Shown: positions 1-64,000 of the stretch, in pieces
Position numbering within the stretch: position 1 is the first letter of the stretch
How the letters are laid out: every line of letters starts with the position of its first letter
Assembly: GCA_027620495.1 (NCBI GenBank)
Contig: JAQCEA010000011.1
Coordinates: forward strand, 1 to 64,000
Direction of reading: 5' to 3'
DNA from: Pseudomonadota bacterium
GTDB taxonomy: Bacteria; Pseudomonadota; Alphaproteobacteria; Puniceispirillales; Puniceispirillaceae
DNA length: 64,000 bases
Notes under the pieces: model-generated
What the model was told of the DNA's origin: nothing
The model's input: only the letters and a program-made list of their open reading frames with translations
The model's database searches: none
Program-made: the position numbers and the translations under genes

Positions 1-2
1 GA

Positions 3-374
3 CCACCCGTCCCCGAAACCTTATTAGAGAACGACAAAATAAGTGGCACTGAAAAATGGGGCTAGACAAGATGGTATAGATATGAAGAATTTGAAGTTGA
101 GATTGCTGATACGGCTAATTTAGAAACTGTTAAGCAACTCCACAACATTAACCTAGACGACGAGCAAACATTCAAGCACTACGAATCTCTGTTTTGCCAG
201 GGTTGTGATGAGCTACATTACGAGGAGTGGGAAACATACGGTTGCAGCGATAGCGAAAGAGAAAAAATCGAAGAAGATTGCGATATAAGTGAACTTGAGG
301 AATTTGAACAAAAGGGAAATACTCGGATTGTCATACAATCTGACTGCAACTTTGTAGCAATTTCAGACGAATAA
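3..374 (+). pseudogene. Broken ORF, acidic protein of unknown function
   Basis: This frame is open from the window edge to a TAA at 372-374 except for one in-frame TAG at 63-65. After the TAG it encodes about 102 residues, very rich in Glu and Asp, with a CxxC pair (FCQGC), but it has no ATG, GTG or TTG start downstream of the TAG. The simplest reading is the 3' part of a larger gene inactivated by a nonsense mutation. Chance openness of the upstream 60 bases is also possible. I do not recognise the family. It lies in the AT-rich segment with the mobile features at 5.9-7.1 kb. Confidence 0.3.
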
Positions 375-417
375 AATTTCTAAATTCGGTAGCGATTTGA
401 AATGCTGACTTTACAAT

Positions 418-660
418 ATGTGTATGCACAGAAAGCAGCAGCGCACACTTCACAAGATTGCCAAGCAACTTAAACGCGAAGTGCGACACAGAGCTTGGCT
501 GGAACAAAACTTGAAGCAGTCACAGCAAGTTAAAGAAAGTAGAAAGAAAGTTCTTCTACTATACACTGAATTGGCAACACGCAACGCAGAGCAAAAGAAG
601 CTTAATCACCAAAAAACTAATCAATCGGAGGGATTGAAGTTGGCTGAATTTCGGGATTAG
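418..660 (+). CDS. Small basic coiled-coil protein, hypothetical
   Basis: Eighty residues, very rich in Lys, Arg, Gln and Glu, with long uninterrupted helical propensity (KQQRTLHKIAKQLKREV). There is no signal peptide and no membrane segment. I recognise no family. Its last 44 bases overlap the end of the convergent Sel1-repeat gene, which weakens the case that both are real as drawn. No strong ribosome binding site is visible before the ATG. The composition could suit a nucleic-acid-binding or phage-type small protein, but that is only inference. Confidence 0.35.
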   Translation: MCMHRKQQRTLHKIAKQLKREVRHRAWLEQNLKQSQQVKESRKKVLLLYTELATRNAEQKKLNHQKTNQSEGLKLAEFRD

Positions 661-1261
661 ACGAGAGCCAGCTCTTGATGTTTTTCTCAGTCATATTCAG
701 TGTTTTTTTAGACACCAAATGCTTTATCTCTGCCGCAAACTCCTCAGGCTCTTTCTGCCCAGCTACATCTTCTTTCAGCACGCCCGCAAGTGAAAACCAA
801 AAATATGCCTTATCAATGTCTACACCTATGCCCAGACCATCTCTGTAGATGATACCCAGATAAACCATAGAATTAATGTTGCGTAGTTGGGCTCCCTTTT
901 CGAACCAATCTCTTGCTTTTGTGAAGCTTTGCTCTCCCAACGCACCTTTGAAATAACTAGTCGCCAAAAATTTTATCGCAGTTGGATTTTTTTGCTCAGC
1001 TGCGATGTAAAGATACTTTTGAAACTTTTGGACATCGCCTAGCTCCAAAAACATGTGCGCTAAGAGAAAAGTGGCGGCACCATTTCCACTCTCTGCTAGC
1101 TTGCCAAGATGCTTCACTCCGCGTTCTAGATTACCACCGCCGAGCTCAGTCGCTATGTCTTGGTATTTAGAGGTTTGCGCAGAAGCATTACTAATAGTCA
1201 GGCAGGCGCTGAACAATGCCGCCATCACAAACAATATCAGCCTTTTCTTAGTAATATTCAT
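617..1261 (-). CDS. Secreted Sel1/TPR-repeat protein
   Basis: 214 residues. The N-terminus has two Lys/Arg, a hydrophobic stretch (LILFVMAALFSACLTI) and an Ala-rich cleavage region ending ASAQ near residue 29, so export to the periplasm is likely. The body carries Sel1-like helical repeats: A..FL...Y..G, KARDWFEKGAQ and MVYLGIIYRDGLGIGVDIDK. Sel1 proteins are scaffolds for protein-protein contacts, and the partner here is unknown. It stands alone on the minus strand, convergent with the small ORF at 418-660 and divergent from the helicase gene at 1449. The AT-rich codon use matches the surrounding segment. Confidence 0.7.
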   Translation of the reverse strand: MNITKKRLILFVMAALFSACLTISNASAQTSKYQDIATELGGGNLERGVKHLGKLAESGNGAATFLLAHMFLELGDVQKFQKYLYIAAEQKNPTAIKFLATSYFKGALGEQSFTKARDWFEKGAQLRNINSMVYLGIIYRDGLGIGVDIDKAYFWFSLAGVLKEDVAGQKEPEEFAAEIKHLVSKKTLNMTEKNIKSWLSSNPEIQPTSIPPID

Positions 1262-1448
1262 TTACGTATTTCCTTGGTAAGGCAATGGGGTCAGATTTGA
1301 GTATGCACAATGGATAAAAACGCACAACGTTCCAGAAAATTACAATCTTTTACAGTAATCAGACAAAGAATTGAATTGCAACATAGGCACAAAAAATGAG
1401 AGCCTAATAGGGACATTAATATAAGAATTAGTATTAGGATAAACGGTA

Positions 1449-4400
1449 ATGGCTAGCCCCGCCTGCCCTGATTGCTCTTCAGAGATGATATTAAGGACAG
1501 CCAAACGTGGCTCTAATGCGGGCAATCAATTCTGGGGGTGTTCAAATTTTCCGAGATGTAAAGGGATCGTAAACATAGACAAAGATGATCCGCAATCAGA
1601 TCCGCAATCATCACAAAGCCAGACAAATACAGAGGCAGAAACAAGTACAACAAAACAAAAAACTGTTTGGTATGACAATCTAAACCGAGAAAATTACAAC
1701 TCTGAGTATATTACCCTCGGCTCTACTCCACATTTTTTAAGTGGACTAAAACTAGCGTCGCTTAGCAGATCTTGTAATCAGTTCAATTTACTCTCAGCGA
1801 GAAGCTTATCCACAAATTTTGACGAAGACGGGAATTATGTCGGCACCATCCTGCAAAAACTTCTAACACGTGGCGACCTTCCATACTGCTCACTAGGAAT
1901 TGAAGAGACGCTTGCGTCTCAAAAGACAGTAAAAAAATCAGTTAAAAAATTTGACAAAAAAGATCCAAATATTGGTTGGTACTGGTGCGCAGAAGCACCT
2001 TTTGATCTGAAAACTGAAATGAATAACAGTCTTCAGCGGCGCAAATTAACTGCATCCGATGTCACCACTATCAAACAAAACACCAGAAGCAGTTTTGACA
2101 GCCCACTCGAAGAAAAATTCTTCACTGAATGGATACCAAACAATTTTGGACCCGATGCACTCCATTGGTTTATACCGCAGGCGCCTCTCGATCGATTGAT
2201 CGATGCAGCTGGCGATGAATTTAGCGCTAGACGAGTAGACTTTCTTTTTTACCATCCATCCTCTCAACCTATTGTGATTGAATTGGATGGGGAAGAGCAT
2301 ATCGAGAGCAAGCAATCGGATGACATTAGAGACAAAAAGCTTACCTCAAATGGTGTTTTTGTTGTTCGCATAAAAAATGAAGAGCTGGTCTCAGGAGACG
2401 GTGAAAACCTTAACCATCTTAAGTCTCTCATTTCAAACAGCTTGGAAAGCAAACCCGCTCAAAAAGAAACTCCGTTCTATGACACAATTAAATTGAGCAG
2501 CATTGCCTCAGGTTTCCAATTTATCTTATCCAAAGCTCTAAGTAGTGGAGCGCTCGACTTAGAGTCTAAAATCTGGAAAATAAAAATTGCGCACGACTTT
2601 AATAATAAAGATTTATTAATTTCTGCCGCTGATAACCTTGCAGATATGGTCTCATCCCTGAGGCAACTATATACAAAAACAACAGGCAATTTAAAAATTG
2701 AGCTGATGTTTGGAAACCCAAAGTCATTCGACTTAGACGTTGGGTTGTTCACAGAGGATAGTCCAACTTCGCTGAACTATAGTGCAATTAAGCATGATTT
2801 TATCTGTTGTTCCGCTTCTGTGCCGGTTGATCTATCAACAAACACGAACACGACATCCATTCAAAAAACTGCACAAAAACTGGACCAACAAGAAGCTACC
2901 GATTTACTGGTTATTTTCTTGCAGAATTTGTTCCGCAAACGCAAGTTCCGAGATCTTCAAGACGTATCAATCCTTAATGTTCTTGAACGGAAAGATACTG
3001 TCACTCTACTGCCAACAGGTGCTGGCAAAAGCATCATTTACCAATTGGCGGGGCTACTTCAACCAGGCATTACACTGGTGATTGACCCAATTGTTGCGTT
3101 GATAGAAGACCAAATACTTGGGCTATCATCCGTCGGAATTGATAAAGCATCTGCGGCTCCAACTGGATTTAATAATGTCCGCAATCGCGAAAAATGGCTG
3201 AAAAGCATCGAGCAGGGTGAGCACCAGTTTATACTGATATCCCCCGAGCGCCTTCAAATGTCTGACTTTAGAGAGACACTTCGTGCATTGGTTGAGGTGC
3301 ACCAAATAAATCTTGCAGTGATTGATGAAGCACACTGTGTTTCTGAGTGGGGGCATAACTTCAGATTTTCGTATTTAAACTTAGCAGATAACTTGAGAAA
3401 GTTTTGCACTTCACCCAGCGGGAAGCCACCAACACTGCTAGCCCTTACTGGCACAGCTTCACGAGCAGTTTTGAGAGAACTGTTGGTCGAACTCAATATA
3501 GACAAAGAAGATGATCAAGCCCTCATCCGACCCGTCGATTTCGACAGAAAAGAATTAAAGTTTAACATCTCAAAAGTCTCACACGGAGGGGACACCTCTG
3601 CTGTTTTTAGGGGCATCCTGAACAGCCTGCCCAATAAGTTCAACCAACCGCCAGGTGAGTTTTATAAACCCTCGGGCAAAAACACCAACTCAGGAATTAT
3701 TTTCACACCTTTCGTAAATGGACGAACTCATGGACTTTTCGCCGTTAAGTCCTCTGTTCAAAAAAATATTTCAGCTCCCGTTACTATTTTCTCTGGCTCG
3801 GCTCCGAAGGGAACCAACAAAATAGAATGGGAGGCTGAAAAACGTTTCAATGCAAGTGAGTTCAAGGAAAACAGAGCTACGGTGCTAGTTGCAACAAAGG
3901 CATTTGGAATGGGCATAGATAAGCCCAACATCCGCTGGACACTGCACATGGGTATTCCCTCTTCCATGGAGGCGTTTTATCAAGAGGCGGGCAGAGCCGG
4001 CAGAGATAAAAATCTCGCTATTTGTAATGTAATTTTCTCTGAAGTTGATGCTGAACAAACCGACAATGCCCTGTCAGGAGACGGCACCCTTGAGGATTTA
4101 CGCATTGCTGTGCAGAAAATGAAACGCAATGATGATGACGTCTCAAGAGCCTTGTTTTTTCACCTAAACGCCTTTTCGGGGATCGACGAAGAATACAAAT
4201 CGATATCTGATGCACTCAGCATCATTGGCAACTTAGACGAAAGAAAAAAAGTTGAATTCACTTTTGATAGTGGCAACAAAGCTGACTTAGAACGTTCACT
4301 TCTTCGGCTGAAAAAGTGTGGGATTATAGAGGACCTCGAAATCAATTACGGTTCTCAAAATATTTTTGTACACATACGCCCCTTCAATTTTGAATTTTCC

Positions 4401-5219
4401 CGCAAAACTATTGAGAACTACATCAGAGAAAGCCAACCTGCTCGACTAAAAAATATCATGAATAGACTGGATGATATCGCAGCGATTGATGAAGCGTCAC
4501 AGCCTCAAAATCTTTGTAAATTGATGATTGATTTCACCTACGATGTCATTGAACGCTCCAGACGAAGAATGCTTTACGAGGCAATATTGTTAGGGCGAAA
4601 CTACTCCAATGATGATGAAATCCGCCAATACCTTCTCAATTATCTTCAAGAGGGTCTTGGAGCTGAAAAAATTGCCCAACTAGCAGAACAACCATCAATC
4701 GATTTTGATGAATGGTTGGCTTTATTCTCCAAAATCTCGACACCAATAGAAGCTGGTGAAATACGCGGCATATCAATTCGCTTGCTGGAGACATATCCAG
4801 ACCACCCAGGAATGCTATTACTACGAGGAATTTCGGAAACACTCATTCAAAAACGAGATGATTTATTGGTCAGAAATTCAATAACAACTTCTCTAGAAAA
4901 CGCAAAATCTAGATATGACTGTGCAAACGAACAACTCAATGAGCTTTTAGAACAACTCATAGATTTTGCAAATTCTAGGTCTCCTAATTTCAGAATTCCG
5001 TTGATTAGTGCTATTCGCCATGCAGGAAAAAATATCGGATTCATCGACATGAGTGTAACGACGAAATTGGTTGAGGTCTCAAATACGTGGGATGACGCCT
5101 CAAGAGTTATGGTATCCGCCAGCGAACTAGAAGTGAAAATTCCACACCTTATGTACCTCGCAAATCAACGCCTGGAGCGTCACATGAATTATCTCAAGGA
5201 AGGAAAAAATAATGTCTGA
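1449..5219 (+). CDS. Zinc finger / PD-(D/E)XK-like / RecQ-family DEAH helicase
   Basis: 1256 residues with a clear domain order. Residues 6-39 form a topoisomerase-type zinc finger (C6, C9, C31, C37). Residues about 250-300 look like a DUF559/DUF2726-type restriction-endonuclease fold: D264, then E278-x-D280-G and a nearby His. Residues about 500-860 are a superfamily 2 helicase: Walker A PTGAGKS near 523, DEAH near 626, and motif VI QEAGRAGRD near 845, RecQ-like. The C-terminal 350 residues are helical and unassigned. A role in binding and processing DNA is inferred. The stop codon overlaps the start of the next gene by 8 bases, so the two are probably translated together. Its position near an integrase and a tRNA fragment, and its AT-rich composition, suggest horizontal transfer and possibly anti-phage defence. 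Confidence 0.85.
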   Translation: MASPACPDCSSEMILRTAKRGSNAGNQFWGCSNFPRCKGIVNIDKDDPQSDPQSSQSQTNTEAETSTTKQKTVWYDNLNRENYNSEYITLGSTPHFLSGLKLASLSRSCNQFNLLSARSLSTNFDEDGNYVGTILQKLLTRGDLPYCSLGIEETLASQKTVKKSVKKFDKKDPNIGWYWCAEAPFDLKTEMNNSLQRRKLTASDVTTIKQNTRSSFDSPLEEKFFTEWIPNNFGPDALHWFIPQAPLDRLIDAAGDEFSARRVDFLFYHPSSQPIVIELDGEEHIESKQSDDIRDKKLTSNGVFVVRIKNEELVSGDGENLNHLKSLISNSLESKPAQKETPFYDTIKLSSIASGFQFILSKALSSGALDLESKIWKIKIAHDFNNKDLLISAADNLADMVSSLRQLYTKTTGNLKIELMFGNPKSFDLDVGLFTEDSPTSLNYSAIKHDFICCSASVPVDLSTNTNTTSIQKTAQKLDQQEATDLLVIFLQNLFRKRKFRDLQDVSILNVLERKDTVTLLPTGAGKSIIYQLAGLLQPGITLVIDPIVALIEDQILGLSSVGIDKASAAPTGFNNVRNREKWLKSIEQGEHQFILISPERLQMSDFRETLRALVEVHQINLAVIDEAHCVSEWGHNFRFSYLNLADNLRKFCTSPSGKPPTLLALTGTASRAVLRELLVELNIDKEDDQALIRPVDFDRKELKFNISKVSHGGDTSAVFRGILNSLPNKFNQPPGEFYKPSGKNTNSGIIFTPFVNGRTHGLFAVKSSVQKNISAPVTIFSGSAPKGTNKIEWEAEKRFNASEFKENRATVLVATKAFGMGIDKPNIRWTLHMGIPSSMEAFYQEAGRAGRDKNLAICNVIFSEVDAEQTDNALSGDGTLEDLRIAVQKMKRNDDDVSRALFFHLNAFSGIDEEYKSISDALSIIGNLDERKKVEFTFDSGNKADLERSLLRLKKCGIIEDLEINYGSQNIFVHIRPFNFEFSRKTIENYIRESQPARLKNIMNRLDDIAAIDEASQPQNLCKLMIDFTYDVIERSRRRMLYEAILLGRNYSNDDEIRQYLLNYLQEGLGAEKIAQLAEQPSIDFDEWLALFSKISTPIEAGEIRGISIRLLETYPDHPGMLLLRGISETLIQKRDDLLVRNSITTSLENAKSRYDCANEQLNELLEQLIDFANSRSPNFRIPLISAIRHAGKNIGFIDMSVTTKLVEVSNTWDDASRVMVSASELEVKIPHLMYLANQRLERHMNYLKEGKNNV

Positions 5220-5751
5220 GTTGATGGATGAACTTAAAGCAAACCTTGAAAGCTCCAGTAAGAATTTGGAACAACTCGTAAATGATATTCAAGGCATGTC
5301 TGATGCTGAGCAAGAGTTCTCTGAATTACGTGAGAATGTAGGAGCGGCGGCGCAAGCGTTATCCAGAAATTCAGAAAAATATGAAGCTTTTTTGGTTGAG
5401 CTTAGAGAGAGCAATGAAAAGTTTTCAGACACCCTAGATACCTTAAAGTCTCTCGAACCAAAAGAGATTAAAGATCGACTAGATGATGTCCTTAAAATGA
5501 CTAAGGCATTTTCAAGTGCACTTGAAAAAGTGCAAGCTGAAGCGAAAGAAACTTCTGAACAAACTCAATCAACCTTAGAGCAAAATTCTGAAAACATCGA
5601 ACAGGTTATCACTCTCGTTAAGGCCCAAGCAGACGCAATATCTAAGTTAGAGAAAAAGTTAAACTCAAGGACAGCTTTAATTCCCCTGACATTCCTAGCA
5701 ATTGTGGCATTAGCTGGGGCAATTATTGGAAGAATTCTGGGTTTGGTGTAA
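5212..5751 (+). CDS. Tail-anchored coiled-coil protein, partner of the helicase
   Basis: 179 residues. Residues 1 to about 150 are acidic heptad-rich coiled coil with almost no aromatic residues. A single C-terminal helix of about 22 hydrophobic residues (IPLTFLAIVALAGAIIGRI) would anchor it in the inner membrane with the coil in the cytoplasm. The ATG lies inside the last codons of the helicase gene (ATG at 5212, helicase TGA at 5217-5219), which is typical of translational coupling. I recognise no family. It could act as a membrane sensor or effector for the helicase-nuclease, in the way that several two-gene defence systems pair a nucleic-acid sensor with a membrane protein. That is inference. 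Confidence 0.7.
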   Translation: MSELMDELKANLESSSKNLEQLVNDIQGMSDAEQEFSELRENVGAAAQALSRNSEKYEAFLVELRESNEKFSDTLDTLKSLEPKEIKDRLDDVLKMTKAFSSALEKVQAEAKETSEQTQSTLEQNSENIEQVITLVKAQADAISKLEKKLNSRTALIPLTFLAIVALAGAIIGRILGLV

Positions 5752-5950
5752 CGCCACAGGGAAAATTGGCTGATCCACGATGATGAGCTATCAATATTTA
5801 AAGTTTGATAACGAAGTTTGAAGTAAACAGTTATTTACAAGCTAAATTCACTAAAGACGTTACAAACTCACTTTACTACAAATAGCCTTTTTCTTTACTA
5901 CAACAAAATAATATACTGATTTTATTGTGATATAATTCACGACCTGTGTA

Positions 5951-5995
5951 CTCCGAAGGCAGAGGTCAGAGGTTCGAATCCTCTCGAGTGCGCCA
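5951..5995 (+). other. 3' half of tRNA-Arg (CCG-type), probable attachment site
   Basis: The 45 bases match the anticodon-to-CCA part of an arginine tRNA. An anticodon loop ctCCGaa is followed by stem half ggcag, a T arm with agagg/cctct around the TTCGAAT loop, an acceptor half cgagtgc, and discriminator base plus CCA. The 5' half is missing: the bases before 5951 do not pair with the anticodon stem, and there is no D arm. A bare 3' half is what site-specific integration into a tRNA gene leaves at the distal end of an element. It sits 95 bases before the integrase start at 6091. The bases from 5752 to 5950 are AT-rich, with no gene seen. Confidence 0.75.
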
Positions 5996-6090
5996 ATCTT
6001 TCGTTTACTTTCAATGGTTTAATTGCAATCTTCCGATGCCCAATTTGGGCCGTCGTTTCCTGTCACACGATTTGTCACAGGAGACATACC

Positions 6091-7077
6091 ATGGGAAGCA
6101 TTAGAAAGCGGGGAAACACGTATCATGCTCAAGTCAGGCTGAGTGGCGGCAGACACGCATCAAAGTCTTTCAAGACGAGGTCGGAAGCCACTAACTGGTA
6201 AAGAGAGGCCGCTTATCATCTCTCACAAGAGCCCGAAAGGTTTGATGAAAGGGTCACTCTGCGGGATGTGATCAGAAGGTTTATAAAAGACACAGCACCC
6301 CTGAGGCGATCTGGCGTAAATGAAGCCATCCGATTAAACACAATATCAAGAAACGCAATATCAAGCATTCCTGTGTCCAAGATTACGTCATCAGACTTGT
6401 CCAAATACCGAGACATGCGCCTCAAAACCATTAAAAGCAATACGCTTCACCGGGAGTTTGGCTTACTTCGTGTTGTTGTTGGGAAAGCAAAGGATGAGTG
6501 GCGGATGGACATTCCGAACCCCTTCGAGAGCTTTCACATTAAGAAAGAACCCGATCACAGACAGAGGCGGGTATATAAGGGTGAGATTGATCTGCTAATG
6601 CGTACACCATGCAGAAGCTCTCTTACCAAACCAGCGATGATTGTAGCTCTAGAGACATCAATGAGGCTTGGAGAGATATTAAGCATCAAATGGGATAAGA
6701 TCGACTTTGGGCGAGGGTTTGTTGAGCTTGAGAGGTCAAAGAATGGCCGTGGCCGCATCATTCCACTTACAAATACAGCGTTGATGACATTTGAGGCTTT
6801 GCCCCGAGATGGCTTATTTGTCTTTCCAGTAAAGCCAGACACACTGAAACAATCCTGGCGACGTCTCGTTAAACGCGCTGGCATTAATGACTTGCGCTTC
6901 CATGAACTCCGTCATGAGGCGATTTCACGGCTATTAGAGATGGGTTTGACCATACCAGAGGCGGCAAGTGTAAGTGGCCACAGAACCGCGTCAATGCTTG
7001 CAAGATACGCTCATCCAGACCCAGTCAAAGTCAGGGAAAAGATGCTTAAAAGAGCCTTTGGCACGCATCTTGCCTAA
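6091..7077 (+). pseudogene. int: Tyrosine recombinase (integrase) with early nonsense codon
   Basis: From the ATG at 6091 the frame reads an AP2-like N-terminal arm-binding segment (MGSIRKRGNTYHAQVRL...). It hits an in-frame TAA at 6199-6201 (codon 37) and then continues open to 7077. The catalytic set of the family is intact downstream: Arg in SMRLGEIL, HELRH, and GHR...ARYAH with the Tyr nucleophile. Restart at the ATG at 6268 would give 269 residues lacking the arm-binding domain. Full length without the stop would be 328 residues, normal for island integrases. The tRNA-Arg fragment lies just upstream, so this is the likely recombinase of an element using that site. Activity is doubtful. 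Short TGTCACA repeats (6061-6079) precede the start. Confidence 0.8.
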
Positions 7078-7327
7078 TGAGGGTATGGCGACCCTTAGCG
7101 CCAAAGAAATGACATAGGACTAACTTACGCATTTCCTCCCTTAGACTTCGCCCTTGCTGGTTTGCGCTAGTGAGGGCTCTTCTTGTGAAGTCAATTGGGT
7201 CCCATACCTTAGTAAAATAACCCCCAGTACCTTTAGACATCAATCGAATTCAAAATGACGGCTAAAGGGTCATTTGTTGTTGTTGTTTTTGATTGGCTTG
7301 TTCTAATTAGAAGCAGAGATATCCTCC

Positions 7328-8008
7328 ATGGGAGCCACACGCATGTATGTATTTGACGCTTATGGTACACTGCTGGATGTGGACGCAGCTGCGAGGGAAG
7401 CTGCTGCCGAGCCGGGAATGGAAGCACTCAAAGACCATTGGCTTTCAATAGCAAAAGGCTGGCGAGAACGGCAGCTTAGGTACAGCTGGCTGTGCTCAAT
7501 GATGAGACGCTACGATGATTTCTGGGAACTAACGTCACGTGCACTCGATGCGACATTGGAAGAACATGGTCTGGCTTCAGAGGGAAAGGTCAGAGACAGG
7601 CTCTTGTCATTATACGGAGAACTCTCTCCTTATGAGGAGGTTCCAGGTTTGCTCGCGGACTTAAAAGCCTCAGGCCATAAACTCGCCGTCCTGTCAAACG
7701 CTTCACCGAACATGCTTGAGACGGCTACCAAAGCCGCAGGCATCTATCAGTACTTTGATGCTCTGCTCAGTGTTGACGCCCTTAAATACTACAAACCAAC
7801 ACCAGCTGTTTATGGGCTCGTCACCGATCACTTTGGATGCAAACCGAGTGAAGTAAGCTTCTTTTCTTCAAACAACTGGGACATTTCCGGTGCGGGAGCA
7901 TTTGGCTTTAAAACCATCTGGGTTAACCGCAGCGGTGCAGCATGGGATAGACTTCCGGGCTTTCCTGATAAAATAGTTAATTCAATAACTGAAGGAGCTA
8001 ACGGCTAG
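7328..8008 (+). CDS. Haloacid dehalogenase, type II (HAD family)
   Basis: 226 residues, the usual length of L-2-haloacid dehalogenases, which hydrolyse L-2-halocarboxylates to D-2-hydroxyacids in the cytoplasm. Motif I is VFDAYGTLLD with nucleophile D10, motif II is LSNASPNM, the motif III lysine is in KYYKPTPAVY, and the acid end is FFSSNNWDISGA, matching the Ser/Asn/Asp triad of the type II enzymes. A second ATG at 7343 is an equally possible start. The gene follows a 250-base gap after the integrase, in which I see no gene. It is convergent with the DUF1989 gene, with 5 bases between stops. The natural substrate cannot be told from sequence. Confidence 0.85.
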   Translation: MGATRMYVFDAYGTLLDVDAAAREAAAEPGMEALKDHWLSIAKGWRERQLRYSWLCSMMRRYDDFWELTSRALDATLEEHGLASEGKVRDRLLSLYGELSPYEEVPGLLADLKASGHKLAVLSNASPNMLETATKAAGIYQYFDALLSVDALKYYKPTPAVYGLVTDHFGCKPSEVSFFSSNNWDISGAGAFGFKTIWVNRSGAAWDRLPGFPDKIVNSITEGANG

Positions 8009-8013
8009 ACGCA

Positions 8014-8604
8014 CTAACGAATAGAAACTTCTATTGGTGTTGGGTTGTATCCGTTACATGGATTATGCATCTGTGGACAGTTCGACAATACAGCTAGAAC
8101 GTTGCAATCTGCACGAAGCTTCACATAACTGCCAGGCTTAAGCTCAACATCAGAAACACCTGCTGATCCATCATCAAGAACAGGTACACTCATAAACCAA
8201 TTGATGTTGGGAACAATTGCCTCAACGCCCATTCCATGCTCAGCGAGCTCATGAGTGAAGTTATCGTAACAAGACTCGGTGGTCACAACGCCGTAACGGA
8301 GCATATTGTTGGGGTTGCTGCAGCATCCATAAACTGTGTCGTGTTTGCCAATGGTGTCTTCAATAACGGTCATAAGAGCCTTTCCACTATCAGAGTAGAG
8401 AACAGTGCCCTCTCCAACGTAGATATTGCCCTGCACTTTCACTGTATTGGCAGCTGAATATCGGTCTTCTTTATTGTCAGCGTCGTAGCAAAGAAAATCC
8501 ACTGCTTGTTGGCCGTGGGTGTCTGTAATTGTGAGAACTTGTCCCTTCTTAACTAGCCCAGACCATGGGTGTTTTGCGCTGACTATGCAAATGTTGCTCG
8601 ACAT
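8014..8604 (-). CDS. DUF1989 / urea carboxylase-associated family protein
   Basis: 196 residues of the DUF1989 family, often annotated urea carboxylase-associated protein or carboxyguanidine deiminase subunit. Recognisable features are the N-terminal GQVLTITDTHGQQAVDFLCY, the metal-ligand-like Cys/His region around TTESCYDN, and VPVLDDGSAGV. Family members of this kind have been linked to guanidine or urea nitrogen use. Here there is no urea carboxylase or allophanate hydrolase nearby, only an asparaginase 25 bases upstream on the same strand, so a role in releasing amide or guanidine nitrogen is inferred. Confidence 0.75.
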   Translation of the reverse strand: MSSNICIVSAKHPWSGLVKKGQVLTITDTHGQQAVDFLCYDADNKEDRYSAANTVKVQGNIYVGEGTVLYSDSGKALMTVIEDTIGKHDTVYGCCSNPNNMLRYGVVTTESCYDNFTHELAEHGMGVEAIVPNINWFMSVPVLDDGSAGVSDVELKPGSYVKLRADCNVLAVLSNCPQMHNPCNGYNPTPIEVSIR

Positions 8605-8629
8605 CTCTCACTCCAGAATGTTCCGGATA

Positions 8630-9787
8630 CTAAGTAGCAAAGGGTTTAATGGTTATATCACCTACAACCTCGCCTGCCCAGTTTCGTAGTGTTGGCTCAA
8701 AGAAACCGGCAAGGCTGTCGTGCATTTCATACCCAAGCGTCTGAATGACGGCTCCAAGGGCCACCTCTGCACCGCGCTTATTTCCATCCCTGACTTTAAT
8801 CATCGCGCCAAGCCCGAGTTCATGAAATGCAGCTGAATACACACCCTCAGCTCCCACCTTAACTGTAATAGCCTCACCGTATGCCGCATTTACAGCACTG
8901 CAAGACCTGTCTTTACCAGCAATGTGAAGGGGATGAGAAGCTATACATTTGCGTATTCTCTGGCAAGCGGCAGTTCTCTCGTCAGGCAGTTCCCCGCCAC
9001 CAGCAAACAAAGCAAAAGCCCTCGCCCAATTACCAAGTGGCGCAGAGAAAACAGGTGCCCCACAACCATCTACTCCTGTGGTGTGCTGCATTAAATCAAC
9101 ACCAGTCATGAATTCTAGGATTCCAAGTATTCTCTGTTGGGCTTCACAAGATAGCTTCTCATAACCAACAGTTTTACTGCTGAGAAGCTTAGACAAGATC
9201 ATCATCCCAGCGTGTTTACCGCTGCAGTTGTTGTGTACTTGATGAGGCGCCTCAAGGCTTCTTACTTGCGACACCATTGTTTCTTCATGCATTGACCAAT
9301 GAGCGCCGCAGATCAGGTCATCAATATCAACATCAAACTTACCCAGAAGACCTCTCACGGCATCCACATGCAACATCTCGCCGTTGTGGCTCGAGCATAT
9401 CAGCGCAACCTCTGAGTCAGATAGCTGCTCCGCGCCAGCATTGCATTCTAATACTTCTACCAGAGCAATTGCTTGGAGCGGTTTCATTGCGGAGCGTGGA
9501 AAGATAATACTCTCGACATTCCCAAGGCCCAGAACAACTTCACCGCCTGCTCCACAGACAGCGACATCAACTTGATGAGAGCTTTCACAAAAGCCATTTC
9601 TGTTCACCAAAACAGAAAGAGGTTCTGAGCTGACAAATGGTAAATTGATCACTGGCTTGCTTCTTCTCTTTCTTAGTCTATACCCGCAGAAGCTACACTC
9701 CAAATGTGAACCAAGGCTGTCTGAGTTGGGTGAGCCACCCTCAAGCCACATTGTCCCATCGATGATGATTTCACGATGCGGCCTCAT
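8630..9787 (-). CDS. L-asparaginase II family protein
   Basis: 385 residues of the Asparaginase_II family (PF06089 type), which is distinct from E. coli AnsA/AnsB. Conserved pieces are FPRSAMKPLQA, CSSHNGE, HNNCSGKHAGM and GVDGCGAP. Members hydrolyse asparagine to aspartate and ammonia. The family domain starts only around residue 55 (PLSVLVNRNGF). The first 50 residues are an extension containing SFCGYRLRKRRSKP, with no internal ATG in this stretch. The extension could be a real accessory segment, or translation may start at a rare codon. It is probably co-transcribed with the DUF1989 gene downstream. Confidence 0.85.
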   Translation of the reverse strand: MRPHREIIIDGTMWLEGGSPNSDSLGSHLECSFCGYRLRKRRSKPVINLPFVSSEPLSVLVNRNGFCESSHQVDVAVCGAGGEVVLGLGNVESIIFPRSAMKPLQAIALVEVLECNAGAEQLSDSEVALICSSHNGEMLHVDAVRGLLGKFDVDIDDLICGAHWSMHEETMVSQVRSLEAPHQVHNNCSGKHAGMMILSKLLSSKTVGYEKLSCEAQQRILGILEFMTGVDLMQHTTGVDGCGAPVFSAPLGNWARAFALFAGGGELPDERTAACQRIRKCIASHPLHIAGKDRSCSAVNAAYGEAITVKVGAEGVYSAAFHELGLGAMIKVRDGNKRGAEVALGAVIQTLGYEMHDSLAGFFEPTLRNWAGEVVGDITIKPFAT

Positions 9788-9855
9788 CGAAAGGCTCCCT
9801 GTCGGCGATCACATATTTTGCGCATATGCGCGCTATTTTCTCGTGAAACTACACC

Positions 9856-11310
9856 TTATTCGATCATCGGCAAAAGCTTGTTTATGCTGTCTTTGGCATC
9901 GCCATAAAACATCCGCGTGTTGTCTTTGAAGAACAGCGGGTTCTCGATGCCCGAATATCCTGCACCCTGACCACGCTTAGAGACAAACACCTGCTTGGCT
10001 TTCCAACATTCCAGCACCGGCATACCCGCAATAGGACTGTTAGGATCGTCCTGAGCGGCAGGGTTCACAATGTCGTTAGAACCGATCACGATGGCCACAT
10101 CCGTATTCGGGAAATCATCGTTGATCTCATCCATCTCCATCACGATGTCATAAGGTACTTTGGCTTCTGCCAAAAGCACATTCATATGCCCAGGCAGACG
10201 GCCTGCCACTGGGTGGATGGCAAAGCGCACATTCTTGCCCTTGGCGCGCAGACGTCGGGTCAGTTCGGCAACGCTCTGTTGTGCCTGCGCAACTGCCATA
10301 CCATAGCCCGGGATGATGATAACGCTGTCGGCATCTTCCAGCGCTTGGGCAACACCATCGGCATCAATGGCAATCTGCTCGCCTTCGACTTCCATCTGAG
10401 GGCCAGCCGCACCGCCAAAGCCACCAAGGATAACGCTTATGAACGAGCGGTTCATCGCTTTACACATGATATAGCTGAGAATGGCACCAGATGAGCCGAC
10501 AAGCGCACCAACCACGATCAACAGATCATTCCCAAGGCTGAAACCAATCGCCGCGGCCGCCCAGCCCGAATAGCTATTCAACATCGATACGACCACCGGC
10601 ATATCGGCACCACCAATGCCCATGATCAAATGATAGCCGATAAAGAATGCAAGCAGTGTCATGGCAATCAGCATCCACATGCCCGTACCAGCAGGTGCCA
10701 TCAAGAACATGATCATCAAACCAAGCGAACCAGCCGCGGCACCAGCGTTCAACAGGTGACCACCTGGCAGTTTCTTGGCCGCCGAGGTGACCCTGCCTGC
10801 CAATTTGCCAAAAGCAATAACAGAACCGGTAAAGGTCACAGCACCGATGAAGACGCCAAGAAAAACCTCAACCTTCAAGATTTGCAGCTCAACCGCATCC
10901 TTTTGCGCTAACTTTTTAGCAAACCCAGTCAGCGCATCCAGCGCCGCCTGATCGCCAGCGTCCCGCAACGCGGCAATTGACGCCAGTTCGATCTGGGCAT
11001 TAACGCCCACAAAGACCGCCACCAGACCGACAAGGCTATGCATCGCGGCCACCAGTTGAGGCATTTCAGTCATCTGTACACGCTTGGCAACGACATAGCC
11101 AATCAAGCCACCTGACGCGATCAGGATGATTGACATAAGCCAATTATAATGGCCGGGGCCAATAAGTGTGGCCAACACAGCCAGACCCATCCCGAAAATA
11201 CCATACCATACGGCGCGTTTCGCACTTTCCTGACCTGACAGACCGCCAAGTGACAGGATAAACAAAATAGCTGCAACAACATAAACAGCAGTAGTGAAGC
11301 CTGCTTCCAT
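9856..11310 (-). CDS. pntB: NAD(P) transhydrogenase beta subunit
   Basis: 484 residues. The N-terminal half holds about nine membrane segments, and the C-terminal 190 residues are the NADP(H)-binding dIII domain ([50 protein letters not shown]). With PntA it couples hydride transfer from NADH to NADP+ to inward proton flow across the inner membrane. It follows pntA by 18 bases. This is the standard length for the family. It lies in a minus-strand run with an IlvD-type dehydratase. Confidence 0.97.
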
Positions 11311-11328
11311 AATCCTGGCCCTCTCTTC

Positions 11329-12903
11329 TTAAGATTTTTGGAACATGGCGAGCATGCGCCTAGTGACAAGGAAGCCGCCGAAAATATTGATACCGGCCAT
11401 AAAGACCGAGACAGCCGAGAGGATTACGACCAGCGTAGAACCCGATCCAATCTGGAGCAATGACCCCAGAATAACAATCGAAGAGATCGCGTTGGTTACT
11501 GCCATGAGTGGCGTGTGTAACGAGTGACTGACGTTCCAAATGACCTGAAAGCCAATAAAAACCGACAGAACAAACACGATAAAATGCTGCATGAAGCTGA
11601 CCGGGGCGACAAGACCCACACCAAGCAAAAGAGCCGCGCCCACAACGATCAGCATTACCTGCTGTTTCGTTTGCGTCTTAAAGACGGCGATTTCATTTGC
11701 CTTCATTTCCTCTGGCGTCAGTTCCTTAACTGGTTCCTTTGGCTTTTGTGCGGCTATCGCTGCCACTTTGGGCGGCGGTGGCGGGTAGGTAATCTCTCCT
11801 TGAAAGGTCACCGTTGCGCCCCGTATCACATCATCTTCCATATCATGCACGATCTGGCCGTCTTTTGCCGGGGTCAGATCGGTGATCATGTGCCGGATAT
11901 TCGTTGCATAGAGGTTCGATGCTTGTGTTGCCATACGTGATGGAAAATCGGTATAGCCGATGATCGTTACACCATTGTCGGTGACAATTTTTTTATCCGC
12001 CACGGTCAGTTTGCAGTTACCACCCTTCTCTGCCGCTAGATCAACGATGACCGAACCGGGCTTCATCGCTTCGACCATATCCTTTGTCCAAAGCTCTGGC
12101 GCTTCGCGATTGGGGATGAGAGCTGTGGTGATAACAATATCGACGTCTGACGCAAGTTCACGAAATTTTGCTAATTGCGCATTGCGGAATTCTTCCGACT
12201 GTACCGAGGCATATCCACCCGTCGCGGCACCATCTTGCTGTTCCTCGTCAAAATCTAGGTAAACGAATTCAGCACCCATCGATTCAACCTGTTCGGCGAC
12301 CTCGGGACGCACGTCAAAGGCAAGTGTGATTGCACCCAGCGACGTCGCGGTACCAATCGCGGCCAATCCAGCCACACCGGCGCCTACGATCAGAACCTTG
12401 GCCGGGGGCACCTTGCCTGCTGCGGTCACCTGTCCGGTGAAAAACCTGCCAAAATTGTTACCTGCCTCTATCACGGCGCGATAACCGGCAATGTTAGCCA
12501 TGGATGACAGCGCATCCATCTTTTGAGCGCGGGAAATTCGCGGCACCATTTCCATCGCGATGACATTGACAGCAGCGTCCTTGGCGGCCTCCATTCCTTT
12601 GGAGTTCCCGGCAGGATTAAAAAAGGAAATCAATGTCTTATTAGCGCTTAGATGTTTCAATTCACTGGTTTCAGGCTGGCGCACCTTTGCAATGATATCA
12701 GCCTCAGCCCAAAGGGCGGCGGCAGAGTCTACGACTCTGACACCCGCCTCTTGATAGCTAGCATCAGAATAGGCAGCAGCCACCCCCGCACCTGTTTCAA
12801 TAAGGCACTCATAGCCAAGCTTTTGAAGCTGGCGTGCCGAATCAGGGCTCATAGCGACCCGCGCCTCACCTTTATAAATCTCTTTAGGTGTCCCAATTTT
12901 CAT
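11329..12903 (-). CDS. pntA: NAD(P) transhydrogenase alpha subunit (single-chain form)
   Basis: 524 residues. The N-terminal NAD(H)-binding dI domain ([37 protein letters not shown]) is joined to a C-terminal membrane part of about four helices. Many alphaproteobacteria split this protein into PntAA and PntAB, but here it is one chain as in E. coli. A Pro/Lys-rich linker ([19 protein letters not shown]) joins the halves. It precedes pntB by 18 bases and follows the dehydratase by 16, so one operon is likely. Confidence 0.97.
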
Positions 12904-12919
12904 ACGTCATTTCCACATA

Positions 12920-14641
12920 TTATGTTACTTTTGTTGTTATAGGCTGCAAAATCGTGAAATCGCAACCCTCATCTGCTTGCAGAACCTGTTCGGCATATAA
13001 ACGGTCATAGCCGCGCTTGGTGTCAAGCGGGTCATTGATCGTGGCCCATTTAGCGCGGCGACTGTCCAGTTCAGCATCGTCCACCAGCAGCTCGATGCTT
13101 TTGTTTTTGACGGATAAGCGAATACGGTCTCCATTCTGAACAAGCCCCAAAACACCACCGTCAGAGCTTTCCGGAGTGACATGCAGCACGATTGTCCCAA
13201 AGGCCGTACCCGACATTCTAGCATCGGAAATCCGCACCATATCCTTTACACCCTTTGAGCTGAGTTTTTTGGGAATCGGAAGATACCCGGCCTCTGGCAT
13301 GCCCGAGGCACTCTTCGGGCCAGCATTTTGAAGCACCATAAAATCATCTTCAGTGATATCAAGATCCGGGTCATCCACGCGTGCTGCGAGATCCTCAAGC
13401 GAGTTGAACACCACGGCGCGGCCCTCTTTTTCAAACAGCCGTATGTCTGCCGCTGACCGCTTTAATATGGCACCCCGCGGTGCAATATTACCAAATAGGG
13501 CAACCAGACCGCCTTGCGGTTCCAACGGATCATCAGCCCGAGAAATAATCCGATGGTCGACATAGCCCGGATCCTCTTCAAGCCGATCACCGAGCGTGCC
13601 ACCGGTGACGGTGAGCGTATCAAGATGCAACAGAGGCATAAGCTCGCGAAGCACAGCGCCCATACCCCCTGCATAAAAGAAATCCTCCATGTAATCAGAA
13701 CCAACTGGTTTCAGATTAACCAAAACGGGGGTTGTATCGGAGAGCGCGTTGAGACGTTCAAGCGAGACACGAATGCCAAGGCGGCCCGCAATCGCCGTCA
13801 GGTGGATAATCGCATTGGTCGAACCACCAAGGGCGAGAAGCACCCGCATCGCATTCTCAACCGACTTTTCGGTAATAATCTGGCTTGGCCTGATCGGGTT
13901 GTGGATCATCTGTGCGGCGGCAAGGCCAGTGGCCTCACCAGCGCGCAAACGGTCGGCATGAACCGCCGGGATCGCCGCAGTCCCTGGCAAAGACATGCCA
14001 AGCGTTTCGGTAATGCACGCCATCGTAGACGCCGTTCCCATCACCGCGCAGGTGCCAGCAGTCGTCGCCAGCCGTGACTCGATCTGATTAATTTCTTCGG
14101 CAGAAATCTCATTGGCACGAAATTTACCCCAGAACCGGCGACAATCTGTACAGGCCCCAAGGCGTTCCTCACCATGCCGCGAGGTCATCATCGGCCCCGC
14201 CACCAGTTGCAAGGCCGGAAGGTCGGCGGACGCTGCACCCATGAGTTGCGCCGGCACCGTTTTATCACACCCCCCCATCAATACCACCGCATCTATAGGC
14301 TGGGCACGGATCATTTCTTCAGTGTCCATCGACATAAGGTTCCGGAACTTCAGGCTGGTCGGATTCAGATAAACTTCGCCGAGCGAAATTGTCGGAAATT
14401 CAATCGGCAAACCGCCACCAAGAAGAACACCGCGTTTGACTGCCTCAAGCAATTCAGGAAAATGACGGTGGCAATTATTGAAGCCTGAAAAGCTGTTGGC
14501 AATGCCAACTATCGGCTTTTTCAAAACCTCCTGCGAATACCCCATAGATGACGCAAATGATCTGCGCAGATAGATTGAAAAGTCACGGTCACCATAATTG
14601 GTCAAGCCCCTTGCCAGGCCCTTTTCCTTATCGTCAACCAT
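12920..14641 (-). CDS. IlvD/Edd-family dehydratase, sugar-acid type
   Basis: 573 residues. This is an Fe-S dehydratase of the dihydroxyacid/aldonate family. The three cluster cysteines are visible in FNNCHRHF, MGGCDKTVPAQLMG and TAGTCAVMGTAST. Residues after each, and the segment SADLPALQLVAGPM, look more like arabinonate/xylonate-type dehydratases than like biosynthetic IlvD. The likely reaction is dehydration of a C5 or C6 aldonate to the 2-keto-3-deoxy acid. Six bases upstream is a chimeric ORF ending in an aldehyde dehydrogenase C-terminus, the kind of enzyme that completes oxidative pentose pathways, so a decayed sugar-acid operon is plausible. The exact substrate is unknown. Confidence 0.85.
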   Translation of the reverse strand: MVDDKEKGLARGLTNYGDRDFSIYLRRSFASSMGYSQEVLKKPIVGIANSFSGFNNCHRHFPELLEAVKRGVLLGGGLPIEFPTISLGEVYLNPTSLKFRNLMSMDTEEMIRAQPIDAVVLMGGCDKTVPAQLMGAASADLPALQLVAGPMMTSRHGEERLGACTDCRRFWGKFRANEISAEEINQIESRLATTAGTCAVMGTASTMACITETLGMSLPGTAAIPAVHADRLRAGEATGLAAAQMIHNPIRPSQIITEKSVENAMRVLLALGGSTNAIIHLTAIAGRLGIRVSLERLNALSDTTPVLVNLKPVGSDYMEDFFYAGGMGAVLRELMPLLHLDTLTVTGGTLGDRLEEDPGYVDHRIISRADDPLEPQGGLVALFGNIAPRGAILKRSAADIRLFEKEGRAVVFNSLEDLAARVDDPDLDITEDDFMVLQNAGPKSASGMPEAGYLPIPKKLSSKGVKDMVRISDARMSGTAFGTIVLHVTPESSDGGVLGLVQNGDRIRLSVKNKSIELLVDDAELDSRRAKWATINDPLDTKRGYDRLYAEQVLQADEGCDFTILQPITTKVT

Positions 14642-14647
14642 TCACAT

Positions 14648-15316
14648 TCACCCATTAAGCTTAATTTTTACATATTTTGGATCAAGGTAGTCATGGATAC
14701 CCAGACTTCCACCTTCACGTTCAATGCCGCTTTCTTTGACTCCGCCGAAGGGCGCTTCGGCGGTAGCGAGAGTCATTTCATTGACCCCTACCATGCCGAC
14801 TGAAGCGTATTTTTGAATGAAGGTTTCAAGCGGCATTCTGGGATTTGCCGCGCCAGCTTGCTGACGTATCGCAAAATCAAGCATGGCTTGTTCATGCTCT
14901 ATAAGTATATCAATGGCCGCAGTGTCTTTGTCAGCCGCCATATCGCGCAAACTACGAAATTCGCCGATAAAAATAGGGTAGTTCTCAATTATCTTGGCAA
15001 TGATCACATGCCAGTTTTCATGTTTAAGGCTCGCCGCTTTACCGGTGCCGTCTTTTCGCAAACTGTCTGTATCTGTCGTCACAATATTGTATTTGGCGAT
15101 TAGATACTCGATGGATGAAATCGTAATCCGCTCGATTTCAGCGAACATCAAAAGCGTAATTCGATTAGCGTGGGTTTGATGTTGCGCAAGTTCTCTAAAG
15201 AATGCCTCACCCAAAACCTCTTCTTCGAATGACAGCTTTAACCCCTCATCAAATGACAGGAATTTTCGAGCTTTGATTGACAAAATAATCACCCTAAAAA
15301 AGGCGGATAGATGCAC
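14648..15316 (-). CDS. Chimeric ORF: helical (ferritin-like?) domain + aldehyde dehydrogenase C-terminus
   Basis: 222 residues in two unrelated parts. Residues 1 to about 165 are all-helical with Glu/His-rich helices (MFAEIERITISS, IDILIEHEQAMLDFA), resembling a small four-helix ferritin-like protein. From about residue 170 the text reads VGMVGVNEMTLATAEAPFGG then VKESGIEREGG and a YLDPKYVKI ending. This is the last 50 residues of a succinate- or ketoglutarate-semialdehyde dehydrogenase. That fragment cannot be an enzyme alone, since the catalytic Cys and Glu and the NAD fold are absent. The likely history is a deletion that joined another gene to the remnant of an aldehyde dehydrogenase. Whether the fused product is made is unknown. 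Confidence 0.6.
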   Translation of the reverse strand: MHLSAFFRVIILSIKARKFLSFDEGLKLSFEEEVLGEAFFRELAQHQTHANRITLLMFAEIERITISSIEYLIAKYNIVTTDTDSLRKDGTGKAASLKHENWHVIIAKIIENYPIFIGEFRSLRDMAADKDTAAIDILIEHEQAMLDFAIRQQAGAANPRMPLETFIQKYASVGMVGVNEMTLATAEAPFGGVKESGIEREGGSLGIHDYLDPKYVKIKLNG

Positions 15317-15520
15317 GCTTTGAACCTAACCAACATTCGATTTTTGCGCAAGATGCGGAGCATTTTTCGTCTCCTCACCCCTTTGCCAGTTGATATAAAA
15401 TCATAATGCCGATCAAAATTTTGTATTCTTTCGGGCGCAGAGCGCGGTCCAGATCGGGCAACCGCGGCGCAACCGCCCCTTTTGCCATGCCGCGAAATGA
15501 CCGCCAACCCCACTTGCCTG

Positions 15521-16141
15521 TCACAATGGCGAATAAAGCGACCAAACCGACAGGCCAACCACCGCCAAAAGACACCCAGCCATCACAAAATTGATCATTT
15601 TGTGGGTTTGTGCCGGCAGATCCAACTGGTTGACCTTTACCCCCGCATATAGCCACAAAAGATGGATCGGGATCCACATGGCGTTGTTGATCAACAGCTT
15701 TAGCCCGGTTTCAATGGCAAAATTATCCGGGTAAAAGGCAAAACTGCTGAACAGCATGGTATTGACCGCATAGGCCTTGGGATTGATCAATTGCAACATC
15801 ACGCCGGTTACAAATCCCGGCGCCGCCATATGGATAAAGCCAATTTTTGTCCCAGCCAGCGCAATTTTTAAGGCGAGATAGCCAAGATAGGCTGACGAGG
15901 CCAACAACAAAACAACCCGCACCACCGGATCGGCCATGATCAGCGCCGCCAAGCCAGATATCACGGCAAAACAAACAAGATGAACACCAACAAACAAGCC
16001 GGATAAAAACAACACCCCATGTCGCCAGCCAAAGGCCGAACCAACCCCCGCCAATGTCAAAACGGCCGGCCCGGGCGTAATGGTCAACAACAAAACGGCA
16101 AGCGCAAATGAATCCATTAAAAAGACGCTTTCAACAGCCAA
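15521..16141 (-). CDS. LysE/RhtB-family amino acid exporter
   Basis: 206 residues with about six membrane helices. The family signature is at the start (LLTITPGPAVLTLAGVGSAFG), followed by the paired-helix pattern GVHLVCFAVISGLAALI and NPKAYAVNTMLF. These proteins export amino acids or related metabolites from the cytoplasm. An ATG at 16117 (MDSFALAV) is an alternative start and fits the family better. The gene stands alone between the chimeric ORF and thiQ. From here rightward the base composition and codon use look uniform. The 15317-15520 and 16142-16300 gaps show no convincing gene. Confidence 0.85.
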   Translation of the reverse strand: MAVESVFLMDSFALAVLLLTITPGPAVLTLAGVGSAFGWRHGVLFLSGLFVGVHLVCFAVISGLAALIMADPVVRVVLLLASSAYLGYLALKIALAGTKIGFIHMAAPGFVTGVMLQLINPKAYAVNTMLFSSFAFYPDNFAIETGLKLLINNAMWIPIHLLWLYAGVKVNQLDLPAQTHKMINFVMAGCLLAVVGLSVWSLYSPL

Positions 16142-16300
16142 AAATTACTAACGCTGGGATCGCAGATGGCAAAATAATAACCATGGCCATGATGTCTTGT
16201 CTTCCCGGGAAATGGCACCGCATAAGCGAGCGGCGCCGCCAGCATAATATAAGACGATCGGCCGGGGGCAAAGCACAAACCATGCATCGCGGCAAAGGCG

Positions 16301-16948
16301 TTACGCTGGCGATAGCGGCAAGCTGATTTCAGCGGCATTCAGGGCGATGGCATCATCTGGGTTATGGCTGACTATCAGCGCCGCCATGTTTTTGCTGGCC
16401 ACAAGGTGTCTGACGCGATCAATACAATCGGCCCGAGTATCCGGATCAAGCGCGCTAAATGGTTCATCAAAAAGCAAAAGCTGGCGATTTTGCCATTCCG
16501 CACGGATCAAGGCCCGGGCCAATGCAACACGCTGTTGCTGGCCGCCTGAAATGGCATCTGGTCGACGCTGCTGCACCGCCAAAATGCCCAGTTCATACAT
16601 CGCCGCATCAACCGCGTGCCATTCATCTTTCGATAAGGATAAAGACGGCCGCAACCCCAAGGCAACATTTAACCGACAGCTAAGATGATCAAACAGATTG
16701 TCATCTTGAAAGATCATCGACAATGGTCTGTCTGCTGGCGGCGTGTCTGCCAGATCCTGTCCCTGCCAGATAATTTTGCCCTGATCAGGCGTTAAGAACC
16801 CAGCGATCAAATTCAGCAAAGTGGATTTGCCTGCCCCAGAACGCCCAGACACAACAACAATGTCACCGCGGCCAACAGCAAGGCTAAAGAAAAATTCTGG
16901 CACCGATGATCCAGCATAGGAAAATGTCACATCTTTGACCTCAAGCAT
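16301..16948 (-). CDS. thiQ: Thiamine ABC transporter ATP-binding protein
   Basis: 215 residues, the short length typical of ThiQ. Walker A GRSGAGKSTLLN, ABC signature ISGGQQQRVALARAL, Walker B LLLFDEPFSAL and switch His in VSHNPDD are all present. It powers uptake of thiamine or its phosphates through ThiP. It overlaps the 3' end of thiP by 8 bases and is the last gene of the thiBPQ operon, downstream of a TPP riboswitch. Confidence 0.93.
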   Translation of the reverse strand: MLEVKDVTFSYAGSSVPEFFFSLAVGRGDIVVVSGRSGAGKSTLLNLIAGFLTPDQGKIIWQGQDLADTPPADRPLSMIFQDDNLFDHLSCRLNVALGLRPSLSLSKDEWHAVDAAMYELGILAVQQRRPDAISGGQQQRVALARALIRAEWQNRQLLLFDEPFSALDPDTRADCIDRVRHLVASKNMAALIVSHNPDDAIALNAAEISLPLSPA

Positions 16949-18584
16949 GACGCCCCCTTAAAGCCCGATCTGTGGCAAAACGCGCCGCCAAAAATAATCC
17001 AACTGTCAACAGCATCACCAGCATGGCCAGCGCATTGGCTTCGCCTGCCGCATATTTGCCAGCTAATTGATACAACAGCCATGGTAATGTCCGAAAATCG
17101 GCATTCGCAAATAATGCAATGACACCAAGATCACCAAAGGATAAAGCCGCTGATAATCCGGCAATCAGACCTAAATCCTGTCGCAAAGCTGGCAATGTTA
17201 GCACCCGCAAACGCACCATACCCCGAATACCCAATTGCGCCGCCAGACGATCATGACGGGCCATAAGCGATGTCATGCGCACTTCAAGCAAACGATAGGC
17301 AAAGGGCAACGCCATCAGCGTATTTGCCAAAATTACAACGCCAAATGCATAGCCAAAAACATCACCGCGGCTTCGCAACAAAATAAATGCAGCCGTTCCC
17401 AAAACCACTGATGGAATGACCAGATACAGCATCACGCCTTGATCCATGATCACCCGAAAATAGCGCGCCCCGAAAATCTGTCCAAATCGGTGCGGCAGGG
17501 TCAATTCGGCTTTTGCCACCGCCATCACCAACGCCAGCACCGTAACAATTGCCGCGGTGATCACGGCAATATTGATGCTGGTGACAAGCGCATCCCAAAA
17601 TTGCGGACGCGACACCAGCTTTAGCAAAGCCAAATTCATACCATTCAGCGCGATCAGACCAACCGGCAACATAATCAACAGCCCCGCCAATGTGATGGCA
17701 AGCCAGTCAACCACACGGTCGCAACGTGACAAATCAAACCGATTGGTAATGGTCATATGGCTGGTGATCACCGCCGGTGCCATCATCCCCCCACATGCCG
17801 CGCCAATTCCCACCACCAATGCTGTTAGGGCAAATTGAATCAGGCTCAGGCCTGCCGCGGCTAGCATATTAAAATCAAACCGAATGGCACTATATATTTC
17901 GACCTCTAGCGTGGTGACAGCAGGGCCGCCACCAAGCATCAGCACCAGCGCGAATGAGGTAAAACATAAAAGAAAAATAAGGCTGGACAATCCCGGGATA
18001 GCGCCGCGAATAGCTGGCCATTCGACATGATAAAACCGTTGTATAGATGTCATGCCTAGATGGGCGCATAACCGCCATTTCGTCGATGGCACCGCATGCA
18101 ATAACGGCATCATCACCCGCACCGCCAATGGCACATTCAGCATCATATGCGCCAACACCACACCATGCAGGCCGTAAATGGTAAAATCACACATGCCAAA
18201 ACATAGCTGTGCCAGCAGGCCTGTTCGCCCCCAGACCGCCAATAGCCCCATCGCCGCAACTGTTGTTGGCAGCACCATCGCCAGACTCATTGATAAAATG
18301 AGCATGGACATGCCCGGCCAATGCCGCCGCCGTGCCATGGCAATTGATACCGGTATGGCAAGACAAATCGAACACAGCACCGACAATGCCGCCTGTATGG
18401 CGGCGCTTTGAACGCTATAGATCACGCGCGGGCTATCGACAGCCGCAAATAGTGCTGCTGGCTGGCCACCAGCCGATGGTGTTAGCGCCAAAGACATGAT
18501 CGCCCCCACCCCGATCAGCATCAGCGCACCCGTCACCAGCAATCCGGTGATGATACGATAGCGTGGATAGATCAAAGCGGTCAT
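16941..18584 (-). CDS. thiP: Thiamine ABC transporter permease
   Basis: 547 residues with about twelve membrane helices. Two fused binding-protein-dependent permease domains each carry an EAA-like loop (LRVLTLPALRQDLGLIAGLS in the second). This is the normal ThiP architecture, related to iron(III) permeases. It forms the inner-membrane channel for thiamine supplied by ThiB. Codon use shows no anomaly. It overlaps thiQ and lies 22 bases after thiB. Confidence 0.93.
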   Translation of the reverse strand: MTALIYPRYRIITGLLVTGALMLIGVGAIMSLALTPSAGGQPAALFAAVDSPRVIYSVQSAAIQAALSVLCSICLAIPVSIAMARRRHWPGMSMLILSMSLAMVLPTTVAAMGLLAVWGRTGLLAQLCFGMCDFTIYGLHGVVLAHMMLNVPLAVRVMMPLLHAVPSTKWRLCAHLGMTSIQRFYHVEWPAIRGAIPGLSSLIFLLCFTSFALVLMLGGGPAVTTLEVEIYSAIRFDFNMLAAAGLSLIQFALTALVVGIGAACGGMMAPAVITSHMTITNRFDLSRCDRVVDWLAITLAGLLIMLPVGLIALNGMNLALLKLVSRPQFWDALVTSINIAVITAAIVTVLALVMAVAKAELTLPHRFGQIFGARYFRVIMDQGVMLYLVIPSVVLGTAAFILLRSRGDVFGYAFGVVILANTLMALPFAYRLLEVRMTSLMARHDRLAAQLGIRGMVRLRVLTLPALRQDLGLIAGLSAALSFGDLGVIALFANADFRTLPWLLYQLAGKYAAGEANALAMLVMLLTVGLFLAARFATDRALRGRHA

Positions 18585-18606
18585 GTTCTGTGGTCGGGGC
18601 TTTGGC

Positions 18607-19623
18607 TTATTGGCTTAAGCCTTGTACCCAGTCCTTCACCCAGACGTCCCGATTTTTGGCAATTTGTTGCGGGTCAAAAAGATAGGATTTTGATGGTCTG
18701 ATCAACCCGTCAAACCCATCTGGTACAACGCCTGACGCGGCAGCCGGATACATCCAATTTGTGGTGGGCAACAATGATTGCACATTTTTATCGATCAATG
18801 TTTCCAGAAATTTCTGGGCCAACACCGGGTGCTTGGAAGATTTCAATATGCCCGCAACCTCGATCTGGAGATAATGCCCTTCATCAAAGGCGGCGGCGGC
18901 ATAATGGTCTTTGCCCTCGGCAATCAGGTGATACGCTGGTGATGTCGAATAGGACAAAACCATATCGGCTTCACCTTCAAGAAACATAGAATAGGCATCC
19001 CACCACCCTTTGGTGACTGTGACCAGTTTTGGTGCCAGCTTGGCCCATAATTTCGGGGCGTCATCGCCATACACCGCATTTACCCACAACATCAGTCCCA
19101 GCCCGGGCGTAGCGGTGCGTGGGTCCTGAATAACAATCTTTAGATCATTCGTTTCAGAAACAAGCTGTTCAAATGATGAAGGGGCATCTGCAAGGCGTGA
19201 TGTATCATAATTAAAGGCGAAATATCCCCAGTCATACGGCACAAAATGCGGATCAGTCCAGCCAGATACATCATCCGGCAGTGCCAGCTTGCCAGCCGTA
19301 TCAACGCGATGCGGCGCAAACAAACCGGTGCTAGCGGCAACAGACGTCAAGCTGGTATCCAGCCCCAATGCTATATCAGCCTTTGATGCGGCCCCTTCTA
19401 GCTTAATGCGGCCAAGAATACCAACCGAACTATCAAGACCGACAAAGGTCACGACACAGTCACATGTTTTTTCAAATTCAGTTTTGATTTGTGGGCCAGG
19501 CCCCCATTCAGAGGCAAAACTGTCATAGGTATAAATGACCAGCTCTGGCTTGTCGTTTGCGTTTGCCGTGCTGGCCATGACGCCAACGGCAGTAAAAAAT
19601 GAGATGATAAATTTCAGCATCAT
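18607..19623 (-). CDS. thiB: Thiamine-binding periplasmic protein
   Basis: 338 residues with a signal peptide cleaved near ANAN (residue 23). The mature protein begins PELVIYTYDSFASEWGPGP, the typical start of ThiB/TbpA. Other family features are CDCVVTFVGLDSSVGILGRI and the SYSTSPAYH region near residue 218. It binds thiamine or TPP in the periplasm and delivers it to ThiPQ. It is the first gene after the TPP riboswitch, with a TAGGA-like ribosome binding site before the ATG. Confidence 0.94.
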   Translation of the reverse strand: MMLKFIISFFTAVGVMASTANANDKPELVIYTYDSFASEWGPGPQIKTEFEKTCDCVVTFVGLDSSVGILGRIKLEGAASKADIALGLDTSLTSVAASTGLFAPHRVDTAGKLALPDDVSGWTDPHFVPYDWGYFAFNYDTSRLADAPSSFEQLVSETNDLKIVIQDPRTATPGLGLMLWVNAVYGDDAPKLWAKLAPKLVTVTKGWWDAYSMFLEGEADMVLSYSTSPAYHLIAEGKDHYAAAAFDEGHYLQIEVAGILKSSKHPVLAQKFLETLIDKNVQSLLPTTNWMYPAAASGVVPDGFDGLIRPSKSYLFDPQQIAKNRDVWVKDWVQGLSQ

Positions 19624-19690
19624 ACGATCCTATCTGTAAAAGTCAGGCGTCGATGCTGTCGGGGTAAGATCAGGAGATAACTATCTCGGC

Positions 19691-19765
19691 ACTCTTTCCT
19701 CCGCCAGCATAACCTGGGTCAGGTTCAATGGGTTTTTCTCAGCCTGCGTCAGGCACCCCAAGAGT
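19691..19765 (-). promoter_or_regulatory. TPP riboswitch (THI element) controlling thiBPQ
   Basis: Reading the minus strand, the conserved TPP aptamer blocks occur in order: GGGGTGCC, GGCTGAGA, ACCCATTGAACCTGA, GGTTATGCTGGCG and AGGAAAGAGT. Helix P1 is formed by ACTCTT at the 5' end and AAGAGT at the 3' end. Downstream, before thiB, a GAGATA/TATCTC hairpin (19677-19690 on the plus strand) and a TAGGA Shine-Dalgarno near the ATG suggest control of translation start. TPP binding would shut off thiamine uptake. Confidence 0.96.
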
Positions 19766-19913
19766 TGACCTACCTTAATCAGCCATGATGCGATTGTCAA
19801 AAAAAATGCGGCCGCTTCACCCGCGTCTTGTCAGCCCTCGTTATTATGGGCAAACATATGAAACGAGATTTTTTTATGGGGGGCATTCCCCTAGCCAACC
19901 GCCCGGATCATAT

Positions 19914-20912
19914 ATGCGCCCGTCTGCATCTTTCACATGGGTTGTTCCGGCCCTGATCATCGCCATGCTTGCGGCCATTGGCGGCAGTTGGCAGGCGCGC
20001 GCCGCCACCGATCAGACCAACAGCAACCCGCCAATTTCGCTGGATCAAATCGAAAACCGCATAAAAATTGCCGAAAGCCAAATCCCCGATATCAGACCCG
20101 GGCTGGAAAAATCCATCATATGGGCGGGCGCACCGCACCGCCGCACCGCCTATGCCATTGTGTATATTCACGGGTTTTCCGCATCCAAAGAAGAATTACG
20201 GCCAGTACCCGATATGGTCGCCGCCAGCCTTGGGGCCAATATATTTTACACCCGCCTGACCGGACATGGCCGCACCGCCGATGCCATGCGTGAATCCAGT
20301 TTTACAGCGTGGATGCAGGATCTTGCCGAAGCCTTTGAGATCGGCACAATGATTGGCGATAAGGTCATCATATTATCCTGTTCGACAGGCGGCACATTGG
20401 TGGCCGCCGGCATGGCCAATGGCGTTTTTTCTGAACAATTATTTAGCACGGTGTTTTTTGCGCCAAATTTCGGCGTGCAGGATCAAATGGCACCGCTTTT
20501 GACATGGCCGTTGGCCCGCTATTGGGCGCCGTTTATTGGCGGCGAGATGCAAACCAGCACGCCGCGTAACGATTTACATGCCCGCTATTGGACAACATCT
20601 TATCCAACAATATCGCTGATCCCGATGATGCAATTGATCGATCAGGTCGATCATGATCAACTCGGCCAAAGCACAGTGCCAGCGCTATTTTACTTTAGCC
20701 CTGATGACAAGGTGGTTGACCCACAAAAAACCGAAAAATTTATCGCGCGCTGGCCTGGGCCAAAAACCATCATGCGGATCAATGGCGGCGATAGTGAAGA
20801 TGAATTAAACCATCTGATCACCGGACAGGTGGTATCACCCAGTCAGGTGAAACGCGCCGCCGACACGGTAATCAACTGGCATCGTCGCATCAGCAAGAAA
20901 GTGGCCCAATAG
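19914..20912 (+). CDS. Alpha/beta hydrolase, membrane-anchored or secreted esterase
   Basis: About 332 residues from the ATG at 19914, chosen because it precedes a clean signal/anchor helix (FTWVVPALIIAMLAAIGGSW). The longer frame back to 19785 adds 43 basic residues without meaning. The fold features are oxyanion segment VYIHGFSASKEE, nucleophile elbow LSCSTGGT (Ser in a C-S-T-G context rather than classic GxSxG), acid FSPDDKVVD, and His in ELNHLI. It would hydrolyse esters or lipids on the periplasmic side. The substrate is unknown. It is divergent from the thiamine operon. Confidence 0.8.
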   Translation: MRPSASFTWVVPALIIAMLAAIGGSWQARAATDQTNSNPPISLDQIENRIKIAESQIPDIRPGLEKSIIWAGAPHRRTAYAIVYIHGFSASKEELRPVPDMVAASLGANIFYTRLTGHGRTADAMRESSFTAWMQDLAEAFEIGTMIGDKVIILSCSTGGTLVAAGMANGVFSEQLFSTVFFAPNFGVQDQMAPLLTWPLARYWAPFIGGEMQTSTPRNDLHARYWTTSYPTISLIPMMQLIDQVDHDQLGQSTVPALFYFSPDDKVVDPQKTEKFIARWPGPKTIMRINGGDSEDELNHLITGQVVSPSQVKRAADTVINWHRRISKKVAQ

Positions 20913-20992
20913 CCCATCACCAAGCCAGCCAAGACCGGTGGGTAGATGGCCATGCGCGTTCACAGCGATTGTCTGGTCTGGTTCTTGATCGA

Positions 20993-21436
20993 CTATTTAC
21001 GGGTGGGCGGCGCCATTTCGGCGCTGGTTGGCCCCTCAGTCACCCATTGTTGATTTTCGATCGAACCGAGCCATGATGTCGCCGATTTACCAAAAATATG
21101 TTTCGCTGGTACCAGCTGGTCATGTTGCGACAAACAACCGGTGCGTACCAAATATAATGTCTTGGCGGGATCAGCGGCAAAAATTTGGCTGCCGCAATTG
21201 CCACAAAAACCCTGTACCCGTTCATTACCGCTATCGGCGATTTTTAGATATTCTTTCACCGCACCGGATATGGTGACCTGTTCAGCGCTCATCACCGCCA
21301 CCGCGCGAAATGGTGCGCCACTGAATTTTTTGCAATCTGTACAGTGACAGGCCATCACCTTGTCGGTTGATACGGTGCCATTGATCGTGACATCACCGCA
21401 ATAGCAGGCGCCGTCAACTTTGATTTCATTGCTCAT
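20993..21436 (-). CDS. GFA-family (glutathione-dependent formaldehyde-activating-like) zinc protein
   Basis: 147 residues from the ATG at 21436, which has a GGGGGA ribosome binding site. The frame extends 24 codons further upstream without support. The zinc-ligand pattern of the family is present: CYCGDVTI, ACHCTDCKKFSGAPF and GFCGNCGS, then YLVRTGCLS. Members include Gfa and various proteins of uncertain substrate, so formaldehyde activation should not be assumed. It is a cytoplasmic protein. It sits between the esterase and puuD, with no evident operon. Confidence 0.85.
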   Translation of the reverse strand: MSNEIKVDGACYCGDVTINGTVSTDKVMACHCTDCKKFSGAPFRAVAVMSAEQVTISGAVKEYLKIADSGNERVQGFCGNCGSQIFAADPAKTLYLVRTGCLSQHDQLVPAKHIFGKSATSWLGSIENQQWVTEGPTSAEMAPPTRK

Positions 21437-21551
21437 CGAACATATCCCCCGAGGTTTCTCATTTGTTGGCAAAAGCGTATCAATAGGATCGAAAAATGTA
21501 TAGCGCATAGTGCCGCATCACGGCGGGCGATATAAAATACATGTCTGACCA

Positions 21552-22814
21552 CTAACGCTGGCTGGCCCGTTCAAACCATTGACGGATCAACACACGTTCC
21601 TGTGGTTCCATATATGACAAATTTGCCGGTGGCATGGCATGGCTGACAGCAGATTGCAGATAAATAGCGCGGGCGCTGCTGGCGATATCATAGGATGTTT
21701 CCAGAACAACGCCTTTTGGTGCGGTGATCATGCCGTCCCACAATGGTGCACGGGCATGGCACATCGAACAGCGCCCGGCAATAATATCACTTACATCAGC
21801 AAATTGTTGATCATCAACAAAAGCCGCGGCATGTGGCGGCATCTGGCCCGGCAATTCTGCCGCGGCCTGATCAGATAGCTCTCTATCCGAACGAAGGGCG
21901 GGCCATAGTGACAAAATCATAATTATCAAAAAAATTAGTGCCGTAACGCCCCACGTCCAACGCGGGTTTCCAGCCCTCGCGTGCCGCGTATTAAAATAAT
22001 GACGGATCGTTACGCCCATCAAAAACACAAGGCTAGCAATGATCCAGCTATAGTCTGTTGCAAAGGCAAGTGGATAATGCCCTGACAGCATCAAGAATAT
22101 GACCGGCAATGTCAGATAGTTATTATGGGTCGATCGTAATTTGGCAATTTGCCCATAGCTGGCATCTGGTGTCCGACCAGCTTTTAAATCAGCCACAACA
22201 ATTTTCTGATTGGGAATAATCACCATAAATACATTGGCGGACATGATGGTCGCCGTCACCGCCCCCAGATGGATAAAAGCGGCACGGCTGGTAAATATCT
22301 GATGAAATCCCCATGACAGCGCCACCAATACCAGATACAAAATCACCATCAGCCAGGTTGGATTTTTCGCAAGCTGTGACCGGCAAAGCGCGCTGTAAAA
22401 CACCCAAACGCCAGCCAACGATAACAGCGATATGCCCACTGCCACCGGCACCGACATATCAAGCTTATTTGGGTCAATCAGATATAATTCCGCACCGCCA
22501 TAATAGACGATCGACAACAGGGCAAATCCCGACAGCCAGGTGGCATAGGATTCCCATTTAAACCAGGTCAAATGTTCGGGCAAATTATCCGGGGCGACTA
22601 GATATTTTTGGATATGGTAAAATCCGCCGCCATGCACCTGCCATTCTTCACCATGTGCTTTTGGCGACAAATGCGGGGCTTTACGAAGCCCTAAATCGAG
22701 CGCGATAAAATAAAAAGATGATCCAATCCACGAGATGGCCGTGATCACATGAAGCCACCTTACGGCGAATTCGCCCCATGCAATGATAAATGGAAAAAAA
22801 AAATCTGATGTCAC
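21552..22814 (-). CDS. puuD: Membrane urate oxidase with C-terminal cytochrome c domain
   Basis: 420 residues. About eight membrane helices (RWLHVITAISWIGSSFYFIA at the start) are followed by a C-terminal c-type haem domain: CSMCH near residue 352 and a distal Met in SHAMPPANLSYM. This is the PuuD architecture, a family that oxidises urate to 5-hydroxyisourate and passes electrons to the respiratory chain through its own haem rather than making peroxide. It is immediately downstream of uraH with no spacer and heads the urate pathway encoded here. Confidence 0.93.
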   Translation of the reverse strand: MTSDFFFPFIIAWGEFAVRWLHVITAISWIGSSFYFIALDLGLRKAPHLSPKAHGEEWQVHGGGFYHIQKYLVAPDNLPEHLTWFKWESYATWLSGFALLSIVYYGGAELYLIDPNKLDMSVPVAVGISLLSLAGVWVFYSALCRSQLAKNPTWLMVILYLVLVALSWGFHQIFTSRAAFIHLGAVTATIMSANVFMVIIPNQKIVVADLKAGRTPDASYGQIAKLRSTHNNYLTLPVIFLMLSGHYPLAFATDYSWIIASLVFLMGVTIRHYFNTRHARAGNPRWTWGVTALIFLIIMILSLWPALRSDRELSDQAAAELPGQMPPHAAAFVDDQQFADVSDIIAGRCSMCHARAPLWDGMITAPKGVVLETSYDIASSARAIYLQSAVSHAMPPANLSYMEPQERVLIRQWFERASQR

Positions 22815-23171
22815 TTAACTACCCCGATAGGTTGTGTAACCAAATGGTGATAATAGAAGCGGCACATGGTAATGCTGATCAGCATCAGTCAGACCAAAAC
22901 GAACCGGTACATCATCTAGAAACAGACTGTCAGCATCATGGCCGCATGCCCGCAAATAATTACCAGCGGCAAATACCAATTCATACACACCAACCGCGAT
23001 CTCTGCCTGCGGCAAAATCGGGCTATCCGTCCGCCCATCAGCATTGGTTTGCATTGTGCGAATATGATGCCGGGACTCCCCGTCAATACGAAATAAACTG
23101 ATTGAAAGATCGGCCGCTGGGCACCCGCGGGCTGTATCCAAAACATGCGTGGTCAGAAACCCTAAAGCCAT
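22815..23171 (-). CDS. uraH: 5-hydroxyisourate hydrolase
   Basis: 118 residues, transthyretin-like. Family marks are the N-terminal LTTHVLDTARGCPA and the C-terminal YRGS tetrapeptide that distinguishes the hydrolase from transthyretin. It converts 5-hydroxyisourate to OHCU, the second step of urate breakdown. It ends exactly where puuD begins and is the first gene of this minus-strand pair. It is divergent from puuE-uraD across a 287-base region that contains a 14-base tandem repeat. Confidence 0.95.
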   Translation of the reverse strand: MALGFLTTHVLDTARGCPAADLSISLFRIDGESRHHIRTMQTNADGRTDSPILPQAEIAVGVYELVFAAGNYLRACGHDADSLFLDDVPVRFGLTDADQHYHVPLLLSPFGYTTYRGS

Positions 23172-23258
23172 ATCATCCCCACCAATATTGTCTTGTTGAT
23201 CTTACCCATAGCTATATCTGATTATGCGCGGTCAATCCATAGCTTTCCCATAAGCCTA

Positions 23259-23342
23259 TCTCCACATATATGCCTCCACATATATGCCTCCAGATATATG
23301 CCTCCAGATATGCGCCTCTAAATATGTGCCTCCATATGCGCA
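23259..23342. repeat. 14-bp tandem repeat, six copies, in the uraH/puuE divergent promoter
   Basis: Six consecutive imperfect copies with period 14: units start at 23259, 23273, 23287, 23301, 23315 and 23329. The consensus is CCTCCACATATATG, drifting toward CCTCCAGATATGCG at the right. The repeat lies in the only stretch between the two divergent urate-catabolic transcription units, about 90 bases before uraH and 115 before puuE-uraD. It may carry repeated protein-binding sites or be a slippage-prone tract. No other gene is seen in this gap. Confidence 0.9.
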
Positions 23343-23458
23343 TCTTAAAACACCGCCATGCTTATTGGTTTTCATCGCATCAGTTTTTTATTATGATTTC
23401 ACGGCAAACTTATCTGGCCAGCCAGATGGTTGACCATATTTAAATCAGCAGATGCAAA

Positions 23459-24880
23459 ATGATGAACAGATACCCACGTGACATGAGTGGCCACCGCCGC
23501 CAACAAATGATCAGTTGGCCCAACAACGCCAAAATTGCTGTTCAATTTGTGGTCAATTATGAAGAAGGTGGGGAAAATTGTCTACTTCATGGAGATTCGC
23601 ATTCAGAGGCGTTTTTATCTGAAATTGTTGGGGCGCAACCATGGCCGGGACAACGTCACTGGAACATGGAAAGCATCTATGATTATGGTGCGCGCGCTGG
23701 CTTTTGGCGGCTTTATGATTTGTTTACCACAGCAGCCATTCCGGTGACTGTCTATGGGGTGGCGACCGCGCTGGCCCGCAGCCCTGATCAAATGCTGGCG
23801 ATGCAGGCCGCCAATTGGGAAATTGCCAGTCATGGCTATAAATGGATTGATTATAAAGATTTCAGCCGCGCTGATGAGGCAAACCATATCGCTATGGCGA
23901 TTGAATTACATCAGCAGGTGACCGGGTCTCGACCGCAAGGCTGGTATACCGGCCGTTGTTCGGAACACACTGTTGATCTTGTTTGTGAGGCTGGTGGATT
24001 TTCCTATATTTCTGATTCCTATGCCGATGATTTGCCCTATTGGCACATGCATCAGGACACACCGCATCTGATCATTCCCTACACGCTTGACGCCAATGAT
24101 ATGCGGTTTGCCGCGCCGCAAGGGTTTAATGCTGGCGATCAATTTTACAATTATTTACGTGATAGTTTTGACGCGCTCTACCGCGAAGGTGCGAATGGAC
24201 AGCCAAAAATCTTATCTATAGGGCTGCATTGCCGCTTGATTGGCCGTCCCGGGCGCATTGAATCATTGCGCCGCTTTATCGACTATATCCAGTCGCATGA
24301 TGATGTGTGGTGTCCGCGCCGTATTGATATTGCCGCCTATTGGCATCAGACCTATCCCTTTGATGTTCACGCATGGCACAACCGGCCAAGCGGCATGAAC
24401 AAAGCCCGTTTCCTAGACCGGTTTAGTGATGTTTTTGAATTATCCCCGTGGGTTGCCGAAGGCGCGTTTATGTTAGAACTTGGCTCAGCACACGACACCG
24501 CAACCGGATTACATAACGCATTTTGCCGGGTGTTTCGCGCGGCCAGCGAACAGCAAAAACTTGGCGTATTGCAGGCGCATCCTGATTTGGCAGGCAAGCT
24601 AGCCGCCGCCAAACGCCTGACCCAGCATAGCACTGATGAACAGGCATCCGCCGGACTCGACGCCCTAACAGCTGATGAACATAAAACGTTCACCGACCTC
24701 AATGACCGGTATCGGGAAAAATTTGGCTTTCCCTTTATCATCGCTGTAAAGGGGCTGAAAAAATCAGACATCATCGCGGCATTCAAAACCAGATTAGAAC
24801 ATGACCGGGACAGCGAATTTGCCGCAGCATGTCAACAGGTTGAGAAAATCGCCCTACTACGTCTTCAAGACATGGTATAA
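23459..24880 (+). CDS. puuE-uraD: Bifunctional allantoinase PuuE - OHCU decarboxylase UraD
   Basis: 473 residues joining two enzymes. Residues 1 to about 305 are the PuuE polysaccharide-deacetylase-like allantoinase (QFVVNYEEGGENCLLHGD, SHGYKWIDY, GWYTGRCSEHTVDL). Residues about 315-473 are UraD, the OHCU decarboxylase (LHNAFCRVFRAASEQQ, AHPDLAGKLA, NDRYREKFGFPFIIAVKG). UraD makes S-allantoin from OHCU and PuuE opens it to allantoate, so two consecutive steps sit on one chain. Two adjacent ATGs (23459 and 23462) are possible starts. It is the first gene of a plus-strand series with the ureidoglycine enzymes and permease. Confidence 0.94.
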   Translation: MMNRYPRDMSGHRRQQMISWPNNAKIAVQFVVNYEEGGENCLLHGDSHSEAFLSEIVGAQPWPGQRHWNMESIYDYGARAGFWRLYDLFTTAAIPVTVYGVATALARSPDQMLAMQAANWEIASHGYKWIDYKDFSRADEANHIAMAIELHQQVTGSRPQGWYTGRCSEHTVDLVCEAGGFSYISDSYADDLPYWHMHQDTPHLIIPYTLDANDMRFAAPQGFNAGDQFYNYLRDSFDALYREGANGQPKILSIGLHCRLIGRPGRIESLRRFIDYIQSHDDVWCPRRIDIAAYWHQTYPFDVHAWHNRPSGMNKARFLDRFSDVFELSPWVAEGAFMLELGSAHDTATGLHNAFCRVFRAASEQQKLGVLQAHPDLAGKLAAAKRLTQHSTDEQASAGLDALTADEHKTFTDLNDRYREKFGFPFIIAVKGLKKSDIIAAFKTRLEHDRDSEFAAACQQVEKIALLRLQDMV

Positions 24881-24926
24881 CCAATAAAAGAATGATAGCG
24901 TATAGCGCACGACTGGGAGAAATAAT

Positions 24927-25778
24927 TTGACCAAGCCTGAACTGGACATCAGCTATGCGCTGCCGCCCGGCGGCCTGCCAGCACAGTCACAACGTCTTGC
25001 CGACCGCGCGGTGTTTACCACGGCCTATGCCTTTATTCCGAAAACAGTGATGACCGACATTGTCACCAGCGCGCTGCCGTTTTGGGAACAGACACGATTG
25101 TGGGTTTTGGCACGCCCATTAAGCGGTTTTGCAGAAACATTTTCACATTATCTGATGGAAGTTGGGCCAAATGGGGGATCAGACCGGCCCGATGACGATG
25201 CCGAGTCCCAGCATGTTTTATTTGTGACCAGCGGCACAATCACATTGGCATTTAATGGTGACATCAAATCATTAACTGCTGGCGGCTATGCTTATTTGCC
25301 AGCGGGCCTTGACTGGTCGGCGCGTAATGAAGGTGCAGACAAGGCAAATTTTCATTGGATCAGAAAACGCTATCAGCCGGTAAACGGCATCCCCGCACCA
25401 GAGGTATTCATTACATCAGATTCGGCAGTCACGCCGGTGCCTATGCCGGATACAAATGGGGTATGGGCAACCAGCCGTTTTGTTGATCCAGCGGATTTGC
25501 GGCATGACATGCATGTAAATATCGTGACCTTTCAGCCCGGCGGGGTGATCCCATTTGCCGAAACCCATGTGATGGAACATGGGCTTTATGTGTTGCAGGG
25601 CAAAGGGGTCTATTATCTGAACGGAGATTGGAAAGAGGTCGAAGCCGGTGATTACATGTGGTTGCGCGCCTTTTGCCCGCAAGCCTGTTATGCCGCCGGG
25701 CCTGAACCTTTTCGCTATTTGCTCTATAAAGATGTAAACCGGCATATGCCGCTAACTCTTGGTGGGGCGGCCAGATGA
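24927..25778 (+). CDS. (S)-ureidoglycine aminohydrolase
   Basis: 283 residues with a bicupin fold. The N-terminal cupin covers about residues 70-130. The C-terminal cupin has the metal-ligand set ETHVMEHGLYVLQGKG, typical of UGHY, which releases ammonia from S-ureidoglycine to give S-ureidoglycolate. The start is a TTG at 24927 preceded by GGGAGA, the best placed start in this frame. It overlaps the ureidoglycolate lyase gene by 4 bases (ATGA). The enzyme needs allantoate amidohydrolase upstream in the pathway, which is not present in this window. Confidence 0.92.
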   Translation: MTKPELDISYALPPGGLPAQSQRLADRAVFTTAYAFIPKTVMTDIVTSALPFWEQTRLWVLARPLSGFAETFSHYLMEVGPNGGSDRPDDDAESQHVLFVTSGTITLAFNGDIKSLTAGGYAYLPAGLDWSARNEGADKANFHWIRKRYQPVNGIPAPEVFITSDSAVTPVPMPDTNGVWATSRFVDPADLRHDMHVNIVTFQPGGVIPFAETHVMEHGLYVLQGKGVYYLNGDWKEVEAGDYMWLRAFCPQACYAAGPEPFRYLLYKDVNRHMPLTLGGAAR

Positions 25779-26272
25779 CAACCGCTGATCGCCAAATCCG
25801 CCTAAAGCCGCTTACCAAGACAGCTTTTGCAGAATTTGGCGATGTTCTTGCGGTAAAGGCAAAACCCGACCAAATCATTAATCAGGGCATGTGCGGCCGG
25901 CATCATAATCTAGCAAAACTTGCATTTGCCGGGGGCGGACAGGCTGGTATCAGCGTATTTGATGCTACCCCGCGTGCGCTACCTTACACGCTTGATATGA
26001 TGGAGCGGCACCCCAAAGGCAGTCAGGCTTTTGTGCCGATGCATGATGCTTCTTTTTTAGTGATTGTTGCGGCTGATGAAAATGGTCAGCCCGGCCAACC
26101 GCAGGCGTTTTTGACGGCGCCGCATACCGGCATCAACATTCACAAAAATATTTGGCATGGTGTGCTGACACCGCTCAGCGCGCCGGGCCTGTTTGCTGTG
26201 ATTGACCGTATTGGCAATGACACAAACCTAGAAGAACATTGGTTTGACGAGGCATATACTGTGATCGCATAG
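25775..26272 (+). CDS. allA: Ureidoglycolate lyase
   Basis: 165 residues, the usual AllA length. Family marks are the N-terminal RLKPLTKTAFAEFGDVL, ERHPKGSQAFVPMH and NIHKNIWHGVLTPL. It cleaves ureidoglycolate to glyoxylate and urea, the last step of this pathway. It overlaps the aminohydrolase by 4 bases and is followed 65 bases later by the purine permease. The glyoxylate could feed the class V aminotransferase at 47968. No urease is in view for the urea. Confidence 0.94.
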   Translation: MTTADRQIRLKPLTKTAFAEFGDVLAVKAKPDQIINQGMCGRHHNLAKLAFAGGGQAGISVFDATPRALPYTLDMMERHPKGSQAFVPMHDASFLVIVAADENGQPGQPQAFLTAPHTGINIHKNIWHGVLTPLSAPGLFAVIDRIGNDTNLEEHWFDEAYTVIA

Positions 26273-26337
26273 ATTTGTTGTTCCTCTGCCTTTTCATTGA
26301 CCCAGTGTAAAAGCCAATTAGTTGGAGGAGGAAACTT

Positions 26338-27690
26338 ATGGCTAATGATACTTCATATGGTACCGCCGAACAGTTGCGCGACCCGCATTACATGCCCCCG
26401 ATGGGGCAGGCCGTGCCGCTTGGCATTCAACATATTCTTGCAATGTTCATATCAAATGTAACGCCCGCCATTATTGTTTGCGGCGCGGCTGGTTTCGGGT
26501 TTGGTTCAAATTCACCCGATTTCCCTCAAATGATCTACATGATCCAGATGAGCATGTTTTTCGCCGGCATCGCCACTTTGATTCAAACCATCGGATTTGG
26601 CCCGGTTGGCGCCAGATTGCCAGTGGTACAAGGGACCAGTTTTGCATTTGTCCCGATTATGGTGCCTTTGGTTGCTGGCAAAGGCGTTGATGCCATTGCC
26701 ATTCTTATGGGCGGGGTCATTGTGGGCGGTATTTTCCATGCCATCCTTGGCCTATTTATTGGTCGGATCAGATTTGCCCTGCCACCGCTTGTGACCGGGT
26801 TAATCGTGCTGATGATTGGGTTGGCCTTGATCAAAGTCGGTATTCAATATGCCGCTGGTGGTGTTCCCGCTATTGGCAAACCGGAATATGGCAGCCTGCA
26901 AAATTGGTCGGTTGCCGGCGTGGTCATTGTGGTGACCTTGGCGCTTAAATTTTTTGCGCGCGGCATGCTATCGGTGGCGGCTGTTCTTATTGGTATATTG
27001 GCTGGCTATGCTGTTGCTTTTGCCATGGGTATGGTCGATTTTGGTAATGTTGGCCGGGCCGCTGCTGTGGCTTTGCCAAAGCCGTTTCACTTTGGTGTTG
27101 AATTTACCGCCGCTGCCATAATCGGATTTTGTGCCATGGCCTTTGTCTCGGCTGTTGAAACCGTTGGTGACGTCTCTGGTATCACCAAAGGCGGTGCCAA
27201 CCGCGAAGCAACCGACGATGAAATCAAAGGCGCGACTTACGCCGATGGTATCGGTACAGCGGTGTCTGGATTTTTTGGTGCCTTGCCAAATACATCCTTT
27301 AGCCAAAATGTAGGGCTGATTGCCATGACCGGCGTGATGAGCCGCCATGTGGTGACAATCGGGGCAATTTTGTTGATTGTGGCTGGCCTCATTCCAAAAG
27401 TCGGTGCCATCATTTCCACCATCCCAATCGAAGTTTTGGGTGGCGGCGTGATTGTGATGTTTGGCATGGTTAGCGCGGCTGGCGTGTCACTCTTGTCGAG
27501 CGTTGACTGGAACCGGCGCAACCTGATGATCTTTGCCATTTCAATATCGGTTGGCCTCGGTCTGCAGCTAGAGCCCGGCGCCCTGCAGCATTTATCCGGT
27601 ACTGTTAAGGTGTTGATGACATCTGGTCTTTTGCCAGCCGCGGCACTGGCAATCATTCTGAATCTGGTGCTGCCAGAAACGGTTGAATAA
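26338..27690 (+). CDS. Purine (urate/xanthine) permease, NCS2 family
   Basis: 450 residues, about 13-14 membrane helices. The nucleobase-cation symporter-2 pattern is clear: PLGIQHILAMFISNVTPAI at the start, MAFVSAVETVGDVSGITKGG in the middle, and GALPNTSFSQNVGLIAMTGV, the family signature. A proton- or sodium-driven uptake of urate or xanthine is inferred from its position directly after the urate pathway genes. A strong GGAGGAGG ribosome binding site precedes the ATG, suggesting high expression. A hairpin terminator follows at 27706. Confidence 0.93.
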   Translation: MANDTSYGTAEQLRDPHYMPPMGQAVPLGIQHILAMFISNVTPAIIVCGAAGFGFGSNSPDFPQMIYMIQMSMFFAGIATLIQTIGFGPVGARLPVVQGTSFAFVPIMVPLVAGKGVDAIAILMGGVIVGGIFHAILGLFIGRIRFALPPLVTGLIVLMIGLALIKVGIQYAAGGVPAIGKPEYGSLQNWSVAGVVIVVTLALKFFARGMLSVAAVLIGILAGYAVAFAMGMVDFGNVGRAAAVALPKPFHFGVEFTAAAIIGFCAMAFVSAVETVGDVSGITKGGANREATDDEIKGATYADGIGTAVSGFFGALPNTSFSQNVGLIAMTGVMSRHVVTIGAILLIVAGLIPKVGAIISTIPIEVLGGGVIVMFGMVSAAGVSLLSSVDWNRRNLMIFAISISVGLGLQLEPGALQHLSGTVKVLMTSGLLPAAALAIILNLVLPETVE

Positions 27691-27705
27691 AACACATTAG
27701 AAATG

Positions 27706-27743
27706 GTGACAGCCTGTGTATGTAACGGGCTGTCACGATTTTA
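27706..27743 (+). terminator. Rho-independent terminator after the purine permease
   Basis: A nine- to ten-pair stem (GTGACAGCC with GGGCTGTCAC) has a 12-base loop and is followed by GATTTTAT. It sits 16 bases after the permease stop codon and ends the plus-strand urate operon. Confidence 0.75.
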
Positions 27744-27830
27744 TCTTGCCTGATGCCCGCACATAAACGAAATCTTGCCTGTCGGCGCATCAACCAAGAA
27801 CGCCCGGGCTGGCGCATAATCCAAATGCGG

Positions 27831-28577
27831 TTAGCGGCGCAAAAAACAATAGGTATCTTGTCGCTGTTCAACAGCTAGAAACCCATGCTTTGCGAATCTG
27901 TCTTTGATTTGCTGGACGCCTTGCATACCATAATGGCTGGGGTGCAACTCAATAATCACCTTTTCAACATTTTGCAGATCTTTTGGTGGCAGAAATTCAT
28001 TTTCAGCACCTTCGATGTCGCAAAAAATAGCTGTTGGATTTTTCTCTTTTATAATTGTGGCCAGACTGACTGTCGGAATCTCAATTTTCGTGAAATGTTT
28101 GGTATCCTTTGGAGCATCAAACGAACTCAAGATATAGTCATTGGCGGCATAAAATTGAGATGTTGACCCGTTGCCTAGCGCCCGTTGATCAACGTCAATT
28201 TGCATGTGATTCAATGTGAATAGATGTCTGGAATAGGCGGCCGCAACTGGATTAGCCTCAAAACAAAAATGTGCTTTTGGATGAATAGCCCGATGCACAC
28301 GCGCCGCGGCAATGCCAAGACCTGATCCAAATTCGACCACAACATCATCCGCGGTGAGATATTTTCTTGCCAGCGCGATCTCTTCAGCCTCAATCGCCCC
28401 AGCCGCCAACGCAATGAGCCGTTTACCATCCATTACCCCAGCATCAAATGGATAAGTAACATCTTCAAAACGGCAAGCGGTGATAGACCCTGGCATATAT
28501 TGTTCTGCAAAGAATTTTCGGGTCCCAGCAAAATGCCGGGCGATAAAACGCAAAGCGCGCGGTAATTCTATAATCAT
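27831..28577 (-). CDS. FkbM-family methyltransferase
   Basis: 248 residues. The SAM-binding motif is VVVEFGSGLGIAAARVH, followed by acidic FCFEANPVA (strand 2) and the FkbM hallmark IFCDIEGAENEFL. The fold is a Rossmann-type O-methyltransferase, and the acceptor cannot be predicted. It is a monocistronic minus-strand gene just upstream (in transcription sense downstream) of the TauD-like gene, 41 bases apart. FkbM proteins often modify glycans or lipids, but nothing here confirms that. Confidence 0.8.
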   Translation of the reverse strand: MIIELPRALRFIARHFAGTRKFFAEQYMPGSITACRFEDVTYPFDAGVMDGKRLIALAAGAIEAEEIALARKYLTADDVVVEFGSGLGIAAARVHRAIHPKAHFCFEANPVAAAYSRHLFTLNHMQIDVDQRALGNGSTSQFYAANDYILSSFDAPKDTKHFTKIEIPTVSLATIIKEKNPTAIFCDIEGAENEFLPPKDLQNVEKVIIELHPSHYGMQGVQQIKDRFAKHGFLAVEQRQDTYCFLRR

Positions 28578-28618
28578 AACCTAACCATCATATGCACCGC
28601 CTATGGCGATAGCCGTTG

Positions 28619-29641
28619 TCAATCAAACCCATTCCGCCCCGGAAAATCTGGGGCTAGGCGTCGCGCATTGTCCATTTTCAGCCACAAACGCAATTTTTTG
28701 CGGTGACGCGCCGGATCATCATCCACGAAACTGGTTCTAGAATGCATCACCATATAATTATTGGCGAATTGAATATCACCCGGCTCAAGCATCATATCAA
28801 GACGCATGGCGGGATCGTGGGTGATGCTGTCAATGATATCGAGCGCCTCTATTTCCACCTGTGACAATGGCGCCCCCATCACCTCATGCCCTAGTTCTAT
28901 ATAGTGCCGCAAATAGCGGCAGGCTAATTTACCATCAAAAAAACTCAACAGCGGCGACAAGGTCGGCAAATCACCACCAAGATGCGCATAGTAAAATGGC
29001 CGATGCAACAGCCCCAGATATTCCGGGTGGTCACGAAGCAAACGGTTATAGAGCGCTGCAATACTGACAAGGCTACTTTCACCGCCCTGTTTGGCCTTAC
29101 GCACACATAACAGCCCTACAACATCTGACGGATCGGTATGATAGGGAAGATATTGATTGGTCTGATAAACACGGGTGTTTTTATCATTTGGATCGCCGAC
29201 ATTCATCACCACGCCCAAAAGATCACCGCGCGGATTTTGCCTGACTGGTTGTCCAAGGTGAAGTCCGATGCCGTAATAGGCAATCTCAATCTCTGCGTCA
29301 CTATAGCGGTCAACAGGCAGGCCGCGCGCCAATAAAAAACCGCGCCCATTTTCCAATTCATCGGCAAATGACCAAAGCCGGTCGTCCCACCCTGACAGAG
29401 GAAAATCATCTTTGCCAAAATCGGGAAACCGCAAACCGCGCGCCATCACCGCCGCAACGGCCTGATCAAGAGCGGCGATTTCTGCATCGGTAAAATCCAC
29501 CACCCAAGATTGATCGCCAACAAGATCGGCCCCGCGCCAACTCGCCGCTATATTGATTTCCTGTTTATGGATACACCCCATTTGCACCTCTAAATTTATG
29601 CCGCGTCTGCTGGTCATCACTGGTCTTTGTGATCGCGCCAT
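28619..29641 (-). CDS. TauD/TfdA-family Fe(II)/2-oxoglutarate dioxygenase
   Basis: Up to 340 residues. The iron ligands are visible as HTD in YLPYHTDPSDVV, and the distal His probably lies in MVMHSRTSF. The 2-oxoglutarate Arg is in RHRKKLRLWL. The first 25 residues look non-conserved, and an ATG at 29566 (MGCIHKQEIN) is a better start. Such enzymes hydroxylate small organic acids, sulfonates or amino acid derivatives, and the substrate is open. It is divergent from a TSUP exporter gene, so a link to sulfonate or sulfite metabolism is conceivable but unproven. Confidence 0.85.
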   Translation of the reverse strand: MARSQRPVMTSRRGINLEVQMGCIHKQEINIAASWRGADLVGDQSWVVDFTDAEIAALDQAVAAVMARGLRFPDFGKDDFPLSGWDDRLWSFADELENGRGFLLARGLPVDRYSDAEIEIAYYGIGLHLGQPVRQNPRGDLLGVVMNVGDPNDKNTRVYQTNQYLPYHTDPSDVVGLLCVRKAKQGGESSLVSIAALYNRLLRDHPEYLGLLHRPFYYAHLGGDLPTLSPLLSFFDGKLACRYLRHYIELGHEVMGAPLSQVEIEALDIIDSITHDPAMRLDMMLEPGDIQFANNYMVMHSRTSFVDDDPARHRKKLRLWLKMDNARRLAPDFPGRNGFD

Positions 29642-29719
29642 TTTGATATTTACAGATTGCCAAGCCTAGCAGTTTCAGAGACAGTGAGGCATCTTTTTTA
29701 TCATATGTGATCAGATAAA

Positions 29720-30517
29720 ATGAATTTTGCGCCGCTTATGGCGTCACTTGACGTCACCAACCCTGCTTTGTTTCTGGCGCTTGCCTTTTGCGCGGCCTTG
29801 ACCACCGCCATATCAAAAGCCGGGTTTGGCGGTGCTGTGGCTATTGGCATCCCTATTTTATTGCTGGTGACAACGCCGCGCATCGCGCTTGGCGTCACTT
29901 TGCCTATTTTGCTGGTGATTGACGTTTGGGTTCTTTATGCCATGCGTGATAAAATTAACCGCCAACTTCTCGTGATCATGACCATATTTGGCATGGCTGG
30001 TCATGGTATTGGCTGGGCCTTTTTTGACTATATTTCAAATGATATGCTGACAGCCTTTATTGGGGGGATGTCGGTATTTACCGCCATTTTATTTTTTAAA
30101 CGCCAATTCAGCGCCGCATCGCAATCTGCAACAGCCAGTTATTCTGCATCACATATGTGGCGGCGTGGGGCACTTTGGTGCAGCTTGTCCGGGGTATCCA
30201 GCTTTATTTCGGTCACCGGCGGTATACCGTTACAAATATTTTTGCTTCCCTACAAATTACCGCGCGCCTTTTACGTTGGCACGGCGGCGGCATTTTTCTT
30301 CTTGTTGAATTTATCAAAACTGCCGCTGTATTGGGATTTAGGCATTTTGAATATGGATGTCGTCATGGTCGCGGCGTTGCTGTTGCCAGCCATCCCGCTT
30401 GGCGTCTTGCTTGGTAAAAAAATGAACCAGCTATTAACGGACAAGCAATTTTACTTTGTGCTTCATGTGATTTTGGGCATCACCGGTATACATCTATTGA
30501 TTGATGTATTTGGGTGA
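29720..30517 (+). CDS. TSUP-family (TauE/SafE) membrane exporter
   Basis: 265 residues with about eight membrane helices. The family pattern is visible at the start of each half (ISKAGFGGAVAIGIPILLLV and VSSFISVTGGIPLQIFLLPY). TSUP proteins export sulfite, sulfoacetate or other organosulfur anions, or take up some of them. It is divergent from the TauD-like dioxygenase and 84 bases upstream of the flavoprotein, with which it may be co-transcribed. Substrate unknown. Confidence 0.85.
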   Translation: MNFAPLMASLDVTNPALFLALAFCAALTTAISKAGFGGAVAIGIPILLLVTTPRIALGVTLPILLVIDVWVLYAMRDKINRQLLVIMTIFGMAGHGIGWAFFDYISNDMLTAFIGGMSVFTAILFFKRQFSAASQSATASYSASHMWRRGALWCSLSGVSSFISVTGGIPLQIFLLPYKLPRAFYVGTAAAFFFLLNLSKLPLYWDLGILNMDVVMVAALLLPAIPLGVLLGKKMNQLLTDKQFYFVLHVILGITGIHLLIDVFG

Positions 30518-30601
30518 TTGATCACTATGCTGAAAAGCACGCACAGACCATGCGGTTGCAACCGCTTTGCCGCACTGGTCATTGTTTGCTAGCCTCGCGC
30601 C

Positions 30602-32227
30602 ATGGCACATCAAAACACAAGCGATATATTGGTCATTGGCGGCGGGCTTGCGGCGATTTGTGCCGCGATTGGGGCGGCGGAAACCGGCGCGGCGGTGATT
30701 GTTGCCAATAAAGGGATCACCGGCAAATCTGGATCTTCGGCAAAGGCCGCTGGTATTTTAGCCGCCGCATTTGGTCATGGCGGGCTGGATGGGATTTCCA
30801 TTGATGATAGCCCGGCCCATCATGCCGCTGACAGCCTTGCCGTTGGTTATCATCTCGGCGCGCCAGAACTGGTGACAATCATCGCTGAACAGGGATGTGA
30901 TGCGGTCAATTGGTTAGCACAGCACGGCGTTGCATTTAGCCGGACCGAAACTGGCAAATTTGTTCAGCTCAACGCCCCCGGCAATTCACGGCCGCGTGCC
31001 TGTTCCGCGATTGGCGGGGGCAGCGCCATTCTAGAAGTTATGATTGATGTTGCACGGCGCATGGGCGTGGTATTTTTAGACCAGCTTTCGGCCTATAGAT
31101 TGCTCAGCAAAGATGGGCGGGTGATTGGTGCGGCCTTTTGCGATGCCGCCGGTACCCCGCGCCATATCACCGCCGGTGCGGTGGTGTTATGTGCAGGTGG
31201 GGCAACTGGGCTTTTTCCCACGGTCAGCGGTGACACTGATAATGTCGGCAACGGGCTGGTGCTGGGGCTACAGGCCGGGGCGGCCCTTGCCAATCTGGAA
31301 TTTGTCGAATACACGCTGATTTATCGCGTCAATCAACAGCTGTTACGCATTGCTGGCATGGCACCATTTTTAAGCCGCGGTGGCCGATTGCTGAATGATG
31401 ATGGCGCTGATCTTTTGGCCATGCATTTTGCTGGCACGCCGTCCGAACAAATCGGCCGGGCAGAAATTTTGCGCCTTGTACAAACCGAAATAGGGGCCGG
31501 GCGTGGGCCTGTATGGCTTGATTGCACAGATTTTTCAGATGCTGTATGGGCTGAATTCGAAGCCAGTCAAGGTGATGTGATTCTATCCAAAATCACCGCC
31601 GCAGGCGGCAATTATCGCACACAAAAAATTGAAGTCGTGCCAGCGGCCCATTCAGTTCTTGCCGGGCTGGTGATTGACCCGCAAGGTGCCACCACCGTCG
31701 CCGGATTATTTGCTGCAGGCGAGAATGTGACTGGCATTCATGGGGCAGGCCGATTATCTGGCAATGGGCTAACGGCCTGTGTGGTCATGGGAAGAATTGC
31801 TGGCAAAAACGCCAGCGTCACGGTAAGAAAAACCCCCCAGCCAAATCATGCGCCACTTGGCTTGACCGCCCCAGACAGGCTGGATACCGCCATGCGCACA
31901 AAGCTGATTAATGCCATGCGCGATGCGGCTGGCCATGGTCTTGGCATTATTCGCAATCAATCTGGCATCGCCGCGGCGCGGCAGGTGTTTTCAAAGATTG
32001 TCGATAAATTGCCTGCCCCCCAACTTCTGCACCCGGCAGACCAAGATATTCTGCAGATGGCTATTTTAGGCCAGCTTATGTGCGAAGCTGCGGCGCGGCG
32101 CCCGGAAAGCCGCGGGGTGCAATGCCGCGAAGATGCAATGGACACCGACACCCAATGGGCAAAATGGCAAATCGTCACGCAGACAGCTGATGGTGGCTAT
32201 ATCTGGACAGAACGCGTGATGAGTTAG
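30602..32227 (+). CDS. FAD-dependent oxidoreductase, fumarate reductase/aspartate oxidase type
   Basis: 541 residues. N-terminal FAD-binding VIGGGLAAICAAIGAAETGA and SGSSAKAAGILAAA, substrate-side segment FVEYTLIYRVN, and C-terminal FAD motif GAGRLSGNGLTACVVMGRIAG place it in the succinate dehydrogenase/fumarate reductase/L-aspartate oxidase flavoprotein superfamily. The C-terminal helical domain is present but short. No iron-sulfur or membrane partner lies next to it, so it is probably a soluble dehydrogenase or reductase of a small acid. It may be transcribed with the TSUP gene. The stop overlaps a small convergent ORF. Confidence 0.8.
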   Translation: MAHQNTSDILVIGGGLAAICAAIGAAETGAAVIVANKGITGKSGSSAKAAGILAAAFGHGGLDGISIDDSPAHHAADSLAVGYHLGAPELVTIIAEQGCDAVNWLAQHGVAFSRTETGKFVQLNAPGNSRPRACSAIGGGSAILEVMIDVARRMGVVFLDQLSAYRLLSKDGRVIGAAFCDAAGTPRHITAGAVVLCAGGATGLFPTVSGDTDNVGNGLVLGLQAGAALANLEFVEYTLIYRVNQQLLRIAGMAPFLSRGGRLLNDDGADLLAMHFAGTPSEQIGRAEILRLVQTEIGAGRGPVWLDCTDFSDAVWAEFEASQGDVILSKITAAGGNYRTQKIEVVPAAHSVLAGLVIDPQGATTVAGLFAAGENVTGIHGAGRLSGNGLTACVVMGRIAGKNASVTVRKTPQPNHAPLGLTAPDRLDTAMRTKLINAMRDAAGHGLGIIRNQSGIAAARQVFSKIVDKLPAPQLLHPADQDILQMAILGQLMCEAAARRPESRGVQCREDAMDTDTQWAKWQIVTQTADGGYIWTERVMS

Positions 32228-32445
32228 CGAAAAATTTGCGTTGCACCCCACAAAAGATACAACCCAACAAGACATAACATGGCGACATTAAATTTGGTCA
32301 GCCTGATCCCGGTATTGCCAATCTGCCTTGCCGATTGGGTGACTGGCGGTTTTGGCTGTATCAACCCAACGCGGGTTGCCAATTTGTGCAACAAGGCACC
32401 GATCGCCAGAATGGCAATTGTCAGAATAATGAATTTTCCAAACAT
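32224..32445 (-). CDS. Small two-helix membrane protein, hypothetical
   Basis: 73 residues from the ATG at 32445 (MFGKFIILTIAILAIGALLH), the start that begins a membrane helix. The frame extends upstream to 32568 with a meaningless basic stretch. Two hydrophobic helices (residues 4-20 and 53-70) flank a short polar loop. No family is recognised. It converges with the flavoprotein gene (4-base overlap of the ends). The region just upstream holds a doubled C-rich block (cccagcccagccttgc) around 32470-32500. Confidence 0.5.
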   Translation of the reverse strand: MFGKFIILTIAILAIGALLHKLATRVGLIQPKPPVTQSARQIGNTGIRLTKFNVAMLCLVGLYLLWGATQIFR

Positions 32446-32733
32446 GCCTTCACCCGCCATTGCACCAGAACAGCCCAGCCTTGCTATCCCAGCCCAGCCT
32501 TGCCAATCCGGCCCCTGTCTAGCAAACCCGCGTTTATCTGGCAAACAAACTCGCCGCGGCGTATCCATCTTTTGATGCCACCGGTGCCGCAGATCGATAA
32601 ACGCCCCTGCCCATCACGCACCACCCACAGCTAATGGTTGCGATTGTTATTTTTGGGCCTAAACTATTACCCGATCAACAACCCATGGTGCCTTGCGCGG
32701 GCGTTATGTTCCAAAATCAATAAAGAGATCTTT

Positions 32734-33738
32734 ATGCAACAACGTCAGCTTGGCTCACATGGCCCCACAATATCTGCCATTGGTATTGGCGCCATGTCAT
32801 TTAGCGATTTTTATGGTGCCACATCCGAGGCTGAATCGCATGCTATTTTAACCGCCGCTTTGGATGAAGGCGTCACCCATATTGACACAGCTGACGTCTA
32901 TGGAAATGGCACCTCTGAGGCTGTAATCGGTTCATTTCTAGGGCGTCAAGGCGGCCAAAAACATAATATGTTTTCAATTGCAACAAAGGCTGGAATCGCC
33001 ACCGACAGCGATAGCGGCAAGCGCTATTTTGACAATACGGCCGCCTATCTCCAGCAAGCTGTTGATCGCAGTTTGGCACGTTTGGGCCTTGAACATATTG
33101 ATTTGTTTTATGTACATCGCCGCGATGCAGACACCCCGATAGAGGAAGTCACTGAAACGCTGGTCGGTCTTGTTAAAACGGGCAAGATCGGCGGGTTTGG
33201 GTTTTCTGAAATTGCGCCAACATCGCTTTGCCGGGCAGCGGCCATTCATCATGTGACCGCGGTGCAATCTGAATATTCCTTGTCTGTGCGCAGTCCCGAA
33301 CTTGGCCTGCTTCAGGCAACCGCCGCATTAGGCACCGCGTTTGTGGCATTCTCGCCGGTCGGCCGGTCACTTTTGACTGACAAGCCGCATGATTTGGACG
33401 CCGTGCAATCGATGGGCTGGCTTCGACAAAATCCACGGTTTACTGCTGAAAATCTCGTGGCTAATGTGGCCGCTACAGCTGGTTTTCGGGCCTTTGCGAG
33501 CGACAAGGGATGCAGTGCTGCGGCGCTAGCCATTGCCTGGATTTTGCACCAAGCCCCCCACATTATTCCCATTCCCGGCACGCGCTCGGTAACGCATTTT
33601 CGGCAACATTGTGACGGGGCAAGATTACATCTGACAGCTAGCGATCTGGCAGATATCGAAACCTTACTGCCAGTTGGCTGGGCGCATGGTGACCGCTATT
33701 CGCCTGCCCAATGGGTCGGTCCAGAAAAATATTGCTAA
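32734..33738 (+). CDS. Aldo/keto reductase
   Basis: 334 residues from the ATG at 32734, which starts the family's first strand (MQQRQLGSHGPTISAIGIGA). The frame runs back to 32638 without support. The catalytic Asp-Tyr is in HIDTADVYGNGTSE, the active-site His in LFYVHRRDADTP, and NADPH binding is suggested by ILHQAPHIIPIPGTRSVTHF. This is the AKR type related to YajO and AKR13. It reduces aldehydes or ketones in the cytoplasm, substrate unknown. It is a single gene 124 bases before the coxMSL-like operon. Confidence 0.9.
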   Translation: MQQRQLGSHGPTISAIGIGAMSFSDFYGATSEAESHAILTAALDEGVTHIDTADVYGNGTSEAVIGSFLGRQGGQKHNMFSIATKAGIATDSDSGKRYFDNTAAYLQQAVDRSLARLGLEHIDLFYVHRRDADTPIEEVTETLVGLVKTGKIGGFGFSEIAPTSLCRAAAIHHVTAVQSEYSLSVRSPELGLLQATAALGTAFVAFSPVGRSLLTDKPHDLDAVQSMGWLRQNPRFTAENLVANVAATAGFRAFASDKGCSAAALAIAWILHQAPHIIPIPGTRSVTHFRQHCDGARLHLTASDLADIETLLPVGWAHGDRYSPAQWVGPEKYC

Positions 33739-33862
33739 CCGCTTATATTTTGGCAAACTGATGCAACGCAGATTTTCAACTGCATGCGTCACAAATGAAC
33801 CCACCAAGCAAACCCCCTATGCCGCATAAACAGAACAAACCAATGAAACGGACGACAACACG

Positions 33863-34747
33863 ATGAAATCAGCGTCCTTTGACTATATTCGGCCAGACAC
33901 GCTTGATGCCGTCTGTGCCTGTCTTGCCAGCCATCCAGATGCGCGGATCATTGCTGGAGGTCAATCGCTTGTACCGATGCTAGCGATGCGTCTTGCCCGG
34001 CCATCATTGGTGATTGATATTGCGCATATAGACGGGCTTTCGGCCATTCGAGACGATGATAGTGCGGTGGTCATAGGGGCAATGGTCCGTCAGGCCAAAG
34101 CTTTATCTGACCTATTGGTTGCTACGCATCTTCCGCTTCTTGCCAAAGCCCTGACGCATGTGGGACACCCGCCAACACGGGCGCGCGGTACCGTTGGTGG
34201 TTCGCTGGTACATGCTGACCCATCAGCAGAAATTCCGCTTGTTGCGGTGACACTTGGTGCCAGCTTGCGAATGCGCGATGCCGGTGAAGATGTTGAATTT
34301 CACGCCGAAGAATTTTTTATCGGCCCGATGTTGACCATGACCCCGCCAACAGCTTGTCTTTTTGAAATTTCCTTTGCAAAACCAACCTGTGCCTATGTTG
34401 GCACGGGGTTTCATGAAGTTGCCGCACGGCGAAGCGATTACGCATTGGCCGCGGCGGCGGCGCATATTGAGGCTGATGATGCTGGCGTCGTTCAGGATTT
34501 GCGGCTTGCGATTGGCGGCATCAGCGATTTTCCGCAACGCCTGCCAATAGATATCCATATCGATCTTTCGGCTGGCATGGCAGACCTAGGCACCAGCCTT
34601 ACCACTGCCATTGATGCGGCGCTTGATGACGTTGATATTGTCGAAGATATGCATGCCAGCGCCAGCTATCGGCGGCGAGTGGCCGCGGAACTTGCACGCC
34701 GCGCTGTCGATGATGCTTTACGCGAGATAGCACAGGATTTGTCATGA
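33863..34747 (+). CDS. Molybdenum hydroxylase FAD subunit (CoxM-like)
   Basis: 294 residues. FAD-binding motifs AGGQSLVPML and GTVGGSLVHADPSAEIPL are those of the xanthine dehydrogenase/CO dehydrogenase medium subunit. It passes electrons from the Fe-S subunit to the acceptor. It overlaps the small-subunit gene by 4 bases. With the next two genes it encodes a heterotrimeric enzyme of the XDH family. Confidence 0.9.
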   Translation: MKSASFDYIRPDTLDAVCACLASHPDARIIAGGQSLVPMLAMRLARPSLVIDIAHIDGLSAIRDDDSAVVIGAMVRQAKALSDLLVATHLPLLAKALTHVGHPPTRARGTVGGSLVHADPSAEIPLVAVTLGASLRMRDAGEDVEFHAEEFFIGPMLTMTPPTACLFEISFAKPTCAYVGTGFHEVAARRSDYALAAAAAHIEADDAGVVQDLRLAIGGISDFPQRLPIDIHIDLSAGMADLGTSLTTAIDAALDDVDIVEDMHASASYRRRVAAELARRAVDDALREIAQDLS

Positions 34748-35244
34748 ACATCACAATTGATATTAACGGCAAAGACGTCACCGCGGCCATTGAACCACGG
34801 GTGACTCTGCTTGATTTCGTTCGAGATGTTGCCGGGTTAAAAGGCACCCATGCCGGATGCGAACATGGGGTGTGCGGTGCCTGTACGGTATTGCTTGATG
34901 GTGAAGCGGTGCGATCATGTCTGATTTTGGCCGCACAGGCCGAGGGCAGCCAGATCACAACAATCGAAGCGGTTGATGGGACAACGCGCCAGCCGGGTGA
35001 ATTATCAATTATTCAGGATGCGTTTTGTGAATCGCATGGTTTGCAATGCGGCTATTGCACACCCGGCATGGTGCTGGCGGCAAAAACATTACTGCAACAT
35101 AACCCAACGCCAAGCCGTGAACAGGTGCGCGACGCCATTTCAGGCAATATTTGTCGCTGTACTGGTTATGTGCAAATCATAGACGCCATTATGCTGGCGG
35201 CGGAAAGGCTCCAGGGCCGCAACCAACCGGCCGATGGTGCATAA
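34744..35244 (+). CDS. Molybdenum hydroxylase 2Fe-2S subunit (CoxS-like)
   Basis: 166 residues. Two [2Fe-2S] clusters are predicted: the plant-type ferredoxin set CEHGVCGACTVLLDG with C in SCLIL, and the alpha-domain set GLQCGYCTPGMV with ICRCTGY. It relays electrons between the molybdenum and FAD subunits. It overlaps coxM by 4 bases. The next gene probably starts at 35261. Confidence 0.94.
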   Translation: MNITIDINGKDVTAAIEPRVTLLDFVRDVAGLKGTHAGCEHGVCGACTVLLDGEAVRSCLILAAQAEGSQITTIEAVDGTTRQPGELSIIQDAFCESHGLQCGYCTPGMVLAAKTLLQHNPTPSREQVRDAISGNICRCTGYVQIIDAIMLAAERLQGRNQPADGA

Positions 35245-35260
35245 TAGGGGGCCTAAACCA

Positions 35261-37657
35261 ATGCGAGATAAAAAATATAGATTTTTATCGCAACCCCGCC
35301 GGGTTGTAGAAGACCGCCGATTTGTAGCTGGTAAAGGTCATTATATTGCCGATTATGACCATGCTGATATGGCGCATGTCGCGCTGATGCCTTGTCATCT
35401 GCCAGCCGCCAGAATTGACGCCATTGATGCCAGTGCCGCATTGGCCATGCCCGGCGTCATTGACGTTGTAACCGGGGCCGAACTTGCCGCCGCAATCGAC
35501 CCATTGATGAATGGTCTGGACACCCCCAAAGTCAGACGTTACCCACTTGCCGTCGGACAGGTGCGTTATGCGGGTGAATGGGTGTGTGCGGTGATTGCCG
35601 AAAGCCGTGCGATCGCCGAAGACGCCATTGAACATATTCGCCTTGAAACAACAGCCCTGCCGTTTGTGCTTGATCCAGAACAGGCATTACGTGACGACAG
35701 CCCGCCTGTGCATCCAGACCATAACAGCAATCTATTGCTTGATAAAAAATTTGTCTGGGGGCCGGTGGATGATGATTTTGCCGCGGCTGACCATCAGCTG
35801 GATTTTTGCGTAACCTGGGGGCGCAATTCAACAGTGCCGATTGAAACATTTGGCGTGGTTGCTGAATGGAATGCGTGGGCGCAGATGCTTGATATTCGGG
35901 CATCGGTACAGATGCCAAAATATGCCGACCAGATTGCCCGTGCATTGGGGCTTGCTGGCAATCAGGTGCGTGTTCATTACGATATTGATGTTGGTGGCAG
36001 CTATGGCGTCAAACGCGGTATTAAACATGCTGTTTTAACTGGTTATCTGGCACTAAAGCTCCATCGCCCAGTCCGCTTGATTGAAGACCGTTTGGAAAAT
36101 ATGCGCGCTGGGGATGCGCATGGGCCAGAACGCAAATTTGACGTATCGGTTGCCTTTGACAAGGATGGCACGGTGCGATCAATGAAAATGCGGGCGCTAG
36201 ACAATGCCGGGGCCTATGCTGGCCGGGCGCCATTTCAACTTGGCAAACCTATCGGCGCGATTGTTGGCCCGTACCGCATCGGCTCGGTCGCCTATCAGGC
36301 CATTTCGGTAACAACCAATAAAGCCGCACAAGAAGCGGTGCGCGGCTTTGGTCAGGCACCGACAAATTATGCACTTGAAACCGCGATGGATCGGGTGGCG
36401 GCATTTCTGGATATGGACCGGTTGGCATTACGCCAACATAATTTAATCAAAGCTGATGAATTCCCCTATTTGATTCCAAGCGGCAGCACCTATGACAGTG
36501 GCGATTATCATACAGTCATTGATAAAGTGATGGCGGCGGCCGATTACCCTAGACTGGTCGCTACATGCAACCAGTTGCGCAAAGACGGCATGATGGCTGG
36601 CATTGGTATTGCCGCTTGTCTTGAACCAAGCGGCGGCAATGCATCCTTTGAACCATTATTAAATGAAAGCAACCAGACCACCACATGGATGGAATCATGC
36701 CAAATTAACATTGACGCTCTGGGTGCGGTTACCGCGCGCATCCATACCACATCATCTGGTCAAGGGCATGAAACATTGGTTAGTACCGTTATTGGTGAAA
36801 TTTTGGGTATTGATCCCGACAGCATTCGTGTAGTTCGGCCAAATTCACTAGAAAGCTTGCCGGGCAATTCCCCCGTTGGCAGCCGCATGGCCATTATGCT
36901 TGGTGGGGCCGCGGCGCGTGCGGCGGAAAAACTAAAGGCCAAAATCTTGGCCATTGCCGCGCACCATTTGCAATGTGATGCCGCCAATATCGACTATCAG
37001 GGCGGCGCTATGCTGTCTGCCAATGGCCGCCATATTACATGGGGTGATATTATTGAATTAGCCCACCGCCAGATCCATGGATTGCCAGACGGCATGGACC
37101 CCGGGCTGGCCAGTTTTGATATCATGCAGGTGCCAACCGGCGGTGACCTGCCAAAGGATGGCAAGGTGCATATGTACCCATGCTATTCATTTGAATTTCA
37201 TTTGGTGCTGGTAACGTTTGATCCAATTATTGGCAAACCTGAAATTCGCTCCTATACCATTGGGCATGATTGCGGCACGGTGATCAACCCGGCGATTGTC
37301 AGCGGCATGACCTATGGCGGTATTGCGCATGGTATCGGGGCCGCCCTGCTCGAGGAATTTGCCTATGATGAGAGCGGCCAGCTGATGACACAAAGCTTCC
37401 TCGACTATCTGATGCCCTCTTCGCATGAGGTGCCTGATATTCAACTGGTTAAACATTGCACCCCATCGCCGCATACCGTCTTTGGTCAAAAGGGATCTGG
37501 CGAAAGCGGCTATCTAGGCGCGCCAGCCGCGATTTCAAGCGCGATCAATCATGCGGTTGCCGGGCTGAATATTTCTTTTGACAAACTTCCCATACGGATG
37601 AGCGTTATCAGCGATAAGATCGCCGCCGCCACCCAGCATCGATCGGACAGTGAATGA
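35261..37657 (+). CDS. Molybdenum hydroxylase large subunit (CoxL/XDH family)
   Basis: About 798 residues from the ATG at 35261, which has an AGGGGG ribosome binding site. An earlier ATG at 35234 overlaps coxS. The molybdopterin cytosine dinucleotide enzyme signatures are present, including the catalytic Glu in GQKGSGESGYLGAP. The active-site loop reads EAVRGFGQAP, which is neither the AYxCSFR of form I CO dehydrogenase nor the AYRGAGR of form II. It resembles the RGFG loop of xanthine/aldehyde-type hydroxylases, so CO oxidation should not be assumed. It overlaps the amidohydrolase start by 4 bases. Confidence 0.88.
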   Translation: MRDKKYRFLSQPRRVVEDRRFVAGKGHYIADYDHADMAHVALMPCHLPAARIDAIDASAALAMPGVIDVVTGAELAAAIDPLMNGLDTPKVRRYPLAVGQVRYAGEWVCAVIAESRAIAEDAIEHIRLETTALPFVLDPEQALRDDSPPVHPDHNSNLLLDKKFVWGPVDDDFAAADHQLDFCVTWGRNSTVPIETFGVVAEWNAWAQMLDIRASVQMPKYADQIARALGLAGNQVRVHYDIDVGGSYGVKRGIKHAVLTGYLALKLHRPVRLIEDRLENMRAGDAHGPERKFDVSVAFDKDGTVRSMKMRALDNAGAYAGRAPFQLGKPIGAIVGPYRIGSVAYQAISVTTNKAAQEAVRGFGQAPTNYALETAMDRVAAFLDMDRLALRQHNLIKADEFPYLIPSGSTYDSGDYHTVIDKVMAAADYPRLVATCNQLRKDGMMAGIGIAACLEPSGGNASFEPLLNESNQTTTWMESCQINIDALGAVTARIHTTSSGQGHETLVSTVIGEILGIDPDSIRVVRPNSLESLPGNSPVGSRMAIMLGGAAARAAEKLKAKILAIAAHHLQCDAANIDYQGGAMLSANGRHITWGDIIELAHRQIHGLPDGMDPGLASFDIMQVPTGGDLPKDGKVHMYPCYSFEFHLVLVTFDPIIGKPEIRSYTIGHDCGTVINPAIVSGMTYGGIAHGIGAALLEEFAYDESGQLMTQSFLDYLMPSSHEVPDIQLVKHCTPSPHTVFGQKGSGESGYLGAPAAISSAINHAVAGLNISFDKLPIRMSVISDKIAAATQHRSDSE

Positions 37658-38634
37658 TTATTGACAGTCACGCGCATTTTGTGCCGCCTTCATTGCTAGC
37701 CGAAATCGCCGATACCGCGGCTGATTTTCCAGCGTTAACGCTGGTTAAGCATGACACCGGGTTTGGATTTTCCTTTGCGGGTAGCAAGCCAACACGGCCA
37801 GTCAGCCCATCATTATCTGACGTTGCCGGGCGCCTAGATTGGATGGATCAGCATCAAATTGACCATCAGGTGGTTGGCGGCTGGCTTGATATGTTTGGCT
37901 ATGAAATGCCTGCTGAAGATGGCGAAAGATGGTCGCGTCTGATCAACAAACATCTTGGTGCCTTCGCCGCGGCGCAAAAGGGGCGATTTATCCCGCTGGC
38001 AAGCCTACCCATGCAAAATGGAGACGCCGCCGCCCGGGTTTTGGATGACGCCCATAAAGCCGGGTTCAAAGGGGCAATGATCGGCACCCAGCCGTATGGG
38101 TCTGGCGGTGTGCTTGATGATCCAGCGCTCACCCCCTTTTGGCAAGCCGCTGACCGCAATCGTTCGGTTTTATTTATCCACCCAGTCTTTGATTCAGGTG
38201 ACGCGCGGGTTGAAGATTACGGCATGAATAATGCCATTGGCCGGATTACAGACACGCTCATTGCCATTTCTAGACTTATTTATTCTGGCCATGTTGAACG
38301 CTATCAAGGGGCGCGCATCGTGATTGGCATTGGTGGTGCCGGATTGCCTTACGTGCTTGGCCGGATGCAACGCAATTACAATCTGCACAAAGACAGCCTT
38401 GCTGATCCGCAACGGGCCTTGTCACTTTTATATTATGATAGCTTGCTGCATGATCCAGCCGCCTTGCAATTTTTGATTAGCTCGGTTGGCAGTGACCGCG
38501 TCATGCTTGGCTCTGACATGCCATTTCCGATTGGTGACCCGGCCCCATTGGATATTTTTAACAGACTCTCTATTTCAGCGGCGCAAAAACAGGATATGCT
38601 CTGCGGCGTTGCCAAAACCTTATTTGGCCTATAA
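37654..38634 (+). CDS. ACMSD-like amidohydrolase
   Basis: 326 residues. The metal site is seen in MIIDSHAHFVPP (HxH), FIHPVFD and LGSDMPFPIGDP. This is the aminocarboxymuconate-semialdehyde decarboxylase/amidohydrolase-2 family, which decarboxylates or hydrolyses carboxylated rings or their products. It overlaps coxL by 4 bases (ATGA), so it is in the same operon. This suggests that the molybdenum enzyme hydroxylates an aromatic or heterocyclic acid whose product is processed here. The pathway itself is not identifiable. Confidence 0.85.
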   Translation: MIIDSHAHFVPPSLLAEIADTAADFPALTLVKHDTGFGFSFAGSKPTRPVSPSLSDVAGRLDWMDQHQIDHQVVGGWLDMFGYEMPAEDGERWSRLINKHLGAFAAAQKGRFIPLASLPMQNGDAAARVLDDAHKAGFKGAMIGTQPYGSGGVLDDPALTPFWQAADRNRSVLFIHPVFDSGDARVEDYGMNNAIGRITDTLIAISRLIYSGHVERYQGARIVIGIGGAGLPYVLGRMQRNYNLHKDSLADPQRALSLLYYDSLLHDPAALQFLISSVGSDRVMLGSDMPFPIGDPAPLDIFNRLSISAAQKQDMLCGVAKTLFGL

Positions 38635-38653
38635 AGGCGGCAAGAGACATCAA

Positions 38654-39112
38654 ATGAAAATTAACTTCAGTGGCAAAGAAACAATTGAGGTTGCCCCGCA
38701 AACGTTGTGGGATGCGGTGATTGATCCTGAAATTTTGCAAAAGGTCGTGCCGGGGTGCCGTGAAATGCGCGCCGTTGGCGAGGCTGAATATATCATGGCG
38801 GTGGATTTAAAAGTAGCCGCGGTTGGCGGCAGTTTTGAAGGCAAAATTGCGCTTTTTGATATGAAGTCGCCATCTCGTTGCCAGATCACTGTATCTGGCG
38901 CAGGAACATTGGGTACTGGCAACGGTACCGCCAGCGTGGTGATTGCGGATGCCGGCGATGGCAAATCCACCATCAGCTATGAGGCTGACGGTGATGTTGG
39001 CGGGCTGGTCGCTGGTGTTGGCCAACGTGTGTTGATGGGTGTTGTCAAACATTTAACGCGGCAGTTTTTTACCAGCTTAAAAAAACAGTTCACCAGCCCA
39101 TCATCCGCCTAA
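38654..39112 (+). CDS. coxG: CoxG-like SRPBCC protein
   Basis: 152 residues from the ATG at 38654 (MKINFSGKETIEVAPQTLWD), which matches the family start. The carbon monoxide dehydrogenase subunit G fold (SRPBCC, START-like) is seen in the VVPGCREMRAVGEAEY and GDVGGLVAGVGQRVL segments. CoxG proteins are thought to help membrane attachment or maturation of the CoxMSL enzyme. It is 20 bases after the amidohydrolase, last of this operon. Confidence 0.9.
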   Translation: MKINFSGKETIEVAPQTLWDAVIDPEILQKVVPGCREMRAVGEAEYIMAVDLKVAAVGGSFEGKIALFDMKSPSRCQITVSGAGTLGTGNGTASVVIADAGDGKSTISYEADGDVGGLVAGVGQRVLMGVVKHLTRQFFTSLKKQFTSPSSA

Positions 39113-39148
39113 ACGCAAGATTGCAACAAATACAGGCAGGCAAGACCA

Positions 39149-40006
39149 ATGGAGGCACCATGGCAAAAACTTGGTTTCCAACTGAAACTAGGGCTGCGGC
39201 CGCGCCAAGAATCCTGTTGGCTGCCCCGCGATAATCTGTTTGGCATTGACACCGAACGTGACGAACAAATACGCCAGAAACAGCATTTATTCGCGCATAA
39301 TCATGCCGATATTTTTGCCGCTTTTCCATCTGCCAGCGCCGCCAGCAAAGAAATGCTACATATGGTTTGTGATCACATCACTGCATACCACAACGCGCCA
39401 CTACCAGACATAGACCCAACGCAACACCCGCTCGAAGCCGCGGCACGCCTTGTGCCAGAAGATTTGTTGTTACTTGCACCGCATCGCCAAGATAATTCAG
39501 ACGATCTAACCTGGCATCTAGAGGCCGCCGCGCTTGCCTTTCCGGCGCATTGGGTGCTGGCCGAAAAAATGGGCAAGCCCATGCAAATGATCCACCAGCC
39601 TGTCCCGCATTATGATGAACGGCTGGCACGCCCGGTTGATCGATTTTTTACCGCTATGCAGATTGGCCCGATCAGCAGTCGTATGAACTGGTCATTGCAA
39701 ATTGGCCAAGACCTATTTACCCCGCGGCGCGTATCACGCAAAGCTGCCTCAAATGACGATGATTTCCATCAGCTTTTTTTGCGTATAGAAAACCAAACGT
39801 TACGCAAATTGCCGGATACAGGATATGTCGTTTTTACCATCCGCACACATATCCTGCCAATGACATTATGGCAGAATGATCGGGACGCTTTGCAATCGAT
39901 GGCTGATATGATGCAAGATATGTCACCTGCAACAAAACTTTATAAGGGGGTCCCCCTTTATGAACCGCTGATTCAAAGCGCCTTGGCCCGGCTAAACCCA
40001 GCCTAA
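39149..40006 (+). CDS. DUF3445 haem-dependent oxidative N-demethylase-like protein
   Basis: 285 residues, DUF3445 family. Conserved parts are RLVPEDLLLLAPH, AAALAFPAHWVLAEKMGKPM, IHQPVPHYDERLARPVDRFF and TIRTHILPM. Characterised members are subunits of a haem-dependent oxidative N-demethylase acting on dimethylamine-type substrates. The partner flavin and ferredoxin-like subunits are not adjacent, so the role is uncertain. It follows coxG by 36 bases on the same strand and could be in that transcript. Confidence 0.8.
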   Translation: MEAPWQKLGFQLKLGLRPRQESCWLPRDNLFGIDTERDEQIRQKQHLFAHNHADIFAAFPSASAASKEMLHMVCDHITAYHNAPLPDIDPTQHPLEAAARLVPEDLLLLAPHRQDNSDDLTWHLEAAALAFPAHWVLAEKMGKPMQMIHQPVPHYDERLARPVDRFFTAMQIGPISSRMNWSLQIGQDLFTPRRVSRKAASNDDDFHQLFLRIENQTLRKLPDTGYVVFTIRTHILPMTLWQNDRDALQSMADMMQDMSPATKLYKGVPLYEPLIQSALARLNPA

Positions 40007-40017
40007 GCAATCGCATG

Positions 40018-40413
40018 TTACTTGGCTGGTTTGCATATTTCGTGGCGTTCTTCCTGCAACTGCCAGATACCATCAGCAAACAGATAATCATAATGATACA
40101 GCTTTTTGCTCAGCCGGTTTAACACCCATAATTGCTTGGCCAGCGGGCGGCTATCAGATGATAGATGATGCAATGTCACGCACCACACTTCCTGATCACG
40201 AAATGACAATGTTTTGGTCAGCACTGCCGGGTTGTCACTGACACAAAATGGGGTGGTGCCAGTGGCGGTCACGGCCGTAACCGCACCCCCGACAAACCCT
40301 TGTTCGACATCAAATGTGGTGTCACCGCATATCAGACTGTCATCAGCGTGGGCTGGCATCATCATCAGGATCATAAGCCCGGTGCCAACAGCCAGCATCC
40401 GTTTGCGCATCAC
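40018..40413 (-). CDS. Small secreted protein, hypothetical
   Basis: 131 residues with a signal peptide (MRKRMLAVGTGLMILMMMPA, cleaved after AHA) and three Cys in the mature part (LICGD, FCVSD, EICKPAK), so disulfides are possible in the periplasm. No family recognised. It converges with the DUF3445 gene and is 57 bases downstream of the rraA-like gene in the same direction. Confidence 0.6.
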   Translation of the reverse strand: MMRKRMLAVGTGLMILMMMPAHADDSLICGDTTFDVEQGFVGGAVTAVTATGTTPFCVSDNPAVLTKTLSFRDQEVWCVTLHHLSSDSRPLAKQLWVLNRLSKKLYHYDYLFADGIWQLQEERHEICKPAK

Positions 40414-40470
40414 ATGCCCCTTATTCTTGCAGCGCTCGCTTCTACGCGATCAGGATAAACCCCATTCCGG

Positions 40471-41175
40471 CTAGTGAATATCAGCCGTTTGGCCAATCGC
40501 CGTCTTTAATTTATCAATAGTGAAATCATCAGCTTGCGCGGCCGCGATAATCACATGTTCACGCCGTGCAATCAGATCAACCGCGGCAGGAATTTTTTTA
40601 ACAGCTTCAGGCGGGATCATCACCGCACCATGCTGGTCCATATGAACAATATCATTCGTTGATACGGTCAGACCGTGAACCGTTACCAGACAATCAATGT
40701 CAACAAGGTGGACATAGGCATGGCTTGGCCCGACTTTGCCGCCGATCAGGTGAAACCCTCTGGCGCTATCTGGCACATCACGAAATGATCCGTTTGTCAC
40801 CGCGCCAACAGTGCCAAGACCCTTATGCACGGTGGTTTGCACCTCACCCCAAAAGGCCCCAATGCCGGGCACCGGGTCTAAATCCTGAATGACGGCAATT
40901 GTCGGCATTGGCCCGGCCGCCACATATTCATAATAGGCGGTGCGCTTCGCGGCCATTTCGGCGGCTGTCTCTCGTGGTGGTTCGGCCGCCCGAATGGTGG
41001 CGGTGCGGGCAAATCCGCATACAGGTGGCAAGCTGGGATCAAGCGCAAAAAGATGCTGGGTGGTAAAGCCATGCCCGCGGCGTTCTGGCACAATTTCTTC
41101 CAGCGCGTTGCATATCGTTGGCGTATCCCATTGCGTCAAAACTGCCAAATCATCGGCGGTGATTGCGTCACTCAT
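40471..41175 (-). CDS. RraA-like aldolase/demethylmenaquinone methyltransferase-family protein
   Basis: 234 residues from the ATG at 41175 (MSDAITADDLAVLTQWDTP). The frame extends 9 codons upstream into a tandem repeat. RraA-like fold: DTPTICNALEEI, the loop GTVGAVTNGSFRD with the substrate Arg-Asp pair, and HMDQHGAVMIPPEAV. In characterised HMG aldolases the loop reads V-x-D-G-x-x-R-D; here the Asp is Asn (TNGSFRD), so a different reaction or a regulatory role is possible. The name RraA should not be taken as evidence of RNase E inhibition. Confidence 0.8.
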   Translation of the reverse strand: MSDAITADDLAVLTQWDTPTICNALEEIVPERRGHGFTTQHLFALDPSLPPVCGFARTATIRAAEPPRETAAEMAAKRTAYYEYVAAGPMPTIAVIQDLDPVPGIGAFWGEVQTTVHKGLGTVGAVTNGSFRDVPDSARGFHLIGGKVGPSHAYVHLVDIDCLVTVHGLTVSTNDIVHMDQHGAVMIPPEAVKKIPAAVDLIARREHVIIAAAQADDFTIDKLKTAIGQTADIH

Positions 41176-41198
41176 TAATCTACCTTTCGTTGTATATC

Positions 41199-41240
41199 CC
41201 AAGTCGCTAATTCCAAGTCGCTAATTCCAAGTTGTTAATT
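41199..41240. repeat. 14-bp tandem repeat, three copies, upstream of rraA-like gene
   Basis: Three head-to-tail copies of CCAAGTCGCTAATT, the third diverged to CCAAGTTGTTAATT, at 41199, 41213 and 41227. They lie between the rraA-like start (41175) and the end of the TPR gene (41276). This is again a period of 14 bases, like the repeat at 23259, with an unrelated sequence. Function unknown. Confidence 0.9.
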
Positions 41241-41275
41241 ATAGCCGTTACCCATAGATGCGCAAATCATCGCTG

Positions 41276-42562
41276 TTACGGCCGTGCCAATTGGCGGGCA
41301 AATTCGCGTTCTTGGATCCATTGTGCCTGCAAGGCGCTGGCCTTGGCCCGGCGCGCCATATCAATACCAAACAGTGTCAGCAAATCGCGCTGGGCGTTGC
41401 TGGCACCTAGTTGCGGCGTAAACATACGATGCGTCATCATCAAATCCAGCGCGGTATCATAATCGCCTTGTTCATATGCCAAAAGACTCTGCCCGATTGG
41501 CACACCAACCTTTTTGATCACCGTTGCGCTATGCGATGTTTGTGTCGCGGCAACATGTTGCATAGATTCAATATGGGCGGCGGCGGCATCATATTTCTGC
41601 CCCCTGCATAAGGCAATGATGTGATGCAGATCGGTAAAGACAAGATTGTGTCCATCGCTGTTGCCAGCGGCAATATCGGCAAGTACCTGCCAGCGATCAC
41701 CAACATCAACACCGCTTAATTCCAGCCGCGCCAGAAACGACACCGAATTCTGCACATCCAGAAAAAATTCAGACTGGGTATCGTGAATGGCATGATCATA
41801 CAGCGACAAGGCGGCGTCCAGCGATCCAGCCTCGATTAAAAACAAACCTTTATGCCACCATATATGCCCTCGAAATGGGTTGAAATCACGAAAATGATCA
41901 AAGCTGTAATCCAGCCATTTGATGCCATCTGCGGCGCGTTGCTGCATTTCCATGACATGGGCGACGGCATGCACCGCCCATAAATCATTTGGGTTTTGAT
42001 CAGCCGCGTCACGGCCAAATCGTTCGGCCTGATCATATAGCCCCAGCTCTTCCAGCCCGAATGCCACCATGCCAAGAAGATTGCCATAATGCGGCACCGT
42101 ATCGTCCCATGCTGGCAAGACCGCGGCTGGCAGGGCCGAAAGCTGTTGACGATAACCGCTCCAAAAACAGGTATAGTGATGCATGCGCAGCGCCAAGATA
42201 TCATGTGGATGATCAGCGGTGATTTCTTCCCAACAGGCACAGGCCTTATGCGGCGCCCCGTCTAGCAGATGCCGCAATGCCGCGAAATGGCGTTGTTCGC
42301 GCACCGATGCTGTGCTTGTCAAAGCCGCCGCTTTGGCCAGCGACGCGGTTGCGGCTGGCAACACCGCGGCTGAATTAAATGTGACAAATAAATAGCCACG
42401 AAAACAATGTGCCATACAAAAATCAGGGTCGATTTCAATGGCCTGTTTCAGCGTGCGCATGGCGGTGATTTTATAATCCAACCATTCGGCAATGGCTGCA
42501 TTATAGGTGGAAACCGCCGCATCATCCAAAGCGGTTACAGCAAGGCCCTGACCATCACGCAT
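41276..42562 (-). CDS. TPR protein, TTC38-like
   Basis: 428 residues made of TPR-like helix pairs (MRTLKQAIEIDPDFCMAHCF, WAVHAVAHVMEMQQRAADGI) in the arrangement of the TTC38 family, found in many proteobacteria next to metabolic genes. There is no signal peptide, so it is cytoplasmic. Function of the family is not established. It is the most downstream of a minus-strand run with the molybdopterin oxidoreductase, 42 bases after its stop. Confidence 0.8.
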   Translation of the reverse strand: MRDGQGLAVTALDDAAVSTYNAAIAEWLDYKITAMRTLKQAIEIDPDFCMAHCFRGYLFVTFNSAAVLPAATASLAKAAALTSTASVREQRHFAALRHLLDGAPHKACACWEEITADHPHDILALRMHHYTCFWSGYRQQLSALPAAVLPAWDDTVPHYGNLLGMVAFGLEELGLYDQAERFGRDAADQNPNDLWAVHAVAHVMEMQQRAADGIKWLDYSFDHFRDFNPFRGHIWWHKGLFLIEAGSLDAALSLYDHAIHDTQSEFFLDVQNSVSFLARLELSGVDVGDRWQVLADIAAGNSDGHNLVFTDLHHIIALCRGQKYDAAAAHIESMQHVAATQTSHSATVIKKVGVPIGQSLLAYEQGDYDTALDLMMTHRMFTPQLGASNAQRDLLTLFGIDMARRAKASALQAQWIQEREFARQLARP

Positions 42563-42604
42563 GTTTATTCCTTTTCAGCGTTTTTGCCGCCACACCGCAC
42601 CAAA

Positions 42605-45577
42605 TCACCGCGTCACCCGGCATAAATAGCTTTTTAAATTGGAATGGTCAGACAACGGGTCACGCTGGTCTTCATCGGTGAGATAATTCACTGAATTCCA
42701 TGGGTGATAGGGCTGTGACGAATCCCAACCAATTGGCACAAAAACCGTATCACGCCGCATACCAGCATACAGCCATGCCCGCGCCGTCACCATGCCATGC
42801 GCGGTCTCAATCGATACATTTTCCCCGTCAGCGATATCAAGTTCAGCGGCTTTGTCCGGGTGCATTTGCACATACATATCCGGCCACATTTCTTGGGCTT
42901 GCCAAGCATAATGTGTCCATGAATGGAAATGCGGCGCGGGCGGGCGGCCGGTGATCAAATGTGTATCAAACCCCTGACGTTGCAAATTCTGGCCCGGAGA
43001 ATCGGCATGTGGCTGAATAATTTCAAACGGTTTGACCATGGCCTTGCCGTGAATAAACGGGCGTTCAACCTCTGCCATGCCATCTTCGCGCCGTGCAACA
43101 TAGGGAAGTTCGATCAGATGTTCGCGGTCAGCGTAAAATTCTGGCAATGCCGACAGGCCCAACCCAGTCAATGTCTGGTCAAGTGCTGGTGTCCAAAATT
43201 CCAATTTGCCGCTTGCCGTTGGAAACCGATGCCCGGCAGGTTTGCCAAAGGCGCTGGTGCCTTCAAGATACAGCGTTTCAATTTCGTCTGCATCTTCATC
43301 TGCCAATGGCACCCGCAACCAGCGCCGCGGTGTTTGGTGCAACCGGTCCTGCGTACATCCGCGCATATAGGGGTCATTAATCAGCATTTCATCCCAAAAA
43401 ACAGCCGGGTCCTTGTAGCTGTCTTTCAACACGTCATCATAACCAAATCTTTTGCCAAGCTCGATCCAGAACCAATCATCCGGTTTTGCATCGCCGGGCG
43501 GTGGTATTGATTTATCGATCCAGACAATGCGCCGGTCTTCGGCTGCCCGGCTGATTTCGCCTTTTTCGATCCCGGTCGCGGCAGGTAATACATAATCGGC
43601 AAAATGGCTGGTTTCATTCATAAACAGGTCGATATGCACCATCAAATCAAGCTGTTTAAAGGCGGCCCGCACACGGTCTTGATTTGGCCATGCCATCATT
43701 GGATTATTTGATGTGATCACGGCCCTCAGCGGATAGGGGTCATGGTGTTCAATGGCATTTAGCCAGCTGACCGAATTTGACCCAATCATTGGCTTTTTTG
43801 GAAAGGTTTTGCGCGCGTCAGGGGCATTAGCGGCAATCGGAACGGGCATGCTCAAATTGAAATAGGCCCCACCTTTTCGTCCAATATTGCCGGTAATTGC
43901 CGCGACAAACATCAAAGCACGGTTGGTCTGGCCACCATTGCTATGCTGATTAACGCCGCGTGAGGCAAACAGCACGCATCCATCAGCCGTGGCAATTTCC
44001 TCGGCAAGTGTCCGAATCACAGCCGCATCAATCCCAACAATTGCGGCGGCCCAGTCTGGCGAGTAATTTTTTTCAAACAGAAAATCACGCCATTCTTGCC
44101 AGCCAGCAATCCAGTTTTCACAAAACCGCGAGTCATGCAGATCATGCGCAAGAATATGATAGGCAAGCCCCAGCGCCAAAGCCAGATCAGTGCCCGGGCG
44201 GATCGCCAGCCATTGATTGGCTTTGGTTGCGGTGACTGTCATCCGCGGATCAATCACCACCATTTTGGCGTTATTCTTTAGCCGCCAATTATTGATCATG
44301 CCAAAATGCACCGGGCGGGTTTCTGCCTGATTATCACCAAAATAAACATAGAGCGCCGCACTACCTAGATCAGCTTCGGTATAGCTGTTGCCACTGCCGC
44401 CCGCCCCCAATGTTGCTTGAAAAGACACCCGCTTGGCTTCTGAACAAAACGCCTCGGTATCACCAAAATTTGGCGTCCCCCATAATTGTGTGAACAGGCG
44501 AATATAGCCGCGTCTGGTCAAAGTGCCCGTGCGTGTACCAGCAAATATCGCCAATGATTCCGCGCCAAACTGGTCCTTGACGCCCTGCAATTTAGCGGCA
44601 ATTTCGTCAAGCGCTTGGTCCCAGCTTATCGGTTCAAATTTGCCTTCACCGCGTTCCCCAACGCGTTTAAGCGGGGTCGTCAGCCGTTCAGGGCTGTTGT
44701 GAAGTTGCAGTAAAAATTGTGATTTTGGACAGATTTTCCCGCGCCATAACGGGTCGTCTTCATTGCCGGTGACGCGCACAAGCTTGTCATCCTTGATATG
44801 GTAATGCACCGGACAGCAGTTGAAACAGATATTGCACCCCCCGGCAACAACGCGGTCAGGCTGGCGATCCTCGCGCTTGCGTCGATAGGGATAGGCAGTG
44901 GCATTGCCGAGCAAAGATTCCTTGCGCACTGGATCATCAACAACCGCCGGGCGCTGGCGGTCTGTTGTGGTGAAATCCATCAGATTGATGCTGTCAGCGG
45001 CCATTACATCATCAACCCAGTTTGTTTGCCGCGGTAAAAAGATATTGGACGGGCCAAGCAGGAATGCATCATGGTCGATGGCGGTGCGCCCCTCTTCTTG
45101 CATCTGCTGTAGATGTGACTGACGCTCGCCAAAGCTGATCGCGCCGCCGGGACACACTGTTGCACAGGCCGGGCGCAACCCATCGGCACGCCGCGCGCTG
45201 CAAAGATCACATTTCACCGCATGATGATCAATTTGATCATAGCCCATCGCCCCATAGGGGCAGGCCACCACGCATTCACCGCACCCAGTGCAAAGCGCCT
45301 CATTAATCTCAACAACACCTGTTTCAGGATGTTTTGTTATGGCTTTTGGATTGACCGGACACGACCTGACACAAGCTGGACGGTCACAATGTTGACAAGA
45401 CAGGGTCAAAAAATCCAGCCCTGGCCTGTCATGATGTGCTAGCCAGACCACCCGGTTGTGATTTTCGGTTGGCCCAAGACCATGTTCAGCCTTGCATGCC
45501 GCCTCACAGCTTTTGCACCCGATACAGCGTTCCAGGTCAATCATCAGCGACAATTGTGACAAATCAGTTCTCCACAA
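42605..45577 (-). CDS. Molybdopterin oxidoreductase fused to an N-terminal 4x[4Fe-4S] ferredoxin domain
   Basis: 990 residues. Residues 1 to about 180 are an FdhB/DmsB-type electron-transfer domain (CIGCKSCEAACKAEHG, CQHCDRPACVRSCPVNP, CTGCGECVVACPYGA, CDLCSARRADG). After a linker comes a CO-dehydrogenase-unrelated DMSO-reductase-family catalytic subunit: [4Fe-4S] CNICFNCCPVHYHI...ICPKSQ, FAGTRTGTLTRRG, and C-terminal molybdopterin-binding DGENVSIETAHGMVTARAW. A Cys in EAFCSEAKRV may ligate the metal. No Tat signal is visible, so it is probably cytoplasmic. In most relatives the two parts are separate subunits. The next gene, a cytochrome b, probably takes its electrons to the quinone pool. 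Substrate unknown. Confidence 0.88.
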   Translation of the reverse strand: MWRTDLSQLSLMIDLERCIGCKSCEAACKAEHGLGPTENHNRVVWLAHHDRPGLDFLTLSCQHCDRPACVRSCPVNPKAITKHPETGVVEINEALCTGCGECVVACPYGAMGYDQIDHHAVKCDLCSARRADGLRPACATVCPGGAISFGERQSHLQQMQEEGRTAIDHDAFLLGPSNIFLPRQTNWVDDVMAADSINLMDFTTTDRQRPAVVDDPVRKESLLGNATAYPYRRKREDRQPDRVVAGGCNICFNCCPVHYHIKDDKLVRVTGNEDDPLWRGKICPKSQFLLQLHNSPERLTTPLKRVGERGEGKFEPISWDQALDEIAAKLQGVKDQFGAESLAIFAGTRTGTLTRRGYIRLFTQLWGTPNFGDTEAFCSEAKRVSFQATLGAGGSGNSYTEADLGSAALYVYFGDNQAETRPVHFGMINNWRLKNNAKMVVIDPRMTVTATKANQWLAIRPGTDLALALGLAYHILAHDLHDSRFCENWIAGWQEWRDFLFEKNYSPDWAAAIVGIDAAVIRTLAEEIATADGCVLFASRGVNQHSNGGQTNRALMFVAAITGNIGRKGGAYFNLSMPVPIAANAPDARKTFPKKPMIGSNSVSWLNAIEHHDPYPLRAVITSNNPMMAWPNQDRVRAAFKQLDLMVHIDLFMNETSHFADYVLPAATGIEKGEISRAAEDRRIVWIDKSIPPPGDAKPDDWFWIELGKRFGYDDVLKDSYKDPAVFWDEMLINDPYMRGCTQDRLHQTPRRWLRVPLADEDADEIETLYLEGTSAFGKPAGHRFPTASGKLEFWTPALDQTLTGLGLSALPEFYADREHLIELPYVARREDGMAEVERPFIHGKAMVKPFEIIQPHADSPGQNLQRQGFDTHLITGRPPAPHFHSWTHYAWQAQEMWPDMYVQMHPDKAAELDIADGENVSIETAHGMVTARAWLYAGMRRDTVFVPIGWDSSQPYHPWNSVNYLTDEDQRDPLSDHSNLKSYLCRVTR

Positions 45578-45601
45578 ACGACCGATTACAGATGCAGCTT
45601 A

Positions 45602-46537
45602 TCACCATGCTGTTATATGCCACCAATAGATTTCACCGCCATCAGCAGCGTAACCGGCAAAAAACGTCACCACAATGATATGAATGATCATGCCGGCTAA
45701 AAACAACCATGCCAACAACAGATGCAACGGCCGCCAATAGGCACCGGATCGCGGCAATGATTGGCGGGTTTTTACCAGCATAGATTCGCGGTGTGCCAGC
45801 CTTGCATAAGCCATGGATAAGACTGGCCGCCGCAACCAATGGCCCAAGGTAACTGAAAACACCGCTTCCTTTGCCGCTGGGTCAAGCCGCTTCAGCACCG
45901 CGACTTTCGCCTCAATCAAGTTTTTTAATGCCGCCTTGGTGCTGTCATCATGCGCGCCAAATGGTGTTGGTTTCATGGCAAATGATGCGGCAAAGACCCG
46001 GTTGGCATATACCCGGCCAAACGCCCCGGTGATCATCAGCAAAACAAGGGCGGCCAGCATCATTAAGGGCGGGCCATCAAATCTGGCAACAGCATGACAT
46101 GCCACCAGAAAGCTGCCACATATGCTGGCAGCAACATGCAGAATAAATAATTTATTTGGCACCGCGCTATACCCGCCACGCTTGCCAATAGAAAATAGAA
46201 ACGGCACCAGCAACAACAATGCCCCGCCAATGGCAATAGATTGCATCAAAACTGTACCGGGGCGCTGCCAGTCCGGCCCCAAATATGGTTTGATCAGCAC
46301 AAACAAAACCACGCTGGCGATCAATGCCAGCAACATGGCCCGCAATTTTTGGTTTGACAGGTCCGGGCGGTGCAAACTGGCGGCATCATCTTTCATCACA
46401 TCAGCTTTCATATCGGGTTTCACCACGCCGGCTGGTATCGGTGGTGAGTTCAGTAAATAATGGATCATGCGCCCGCTGAGAACAATTGCGCCGCAAACAT
46501 AAATGACAATTAATGCCAATCTTGCTAAACGCGTCAT
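45602..46537 (-). CDS. Di-haem cytochrome b membrane subunit
   Basis: 311 residues, about six membrane helices. Two helices carry paired histidines 14 apart: LHVAASICGSFLVACH and LHLLLAWLFLAGMIIH. This is the signature of two stacked b haems, as in cytochrome b561 and ferric-reductase-like proteins. It ends 24 bases before the molybdopterin oxidoreductase, so it is likely its quinone- or membrane-facing partner. The start at 46537 overlaps the upstream regulator by 137 bases, because the first helix (LALIVIYVCGAIVLSG) lies inside the overlap; a shorter start at 46411 would lose it. Confidence 0.75.
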   Translation of the reverse strand: MTRLARLALIVIYVCGAIVLSGRMIHYLLNSPPIPAGVVKPDMKADVMKDDAASLHRPDLSNQKLRAMLLALIASVVLFVLIKPYLGPDWQRPGTVLMQSIAIGGALLLLVPFLFSIGKRGGYSAVPNKLFILHVAASICGSFLVACHAVARFDGPPLMMLAALVLLMITGAFGRVYANRVFAASFAMKPTPFGAHDDSTKAALKNLIEAKVAVLKRLDPAAKEAVFSVTLGHWLRRPVLSMAYARLAHRESMLVKTRQSLPRSGAYWRPLHLLLAWLFLAGMIIHIIVVTFFAGYAADGGEIYWWHITAW

Positions 46538-47807
46538 CCGCCAGTTTTTGAAAGGTCGAATTATAAATTAATTTATGCGCATGTTTGATCTCGCAACCAA
46601 GCGATATGGCAAGACGCCGGTCTTGTGTCTGCATGGAATATACCGGGCGCTCGGTGGTGCGCGCGAGGGTGAAAAATTTCTCGCCATCAGGCAGTTCAAC
46701 AAATTGCGGCAAAATCACCCCCGGCGTACGAAAGGCTGTATGCAGGTTCCACACCGGGCATGACCCGCCATATTCAGCAATATTAAAGGTGGTTGCATTG
46801 AATCTTTTGGTGACATTGCCCGCCTTATCAACGCGCAAAAAGAAAAACGGCACGCCGCGTTTGGTTTCGCGTTGCAACGTCGTTAAACGCTGGCACACCT
46901 GTTCAAAAGATACAGCAAATGCCGAGGCCATCCGGTCAATATCATAGCCGCTTTGTTCTGCCATTGCATGAAAGGCGTCATAAGGCATCAACACCGCCGC
47001 CGCAAAATAATTGGCAAGTTCTACATGACATCTGGCAATGGCACGCTTTGACTCGGCTTTCATCTCGGCAGTGATGTCATGCAAGATATCGGACAATTCA
47101 ACAAAACACAGAATATGCGCCAATTGAAATGTGCGGTTTTGATAATCCAGCGCTTCAGATAGCTGAATCACCCCCTGTTCAGCATCATAAATCCGCAAAG
47201 ATTCATCCATCTGTTCAACTGGCCGGGTTTCAACTTCTATGCCATGCCGTGTCAATAGCCGCTGTCGCAAGGTGCGCTGCATCTCATAGGGTTGGCTCGG
47301 TTCTTCCGCGCCTAGCGCGTCTGCCGCCCGTTCCAGCACGTCAAAATAATTAAAATGGTCACGAAAGAAATCATAGATGATGGAATCAGGTGAAGACGTC
47401 AGCAATTCAGGCGGCATGCGTTCGCTGCCAAACCGCATAATATTATCCATGGCGGTACGGTGGCTTTGATGAAGTTTAAGAAAATTTTGCACCAGCGATG
47501 GCGCATGGTCGATGGCGGCGCGCAACTCCTGAATATCCGGCTGGCTGCCAGCAAATAACGGGTCTTGAATGGCGTTGCGCAAATCAGCCAGTATATTGGC
47601 GCTTTTATCCATCACAACATCGCGCCAATCGACATTGTAATGATCAGCCAAAGCCATAAGCACCGGTACAGACAAGCTGCGCTGGTTTTTTTCAAGAAGG
47701 TTGATATAGGCCGCACTCACCCCTAATACGCGGCCCATTTCTGCCTGCGTTTGGCCATGGTCACGGCGCAACTGACGCAATTGTGTACCAATAAATGTTT
47801 TTTGCAT
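46401..47807 (-). CDS. XRE-family regulator with IrrE/DUF2083 domains (ScfR/RamB type)
   Basis: 468 residues. The N-terminal helix-turn-helix (GQTQAEMGRVLGVSAAYINLL) is followed by an IrrE/ImmA-like domain whose metalloprotease motif is degenerate (CHVELANYFAAAVLMPYDAF instead of HExxH). The C-terminal DUF2083 domain has the cysteines INCHLCLRRNC typical of the short-chain acyl-CoA-sensing ScfR/RamB family. Family members regulate propionate, glyoxylate or acyl-CoA metabolism. It is divergent from the aminotransferase across 160 bases and overlaps the cytochrome b, so it may control both. Confidence 0.9.
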   Translation of the reverse strand: MQKTFIGTQLRQLRRDHGQTQAEMGRVLGVSAAYINLLEKNQRSLSVPVLMALADHYNVDWRDVVMDKSANILADLRNAIQDPLFAGSQPDIQELRAAIDHAPSLVQNFLKLHQSHRTAMDNIMRFGSERMPPELLTSSPDSIIYDFFRDHFNYFDVLERAADALGAEEPSQPYEMQRTLRQRLLTRHGIEVETRPVEQMDESLRIYDAEQGVIQLSEALDYQNRTFQLAHILCFVELSDILHDITAEMKAESKRAIARCHVELANYFAAAVLMPYDAFHAMAEQSGYDIDRMASAFAVSFEQVCQRLTTLQRETKRGVPFFFLRVDKAGNVTKRFNATTFNIAEYGGSCPVWNLHTAFRTPGVILPQFVELPDGEKFFTLARTTERPVYSMQTQDRRLAISLGCEIKHAHKLIYNSTFQKLADDAFSKIGINCHLCLRRNCSQRAHDPLFTELTTDTSRRGETRYES

Positions 47808-47847
47808 CGCGCCGCCTTTATCTATCCAGATGGTCTCGTTTCAAAAA

Positions 47848-47879
47848 TTAACAAAATTAACATATTTTCTTTTTGTTAA
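47848..47879. promoter_or_regulatory. Candidate operator, inverted repeat between regulator and aminotransferase genes
   Basis: A 9-base perfect inverted repeat TTAACAAAA/TTTTGTTAA is separated by 14 bases, with an extra half-site TTAACA inside. It lies about 40 bases before the regulator ATG and about 90 before the aminotransferase ATG. It could be an autoregulatory site of the XRE protein. Confidence 0.45.
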
Positions 47880-47967
47880 ATAAACAAGACACACAAAAAC
47901 ACTTATTTTGGTGATTTTGCGAAATTTCTGCCCAATGATGCGAACAGATAAAAAAACGGAGTGAAAC

Positions 47968-49158
47968 ATGATTGGATTTAAAACACTGGCTGTTCCCGGC
48001 CCAACGAATATGCCATTTGAAGTGCGCCGTGCTATGGAAGTGCCTCTGGAAGATCACCGCGCACCTGATTTCCCAGAATTTACCTTGCCGCTTCTGGCTG
48101 ACCTTAAAACAATCTTTCGTACCACTTCGGGCCGTGTTTTCGTGTTCCCCGGATCTGGTACAGGTGGCTGGGAAGCCGCCATCAGCAATACCTTGTCAAC
48201 TAGTGACCGGGTGCTGACATCCAGCTTTGGCCAGTTTTCTTCGCTGTGGGTTGCGATGTGCCGTGAATTTGGCCTCGATGTCGTGAATTGCGATGTCACA
48301 TGGGGCGAAGGCGTACCGCTTGACCAATATCACGCCGCGCTTGAAGCTGACACCGCCCACCAGATCAAAGCTGTTCTGGTCTGTCACAATGAAACCGCGA
48401 CCGGCGTTACCAGTGATGTCGGCGCTGTTCGGCGCATTCTGGATGACCTTGGACATCCCGCATTGTTGTTTGTTGATGGCGTTAGTTCGGTTGGCAGCCT
48501 CGATTTCCGCATGGATGAATGGGGCGTTGACGTGGCTGTTTCCGGCTCACAAAAAGGATTTATGATGCCAACTGGCCTCGCCATTGTTGGCGTCAGTCAA
48601 AAAGCATTAGATGCCTGTGCTGGGTCAAATTTGCCATCAAGCTATTTCAATTTCCACGACATGTTGAAGATGAACGAGCAAGGCTATTTCCCCTATACGC
48701 CAGCCGCCACATTGTTGCGGGGTTTGCGCGCGTCGATTGATATGTTGACCGATGAAGGCCTGTCAAATGTTGTGGCCCGCCACCATCGTTTGGCCAATGG
48801 CGTTCGGGCCGCAATTGATGCTTGGGGCCTGCGCAATTGTGCGGTGGCACCAAAATGGCATTCTGATACCGTCACCGCAATTTTGGTGCCAGATGGTCAT
48901 AATGCCAATGACGTCATTCAGGCCGCCTATCATAATTATGGTGTCTCACTTGGTGGGGGCCTTGGCAAAGTGGCTGGCAAAGTGTTCCGCATTGGTCATC
49001 TTGGCTGGTTGAACGAAACCATGGTTCTGCAAGCATTGGGCGGCACCGAAATGGCGTTGCGCGATGCTGGCATTTCATTTAGAGCCGGATCCGGTGTTGG
49101 TGCCGCGGTGGAATATTACACCGACTCACGCAAGCCACTGACACTGGCCGCTGAATAA
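47968..49158 (+). CDS. Class V aminotransferase, serine-glyoxylate type
   Basis: 396 residues, fold type I PLP enzyme. The start LAVPGPTNMPFEVRRAMEVP and the pair LEDHRAPDFPEF are typical of serine-glyoxylate aminotransferases. The PLP lysine is K196 in SGSQKGFMMPTGL. It would transfer an amino group to glyoxylate, making glycine and hydroxypyruvate from serine. Related aspartate-glyoxylate aminotransferases (BhcA) cannot be excluded. Glyoxylate may come from ureidoglycolate. Two hairpins follow, so it is a single-gene transcript. Confidence 0.88.
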   Translation: MIGFKTLAVPGPTNMPFEVRRAMEVPLEDHRAPDFPEFTLPLLADLKTIFRTTSGRVFVFPGSGTGGWEAAISNTLSTSDRVLTSSFGQFSSLWVAMCREFGLDVVNCDVTWGEGVPLDQYHAALEADTAHQIKAVLVCHNETATGVTSDVGAVRRILDDLGHPALLFVDGVSSVGSLDFRMDEWGVDVAVSGSQKGFMMPTGLAIVGVSQKALDACAGSNLPSSYFNFHDMLKMNEQGYFPYTPAATLLRGLRASIDMLTDEGLSNVVARHHRLANGVRAAIDAWGLRNCAVAPKWHSDTVTAILVPDGHNANDVIQAAYHNYGVSLGGGLGKVAGKVFRIGHLGWLNETMVLQALGGTEMALRDAGISFRAGSGVGAAVEYYTDSRKPLTLAAE

Positions 49159-49179
49159 CAATACCCTCCTGAAGAAATG

Positions 49180-49215
49180 CCCTCTGACAACGAAAGTTGT
49201 TAGAGGGTTTTTTTT
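49180..49215 (+). terminator. Strong rho-independent terminator after the aminotransferase
   Basis: A twelve-pair stem CCCTCTGACAAC/GTTGTTAGAGGG (one G-T pair) has a GAAA tetraloop and is followed by eight T residues. Confidence 0.95.
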
Positions 49216-49228
49216 GGCCCTGCCCCAA

Positions 49229-49258
49229 AAATGCCAAGTTGTTGCGGCATTTATTTTT
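49229..49258 (+). terminator. Second terminator-like hairpin, tandem to the first
   Basis: Seven-pair stem AAATGCC/GGCATTT, ten-base loop, followed by ATTTTTCC. It is weaker than the hairpin at 49180 and insulates the envelope operon from the aminotransferase. Confidence 0.5.
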
Positions 49259-49312
49259 CCTAATCGTGTTAGTATTATGCCAATTGGTGCCAGCACCGGC
49301 CCGAGGAAAGCG

Positions 49313-50230
49313 ATGCAACGACATAATTTCAACATCATCATTTGCGGGTGCGTTTTCGCCTGCTGGCAATTTGCATCGGCGGCAAGTGCCAATACAGAAT
49401 TGTCAAAAATGCGCGATTGCACCGAAATTGAACTAGAGGCCGTGATTGATCAAGATGCCTCACGCGAGGAAAATTTAGCGCGGCTTTCACAGCAATTTTT
49501 TCAATCGGTTAACACAATTGAACATTGTGACCGTGCACAAGATCGTGATGATGCGGCGTCTTCATCCGACAGCGATAGCGCATCTTCCAGCGGCGATGCT
49601 GATGGGGCCAATGCGACAAGTGATGGCGGCGGCGCGGCCGATTCAACAGCCAGCACCGATGCAGATGCTGAAACCGCCAGCAATGCCAGCACCGATGCGG
49701 CCAGCGCATCATCTGAACAAATGACAGCCCCATCAAATAGCGAAAATCCTACCAATATAAACACAGACAACACAGCAACAGACGGTTCAGCCAGCTATAT
49801 GGCGGCAACACAAAATGCAAACCAATTGGATGCCCAATCTGAAGACCAATCTGATGGGCAATCCACCAGTCAAGCGACCCAACCGGCCGCCGCCCCAACC
49901 GCCAGTGGCAGTTTGGTCGGCACCAATTTTGATCAGACCATGACCGCACCAGCCGCGGCGTTTGCCGCGCCATCTACGTCGAATATGGCGGGAACCACAC
50001 CGCAACCCACCCCATCCGAAACCAGCACCACCGGGGCGCAAACCGACACCGCCGAACAAGACCTCAGATTGACAAATGACAAGACACCTGATGATATTCC
50101 AGATGCGGATAATGACTCGGTATTTGAAGCCCAAATCCGGGCGGCGGCAATGGCAGAAACCGACCCGGAAACCAAAAAGAATTTATGGAATGAATATCGC
50201 CGCTATAAGGGGCTTCCTGAACAAAAGTGA
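49313..50230 (+). CDS. Secreted low-complexity (Ser/Ala/Asp/Thr-rich) protein, first gene of the envelope operon
   Basis: 305 residues from the ATG at 49313, which has a GAGGAAAG ribosome binding site. The frame is open 33 codons further upstream. A signal peptide (IIICGCVFACWQFASAASA) is followed by a short helical domain with a Cys pair (MRDCTEIELEAV, TIEHCDRAQ). About 180 residues of Ser/Ala/Asp/Thr/Gln-rich disordered sequence come next, and a conserved-looking C-terminal helix ends the protein (KKNLWNEYRRYKGLPEQ). It looks like a flexible periplasmic or surface protein. It ends 7 bases before the lipoprotein gene. Confidence 0.75.
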   Translation: MQRHNFNIIICGCVFACWQFASAASANTELSKMRDCTEIELEAVIDQDASREENLARLSQQFFQSVNTIEHCDRAQDRDDAASSSDSDSASSSGDADGANATSDGGGAADSTASTDADAETASNASTDAASASSEQMTAPSNSENPTNINTDNTATDGSASYMAATQNANQLDAQSEDQSDGQSTSQATQPAAAPTASGSLVGTNFDQTMTAPAAAFAAPSTSNMAGTTPQPTPSETSTTGAQTDTAEQDLRLTNDKTPDDIPDADNDSVFEAQIRAAAMAETDPETKKNLWNEYRRYKGLPEQK

Positions 50231-50237
50231 GACGAAA

Positions 50238-51566
50238 ATGAAACTTTTCAATCGTATCATCGCAATGCTGCTGATTATCAGCTTGCAAGCTTGTGGCGTC
50301 GGCACACAGAGCCTTTTGGGCAATCTTGGCAGTAAGCCAAATACCAGCAGTCCGGCAGTTGGCCCGGCGTTGTCACAAACGATTGAACAGGCCGAACAGG
50401 CCGAAAAACAGGCCGCCGATGCGCCAACCCGCACGCTTGATATTGTTGTACCAACTTTTGATGCCGGTCTCACCGCCACCAAAGACGGCGACGCCCCAGT
50501 GTGGCCGGAATTGCGCCGTGCAGAGGCCAATCTATTTGCAATTGAGCTGAAAAACGCACTTGAACGTACAGAAAAATTTGGCGCGGTTCGGGTCACACCA
50601 GACCGGTCAGCAACCGCAGCTATCTATGTTATGGGGCGCATTGCTGAATCAAAAGGCCATGAGGTTGAAATTGATCTTGCCGTAGCGGATATCTCAGGTC
50701 GTGATTTGGTCGATGAAAAGGGCGGGTTTGGCTTTGGCAAGCGCAAACCAAAACTGCATGATATTTTCAAAACCAAATCATTTTCGCATAATGTCGATGA
50801 AAAATTTTTCAAAAATCCGCGACATAAGGACAAACAACCTTATCAGCCACTATTTGACGAGGCCGCCGCCTTTGTTGTTGATCTTCTGGAAACCTATGAC
50901 AACAAACAGGTCAATGACCTGAACAAATTAACCGATATGCGATTTGCCGCCAGTTTTTCTGAAGATGCCTTTGCCGAACATATGGAAACCAAACAAGGCC
51001 GGGTTATTTTGACAAGCCTGCCAAGTGAAGATGACAGCATGTATAAAAAAGTCCGCGCCATCCGCGTGCGTGACCAGCTTTTTGTGGATCAATTACAAAC
51101 CGATTACGAACAATTTGCCGCAAAAATCGCACCAAGCTATCGGTTGTGGCAAGAACAAACACTGACCGAATATCAAGCCCAGCGGCAGGCCAAAAAAGAT
51201 ACCGCCAAAGCGGCTGTTGGTGCGGCGCTTATGCTGGGGCTGGCCATTGCCGCTGGATCATCAGCCTATGACAATAATTATGACCCGGTTGGCGACACGT
51301 TGGCGGCAACTGCCATGGTTGGTGCTGGTATGATCAGTGTTGGCCTTGCCAGTGACGCCATCAAAAGTGCTGAAGAAGCCAAAATGCACAATGATTTGAT
51401 CAAAGAACTTGGTGATTCAGTGGAAATTGATGTGGCCCCGAAAGTGGTAGCGTTTGAAGAAAAAGAAAAAGAGCTTGTTGGTGATGCAAAAGAGCAATTT
51501 GCCCAATGGCGGGCATTTCTGAAAACAATTTATGAACTGGAAAAAACCCCAGCCAAAACTTTATAG
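50238..51566 (+). CDS. Outer- or inner-membrane lipoprotein of the envelope operon
   Basis: 442 residues from the ATG at 50238. Lipobox LQAC puts lipidation on C19. After a Pro/Thr linker comes a domain (ELKNALERTEKFGAVRVTP, YVMGRIAESKGHEVEI) reminiscent of periplasmic proteins of the CsgG/FlgT-like class. A helical stretch and a small hydrophobic Gly/Ala-rich segment follow (AAVGAALMLGLAIAAGSSAY). No catalytic motif is seen. Position +2 after the Cys is Val rather than Asp, favouring outer-membrane sorting. Function unknown; probably a structural partner of the downstream channel. Confidence 0.75.
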   Translation: MKLFNRIIAMLLIISLQACGVGTQSLLGNLGSKPNTSSPAVGPALSQTIEQAEQAEKQAADAPTRTLDIVVPTFDAGLTATKDGDAPVWPELRRAEANLFAIELKNALERTEKFGAVRVTPDRSATAAIYVMGRIAESKGHEVEIDLAVADISGRDLVDEKGGFGFGKRKPKLHDIFKTKSFSHNVDEKFFKNPRHKDKQPYQPLFDEAAAFVVDLLETYDNKQVNDLNKLTDMRFAASFSEDAFAEHMETKQGRVILTSLPSEDDSMYKKVRAIRVRDQLFVDQLQTDYEQFAAKIAPSYRLWQEQTLTEYQAQRQAKKDTAKAAVGAALMLGLAIAAGSSAYDNNYDPVGDTLAATAMVGAGMISVGLASDAIKSAEEAKMHNDLIKELGDSVEIDVAPKVVAFEEKEKELVGDAKEQFAQWRAFLKTIYELEKTPAKTL

Positions 51567-51603
51567 CCGCCATCGAAGCCCTAAAAAAACCCACAAGGAA
51601 ACG

Positions 51604-53142
51604 ATGCCCAATTCGGATTTGCTCATCGCCCAGCTTCAGCGTCGCAACCGCATCATGTTTGGTGGCATGCTTGCTGGGTTGGCGGTGATCGCCATCGGTC
51701 TTGGGCTGGTCATGCTGGACGCCACAACCGAGGTAACGCCCCCACCGCCGACAGATACCAGCTCATCTGCCGCGCCAACAAAAAATGCACCCACCAGCCC
51801 AGCATCCGGGCCAACCACATCCGGGCTAACCACATCCGGGCCATTATCTGCTGGCAGTGAACAAGCTGTTACCTCAAACGCGGCTGACCCAGCTACTGCG
51901 GCTGAATCAGCTGAAGACAAAAAGCGTTTTTTGAGCGCGGTGCAAGAATTTAACAGCGGCATAAAGGCAGAGGCGGCGCTGTTTCCCGAACTGGCCGCGT
52001 CATCAGACTATCTGCAAATGATCAACCAGCTTGAAGCTGATCTGGTCAGCCTAACCGGGCAAAACCGCTATAAAGATGCCGCCGCCACCCTCGCCAGCAC
52101 TGCCACCATGCTTGAAACTATGATGGGGGCAGAACTCGATAAATTTGATCAATTGATTGGTGAGGCCGACACAGCATGGCAAAAAAAGGAACTGGCAAAT
52201 CTTGCCGGAATTTTGGCCAAAGCAGGCGCTATTTATCAAGGAAACCAAGACCCTATAATTCATTTTCAGGCACTTGCGGATGACTGGCCTGCGATAAGCG
52301 TGGCGCTGCAACGCGCCGATACAGCCGGTATTGAAAATAACCCTGCAGACGAACAAAAAGCATTACAGATCATCACCGGGCTTCAGCATGACATCGCTGG
52401 CTTGGATGACCGATTGGCCGATGTAGGCAGACGACTGCACCAACAGCGCGTTGATGATTTGCTTGGCCGCATTGCCGCGGCACTGGCCGCAGATGACGCC
52501 AATACAGCCCGCACAGCATTGGCCAAATTGCGCGCGCTTGATCCAAACACACCGGAAATTTCAAAATTGGGTGCCGATTTAGCGCAGCTTGAAGAACAAA
52601 TTGCCTTTCAAACGACCATGCGGGCGATGGACCAATTTGCGGCTAATGACAATTGGGCCGCGGCACAAAAACTGGCCAACCGCCATCGAAAAGATTTTGC
52701 GACCTATCAAACATTTCAACAACGTGCCGATTTTATCGAGCAGATATATCAACTGATCACTCGCGTGACAAAACTTCTTGATAGCCCTGATGACTTCATC
52801 AAGCCATCAACCAAGAAGCTGGCAACCAGGCTGATCGTCGATGCAAAATTGGCGCTTGCCTATAGCCCAACCTTGACCAAATTAAGCGCCGCACTCAGCG
52901 AGCATTTGGCCAGCTATACAACGCCGCTTGATATTATTGTGATGTCCGACAATGTCACCTTTGTCGAGGTTAAATCAGTTGGCCAAGTTGGCACGGTCGT
53001 ACAAAAGACCATTCAATTACTGCCGGGCGATTATGTTTTTGTTGGCAAGCGCAAGGGCTATGTCACCATTCAGGTACCCGTAGCGCTGCGCCCTGGTGAT
53101 TCAGGCAAAGAAATTTCGGTGATTGCCCATGAACAGATTTGA
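51604..53142 (+). CDS. Inner-membrane protein with coiled coil and C-terminal PEGA domain
   Basis: 512 residues from the ATG at 51604 (ribosome binding site AAGGAAA). One N-terminal membrane helix (MFGGMLAGLAVIAIGLGLVM, residues 17-38), a Pro/Thr/Ser-rich linker, a long helical region (about 90-430) with repeat-like spacing, and a PEGA-type beta domain at the end (IQLLPGDYVFVGKRKGYVTI) are visible. The bulk faces the periplasm. It ends 14 bases inside the next gene. PEGA domains bind surface or envelope components in other systems. Confidence 0.75.
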   Translation: MPNSDLLIAQLQRRNRIMFGGMLAGLAVIAIGLGLVMLDATTEVTPPPPTDTSSSAAPTKNAPTSPASGPTTSGLTTSGPLSAGSEQAVTSNAADPATAAESAEDKKRFLSAVQEFNSGIKAEAALFPELAASSDYLQMINQLEADLVSLTGQNRYKDAAATLASTATMLETMMGAELDKFDQLIGEADTAWQKKELANLAGILAKAGAIYQGNQDPIIHFQALADDWPAISVALQRADTAGIENNPADEQKALQIITGLQHDIAGLDDRLADVGRRLHQQRVDDLLGRIAAALAADDANTARTALAKLRALDPNTPEISKLGADLAQLEEQIAFQTTMRAMDQFAANDNWAAAQKLANRHRKDFATYQTFQQRADFIEQIYQLITRVTKLLDSPDDFIKPSTKKLATRLIVDAKLALAYSPTLTKLSAALSEHLASYTTPLDIIVMSDNVTFVEVKSVGQVGTVVQKTIQLLPGDYVFVGKRKGYVTIQVPVALRPGDSGKEISVIAHEQI

Positions 53143-55102
53143 TGATGATCTGCGCCGCGCCGCCCGCGGCAAACGCACCACCGCGGTGATTGCCAGTTTT
53201 GCTATTTTGGTGTTTGGCCTTGTGCTGGCCGGTTATTTTCTGTCATTTCGCAGCCTGTCGATTGTGGTGCAACCAGAAAACGCCAAACAAACCGCCATGA
53301 TTGAGGTTACTGACGGTCTGGCCTTTTCCCTTGCCAGTCGCATTTATGCTGTCTCTGACCAAGTCCAAATCAACATATCCGCGGCGAAATATCAGACCGC
53401 AAATCTTACCATTCATGGTTCAGATTTTGGCAGTGATATGACCGTGATTTTACTGCCAAAACCTGGCCGGTTGCGTGCCTTGGTCACGCCGTCAACATCG
53501 GTAAATTGGTATCTCAACGGAAATTTTGTCAGCCAGTCCAACCGTCTTGATACCGAACTTGCCCCCGGCGACTACCAGCTTGCCTTGACATCTGACTATC
53601 ATGAGAGGGTTGAACGCGATCTGACGATTACGGCGGATGACGATACCAGCCTTGCCATTGATTTGCCGGGCATTACCGGTACCCTGCGCGCCACAATGAC
53701 CCCACCCGGCACAATGCTGATTGATGGCCAGCCTGTCGATAGCACGTCTCCCATCACCCTTGGCCCCGGCCCGCATCTCATCGACCTTACAGCCCCCGGC
53801 CATAAATCTGTCAGCGACAGCATCACCATCACCCAAACACAGCGTGATTTTACCCGGTCGTATAATCTGCAACCGCTTCCCATACGCATGCAACACCAAT
53901 TGACCCCGCCCGGCGGCAATTTATTTGTGAATGGCAAGCGGCAAGATATCAGCAAAAACACAATCGAGATCCCCTATCGCAAAAGGCTAGATATCGAATA
54001 TGCCAAGCCCGGTTTTGTGACCAAAACACAATCGCAAACCGTTGCGCCCGGCGAGATGGTCGCATTATCACTTGTGCTTGACCCAGAATTTGCCGACATC
54101 ACGATCACCGCCAATATCACCGCTGATATTTATCTTGATGGACAGCTTTTGGGGACAACCCCATTGCAGATATCTGTGCCAACAGTGCCAGCAACGCTAG
54201 AGGTACGCGCCGATGGCTATAAAGGCGAAACAAAATCAATCACCCCAAAACCGAAACAACCGCAAATCCATGAATTTACCCTGATCACCACCGCCACGGC
54301 AAAATTACAAAATGCGCCACAATCCTATAAAAATGCGAACGGCATTGATTTTCGTCTGATCAAACCAAGAAATGCGCGGTTTGAGATGGGCGGCAAACGG
54401 TCAGAAAAGGGCCAGCGGGCAAATGAATTTTTGCGGCAAATTGAATTGCAACGCCCATTCTATGTGGCCACGCATGAACTGACCGAAGCACAATTTTATG
54501 GCAAAGGCAGCAACCTGCCAGTGGTTAATCTCAGCTGGGAACAGGTGGCCATCTTTTGTAATGAACTAAGCATAGCTGAAGGTCTGACACCCTTCTATCG
54601 CACTAAAAATGGTCGTATCAGTGGGTTTGATCCAATGGCGGATGGCTATCGGTTTATTTCTGAAGCCGAATGGGAATTTCTTGCCCGCGCCTATCGCCGA
54701 CCAAAGCAAACCATCTTTCCATGGGGGGATGATGCAGTGGTACCACCAAATGTTGGTAACTTAGCTGGTGATAAAGCCAAGCCAGCCTCGGACAGCTATA
54801 TTGCTGGCTATCAAGATGGATTTAGCGGCCTTGCACCTGCCAAATCCTTTCCAGCTGATCTATCTGGCCTGTATGATTTTGTCGGCAATGTCAGTGAATG
54901 GACACATGATTCCTATATGTTTACGCCGCCACCATCTGACAAGATTGAAATAGACCCGCTTGGCCAATACAGCGCTGGGCCGCATGTCATTAAGGGTGCG
55001 AATTTTAAATCGGCTAGCCGCACCGAATTGCGCGCCGCATTTCGTGATGGCAGTGATACGCCACGTGATGATGTTGGGTTTCGGCTTGCCCGCTATCTAT
55101 AA
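53129..55102 (+). CDS. Inner-membrane PEGA-repeat protein with FGE/SUMF1-like domain
   Basis: 657 residues from the ATG at 53129 (an in-frame TTG lies 6 bases earlier). One membrane helix at about 15-37. At least three PEGA-like repeats occupy about 100-390 (LAPGDYQLALTSDY, LGPGPHLIDLTAPGHKS, LEVRADGYKGETKSI). Residues about 400-657 are a formylglycine-generating-enzyme/SUMF1 fold (ARFEMGGKRSE, YRFISEAEWEFLARAY, GLYDFVGNVSEWT, GVGFRLARYL-like end). The cysteine-bearing segment of true FGE reads GANFKSASRTELRAAFRDG here, so the catalytic Cys is absent. A binding or scaffold role is likely. Confidence 0.85.
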   Translation: MNRFDDDLRRAARGKRTTAVIASFAILVFGLVLAGYFLSFRSLSIVVQPENAKQTAMIEVTDGLAFSLASRIYAVSDQVQINISAAKYQTANLTIHGSDFGSDMTVILLPKPGRLRALVTPSTSVNWYLNGNFVSQSNRLDTELAPGDYQLALTSDYHERVERDLTITADDDTSLAIDLPGITGTLRATMTPPGTMLIDGQPVDSTSPITLGPGPHLIDLTAPGHKSVSDSITITQTQRDFTRSYNLQPLPIRMQHQLTPPGGNLFVNGKRQDISKNTIEIPYRKRLDIEYAKPGFVTKTQSQTVAPGEMVALSLVLDPEFADITITANITADIYLDGQLLGTTPLQISVPTVPATLEVRADGYKGETKSITPKPKQPQIHEFTLITTATAKLQNAPQSYKNANGIDFRLIKPRNARFEMGGKRSEKGQRANEFLRQIELQRPFYVATHELTEAQFYGKGSNLPVVNLSWEQVAIFCNELSIAEGLTPFYRTKNGRISGFDPMADGYRFISEAEWEFLARAYRRPKQTIFPWGDDAVVPPNVGNLAGDKAKPASDSYIAGYQDGFSGLAPAKSFPADLSGLYDFVGNVSEWTHDSYMFTPPPSDKIEIDPLGQYSAGPHVIKGANFKSASRTELRAAFRDGSDTPRDDVGFRLARYL

Positions 55103-55191
55103 ACCGGCCAATTTGGTATGGTTTGATCAGGTCTTGAATAAAAATTTACCTGCTGGACAGCAGATAGTCACAACATAATGATGAGGCTGAT

Positions 55192-55308
55192 ATGCGAAAA
55201 ATCTTCATTCTGATGCTGTTAGGGTTCGTTGTCGCTGGTACCGCTGGCGTGGTTTATGCGGCAAAAATCAAAGTCGGCACGGCCGTCACATTTCCGGTGG
55301 ATATTTAA
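55192..55308 (+). CDS. 38-residue membrane microprotein
   Basis: This frame is too short for usual gene finders. It reads MRKIFILMLLGFVVAGTAGV followed by VYAAKIKVGTAVTFPVDI. An N-terminal hydrophobic helix with a VYAA end could be a signal peptide, leaving a 15-residue secreted tail, or an anchor. Its stop overlaps the next start as TAATG. A GATGAGG sequence precedes the ATG at 55192. Placement immediately before the TolQ-like gene resembles small accessory subunits of membrane channels. Confidence 0.55.
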   Translation: MRKIFILMLLGFVVAGTAGVVYAAKIKVGTAVTFPVDI

Positions 55309-56075
55309 TGGGACAGACAATCAAGGGTTTATTGGCGCTCAGCCTATCAACAATCGCGGTTCATGCGATGTATATTATCGTGATCAGGCCAAAAGCCATG
55401 ATGATGGAAGCGCTGGCCGCGCAAGGTCAGCCCGAATTGACCCGTTCAATCTGGATCATCTTGAAAGATTTTGAACAGGAAGTCTGTTTCATTTTGATGT
55501 TTTGGGCGATGTTTCTGATTTTCGATAAAATCATGCAAATCACCAAAAGCAGCTTTTTGTTTGATGTCGATTTCTTGAAAGATAATGATTTATCGCCGTC
55601 CAACATAAAGCAGGTTCTGGCCGAACTTGATTCCATGAAACATGATCTTGCTGATGCGCCTTTGATCCGGGTGTTGCGGTCAAGTCTGCGCCGATTTCTG
55701 GTTGCTGGGGATATTCATTCTGCCTCAGAAGTTGTCGAAAGCGAATGCGCCGCGCTTGCCAATAAAAATGAAGCAGAAAATTCAATGATCCGCTATTTGA
55801 TCTGGGCGGTGCCATCGATTGGATTTATTGGCACTGTGCGCGGTATTGGCGAGGCATTATCGCGGGCTGATGAGGCGCTGGCAGGCAATATTTCCGGTAT
55901 GACAAGCAGCCTTGGCGTGGCGTTCAATTCAACACTTGTGGCGTTGGTGATCAGCATTGTTTTGATGTTTCTGCTCCATCAATTACAGCGCTTGCAAGAC
56001 AGCCTTATTGTTTCGGTCAATGATTATCTGCAACAAAAGGTGTTAGACCGGCTGAGCAAAGCCAGCAGTGGCTGA
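55308..56075 (+). CDS. TolQ/ExbB/MotA-type proton channel subunit
   Basis: 255 residues. Two N-terminal helices (LSLSTIAVHAMYIIVIRP and VCFILMFWAMFLIF) precede a cytoplasmic helical domain. The conserved channel segment is AVPSIGFIGTVRGIGEALS, followed by GMTSSLGVAFNSTLVALVIS and a last helix. This is the pattern of TolQ/ExbB with the P-x-x-G-x-x-G-T-V turn. In known systems five such subunits surround two ExbD/TolR/MotB helices and use the proton gradient to do mechanical work. The overlap with the microprotein (TAATG) and a 5-base gap to the next gene place it in the operon. Confidence 0.88.
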   Translation: MGQTIKGLLALSLSTIAVHAMYIIVIRPKAMMMEALAAQGQPELTRSIWIILKDFEQEVCFILMFWAMFLIFDKIMQITKSSFLFDVDFLKDNDLSPSNIKQVLAELDSMKHDLADAPLIRVLRSSLRRFLVAGDIHSASEVVESECAALANKNEAENSMIRYLIWAVPSIGFIGTVRGIGEALSRADEALAGNISGMTSSLGVAFNSTLVALVISIVLMFLLHQLQRLQDSLIVSVNDYLQQKVLDRLSKASSG

Positions 56076-56080
56076 TCATC

Positions 56081-57148
56081 ATGCGCCGCACCGAAACTTC
56101 AACATTGGCCTTTCTAGATGTGATGGCGTGCGGGTTAGGTGCTGTCATCTTGATTCTTGTTGTGCTGAAACAACAAGCCCCACCTAATACCCCGCCCCAG
56201 CCTGAACCAATTGTCAGTGCCGAACAGACCGAAGCTGATTTAAATAATCTGCAAAATGAATTGGCCGCATTGCTTGCCGCACAAGATACCGCCAAAGGCG
56301 ATTTGACCAAACAACAACAAATTGTGGCCGCGATCAATACCGCCCTTGAAAAGACCCAAAATGATCTGGTATCTGCCAACACCCAAGACGCGGCATTGGA
56401 CCAAGCCATTGCCAGTGCCAAAAACACATTGGCACAACAACAAACAGAACCCCCGCCAGACGCCATCGACACAGTGCGTACCACCCAGCCACAATATCTG
56501 GTCGGGCTGAAAGTGACCGGCAAAAAAATTGTCGTTCTGCTTGACCGTAGCGCGTCCATGACCGCCAGAGACCTTGTCAAGATCGTGCAATATAAAGCAG
56601 GCCCCAGCACCGCGCGCCAGCGTGCAGAAAAATGGGTCAACGCGCTGAATGCTGTCTGGTGGATGACCGCCCGCGCCCCGGCGCAATCGCAAATCCAAAT
56701 TGCCTCATTTAGCACCAATACAAGATTTCATACCACAAATTGGATTAGAACAAACGACAGCGCGGCGTTGAGCGCCGTGAAAGCCGAAATGGCCTCTCTG
56801 GTGCCTGAAGGTAGCACTAATTTAGAAGATGCTGTTGACGCCGCCATTAAAACTGGGGCCGACAGCATTTATATCATTACCGATGGTCTGCCGACAGCCG
56901 CGCCGGGCGGCCAGACTCTGCTTGGCCTTGATGGATGTGGCAGCAAATGGTTCAAACGCAAGCAAGTAACAGGCGAATGCCGAGTTAGCCTATTTCAACG
57001 TACGGTTGCCGCCGCCGCTGGCAAGCCGGTGCGCATTTCGATTGTGTTGATGCCGCTTGAAGGCGACCCGGATGCGGCCCCGCTATTTTCTAAATGGGCG
57101 CTTAGCAAAGGTGGCGTTTTGCTGAGCGCGGCAAGGAACTGGCCATGA
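56081..57148 (+). CDS. MotB/ExbD-like anchored VWA protein 1
   Basis: 355 residues. N-terminal single helix with the motif LAFLDVMACGLGAVILILVV, in which D13 would sit at the position of the proton-carrying Asp of MotB/ExbD. A coiled coil (about 45-125) leads to a VWA domain with complete MIDAS: DRSAS (from D155), Thr in GSTNLEDA, and Asp in YIITDGLPT. The VWA domain would be periplasmic and bind a partner through a metal ion. It overlaps the next gene by 4 bases (ATGA). Confidence 0.88.
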   Translation: MRRTETSTLAFLDVMACGLGAVILILVVLKQQAPPNTPPQPEPIVSAEQTEADLNNLQNELAALLAAQDTAKGDLTKQQQIVAAINTALEKTQNDLVSANTQDAALDQAIASAKNTLAQQQTEPPPDAIDTVRTTQPQYLVGLKVTGKKIVVLLDRSASMTARDLVKIVQYKAGPSTARQRAEKWVNALNAVWWMTARAPAQSQIQIASFSTNTRFHTTNWIRTNDSAALSAVKAEMASLVPEGSTNLEDAVDAAIKTGADSIYIITDGLPTAAPGGQTLLGLDGCGSKWFKRKQVTGECRVSLFQRTVAAAAGKPVRISIVLMPLEGDPDAAPLFSKWALSKGGVLLSAARNWP

Positions 57149-58107
57149 GCAGACAACCAACAGCCGCGCAAAAGCGTGAAAGGCTCGACCCGTTCAGCCT
57201 GTCTTTTCTCGATATTATTTCCTGCGGGTTTGGCGCGGTTGTTGTGCTTATCCTGATTTTTCGGTTTGACCCATTTCCAGATGACAGAGCCGCCCCACCG
57301 CCGCCAACCGACACTGCCGCCGCCTATAACAGCATTTTGGCTGAGGCCGCCATCAGTGAAAAAACCAAACAGGCAAAAGCGGCACTTGATGATATGTCAG
57401 CTGCACAAACCGCCAGCAACGAAACTGCACAAAGGCTGCAACAACAGCTAGATCAATCACGCCAGCAACTTGCCGCCAAACAAGCGAGCAACGCAGAAAA
57501 GCAACAACAGCTTGCCGCGTTGAAACGCCAGATTGAGCAAGTCAAAATTGCTGGGGCCACAACCGAAGTGCCAAGTGACCCGGATGATGAAGCCGGCGGT
57601 ATTTTGGTAGATCGGGACTATGTCATATTCATTGTTGATACATCTGGCAGTATGCGTGAAATATGGGGGCGCGTGGCGGATCGAATGAACCAAATTTTAC
57701 TGCAGCACCCACAGGTCAAGGGCATCCAGGTGATGAATGACAATGGCAGCTATCTTGTATCTGCCTATGCCAAACGCTGGATCACGGACACCCCGAAAAT
57801 GCGCGAGCGGATTTTACGACTATTTAATTTATGGTCATCGACATCAAACTCTAGCCCGGCCGAAGGGCTGGTGCGCGCGCTCACAGATTTTCAATCTTCG
57901 ACCAAAGACATGTCGATCTATGTGTTGGGTGATGATTTTTCTGGTGGTGATTTTGATAGTGTTATCGAAGCGGTGCGCAAGCTGAATAGCGGCGATGCCC
58001 GCATCAATGCGATTAATTTTATTAATCCAAACGCAACAACGGATAGATTTTCCATTTTGATGCGTGAAATTGCACTGGAAAATCACGGCACACTCATCAC
58101 CATGTGA
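57145..58107 (+). CDS. MotB/ExbD-like anchored VWA protein 2
   Basis: 320 residues, paralogous to the preceding gene. The N-terminal helix reads SFLDIISCGFGAVVVLILIF (D23), then an Ala/Gln-rich coiled coil (about 70-135) and a VWA domain with MIDAS DTSGSM (D165), Ser in NSSPAEGL and Asp in YVLGDDFSGG. The two proteins share the F-L-D-x-x-x-C-G-x-G-A-V core, suggesting they form a heterodimer in the channel. Last gene of the operon; a hairpin follows. Confidence 0.88.
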   Translation: MSRQPTAAQKRERLDPFSLSFLDIISCGFGAVVVLILIFRFDPFPDDRAAPPPPTDTAAAYNSILAEAAISEKTKQAKAALDDMSAAQTASNETAQRLQQQLDQSRQQLAAKQASNAEKQQQLAALKRQIEQVKIAGATTEVPSDPDDEAGGILVDRDYVIFIVDTSGSMREIWGRVADRMNQILLQHPQVKGIQVMNDNGSYLVSAYAKRWITDTPKMRERILRLFNLWSSTSNSSPAEGLVRALTDFQSSTKDMSIYVLGDDFSGGDFDSVIEAVRKLNSGDARINAINFINPNATTDRFSILMREIALENHGTLITM

Positions 58108-58112
58108 TCGGC

Positions 58113-58145
58113 AAGGGCGCCGCCTGATATCTTGGCCACGCCCTT
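58113..58145 (+). terminator. Weak terminator-like hairpin after the VWA operon
   Basis: Stem AAGGGCG/CGCCCTT with inner GCC/GGC pairs. There is no T-run after it, so termination is only suggested. Confidence 0.35.
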
Positions 58146-58154
58146 TGGGTCTGT

Positions 58155-58379
58155 CTAATCAATATGTGTCAGTCGACCGTCTTTATAGGCGCTCCATAAT
58201 TCCAGCAACATTTCCTCAACTTCATCATTTGACAAAAATTGTGGCTTTTCTTCAAAGCTATCAAACACCTTGGCGATAAACTCTTCTGGTGCGTTGCATT
58301 GCGGCAAAAACTGTTCGGCCTTATGCAGGAAAATATGAAGATCTGTTGCCCATTTTTTAACTTCTTGATTGAACCGCAT
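58155..58379 (-). CDS. Small acidic protein, hypothetical
   Basis: 74 residues from the ATG at 58379 (MRFNQEVKKWATDLHIF). A 14-codon upstream extension is possible. Acidic, helical C-terminal half (DEVEEMLLELWSAY). No signal, no membrane helix, no family recognised. It is convergent with the VWA operon. A perfect inverted repeat (58440-58461) lies 60 bases upstream of its start and may be its operator. Confidence 0.6.
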   Translation of the reverse strand: MRFNQEVKKWATDLHIFLHKAEQFLPQCNAPEEFIAKVFDSFEEKPQFLSNDEVEEMLLELWSAYKDGRLTHID

Positions 58380-58439
58380 GAAAACCTCCCGTGGGTTGGG
58401 TATGTAAAAAAATGATGTCATCTAAGCCTTGAGTAAAGT

Positions 58440-58461
58440 TTTACATTTGTAAAAATGTAAA
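58440..58461. promoter_or_regulatory. Perfect palindromic operator candidate
   Basis: Nine-base arms TTTACATTT/AAATGTAAA with a 4-base spacer, in the divergent region between the small acidic protein and the YqaA-like gene. A TTTTGACAAATTTTGACAA direct repeat (58470-58488) follows, which also offers -35-like TTGACA boxes. Confidence 0.55.
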
Positions 58462-58597
58462 TCAAGTGTTTTGACAAATTTTGACAACGCCTATTTCACA
58501 GCAGATCATTTCCGAATTGCCCAAAACCGCCCTCTATTGCTAGAGCTTGTCTGTCGGTGCTGGCGCGCCGGTCTTAGTTTGCTGGAGGCATAGTTAT

Positions 58598-59038
58598 TTG
58601 CTGGCACATCTCGGGGCCTATAGCGGGTTGTTTATCGCCGCATTTTTGGCCGCAACAATTTTACCAGCACAATCAGAGGCCGGGCTTGCCGCGCTCATTC
58701 TGGCATCTCCGGCATCGGTCACATTGCTTGTTGCGACCGCCAGCCTCGGCAATATTTTAGGATCAGTGGTGAATTGGTATCTTGGCCGCGGCATAAACCG
58801 CTTTACCGGCAAACGCTGGTTTCCGGCAAGCGAAGACCAGCTATCGCGGGCGACCAACTGGTATAGCCGTTACGGCCGATGGAGCTTGCTGTTAAGCTGG
58901 GTGCCAGTTATCGGCGACCCATTAACGGTGGTGGCTGGCATCATGCGCGAGCCGCTTTTACGGTTTTTGCTTATTGTTGGGATAGCAAAAACTGGCCGGT
59001 ATATTGTCGTCGCCCTACTGGCCTTGCAGTGGTTATGA
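58598..59038 (+). CDS. YqaA/DedA-like membrane protein
   Basis: About 146 residues from the TTG at 58598, which has GGAGG 9 bases upstream. The longest frame starts at another TTG at 58547. Four helices, with family features FLAATILPAQSEAGLAALI and LSWVPVIGDPLTVVAGIMRE. The VTT/DedA family has been tied to lipid or envelope transport. It is convergent with fni, with a 6-base overlap of the ends. Confidence 0.75.
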   Translation: MLAHLGAYSGLFIAAFLAATILPAQSEAGLAALILASPASVTLLVATASLGNILGSVVNWYLGRGINRFTGKRWFPASEDQLSRATNWYSRYGRWSLLLSWVPVIGDPLTVVAGIMREPLLRFLLIVGIAKTGRYIVVALLALQWL

Positions 59039-60100
59039 CCCTGCCTTGCACGGCGGAATCATATCCTCATCAAATCGCATTTCGACGCCGCCAAATGCCG
59101 CCAGATTTGGCGCCCCGGTCAAAAATAATGCAATGGACATCTGCTGTTTCCAGCCTGTGACAAAATCCTGTAATTTCGGTGCATCTAAATCGCTATCATC
59201 AGCCACCAAATGTGCCAGCATCGGCCCAGCTGCCGATACCATGGTCGCGCCAAGCCGGATGGCTTTGGCCGCATCCAACCCATGACGCACACCGCCAGAG
59301 GCAATAACAAGCTGGCCCGGGCAGGCGCGGCAAACGGTTCGCAGACAGTCAACAGTTGGCATGCCCCAATCAAAAAACGGGGCAAAGATTTCGGCATCAC
59401 CATCGCGCCGCGCGGCTTCTATCCGTGCCCAGTTGGTCCCGCCAAACCCAGCAACATCAACGGCTGTAACCCCCATATCAAACAATTCAGCCGCCAGAAT
59501 CGCATTAATGCCAGCGCCCACTTCCTTGACGATCACTGGAACGGCAGCGTTTTTGACAAGTGCCGCAATCGCCGATTTGACCCCAGTCCAATCGGTTTCA
59601 CCCTCTGGCTGTACTGCCTCTTGCAAGGGATTTAGATGGATCGCAATGGCATCGGCCTGCAAATCATCAATTGCCGCCCGCGCTAGATCAAGACCGCCAG
59701 ATTGGGCAAGCTGAACACCGCCTAAATTGCCAATAATTGGTATATGAGGGGCAAGATCGCGCAAGCGGCGCGCCGTCTGGCCAGCCTCTAATGCGGCGCG
59801 TTGCGACCCTACTGCAAGGGCAATTAACTGGTCTTCAGCGACACCAGCCAAGGCATGATTAATTTGGTCAGCCCGCTTGGTCCCGCCGGTCATCGCCCCA
59901 ATCATCAGCGGTGCCCCTAGCCGGTAGCCTAAAAATTCTGTCGATAGGTCAATGGCGGCGAGGCGAACCTCGGGCAAAGCGCAATGGGTGAAACTGATCC
60001 GGTCGAACCCATTTTCGCCGCCTGACCGGGTGCGGGGGTCAAGCGCAAGTTCAAGATGCGAATCCTTGCGTGCGGCGGCTGGCTTGTCTGATTGCATCAC
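59033..60100 (-). CDS. fni: Type 2 isopentenyl-diphosphate isomerase
   Basis: 355 residues, FMN enzyme of the IDI-2 type. Marks: DRISFTHCALPEVRLAAIDL, LMIGAMTGGTKRADQINHAL, VGSQRAALE and VASGGVRHGLDAAKAIRLGA-like end. It interconverts IPP and DMAPP to supply the carotenoid pathway. It overlaps blh by 4 bases and is the last gene of the crtI-crtB-crtY-blh-fni series. Confidence 0.94.
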   Translation of the reverse strand: MMQSDKPAAARKDSHLELALDPRTRSGGENGFDRISFTHCALPEVRLAAIDLSTEFLGYRLGAPLMIGAMTGGTKRADQINHALAGVAEDQLIALAVGSQRAALEAGQTARRLRDLAPHIPIIGNLGGVQLAQSGGLDLARAAIDDLQADAIAIHLNPLQEAVQPEGETDWTGVKSAIAALVKNAAVPVIVKEVGAGINAILAAELFDMGVTAVDVAGFGGTNWARIEAARRDGDAEIFAPFFDWGMPTVDCLRTVCRACPGQLVIASGGVRHGLDAAKAIRLGATMVSAAGPMLAHLVADDSDLDAPKLQDFVTGWKQQMSIALFLTGAPNLAAFGGVEMRFDEDMIPPCKAGS

Positions 60101-60948
60101 ATGGCATCCTTTACATCACGCCGCCGGAACAGCCCGTCAACCAGAATCATATGGGGTACAGTCAACGCCGCTAGACCGATAAAAATCACCTGCAACAAAT
60201 CTTGACTGATATTACCGCTGTCAAGCCACCACAACATCATAGCACCGCCGCCCCAACTTGCCAAAGTGAACAGCATTGCTTGCGATAACATATGTCGCGG
60301 CGTGGCGTGCGAGCTGACATGATCCCAAATATGACGCATATGTCGGCCCGTATGGATCACACAAAAATAAATGGCAAAGCCGACCAATGGTGGGACCACG
60401 CTTAATAAAAGGCACAATAACGCCAATTCAACCAAACGGGGCCGCAACCCAGCATCACGGATAGCCACGATCAAATAAAGCGCCGCCACTGGCATTATAA
60501 ATATGGGGAACATTTCGGTCATCATAACCGCCAGCATGATATCGCCATTGGTCAATGCCGCATATATTGGTGTCACCTGTTGCAAATGAAACAGGCTGAT
60601 GCCAAACACCGCCACACCGCCATGCGCGGCGATTTGCACAGCCCGGGCAATTCCATTGGTTGCAGTTGCATCACCATGGCCAAAATGCACCGCTGAAATC
60701 AGCAGAAATAGTGCCAATGCCAGCCCCGGTTGCCACACCCAAAACGCCACCACCGCCCCAGCAAAACCAAGATAAACCGTGATGAATTTGATTAAACCGC
60801 CGAGCGTGCGCGAATACCCCAAATGCCGGGCAATCGCCCCGTCAAACGCCCCGTGCGGCAAACCAATCACCACCACAAATGCCAGCGCCACCAAGCTGGC
60901 ATGATCCAGCATAAACAGACGATCGGTCATGCCCATATCCATCGTCAT
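60097..60948 (-). CDS. blh: Beta-carotene 15,15'-dioxygenase (Brp/Blh family)
   Basis: 283 residues from the ATG at 60948, which gives an ATGA overlap with the crtY stop. A longer start (60984) lies within crtY. About seven helices with Brp/Blh His-containing motifs: VIGLPHGAFDGAIARHLG and ISAVHFGHGDATAT. It cleaves beta-carotene to two retinal molecules, the chromophore of rhodopsins. Direct linkage to crt genes and fni is typical of proteorhodopsin clusters. Confidence 0.93.
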   Translation of the reverse strand: MTMDMGMTDRLFMLDHASLVALAFVVVIGLPHGAFDGAIARHLGYSRTLGGLIKFITVYLGFAGAVVAFWVWQPGLALALFLLISAVHFGHGDATATNGIARAVQIAAHGGVAVFGISLFHLQQVTPIYAALTNGDIMLAVMMTEMFPIFIMPVAALYLIVAIRDAGLRPRLVELALLCLLLSVVPPLVGFAIYFCVIHTGRHMRHIWDHVSSHATPRHMLSQAMLFTLASWGGGAMMLWWLDSGNISQDLLQVIFIGLAALTVPHMILVDGLFRRRDVKDAM

Positions 60949-62063
60949 AACACCGCCTTTGCTTCTGGGTGCAATAAACCCCATAGAAACGGTATTTTTG
61001 GCATGGCCATAATCACCTTTGCCCAGGTTTTCATGCCGGCTTCACCACTTAAAAAACGGGCAAATTCATCACCGGTCAGCGCCGCCGCCATAGCGGTAAA
61101 AATATGTGGTGCCAATTCCGGGTGGCGGCGCAAAACAGCCAGAAAAATACGATCCATCCATAATTCAAAGGCGCTATGCGGAACACCTACAGCCAGAGGC
61201 TTGCCAGCAACAGCGCGCGACACCGCATGATCAATTTGCTTTTGGATAAAGCTAAACGCATAGCCGCTTGACGGTCTAATCGCCCCGCCATTTGCCCCAA
61301 TACCAACAAGTCCCGGATCATGTCGGCCCAGCACCCCAAGCGGGATTACCCCGGATTCACGGCGGTTGATCTCAAACGCCGATAGATGACAAATGCTTTT
61401 TAAATAGCTGGTGATGGCGGCGTCATAAAAATCAGCAGGTGCCAGTTCAGGTGAAAACAAAGTCGATTCAATCAAGGCTTCTTGATCTGAAAATGGCAGA
61501 CAGTAAATGAAATGCATCCCCTGCGTTTGATCACAGCGAAAATCCATTAAAATAGCTGTTGTCGGATCAAACGTACCAGCCGCGGCCCGCACCTCCCAGC
61601 CAACAAAATGCTGCAGCATCATACCATCTGGCACCGGGGGCGGTCGGCTATCTAAAATCTGGCCAGCTATGGTTTGTTCAGCCAAAGTTTGTTGAGTGGG
61701 CGCTGGCAGACCCAAATCATGGCGAAACTCTACGCCGCTGGCCTTTGCTTTATCTTGGCAATCTTGTAACCAGAGATGGCGGTGAATGGCACAATAAGGA
61801 TGCCGCACCGCGTGATGCACAACATGCTGGTCGTCGCTGATAATCTGCCAATTGGCCCATTGTTTGCGCGCGGCTGATGTCGCTGGTTGCAGCCATTCCA
61901 TCGCCCAAAACCCCCAGATATGATCATCTGCATCATCTTGTTTCGGGGCGATGAGCGATAGCTTGTGGCCCGGCAAATCGGCGGCGCGCGCCGCTAGTGA
62001 CAATCCGGCACAGCCCGCACCAATGACGCTTACCGGCAATGGCTGTTGTCGATCAACGGACAT
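60945..62063 (-). CDS. crtY: Lycopene beta-cyclase
   Basis: 372 residues from the ATG at 62063, which overlaps the crtB end by 11 bases. A longer frame to 62141 would overlap by 89. The N-terminal dinucleotide motif VSVIGAGCAGLSLA and features such as HIWGFWAMEW and GANGGAIRPSSGYAFSF match the CrtY family. It converts lycopene to beta-carotene. Confidence 0.92.
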   Translation of the reverse strand: MSVDRQQPLPVSVIGAGCAGLSLAARAADLPGHKLSLIAPKQDDADDHIWGFWAMEWLQPATSAARKQWANWQIISDDQHVVHHAVRHPYCAIHRHLWLQDCQDKAKASGVEFRHDLGLPAPTQQTLAEQTIAGQILDSRPPPVPDGMMLQHFVGWEVRAAAGTFDPTTAILMDFRCDQTQGMHFIYCLPFSDQEALIESTLFSPELAPADFYDAAITSYLKSICHLSAFEINRRESGVIPLGVLGRHDPGLVGIGANGGAIRPSSGYAFSFIQKQIDHAVSRAVAGKPLAVGVPHSAFELWMDRIFLAVLRRHPELAPHIFTAMAAALTGDEFARFLSGEAGMKTWAKVIMAMPKIPFLWGLLHPEAKAVL

Positions 62064-62973
62064 CGGGCAGACCTTCCAAACCATCATGAAGCTGTTTGCG
62101 ATGCGGTGCGCGCGGCCACAGCCGCCGCCAGATTGATCCACATGCCTGCAGGCTGCATATGATTTTTGTGACCCGGCTGGTCACTTGTCGGCCGTGATGC
62201 CAGCCATATCCAGTTGCCGTAATCTGTACCCCGATCTGACGATAAACCCGCGCCGCGACCGCGATCGCAATATGGGCGCGCAAGGGCAGATATGTCAAAC
62301 CGGCGGCCCCACTTTGATAATAGTCATCAGCCATTGACAAAAGCTGGCGCTGAGCCGCGCTGACTGACCTTGCCAATTCGCCATCTGGTGCATGGCTGGC
62401 GGCGGTGATATGTACTGGTGTCACATCCCCGGTCCAGCTTGCTGGCAGATACCGGCGTCCCATTTTGGCATCTTCTAAAATATCACGCGCAATGTTGGTC
62501 AGTTGCATGGCAATACCAAGGTCAATGGCATGCGCACGCGCCGCATCATCGTCACAATCAAGCACATGACACATTAACAAACCAACCGTCCCGGCGACCC
62601 GATAGGCATAGCGGCGTAGCGCCCGTTCATCCGCAATACGCACCGGCTTTTGATCCTGCAACAGCCCGTCAATAAGCGCGATAATGACCGGTATGGGCAA
62701 ATTTTGCTGATAGATAAAGGGCAGAAAATCAGCCAAAAGCGGGTCGGTGGCACGGCGCCGCCCGGCCAGATCGTCACGGATCGTTAACAAGCGGTGCGGC
62801 CCATCGGGAATATCACCATCGGCCATATCATCAAGCACCCGGCAAAACCGATATAAGGTGGCCGCATCACCCCCCATCCGGTTGCCAAGAAAACGCCGGG
62901 CCCAGTCAAAACTCTTGCCATTAGCGGCAAGTGCCTGATGCGGTGTCATGAATTCGCTTTTTGCCATCTGCAC
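62053..62973 (-). CDS. crtB: Phytoene synthase
   Basis: 306 residues. Both prenyltransferase Asp motifs are present: RFCRVLDDMADGD and TNIARDILEDAKMGRRYLP. It joins two GGPP into phytoene. crtI ends 55 bases upstream; the crtY start overlaps its 3' end. Confidence 0.93.
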   Translation of the reverse strand: MQMAKSEFMTPHQALAANGKSFDWARRFLGNRMGGDAATLYRFCRVLDDMADGDIPDGPHRLLTIRDDLAGRRRATDPLLADFLPFIYQQNLPIPVIIALIDGLLQDQKPVRIADERALRRYAYRVAGTVGLLMCHVLDCDDDAARAHAIDLGIAMQLTNIARDILEDAKMGRRYLPASWTGDVTPVHITAASHAPDGELARSVSAAQRQLLSMADDYYQSGAAGLTYLPLRAHIAIAVAARVYRQIGVQITATGYGWHHGRQVTSRVTKIICSLQACGSIWRRLWPRAPHRKQLHDGLEGLPDVR

Positions 62974-63028
62974 GAAGCCTAACCCCCAAAATACATAAAT
63001 CTGGATCAGTCACCAGCCATCAAGCGAC

Positions 63029-64000
63029 CTATAACATGGCTTTGGCATCATCCTCTGCCACCAATGTCTCGACCACTTTAGCCGAACATAACACACCTGG
63101 CATACCGGCCCCAGGATGCGCCCCCGCAGCCGCAAAATATAAATTTTCGATATGCGGGTCACGGTTATGAAAGCGAAACCATGCCGACTGGACGAAAATT
63201 GGCGCAATCGAAAATCCTGCACCATGCATTGACCGATAATCTGTCTTAAAATCTTCTGGCGTCATATAAAAAGCATCGGTGATCACGGATTTAAGATCAG
63301 GCATGATGGTATCGCCAAGTGCCACAACAATCCGTTCCTGCAAGACTGGGCCTGTTGTCTGCCAATCAATCGCACCGCGCAAATTTGGCACTGGACACAA
63401 TACATAGAAACTATCACAACCAGACGGTGCAAAACTGCTGTCGGTGGCCGTGGGCCGGTGCAAATATAATGAAAAATCATCTGCCAGAATTTTACGGTCA
63501 AAAATATCAGCAAGCAGTTCCTTATAGCGCGGCCCCATCCAGATTGTGTGATGGGCGATATCATCATAGGTTTTGCGCGTTCCGAAAAACAACACAAATA
63601 GTCCCATCGAATAATGGGTCAGCTTGTCAGGCAGCAACCGTTTGCACCGGTTTCTATGCGCCGGCAGCATCTGGCTATAAACGGTTGGCGGGTCTGCATT
63701 ACAAATCACTTTGCTGGCAGGAAAAAATTGGCCATCCACCGTTGTGGCACCGATCGCCCGGCCGTTATCAACGTCTATTTGGGCGATATCCTGGCCAAGA
63801 ACAACCCGTACCCCGGACCGGCGCAACAAACCATCCAGCGCGGCCACCAGCTTGCCGGTGCCACCCATGGCAAAAAACACACCCCAGCGGCGCTCTAGAT
63901 AATGGATCAGGCTGTAAATGGATGTTGTGCTGAACGGGTTGCCCCCGACAAGCAAGGGGTGGATCGAAAACGCCTGCCGCAACAATGGATGTTTGATATA
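63029..64000 (-). CDS. crtI: Phytoene desaturase, 3' part (gene runs off the window)
   Basis: 324 visible residues of a protein expected to be about 500 long. Its 5' end lies beyond base 64000; the reading frame is open to the edge. Recognisable parts are GGTGKLVAALDGLLRRSGV, ICNADPPTVYSQML, and the C-terminal FAD-binding AAGAHPGAGMPGVLCSAKVV. It desaturates phytoene to lycopene. First visible gene of the carotenoid/retinal operon. Confidence 0.95.
   Translation of the reverse strand, partial: YIKHPLLRQAFSIHPLLVGGNPFSTTSIYSLIHYLERRWGVFFAMGGTGKLVAALDGLLRRSGVRVVLGQDIAQIDVDNGRAIGATTVDGQFFPASKVICNADPPTVYSQMLPAHRNRCKRLLPDKLTHYSMGLFVLFFGTRKTYDDIAHHTIWMGPRYKELLADIFDRKILADDFSLYLHRPTATDSSFAPSGCDSFYVLCPVPNLRGAIDWQTTGPVLQERIVVALGDTIMPDLKSVITDAFYMTPEDFKTDYRSMHGAGFSIAPIFVQSAWFRFHNRDPHIENLYFAAAGAHPGAGMPGVLCSAKVVETLVAEDDAKAML

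Follow-up and report, generated by a model that had tools for sequence, protein, structure and literature searches.

An eight-gene set lying on the plus strand at 49313-58107 of the window, by which we mean the whole 64,000-nucleotide stretch of DNA analysed here, is conserved as a unit and probably encodes a trans-envelope machine powered by the proton-motive force, with two VWA-domain proteins (VWA1 and VWA2) placed inside a pentamer of the TolQ-like subunit g6. This reading is favoured because the gene set is conserved, a helix aspartate of the VWA proteins and the g6 threonines are invariant, the MIDAS residues are kept and AF3 models have been published, as well as because the N-termini of VWA1 and VWA2 are homologous, the sole genomic ExbD/TolR match sits elsewhere and the g2 fold is of a ring-forming or outer-membrane type. 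It is weakened by a non-significant profile match between the VWA helices and TolR and by a VWA2 fragment found without the set.

The eight open reading frames (g1-g8) overlap or are separated by at most 37 nt, with the exception of 89 nt between g4 and g5, in keeping with the tightly packed plus-strand genes described in the earlier note. That note had also placed tandem terminators on the left and a hairpin on the right; a strong intrinsic terminator-like site with a 13-pair stem and a T-tail does lie to the left of the operon (49179-49208, plus strand), but the computed terminator list contains neither a second hairpin on that side nor the one on the right. Signal peptides and transmembrane helices were called by eye or by a simple hydrophobicity rule.

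Gene co-occurrence, a neighbourhood check set beforehand, proved very strong. Among 79 loci fetched with a VWA2 profile, 56 carry all eight genes in the same order, 17 are broken off at a contig end, three hold all eight with g1-g3 inverted and three are other cases, as counted with HMMs trained on those same loci and including eight repeats (L042, L043, L048, L054, L061, L073, L064 and L103) and two overlapping pairs (L101/L103 and L042/L044). The same repeats are excluded from the counts of residue conservation, helix aspartates, the g5 A-X-A rule, the g5 and VWA2 PVD motifs and PSSM comparisons, short or truncated proteins being further excluded from residue conservation. The first survey relied on HMMs built from the window together with ten alphaproteobacterial loci and covered the plus strand. 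Locus collections overlap: the class search and the genus together gave ten loci, seven of them among the 79, and the phylum search gave 15, of which eight are, so that the latter adds just L186, L193 and L196, which are complete, and the divergent L190 and L191, which hold the set plus one extra gene (434/451 aa) that matches no Pfam family. All eight genes in order thus occur outside the 79 at L186, L193 and L196, and also at L034-L036.

The presence of the same gene set in dozens of genomes is more than chance. By record title, cultivated carriers include Methylophaga muralis, Sneathiella litorea, Magnetovibrio blakemorei and Mariprofundus sp. EBB-1. A search of plasmids and phages with the VWA2 protein of one locus (L049, E<=1e-5) gave no match, and g6 has three distant matches on plasmids. 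At one locus (L039, genome G411), only a VWA2 fragment of 48-53 residues is found, the other seven genes being absent in 15.5 kb; it is either a remnant or an assembly artefact. A further match, in genome G538, was rejected as a coiled-coil match, its locus by eye comprising a coiled-coil protein with TolQ-like and ExbD-like genes. Clustering of flanking ORFs of at least 100 aa across the loci yielded no widely shared gene; the best clusters, labelled by eye, are ABC-ATPase-like (16 loci) and SDR-like (11 loci), on mixed sides and strands. Five genomes of the same genus lack the operon; in the 7-8 kb fetched from them, the gene that follows it in the window (58547-59038), taken by us to be DedA-like, was found, and the other flanking genes were not.

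The putative channel subunit g6 (55308-56075, plus strand) scores above the cut-off for MotA_ExbB (PF01618; 1.2e-13, 51.4 bits, cut-off 22.9), which upholds its assignment as a TolQ/ExbB/MotA-type protein. Its nearest named model is ZorA (PADLOC, 4.4e-5, 20.7 bits), and the family profile matched no PDB entry at E<=0.01. Thr176 (55833-55835) and Thr209 (55932-55934), presumably located in the two pore helices of the MotA/TolQ/ExbB family, are present in 79/79 members.

Both downstream genes, on the plus strand, encode an N-terminal hydrophobic helix (recognised by eye), a coiled-coil-like stretch and the VWA domain seen in the earlier note. VWA1 (g7, 56081-57148) exceeds the cut-off of 27 for VWA_2 (2.3e-6, 28.6 bits), and VWA2 (g8, 57145-58107) falls under it (0.0047, 18.0 bits), with a match at E<=0.01 in 14/59 g8 members; MIDAS residues are kept in both. 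In VWA1, the DxSxS motif (56543-56557; D155, S157 and S159, each 81/82) is joined by T246 and D268 (82/82) and by the conserved Cys286 and Cys300, and in VWA2, the corresponding DTSGS (57637-57651) is accompanied by S237 and D263, with D165, S167, S169 and D263 each conserved in 82/82. VWA2 additionally carries a conserved GG-I-PVD segment directly before its VWA domain (PVD in 75/82; GGILVD in the window). An aspartate marks the start of the helix in VWA1 (Asp13, 56117-56119; 81/81 rows with the motif, the row of L087 being really the VWA2 frame; in L065 and L087, both proteins were assigned to one frame) and in VWA2 (Asp23, 57211-57213; 81/82 rows, the remaining one being a gap). The two N-termini are mutually homologous (hhalign, 99.6%), and all three PDB matches of the VWA2 profile (E<=0.1) lie within the coiled-coil stretch.

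The earlier note regarded the VWA proteins as the moving subunits. The invariant helix aspartate, the invariant g6 threonines and the lack of any TolR/ExbD in the set speak for this: the Pfam scan gave no ExbD match (PF02472, E<=1) among the eight proteins, and g7 and g8 contain VWA matches in place of a peptidoglycan-binding/OmpA-like or ExbD periplasmic domain. In a genome-wide search for ExbD/TolR, the one match among three scored candidates lies outside the window, on another contig, adjoining a different TolQ-type gene. Comparison with TolR itself speaks against it, as homology of the VWA helices to TolR was non-significant by both hhalign and PSSM. With 10 usable TolR rows, hhalign returned 0.8% for both VWA helices vs 0.1-0.2% for three control helices; against the TolR PSSM, VWA1 reached z 1.29 (Asp on Asp in 67/76) and VWA2 z 0.12 (7/78), compared with 1.04 and 0.89 for the g3 and g4 helices, which are unrelated. 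This result, with ion flow being a putative property, leaves some room for a non-motor explanation: g6 together with VWA1 and VWA2 would make up an envelope scaffold, static or signalling, the VWA domains acting as MIDAS-dependent assembly factors and the aspartate being purely structural. We consider that rather improbable, given the invariance of the helix aspartate and the g6 threonines and the AF3 placement that PMC12204202 reports for gene sets answering to the same description.

The upstream genes, all on the plus strand, encode the presumed partners of such a machine. The product of g1 (49313-50230), without a Pfam match, as is g5, is predicted to be secreted and its middle is a low-complexity linker, in line with the earlier description, but both ends are conserved: a two-Cys N-terminal region (C36 in 58/60, C72 in 59/60) and about 50 C-terminal residues (W292 in 58/60). 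The lipoprotein g2 (50238-51566) was likewise correctly recognised, with a loose lipobox in 66/67 members. An Asp at position +2 of a lipoprotein decides between inner- and outer-membrane sorting (the Lol rule), and because none of these 66 has Asp there, outer-membrane sorting is expected. Pfam matches of g2 and g3 are weak and under cut-off. For the predicted g2 domain (residues 65-220), Foldseek alone gave no match at E<=0.001, and the fold call rests on a separate Z-scored structure comparison, which likens it to PelC, CsgG, FlgT and the TolB N-domain (Z 9.6 for the latter), relatives that are ring-forming or outer-membrane-associated periplasmic proteins. The predicted structure of g3 (51604-53142) comprises an N-terminal hydrophobic helix, a disordered linker, a TPR-like superhelix and a C-terminal PEGA/transthyretin-like beta-sandwich, the last with a modest match (Z 8.2). 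The helical-repeat fold matches of g3 are generic. Of the two single-helix PEGA proteins previously announced, g4 (53129-55102) is borne out by Pfam (PEGA, 1.1e-17), whereas g3 has no Pfam PEGA match in the window and owes its PEGA-like end to predicted structure.

Downstream of its N-terminal helix and PEGA repeats, g4 ends in an FGE-like (SUMF1/PorK-like) domain (approx. 54503-55093; FGE-sulfatase, 3.3e-29). The catalytic Cys pair of FGE sits in the C-terminal region; in g4, this catalytic region has no Cys in 70/71 members and one Cys in the other, and a formylglycine-generating enzyme was therefore rejected. Membership in GldK/PorK was rejected as well, at 59.8 of the 350 bits required (NCBIfam TIGR03525, 2.9e-16). 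The domain does match PorK/GldK structures (PDB 9mzu/9ots, 1.7e-10), which, with the Cys-less catalytic region, the likeness of g2 to PelC and CsgG and the predicted secretion and conserved ends of g1, makes a device analogous to the type IX secretion system conceivable: a proton motor of g6 and VWA1/2, together with the PorK/GldK-like g4 and the CsgG/PelC-like g2, might export a surface component such as g1. FGE enzymes fit g4 about equally well, however, no outer-membrane barrel was recognised among the eight proteins and no widely shared gene was found among flanking ORFs of at least 100 aa, and we hold this to be unlikely.

The predicted secreted microprotein g5 (55192-55308, plus strand; 38 aa), whose inclusion in the set is confirmed, ends in FPVDI in 70/76 loci, these being its last five codons (55291-55305) in the window. 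It went undetected in L062, L069, L083, L099, L119 and L120, although a pattern search gives L119 a protein ending in VPFPVDI; the A-X-A rule applied to g5 is loose and was used without a control. The conserved residues stop exactly at the stop codon, after a signal-like N-terminus, and in 58/76 loci the g6 start codon (chosen by rule) lies no more than 4 nt from that stop, so that g5, taken by itself, could be a secretion-monitoring arrest or leader peptide controlling translation of the TolQ-like gene and not a structural part. The stop codon varies (TAA 36, TGA 26, TAG 14 of 76), up to 80 nt separate it from g6, and in L190 and L191 a longer, hydrophilic post-signal part still ends in SYPVDI and SFPVDI; all of these points are compatible with arrest all the same, and our assessment is that this function is doubtful.

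If the eight genes do form a proton-powered machine, five g6 subunits would encircle the membrane helices of a VWA1/VWA2 pair, one copy of each, and protons would travel via the helix aspartates (D13/D23) past T176 and T209 of g6, thereby turning or shifting the heterodimer. Coiled-coil stalks would relay this motion to both periplasmic VWA heads, whose metal sites may hold acidic ligands; g3 and g4, with their TPR and PEGA-like and their PEGA and FGE-like domains, respectively, would serve as inner-membrane-anchored scaffolds, the g2 lipoprotein would take up force at the outer membrane, and g1 and the g5 peptide would be secreted partners. The adhesive character of the VWA domains and their opening, put forward in the earlier note, are likewise putative. 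Most speculatively, and with little expectation on our part, the machine could perform a proton-driven, integrin-like catch and release, the VWA heads holding the g5 C-terminus (...SPVSFPVDI-COO-) through the MIDAS metal, the motor loading or stripping g5 from an outer-membrane partner, and the GG-I-PVD segment of VWA2, of the same shape, acting as a built-in competitor. An analogy is offered by the C-termini of C3b and C4b, described as chelating the MIDAS of factor B and C2 (PMC12847986).

The closest known systems are the TPH-vWA sets (Mol Biol Evol 2025, msaf138; PMC12204202), for which tolQ with heterologous vWA pairs has been reported, with AF3 models for relatives of an Idiomarina protein. 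Section 8 of that paper describes vWA proteins as a dimer inside a TolQ-like pentamer, in heterologous pairs and with no TolR/ExbD. As in the window, a tolQ-like gene adjoins a heterologous membrane-anchored vWA pair, tolR/exbD is absent, and a proton Asp occurs in the helix of each vWA and a Thr in TolQ; the AF3 pentamer shows a Thr ring, and the carriers are Proteobacteria, as here, and also Verrucomicrobia. Compared by description, the eight-gene set and the Idiomarina family would be one family. Because the motor core was already predicted in print in June 2025, the novelty claimed in the earlier note applies at most to the complete set of eight genes. The main text of PMC12204202 is without PEGA, FGE, formylglycine or a microprotein, and relative to it the additions made here are the eight-gene set, the FPVDI peptide, the predicted g2 and g3 folds, the Cys-less FGE-like domain of g4 and the conserved MIDAS. 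Tol-Pal and Ton share with the set the MotA/TolQ/ExbB family of g6 and, for TolB, an N-domain that the g2 domain resembles, but the eight proteins have no matches to TolR/ExbD, TolA/TonB, the TolB propeller or OmpA domains, so that the predicted lack of a TonB/OmpA domain stands by Pfam and a further model scan. Separation from Gld holds in part: GldL/M/N models (GldLM being described as a 5:2-type proton motor, PMC9389320) gave no match among the eight proteins and the GldK score is far under cut-off, yet the FGE-like domain of g4 fits PorK/GldK and FGE enzymes to a similar degree; in place of the lipobox of GldK/PorK, g4 carries a membrane helix, along with PEGA repeats. The Myxococcus AglRQS and CglB/CglD machinery, as described in PMC4488436, is likewise a single envelope machine in which a TolQ-type subunit, with a pair of TolR-like partners, occurs together with proteins bearing VWA_2 domains, but there CglB and CglD are separate, (predicted) outer-membrane lipoproteins and not motor helices. 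Zorya resembles the set through the ZorA match of g6, but the distinction drawn in the earlier note is sustained: with no ZorB, ZorC, ZorD or ZorE model matching any of the eight proteins, and VWA proteins present instead, membership was rejected. With the present set, the prediction of VWA dimers in TolQ-like pentamers gains a concrete system of eight genes whose parts can be named, together with a short peptide that is conserved; if indeed proton-driven, this system would add another route to those of Tol, Ton, Mot, Gld and Agl by which proton flow does outer-membrane work.

The eight plus-strand genes at 49313-58107, read in the earlier note as an envelope machine with a TolQ-like channel, are confirmed by ORF calls and by their recurrence in other genomes. 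Within g1-g8, Pfam names above cut-off were obtained for g4 (PEGA, FGE-like), g6 (MotA_ExbB) and g7 (VWA_2) only, the VWA_2 match of g8 falling below it, while the nine further proteins scanned in the rest of the window all matched known families (9/9). The source genome comprises 2.40 Mb in 48 contigs. The window also carries one TPP riboswitch (Rfam RF00059; 19679-19770, minus strand), ahead of a minus-strand solute-binding-protein gene, and a tRNA search of its 64,000 nt returned none. Two small genes right of the operon (58155-58421 and 58547-59038) are both retained in the close carriers L037 and L038. The stretch fetched from each of five genomes of the genus that lack the operon contained a homologue of 58547-59038 but none of 58155-58421.

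Co-occurrence of g1-g8 had been set beforehand as the test of the set, and among the 79 loci obtained by keeping the best 80 of 293 relatives in a scan of a named genome collection, all eight genes stand in the same order in 56. Another 17 begin at a contig end and miss leading genes only, three are complete, g1-g3 lying downstream of VWA2 (g8) in inverted orientation, and three are other cases (L072, L119, L120). In the source genome's own taxonomic order, g6 is carried by 3/61 genomes. A class sample gave VWA2 matches in 12/385 genomes (E<=0.001), namely nine strong (own genome included), one short fragment (G411) and two weak, each strong genome having a second, weaker match that is the upstream VWA1 (g7). 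Eleven loci were then fetched: nine of them, eight distant and one from a close relative, hold the eight genes in the same order, and a tenth begins mid-operon, with g2 onward present in order; the g5 tail occurs in 10/10, tblastn having overlooked g5 in six. The eleventh, L039, has a VWA2 fragment of ~50 residues (14681-14824), the other seven genes being absent in the 15.5 kb fetched, and is either a remnant or an assembly artefact. In a phylum sample 17/398 genomes matched; of the 15 loci fetched, nine preserve the full ordered set (six on contigs already among the 79), L198 and L199 are truncated, L192, from the same contig as L072, has foreign sequence upstream of g5, and L200 proved a false match. 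The remaining two, the divergent L190 and L191, carry the set plus one gene of 434/451 aa between g6 and VWA1 (3549-4853 and 3395-4750, respectively), which gave no Pfam match at E<=0.1. Among ORFs of at least 100 aa no flanking gene is widely shared, the largest cluster covering 16 loci on mixed sides; the system therefore consists of these eight genes.

Judged by record title, the hosts are Alpha-, Beta-, Gamma- and Zetaproteobacteria together with Desulfobacteraceae-type bacteria, many as MAGs. Within the named collection, the nearest carriers are a record titled SAR116 cluster (VWA2 identity 88%) and one titled Candidatus Puniceispirillum (73%). A MAG titled Acidimicrobiaceae (L044), whose operon has a VWA2 88% identical to the window's and overlaps the SAR116 record L042, is probably a mis-binned contig. 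A search of plasmids and phages with one VWA2 protein (from L049) found nothing. Separately, an Anabaena plasmid (L040, 8605-10005) carries a MotA/TolQ/ExbB-family gene that follows the cmr6 of a type III-B CRISPR locus with a single hypothetical gene in between, and a Microcystis plasmid has a similar TolQ-like match.

The proposed motor core comprises g6, a MotA/TolQ/ExbB protein in which T176 and T209 are invariant (79/79), and the two VWA proteins, each with a short N-terminal helix of type F-[LI]-D-[IVL]-[MIV]-x-C-G-[LF]-G-A, a coiled-coil-like stretch and a VWA domain with conserved metal-site residues. Their N-termini are homologous to each other (hhalign 99.6%), and the helix Asp is present in 81/81 VWA1 rows with the motif (one, L087, really the VWA2 frame) and in 81/82 VWA2 rows, the remaining one being a gap. 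Sequence comparison did not link the VWA helices to TolR: hhalign gave a probability of 0.8% vs 0.1-0.2% for controls, with only 10 usable TolR rows; the PSSM comparison placed Asp on Asp in 67/76 for VWA1 at a z of 1.29, little more than the 1.04 and 0.89 of unrelated helices, and failed for VWA2 (7/78, z 0.12); and neither protein was found to belong to the TolR/MotB family. The inference that VWA1 and VWA2 work like TolR/MotB draws on the helix Asp, the two Thr of g6, the genomic context and models already in print. A non-motor scaffold of g6 and the VWA proteins would accommodate the absent TolR tie and leave the invariant Asp and Thr aside, and is unlikely.

Among the partners, g2 has a lipobox in 66/67 members by a loose pattern and 60/67 by a stricter one. 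Outer-membrane sorting of lipoproteins is governed by the Lol rule, and since no lipobox-bearing member has Asp at +2, g2 would be expected to reach the outer membrane. Its predicted structure (pLDDT 75) contains a domain at 65-220 with structural alignments to FlgT (Z 11.4), CT253 (10.9), PelC (10.8), the LPHT ring (10.7), CsgG (10.0) and TolB-N (9.6); Foldseek on its own returned nothing at E<=0.001. In L120, a short contig and divergent gammaproteobacterial locus where no g2 was seen, an LpoB-family lipoprotein follows the VWA pair (3060-3569; PF13036, 6.7e-6, 26.5 bits, cut-off 22.3). The confidently predicted g3 (pLDDT 88.5) comprises a helix, a linker, a TPR-like superhelix (TPR_2 match in 22/52 members) and a C-terminal beta-sandwich, of which residues 442-511 resemble a transthyretin-like domain (Z 8.2, rmsd 2.1, 69 aligned). 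In g1, conserved features include two Cys close to the N-terminus and a segment at the C-terminal end. The FGE-like domain of g4 is probably structural, because its catalytic region lacks Cys in 70/71 members. SUMF1 and PorK match it about equally well; a T9SS-like export device, to which the PorK match could be referred and the SUMF1 match could not, appears unlikely.

The microprotein g5, a short ORF between g4 and g6, opens with a hydrophobic stretch resembling a signal sequence and ends in the consensus tail I-S-L-N-S-P-V-S-F-P-V-D-I-stop; an A-X-A-like site is present in 75/76, as scored by a loose rule for which there was no control. The exact end FPVDI occurs in 70/76, the rest reading FPVGI (2), FPLDI, FPIDI, FPGDI and LPSDI, with the last Ile and Pro at 75/75 each, Phe at 74 and Asp at 73. 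Since 76 tails are encoded by 40 different nucleotide versions, selection acts on the peptide. The stop codon is not fixed, and g6 begins -1 to 80 nt away (<=4 nt in 58/76). That g5 is a translation-arrest peptide would suit its fixed end, its signal-like start and its closeness to g6 in most loci better than its varying stop codons and the gap of up to 80 nt, and is doubtful. In L190 and L191, g5 has 70 and 95 residues, is hydrophilic past the signal and ends in SYPVDI and SFPVDI, a form that speaks against a membrane-packing role. According to PMC12847986, complement C3b and C4b offer a free C-terminus able to chelate a VWA MIDAS (metal site); this precedent makes it a concrete idea that g5 may be a MIDAS ligand. 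Furthermore, a GG-I-P-V-D segment lies directly ahead of the VWA2 domain (PVD in 75/82); the window's copy at 57595-57618 reads GGILVD and its g5 tail at 55291-55305 FPVDI, a likeness that may be mimicry or coincidence, arising by chance. One Mariprofundus MAG (L067, 1986-2644) has a two-gene pair between g4 and g5, Phd/VapC-type toxin-antitoxin-like by eye.

The gene set, its conservation and its predicted folds are established here, and we infer how the parts assemble, how proton flow is coupled to movement and what the output is. In the most likely scheme, protons passing through g6 alongside the Asp of each VWA helix (D13 in VWA1, D23 in VWA2) would move a heterodimeric rotor. Its VWA heads, at the coiled-coil ends, would act on g3 and g4 as periplasmic scaffolds and on g2 as the outer-membrane lipoprotein; g1 and the g5 peptide are putative secreted ligands. 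The earlier interpretation is in this sense partly supported.

Its claim of a new machine can hold only for the eight-gene set as a whole, which was not found in print among the matches listed in full-text literature searches, nor was another description of the operon; the term VWA is absent from the main texts of PMC9389320 and PMC12505986, on 5:2 motors and MotAB relatives. The proposed motor core, however, is anticipated by PMC12204202, which describes a second vWA protein family, tethered to the membrane, tightly co-occurring with tolQ, without tolR/exbD and with function unassigned there, whose members form heterologous pairs with a proton Asp and are placed in a TolQ pentamer by an AF3 model. 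Those sets share with g6-g8 the tolQ-type gene, the heterologous vWA pair and the proton Asp; whereas the main text of PMC12204202, as distinct from its supplements, contains no mention of PEGA, FGE, formylglycine or microprotein, the g1-g8 set has a PEGA and FGE-like g4 and the microprotein g5.
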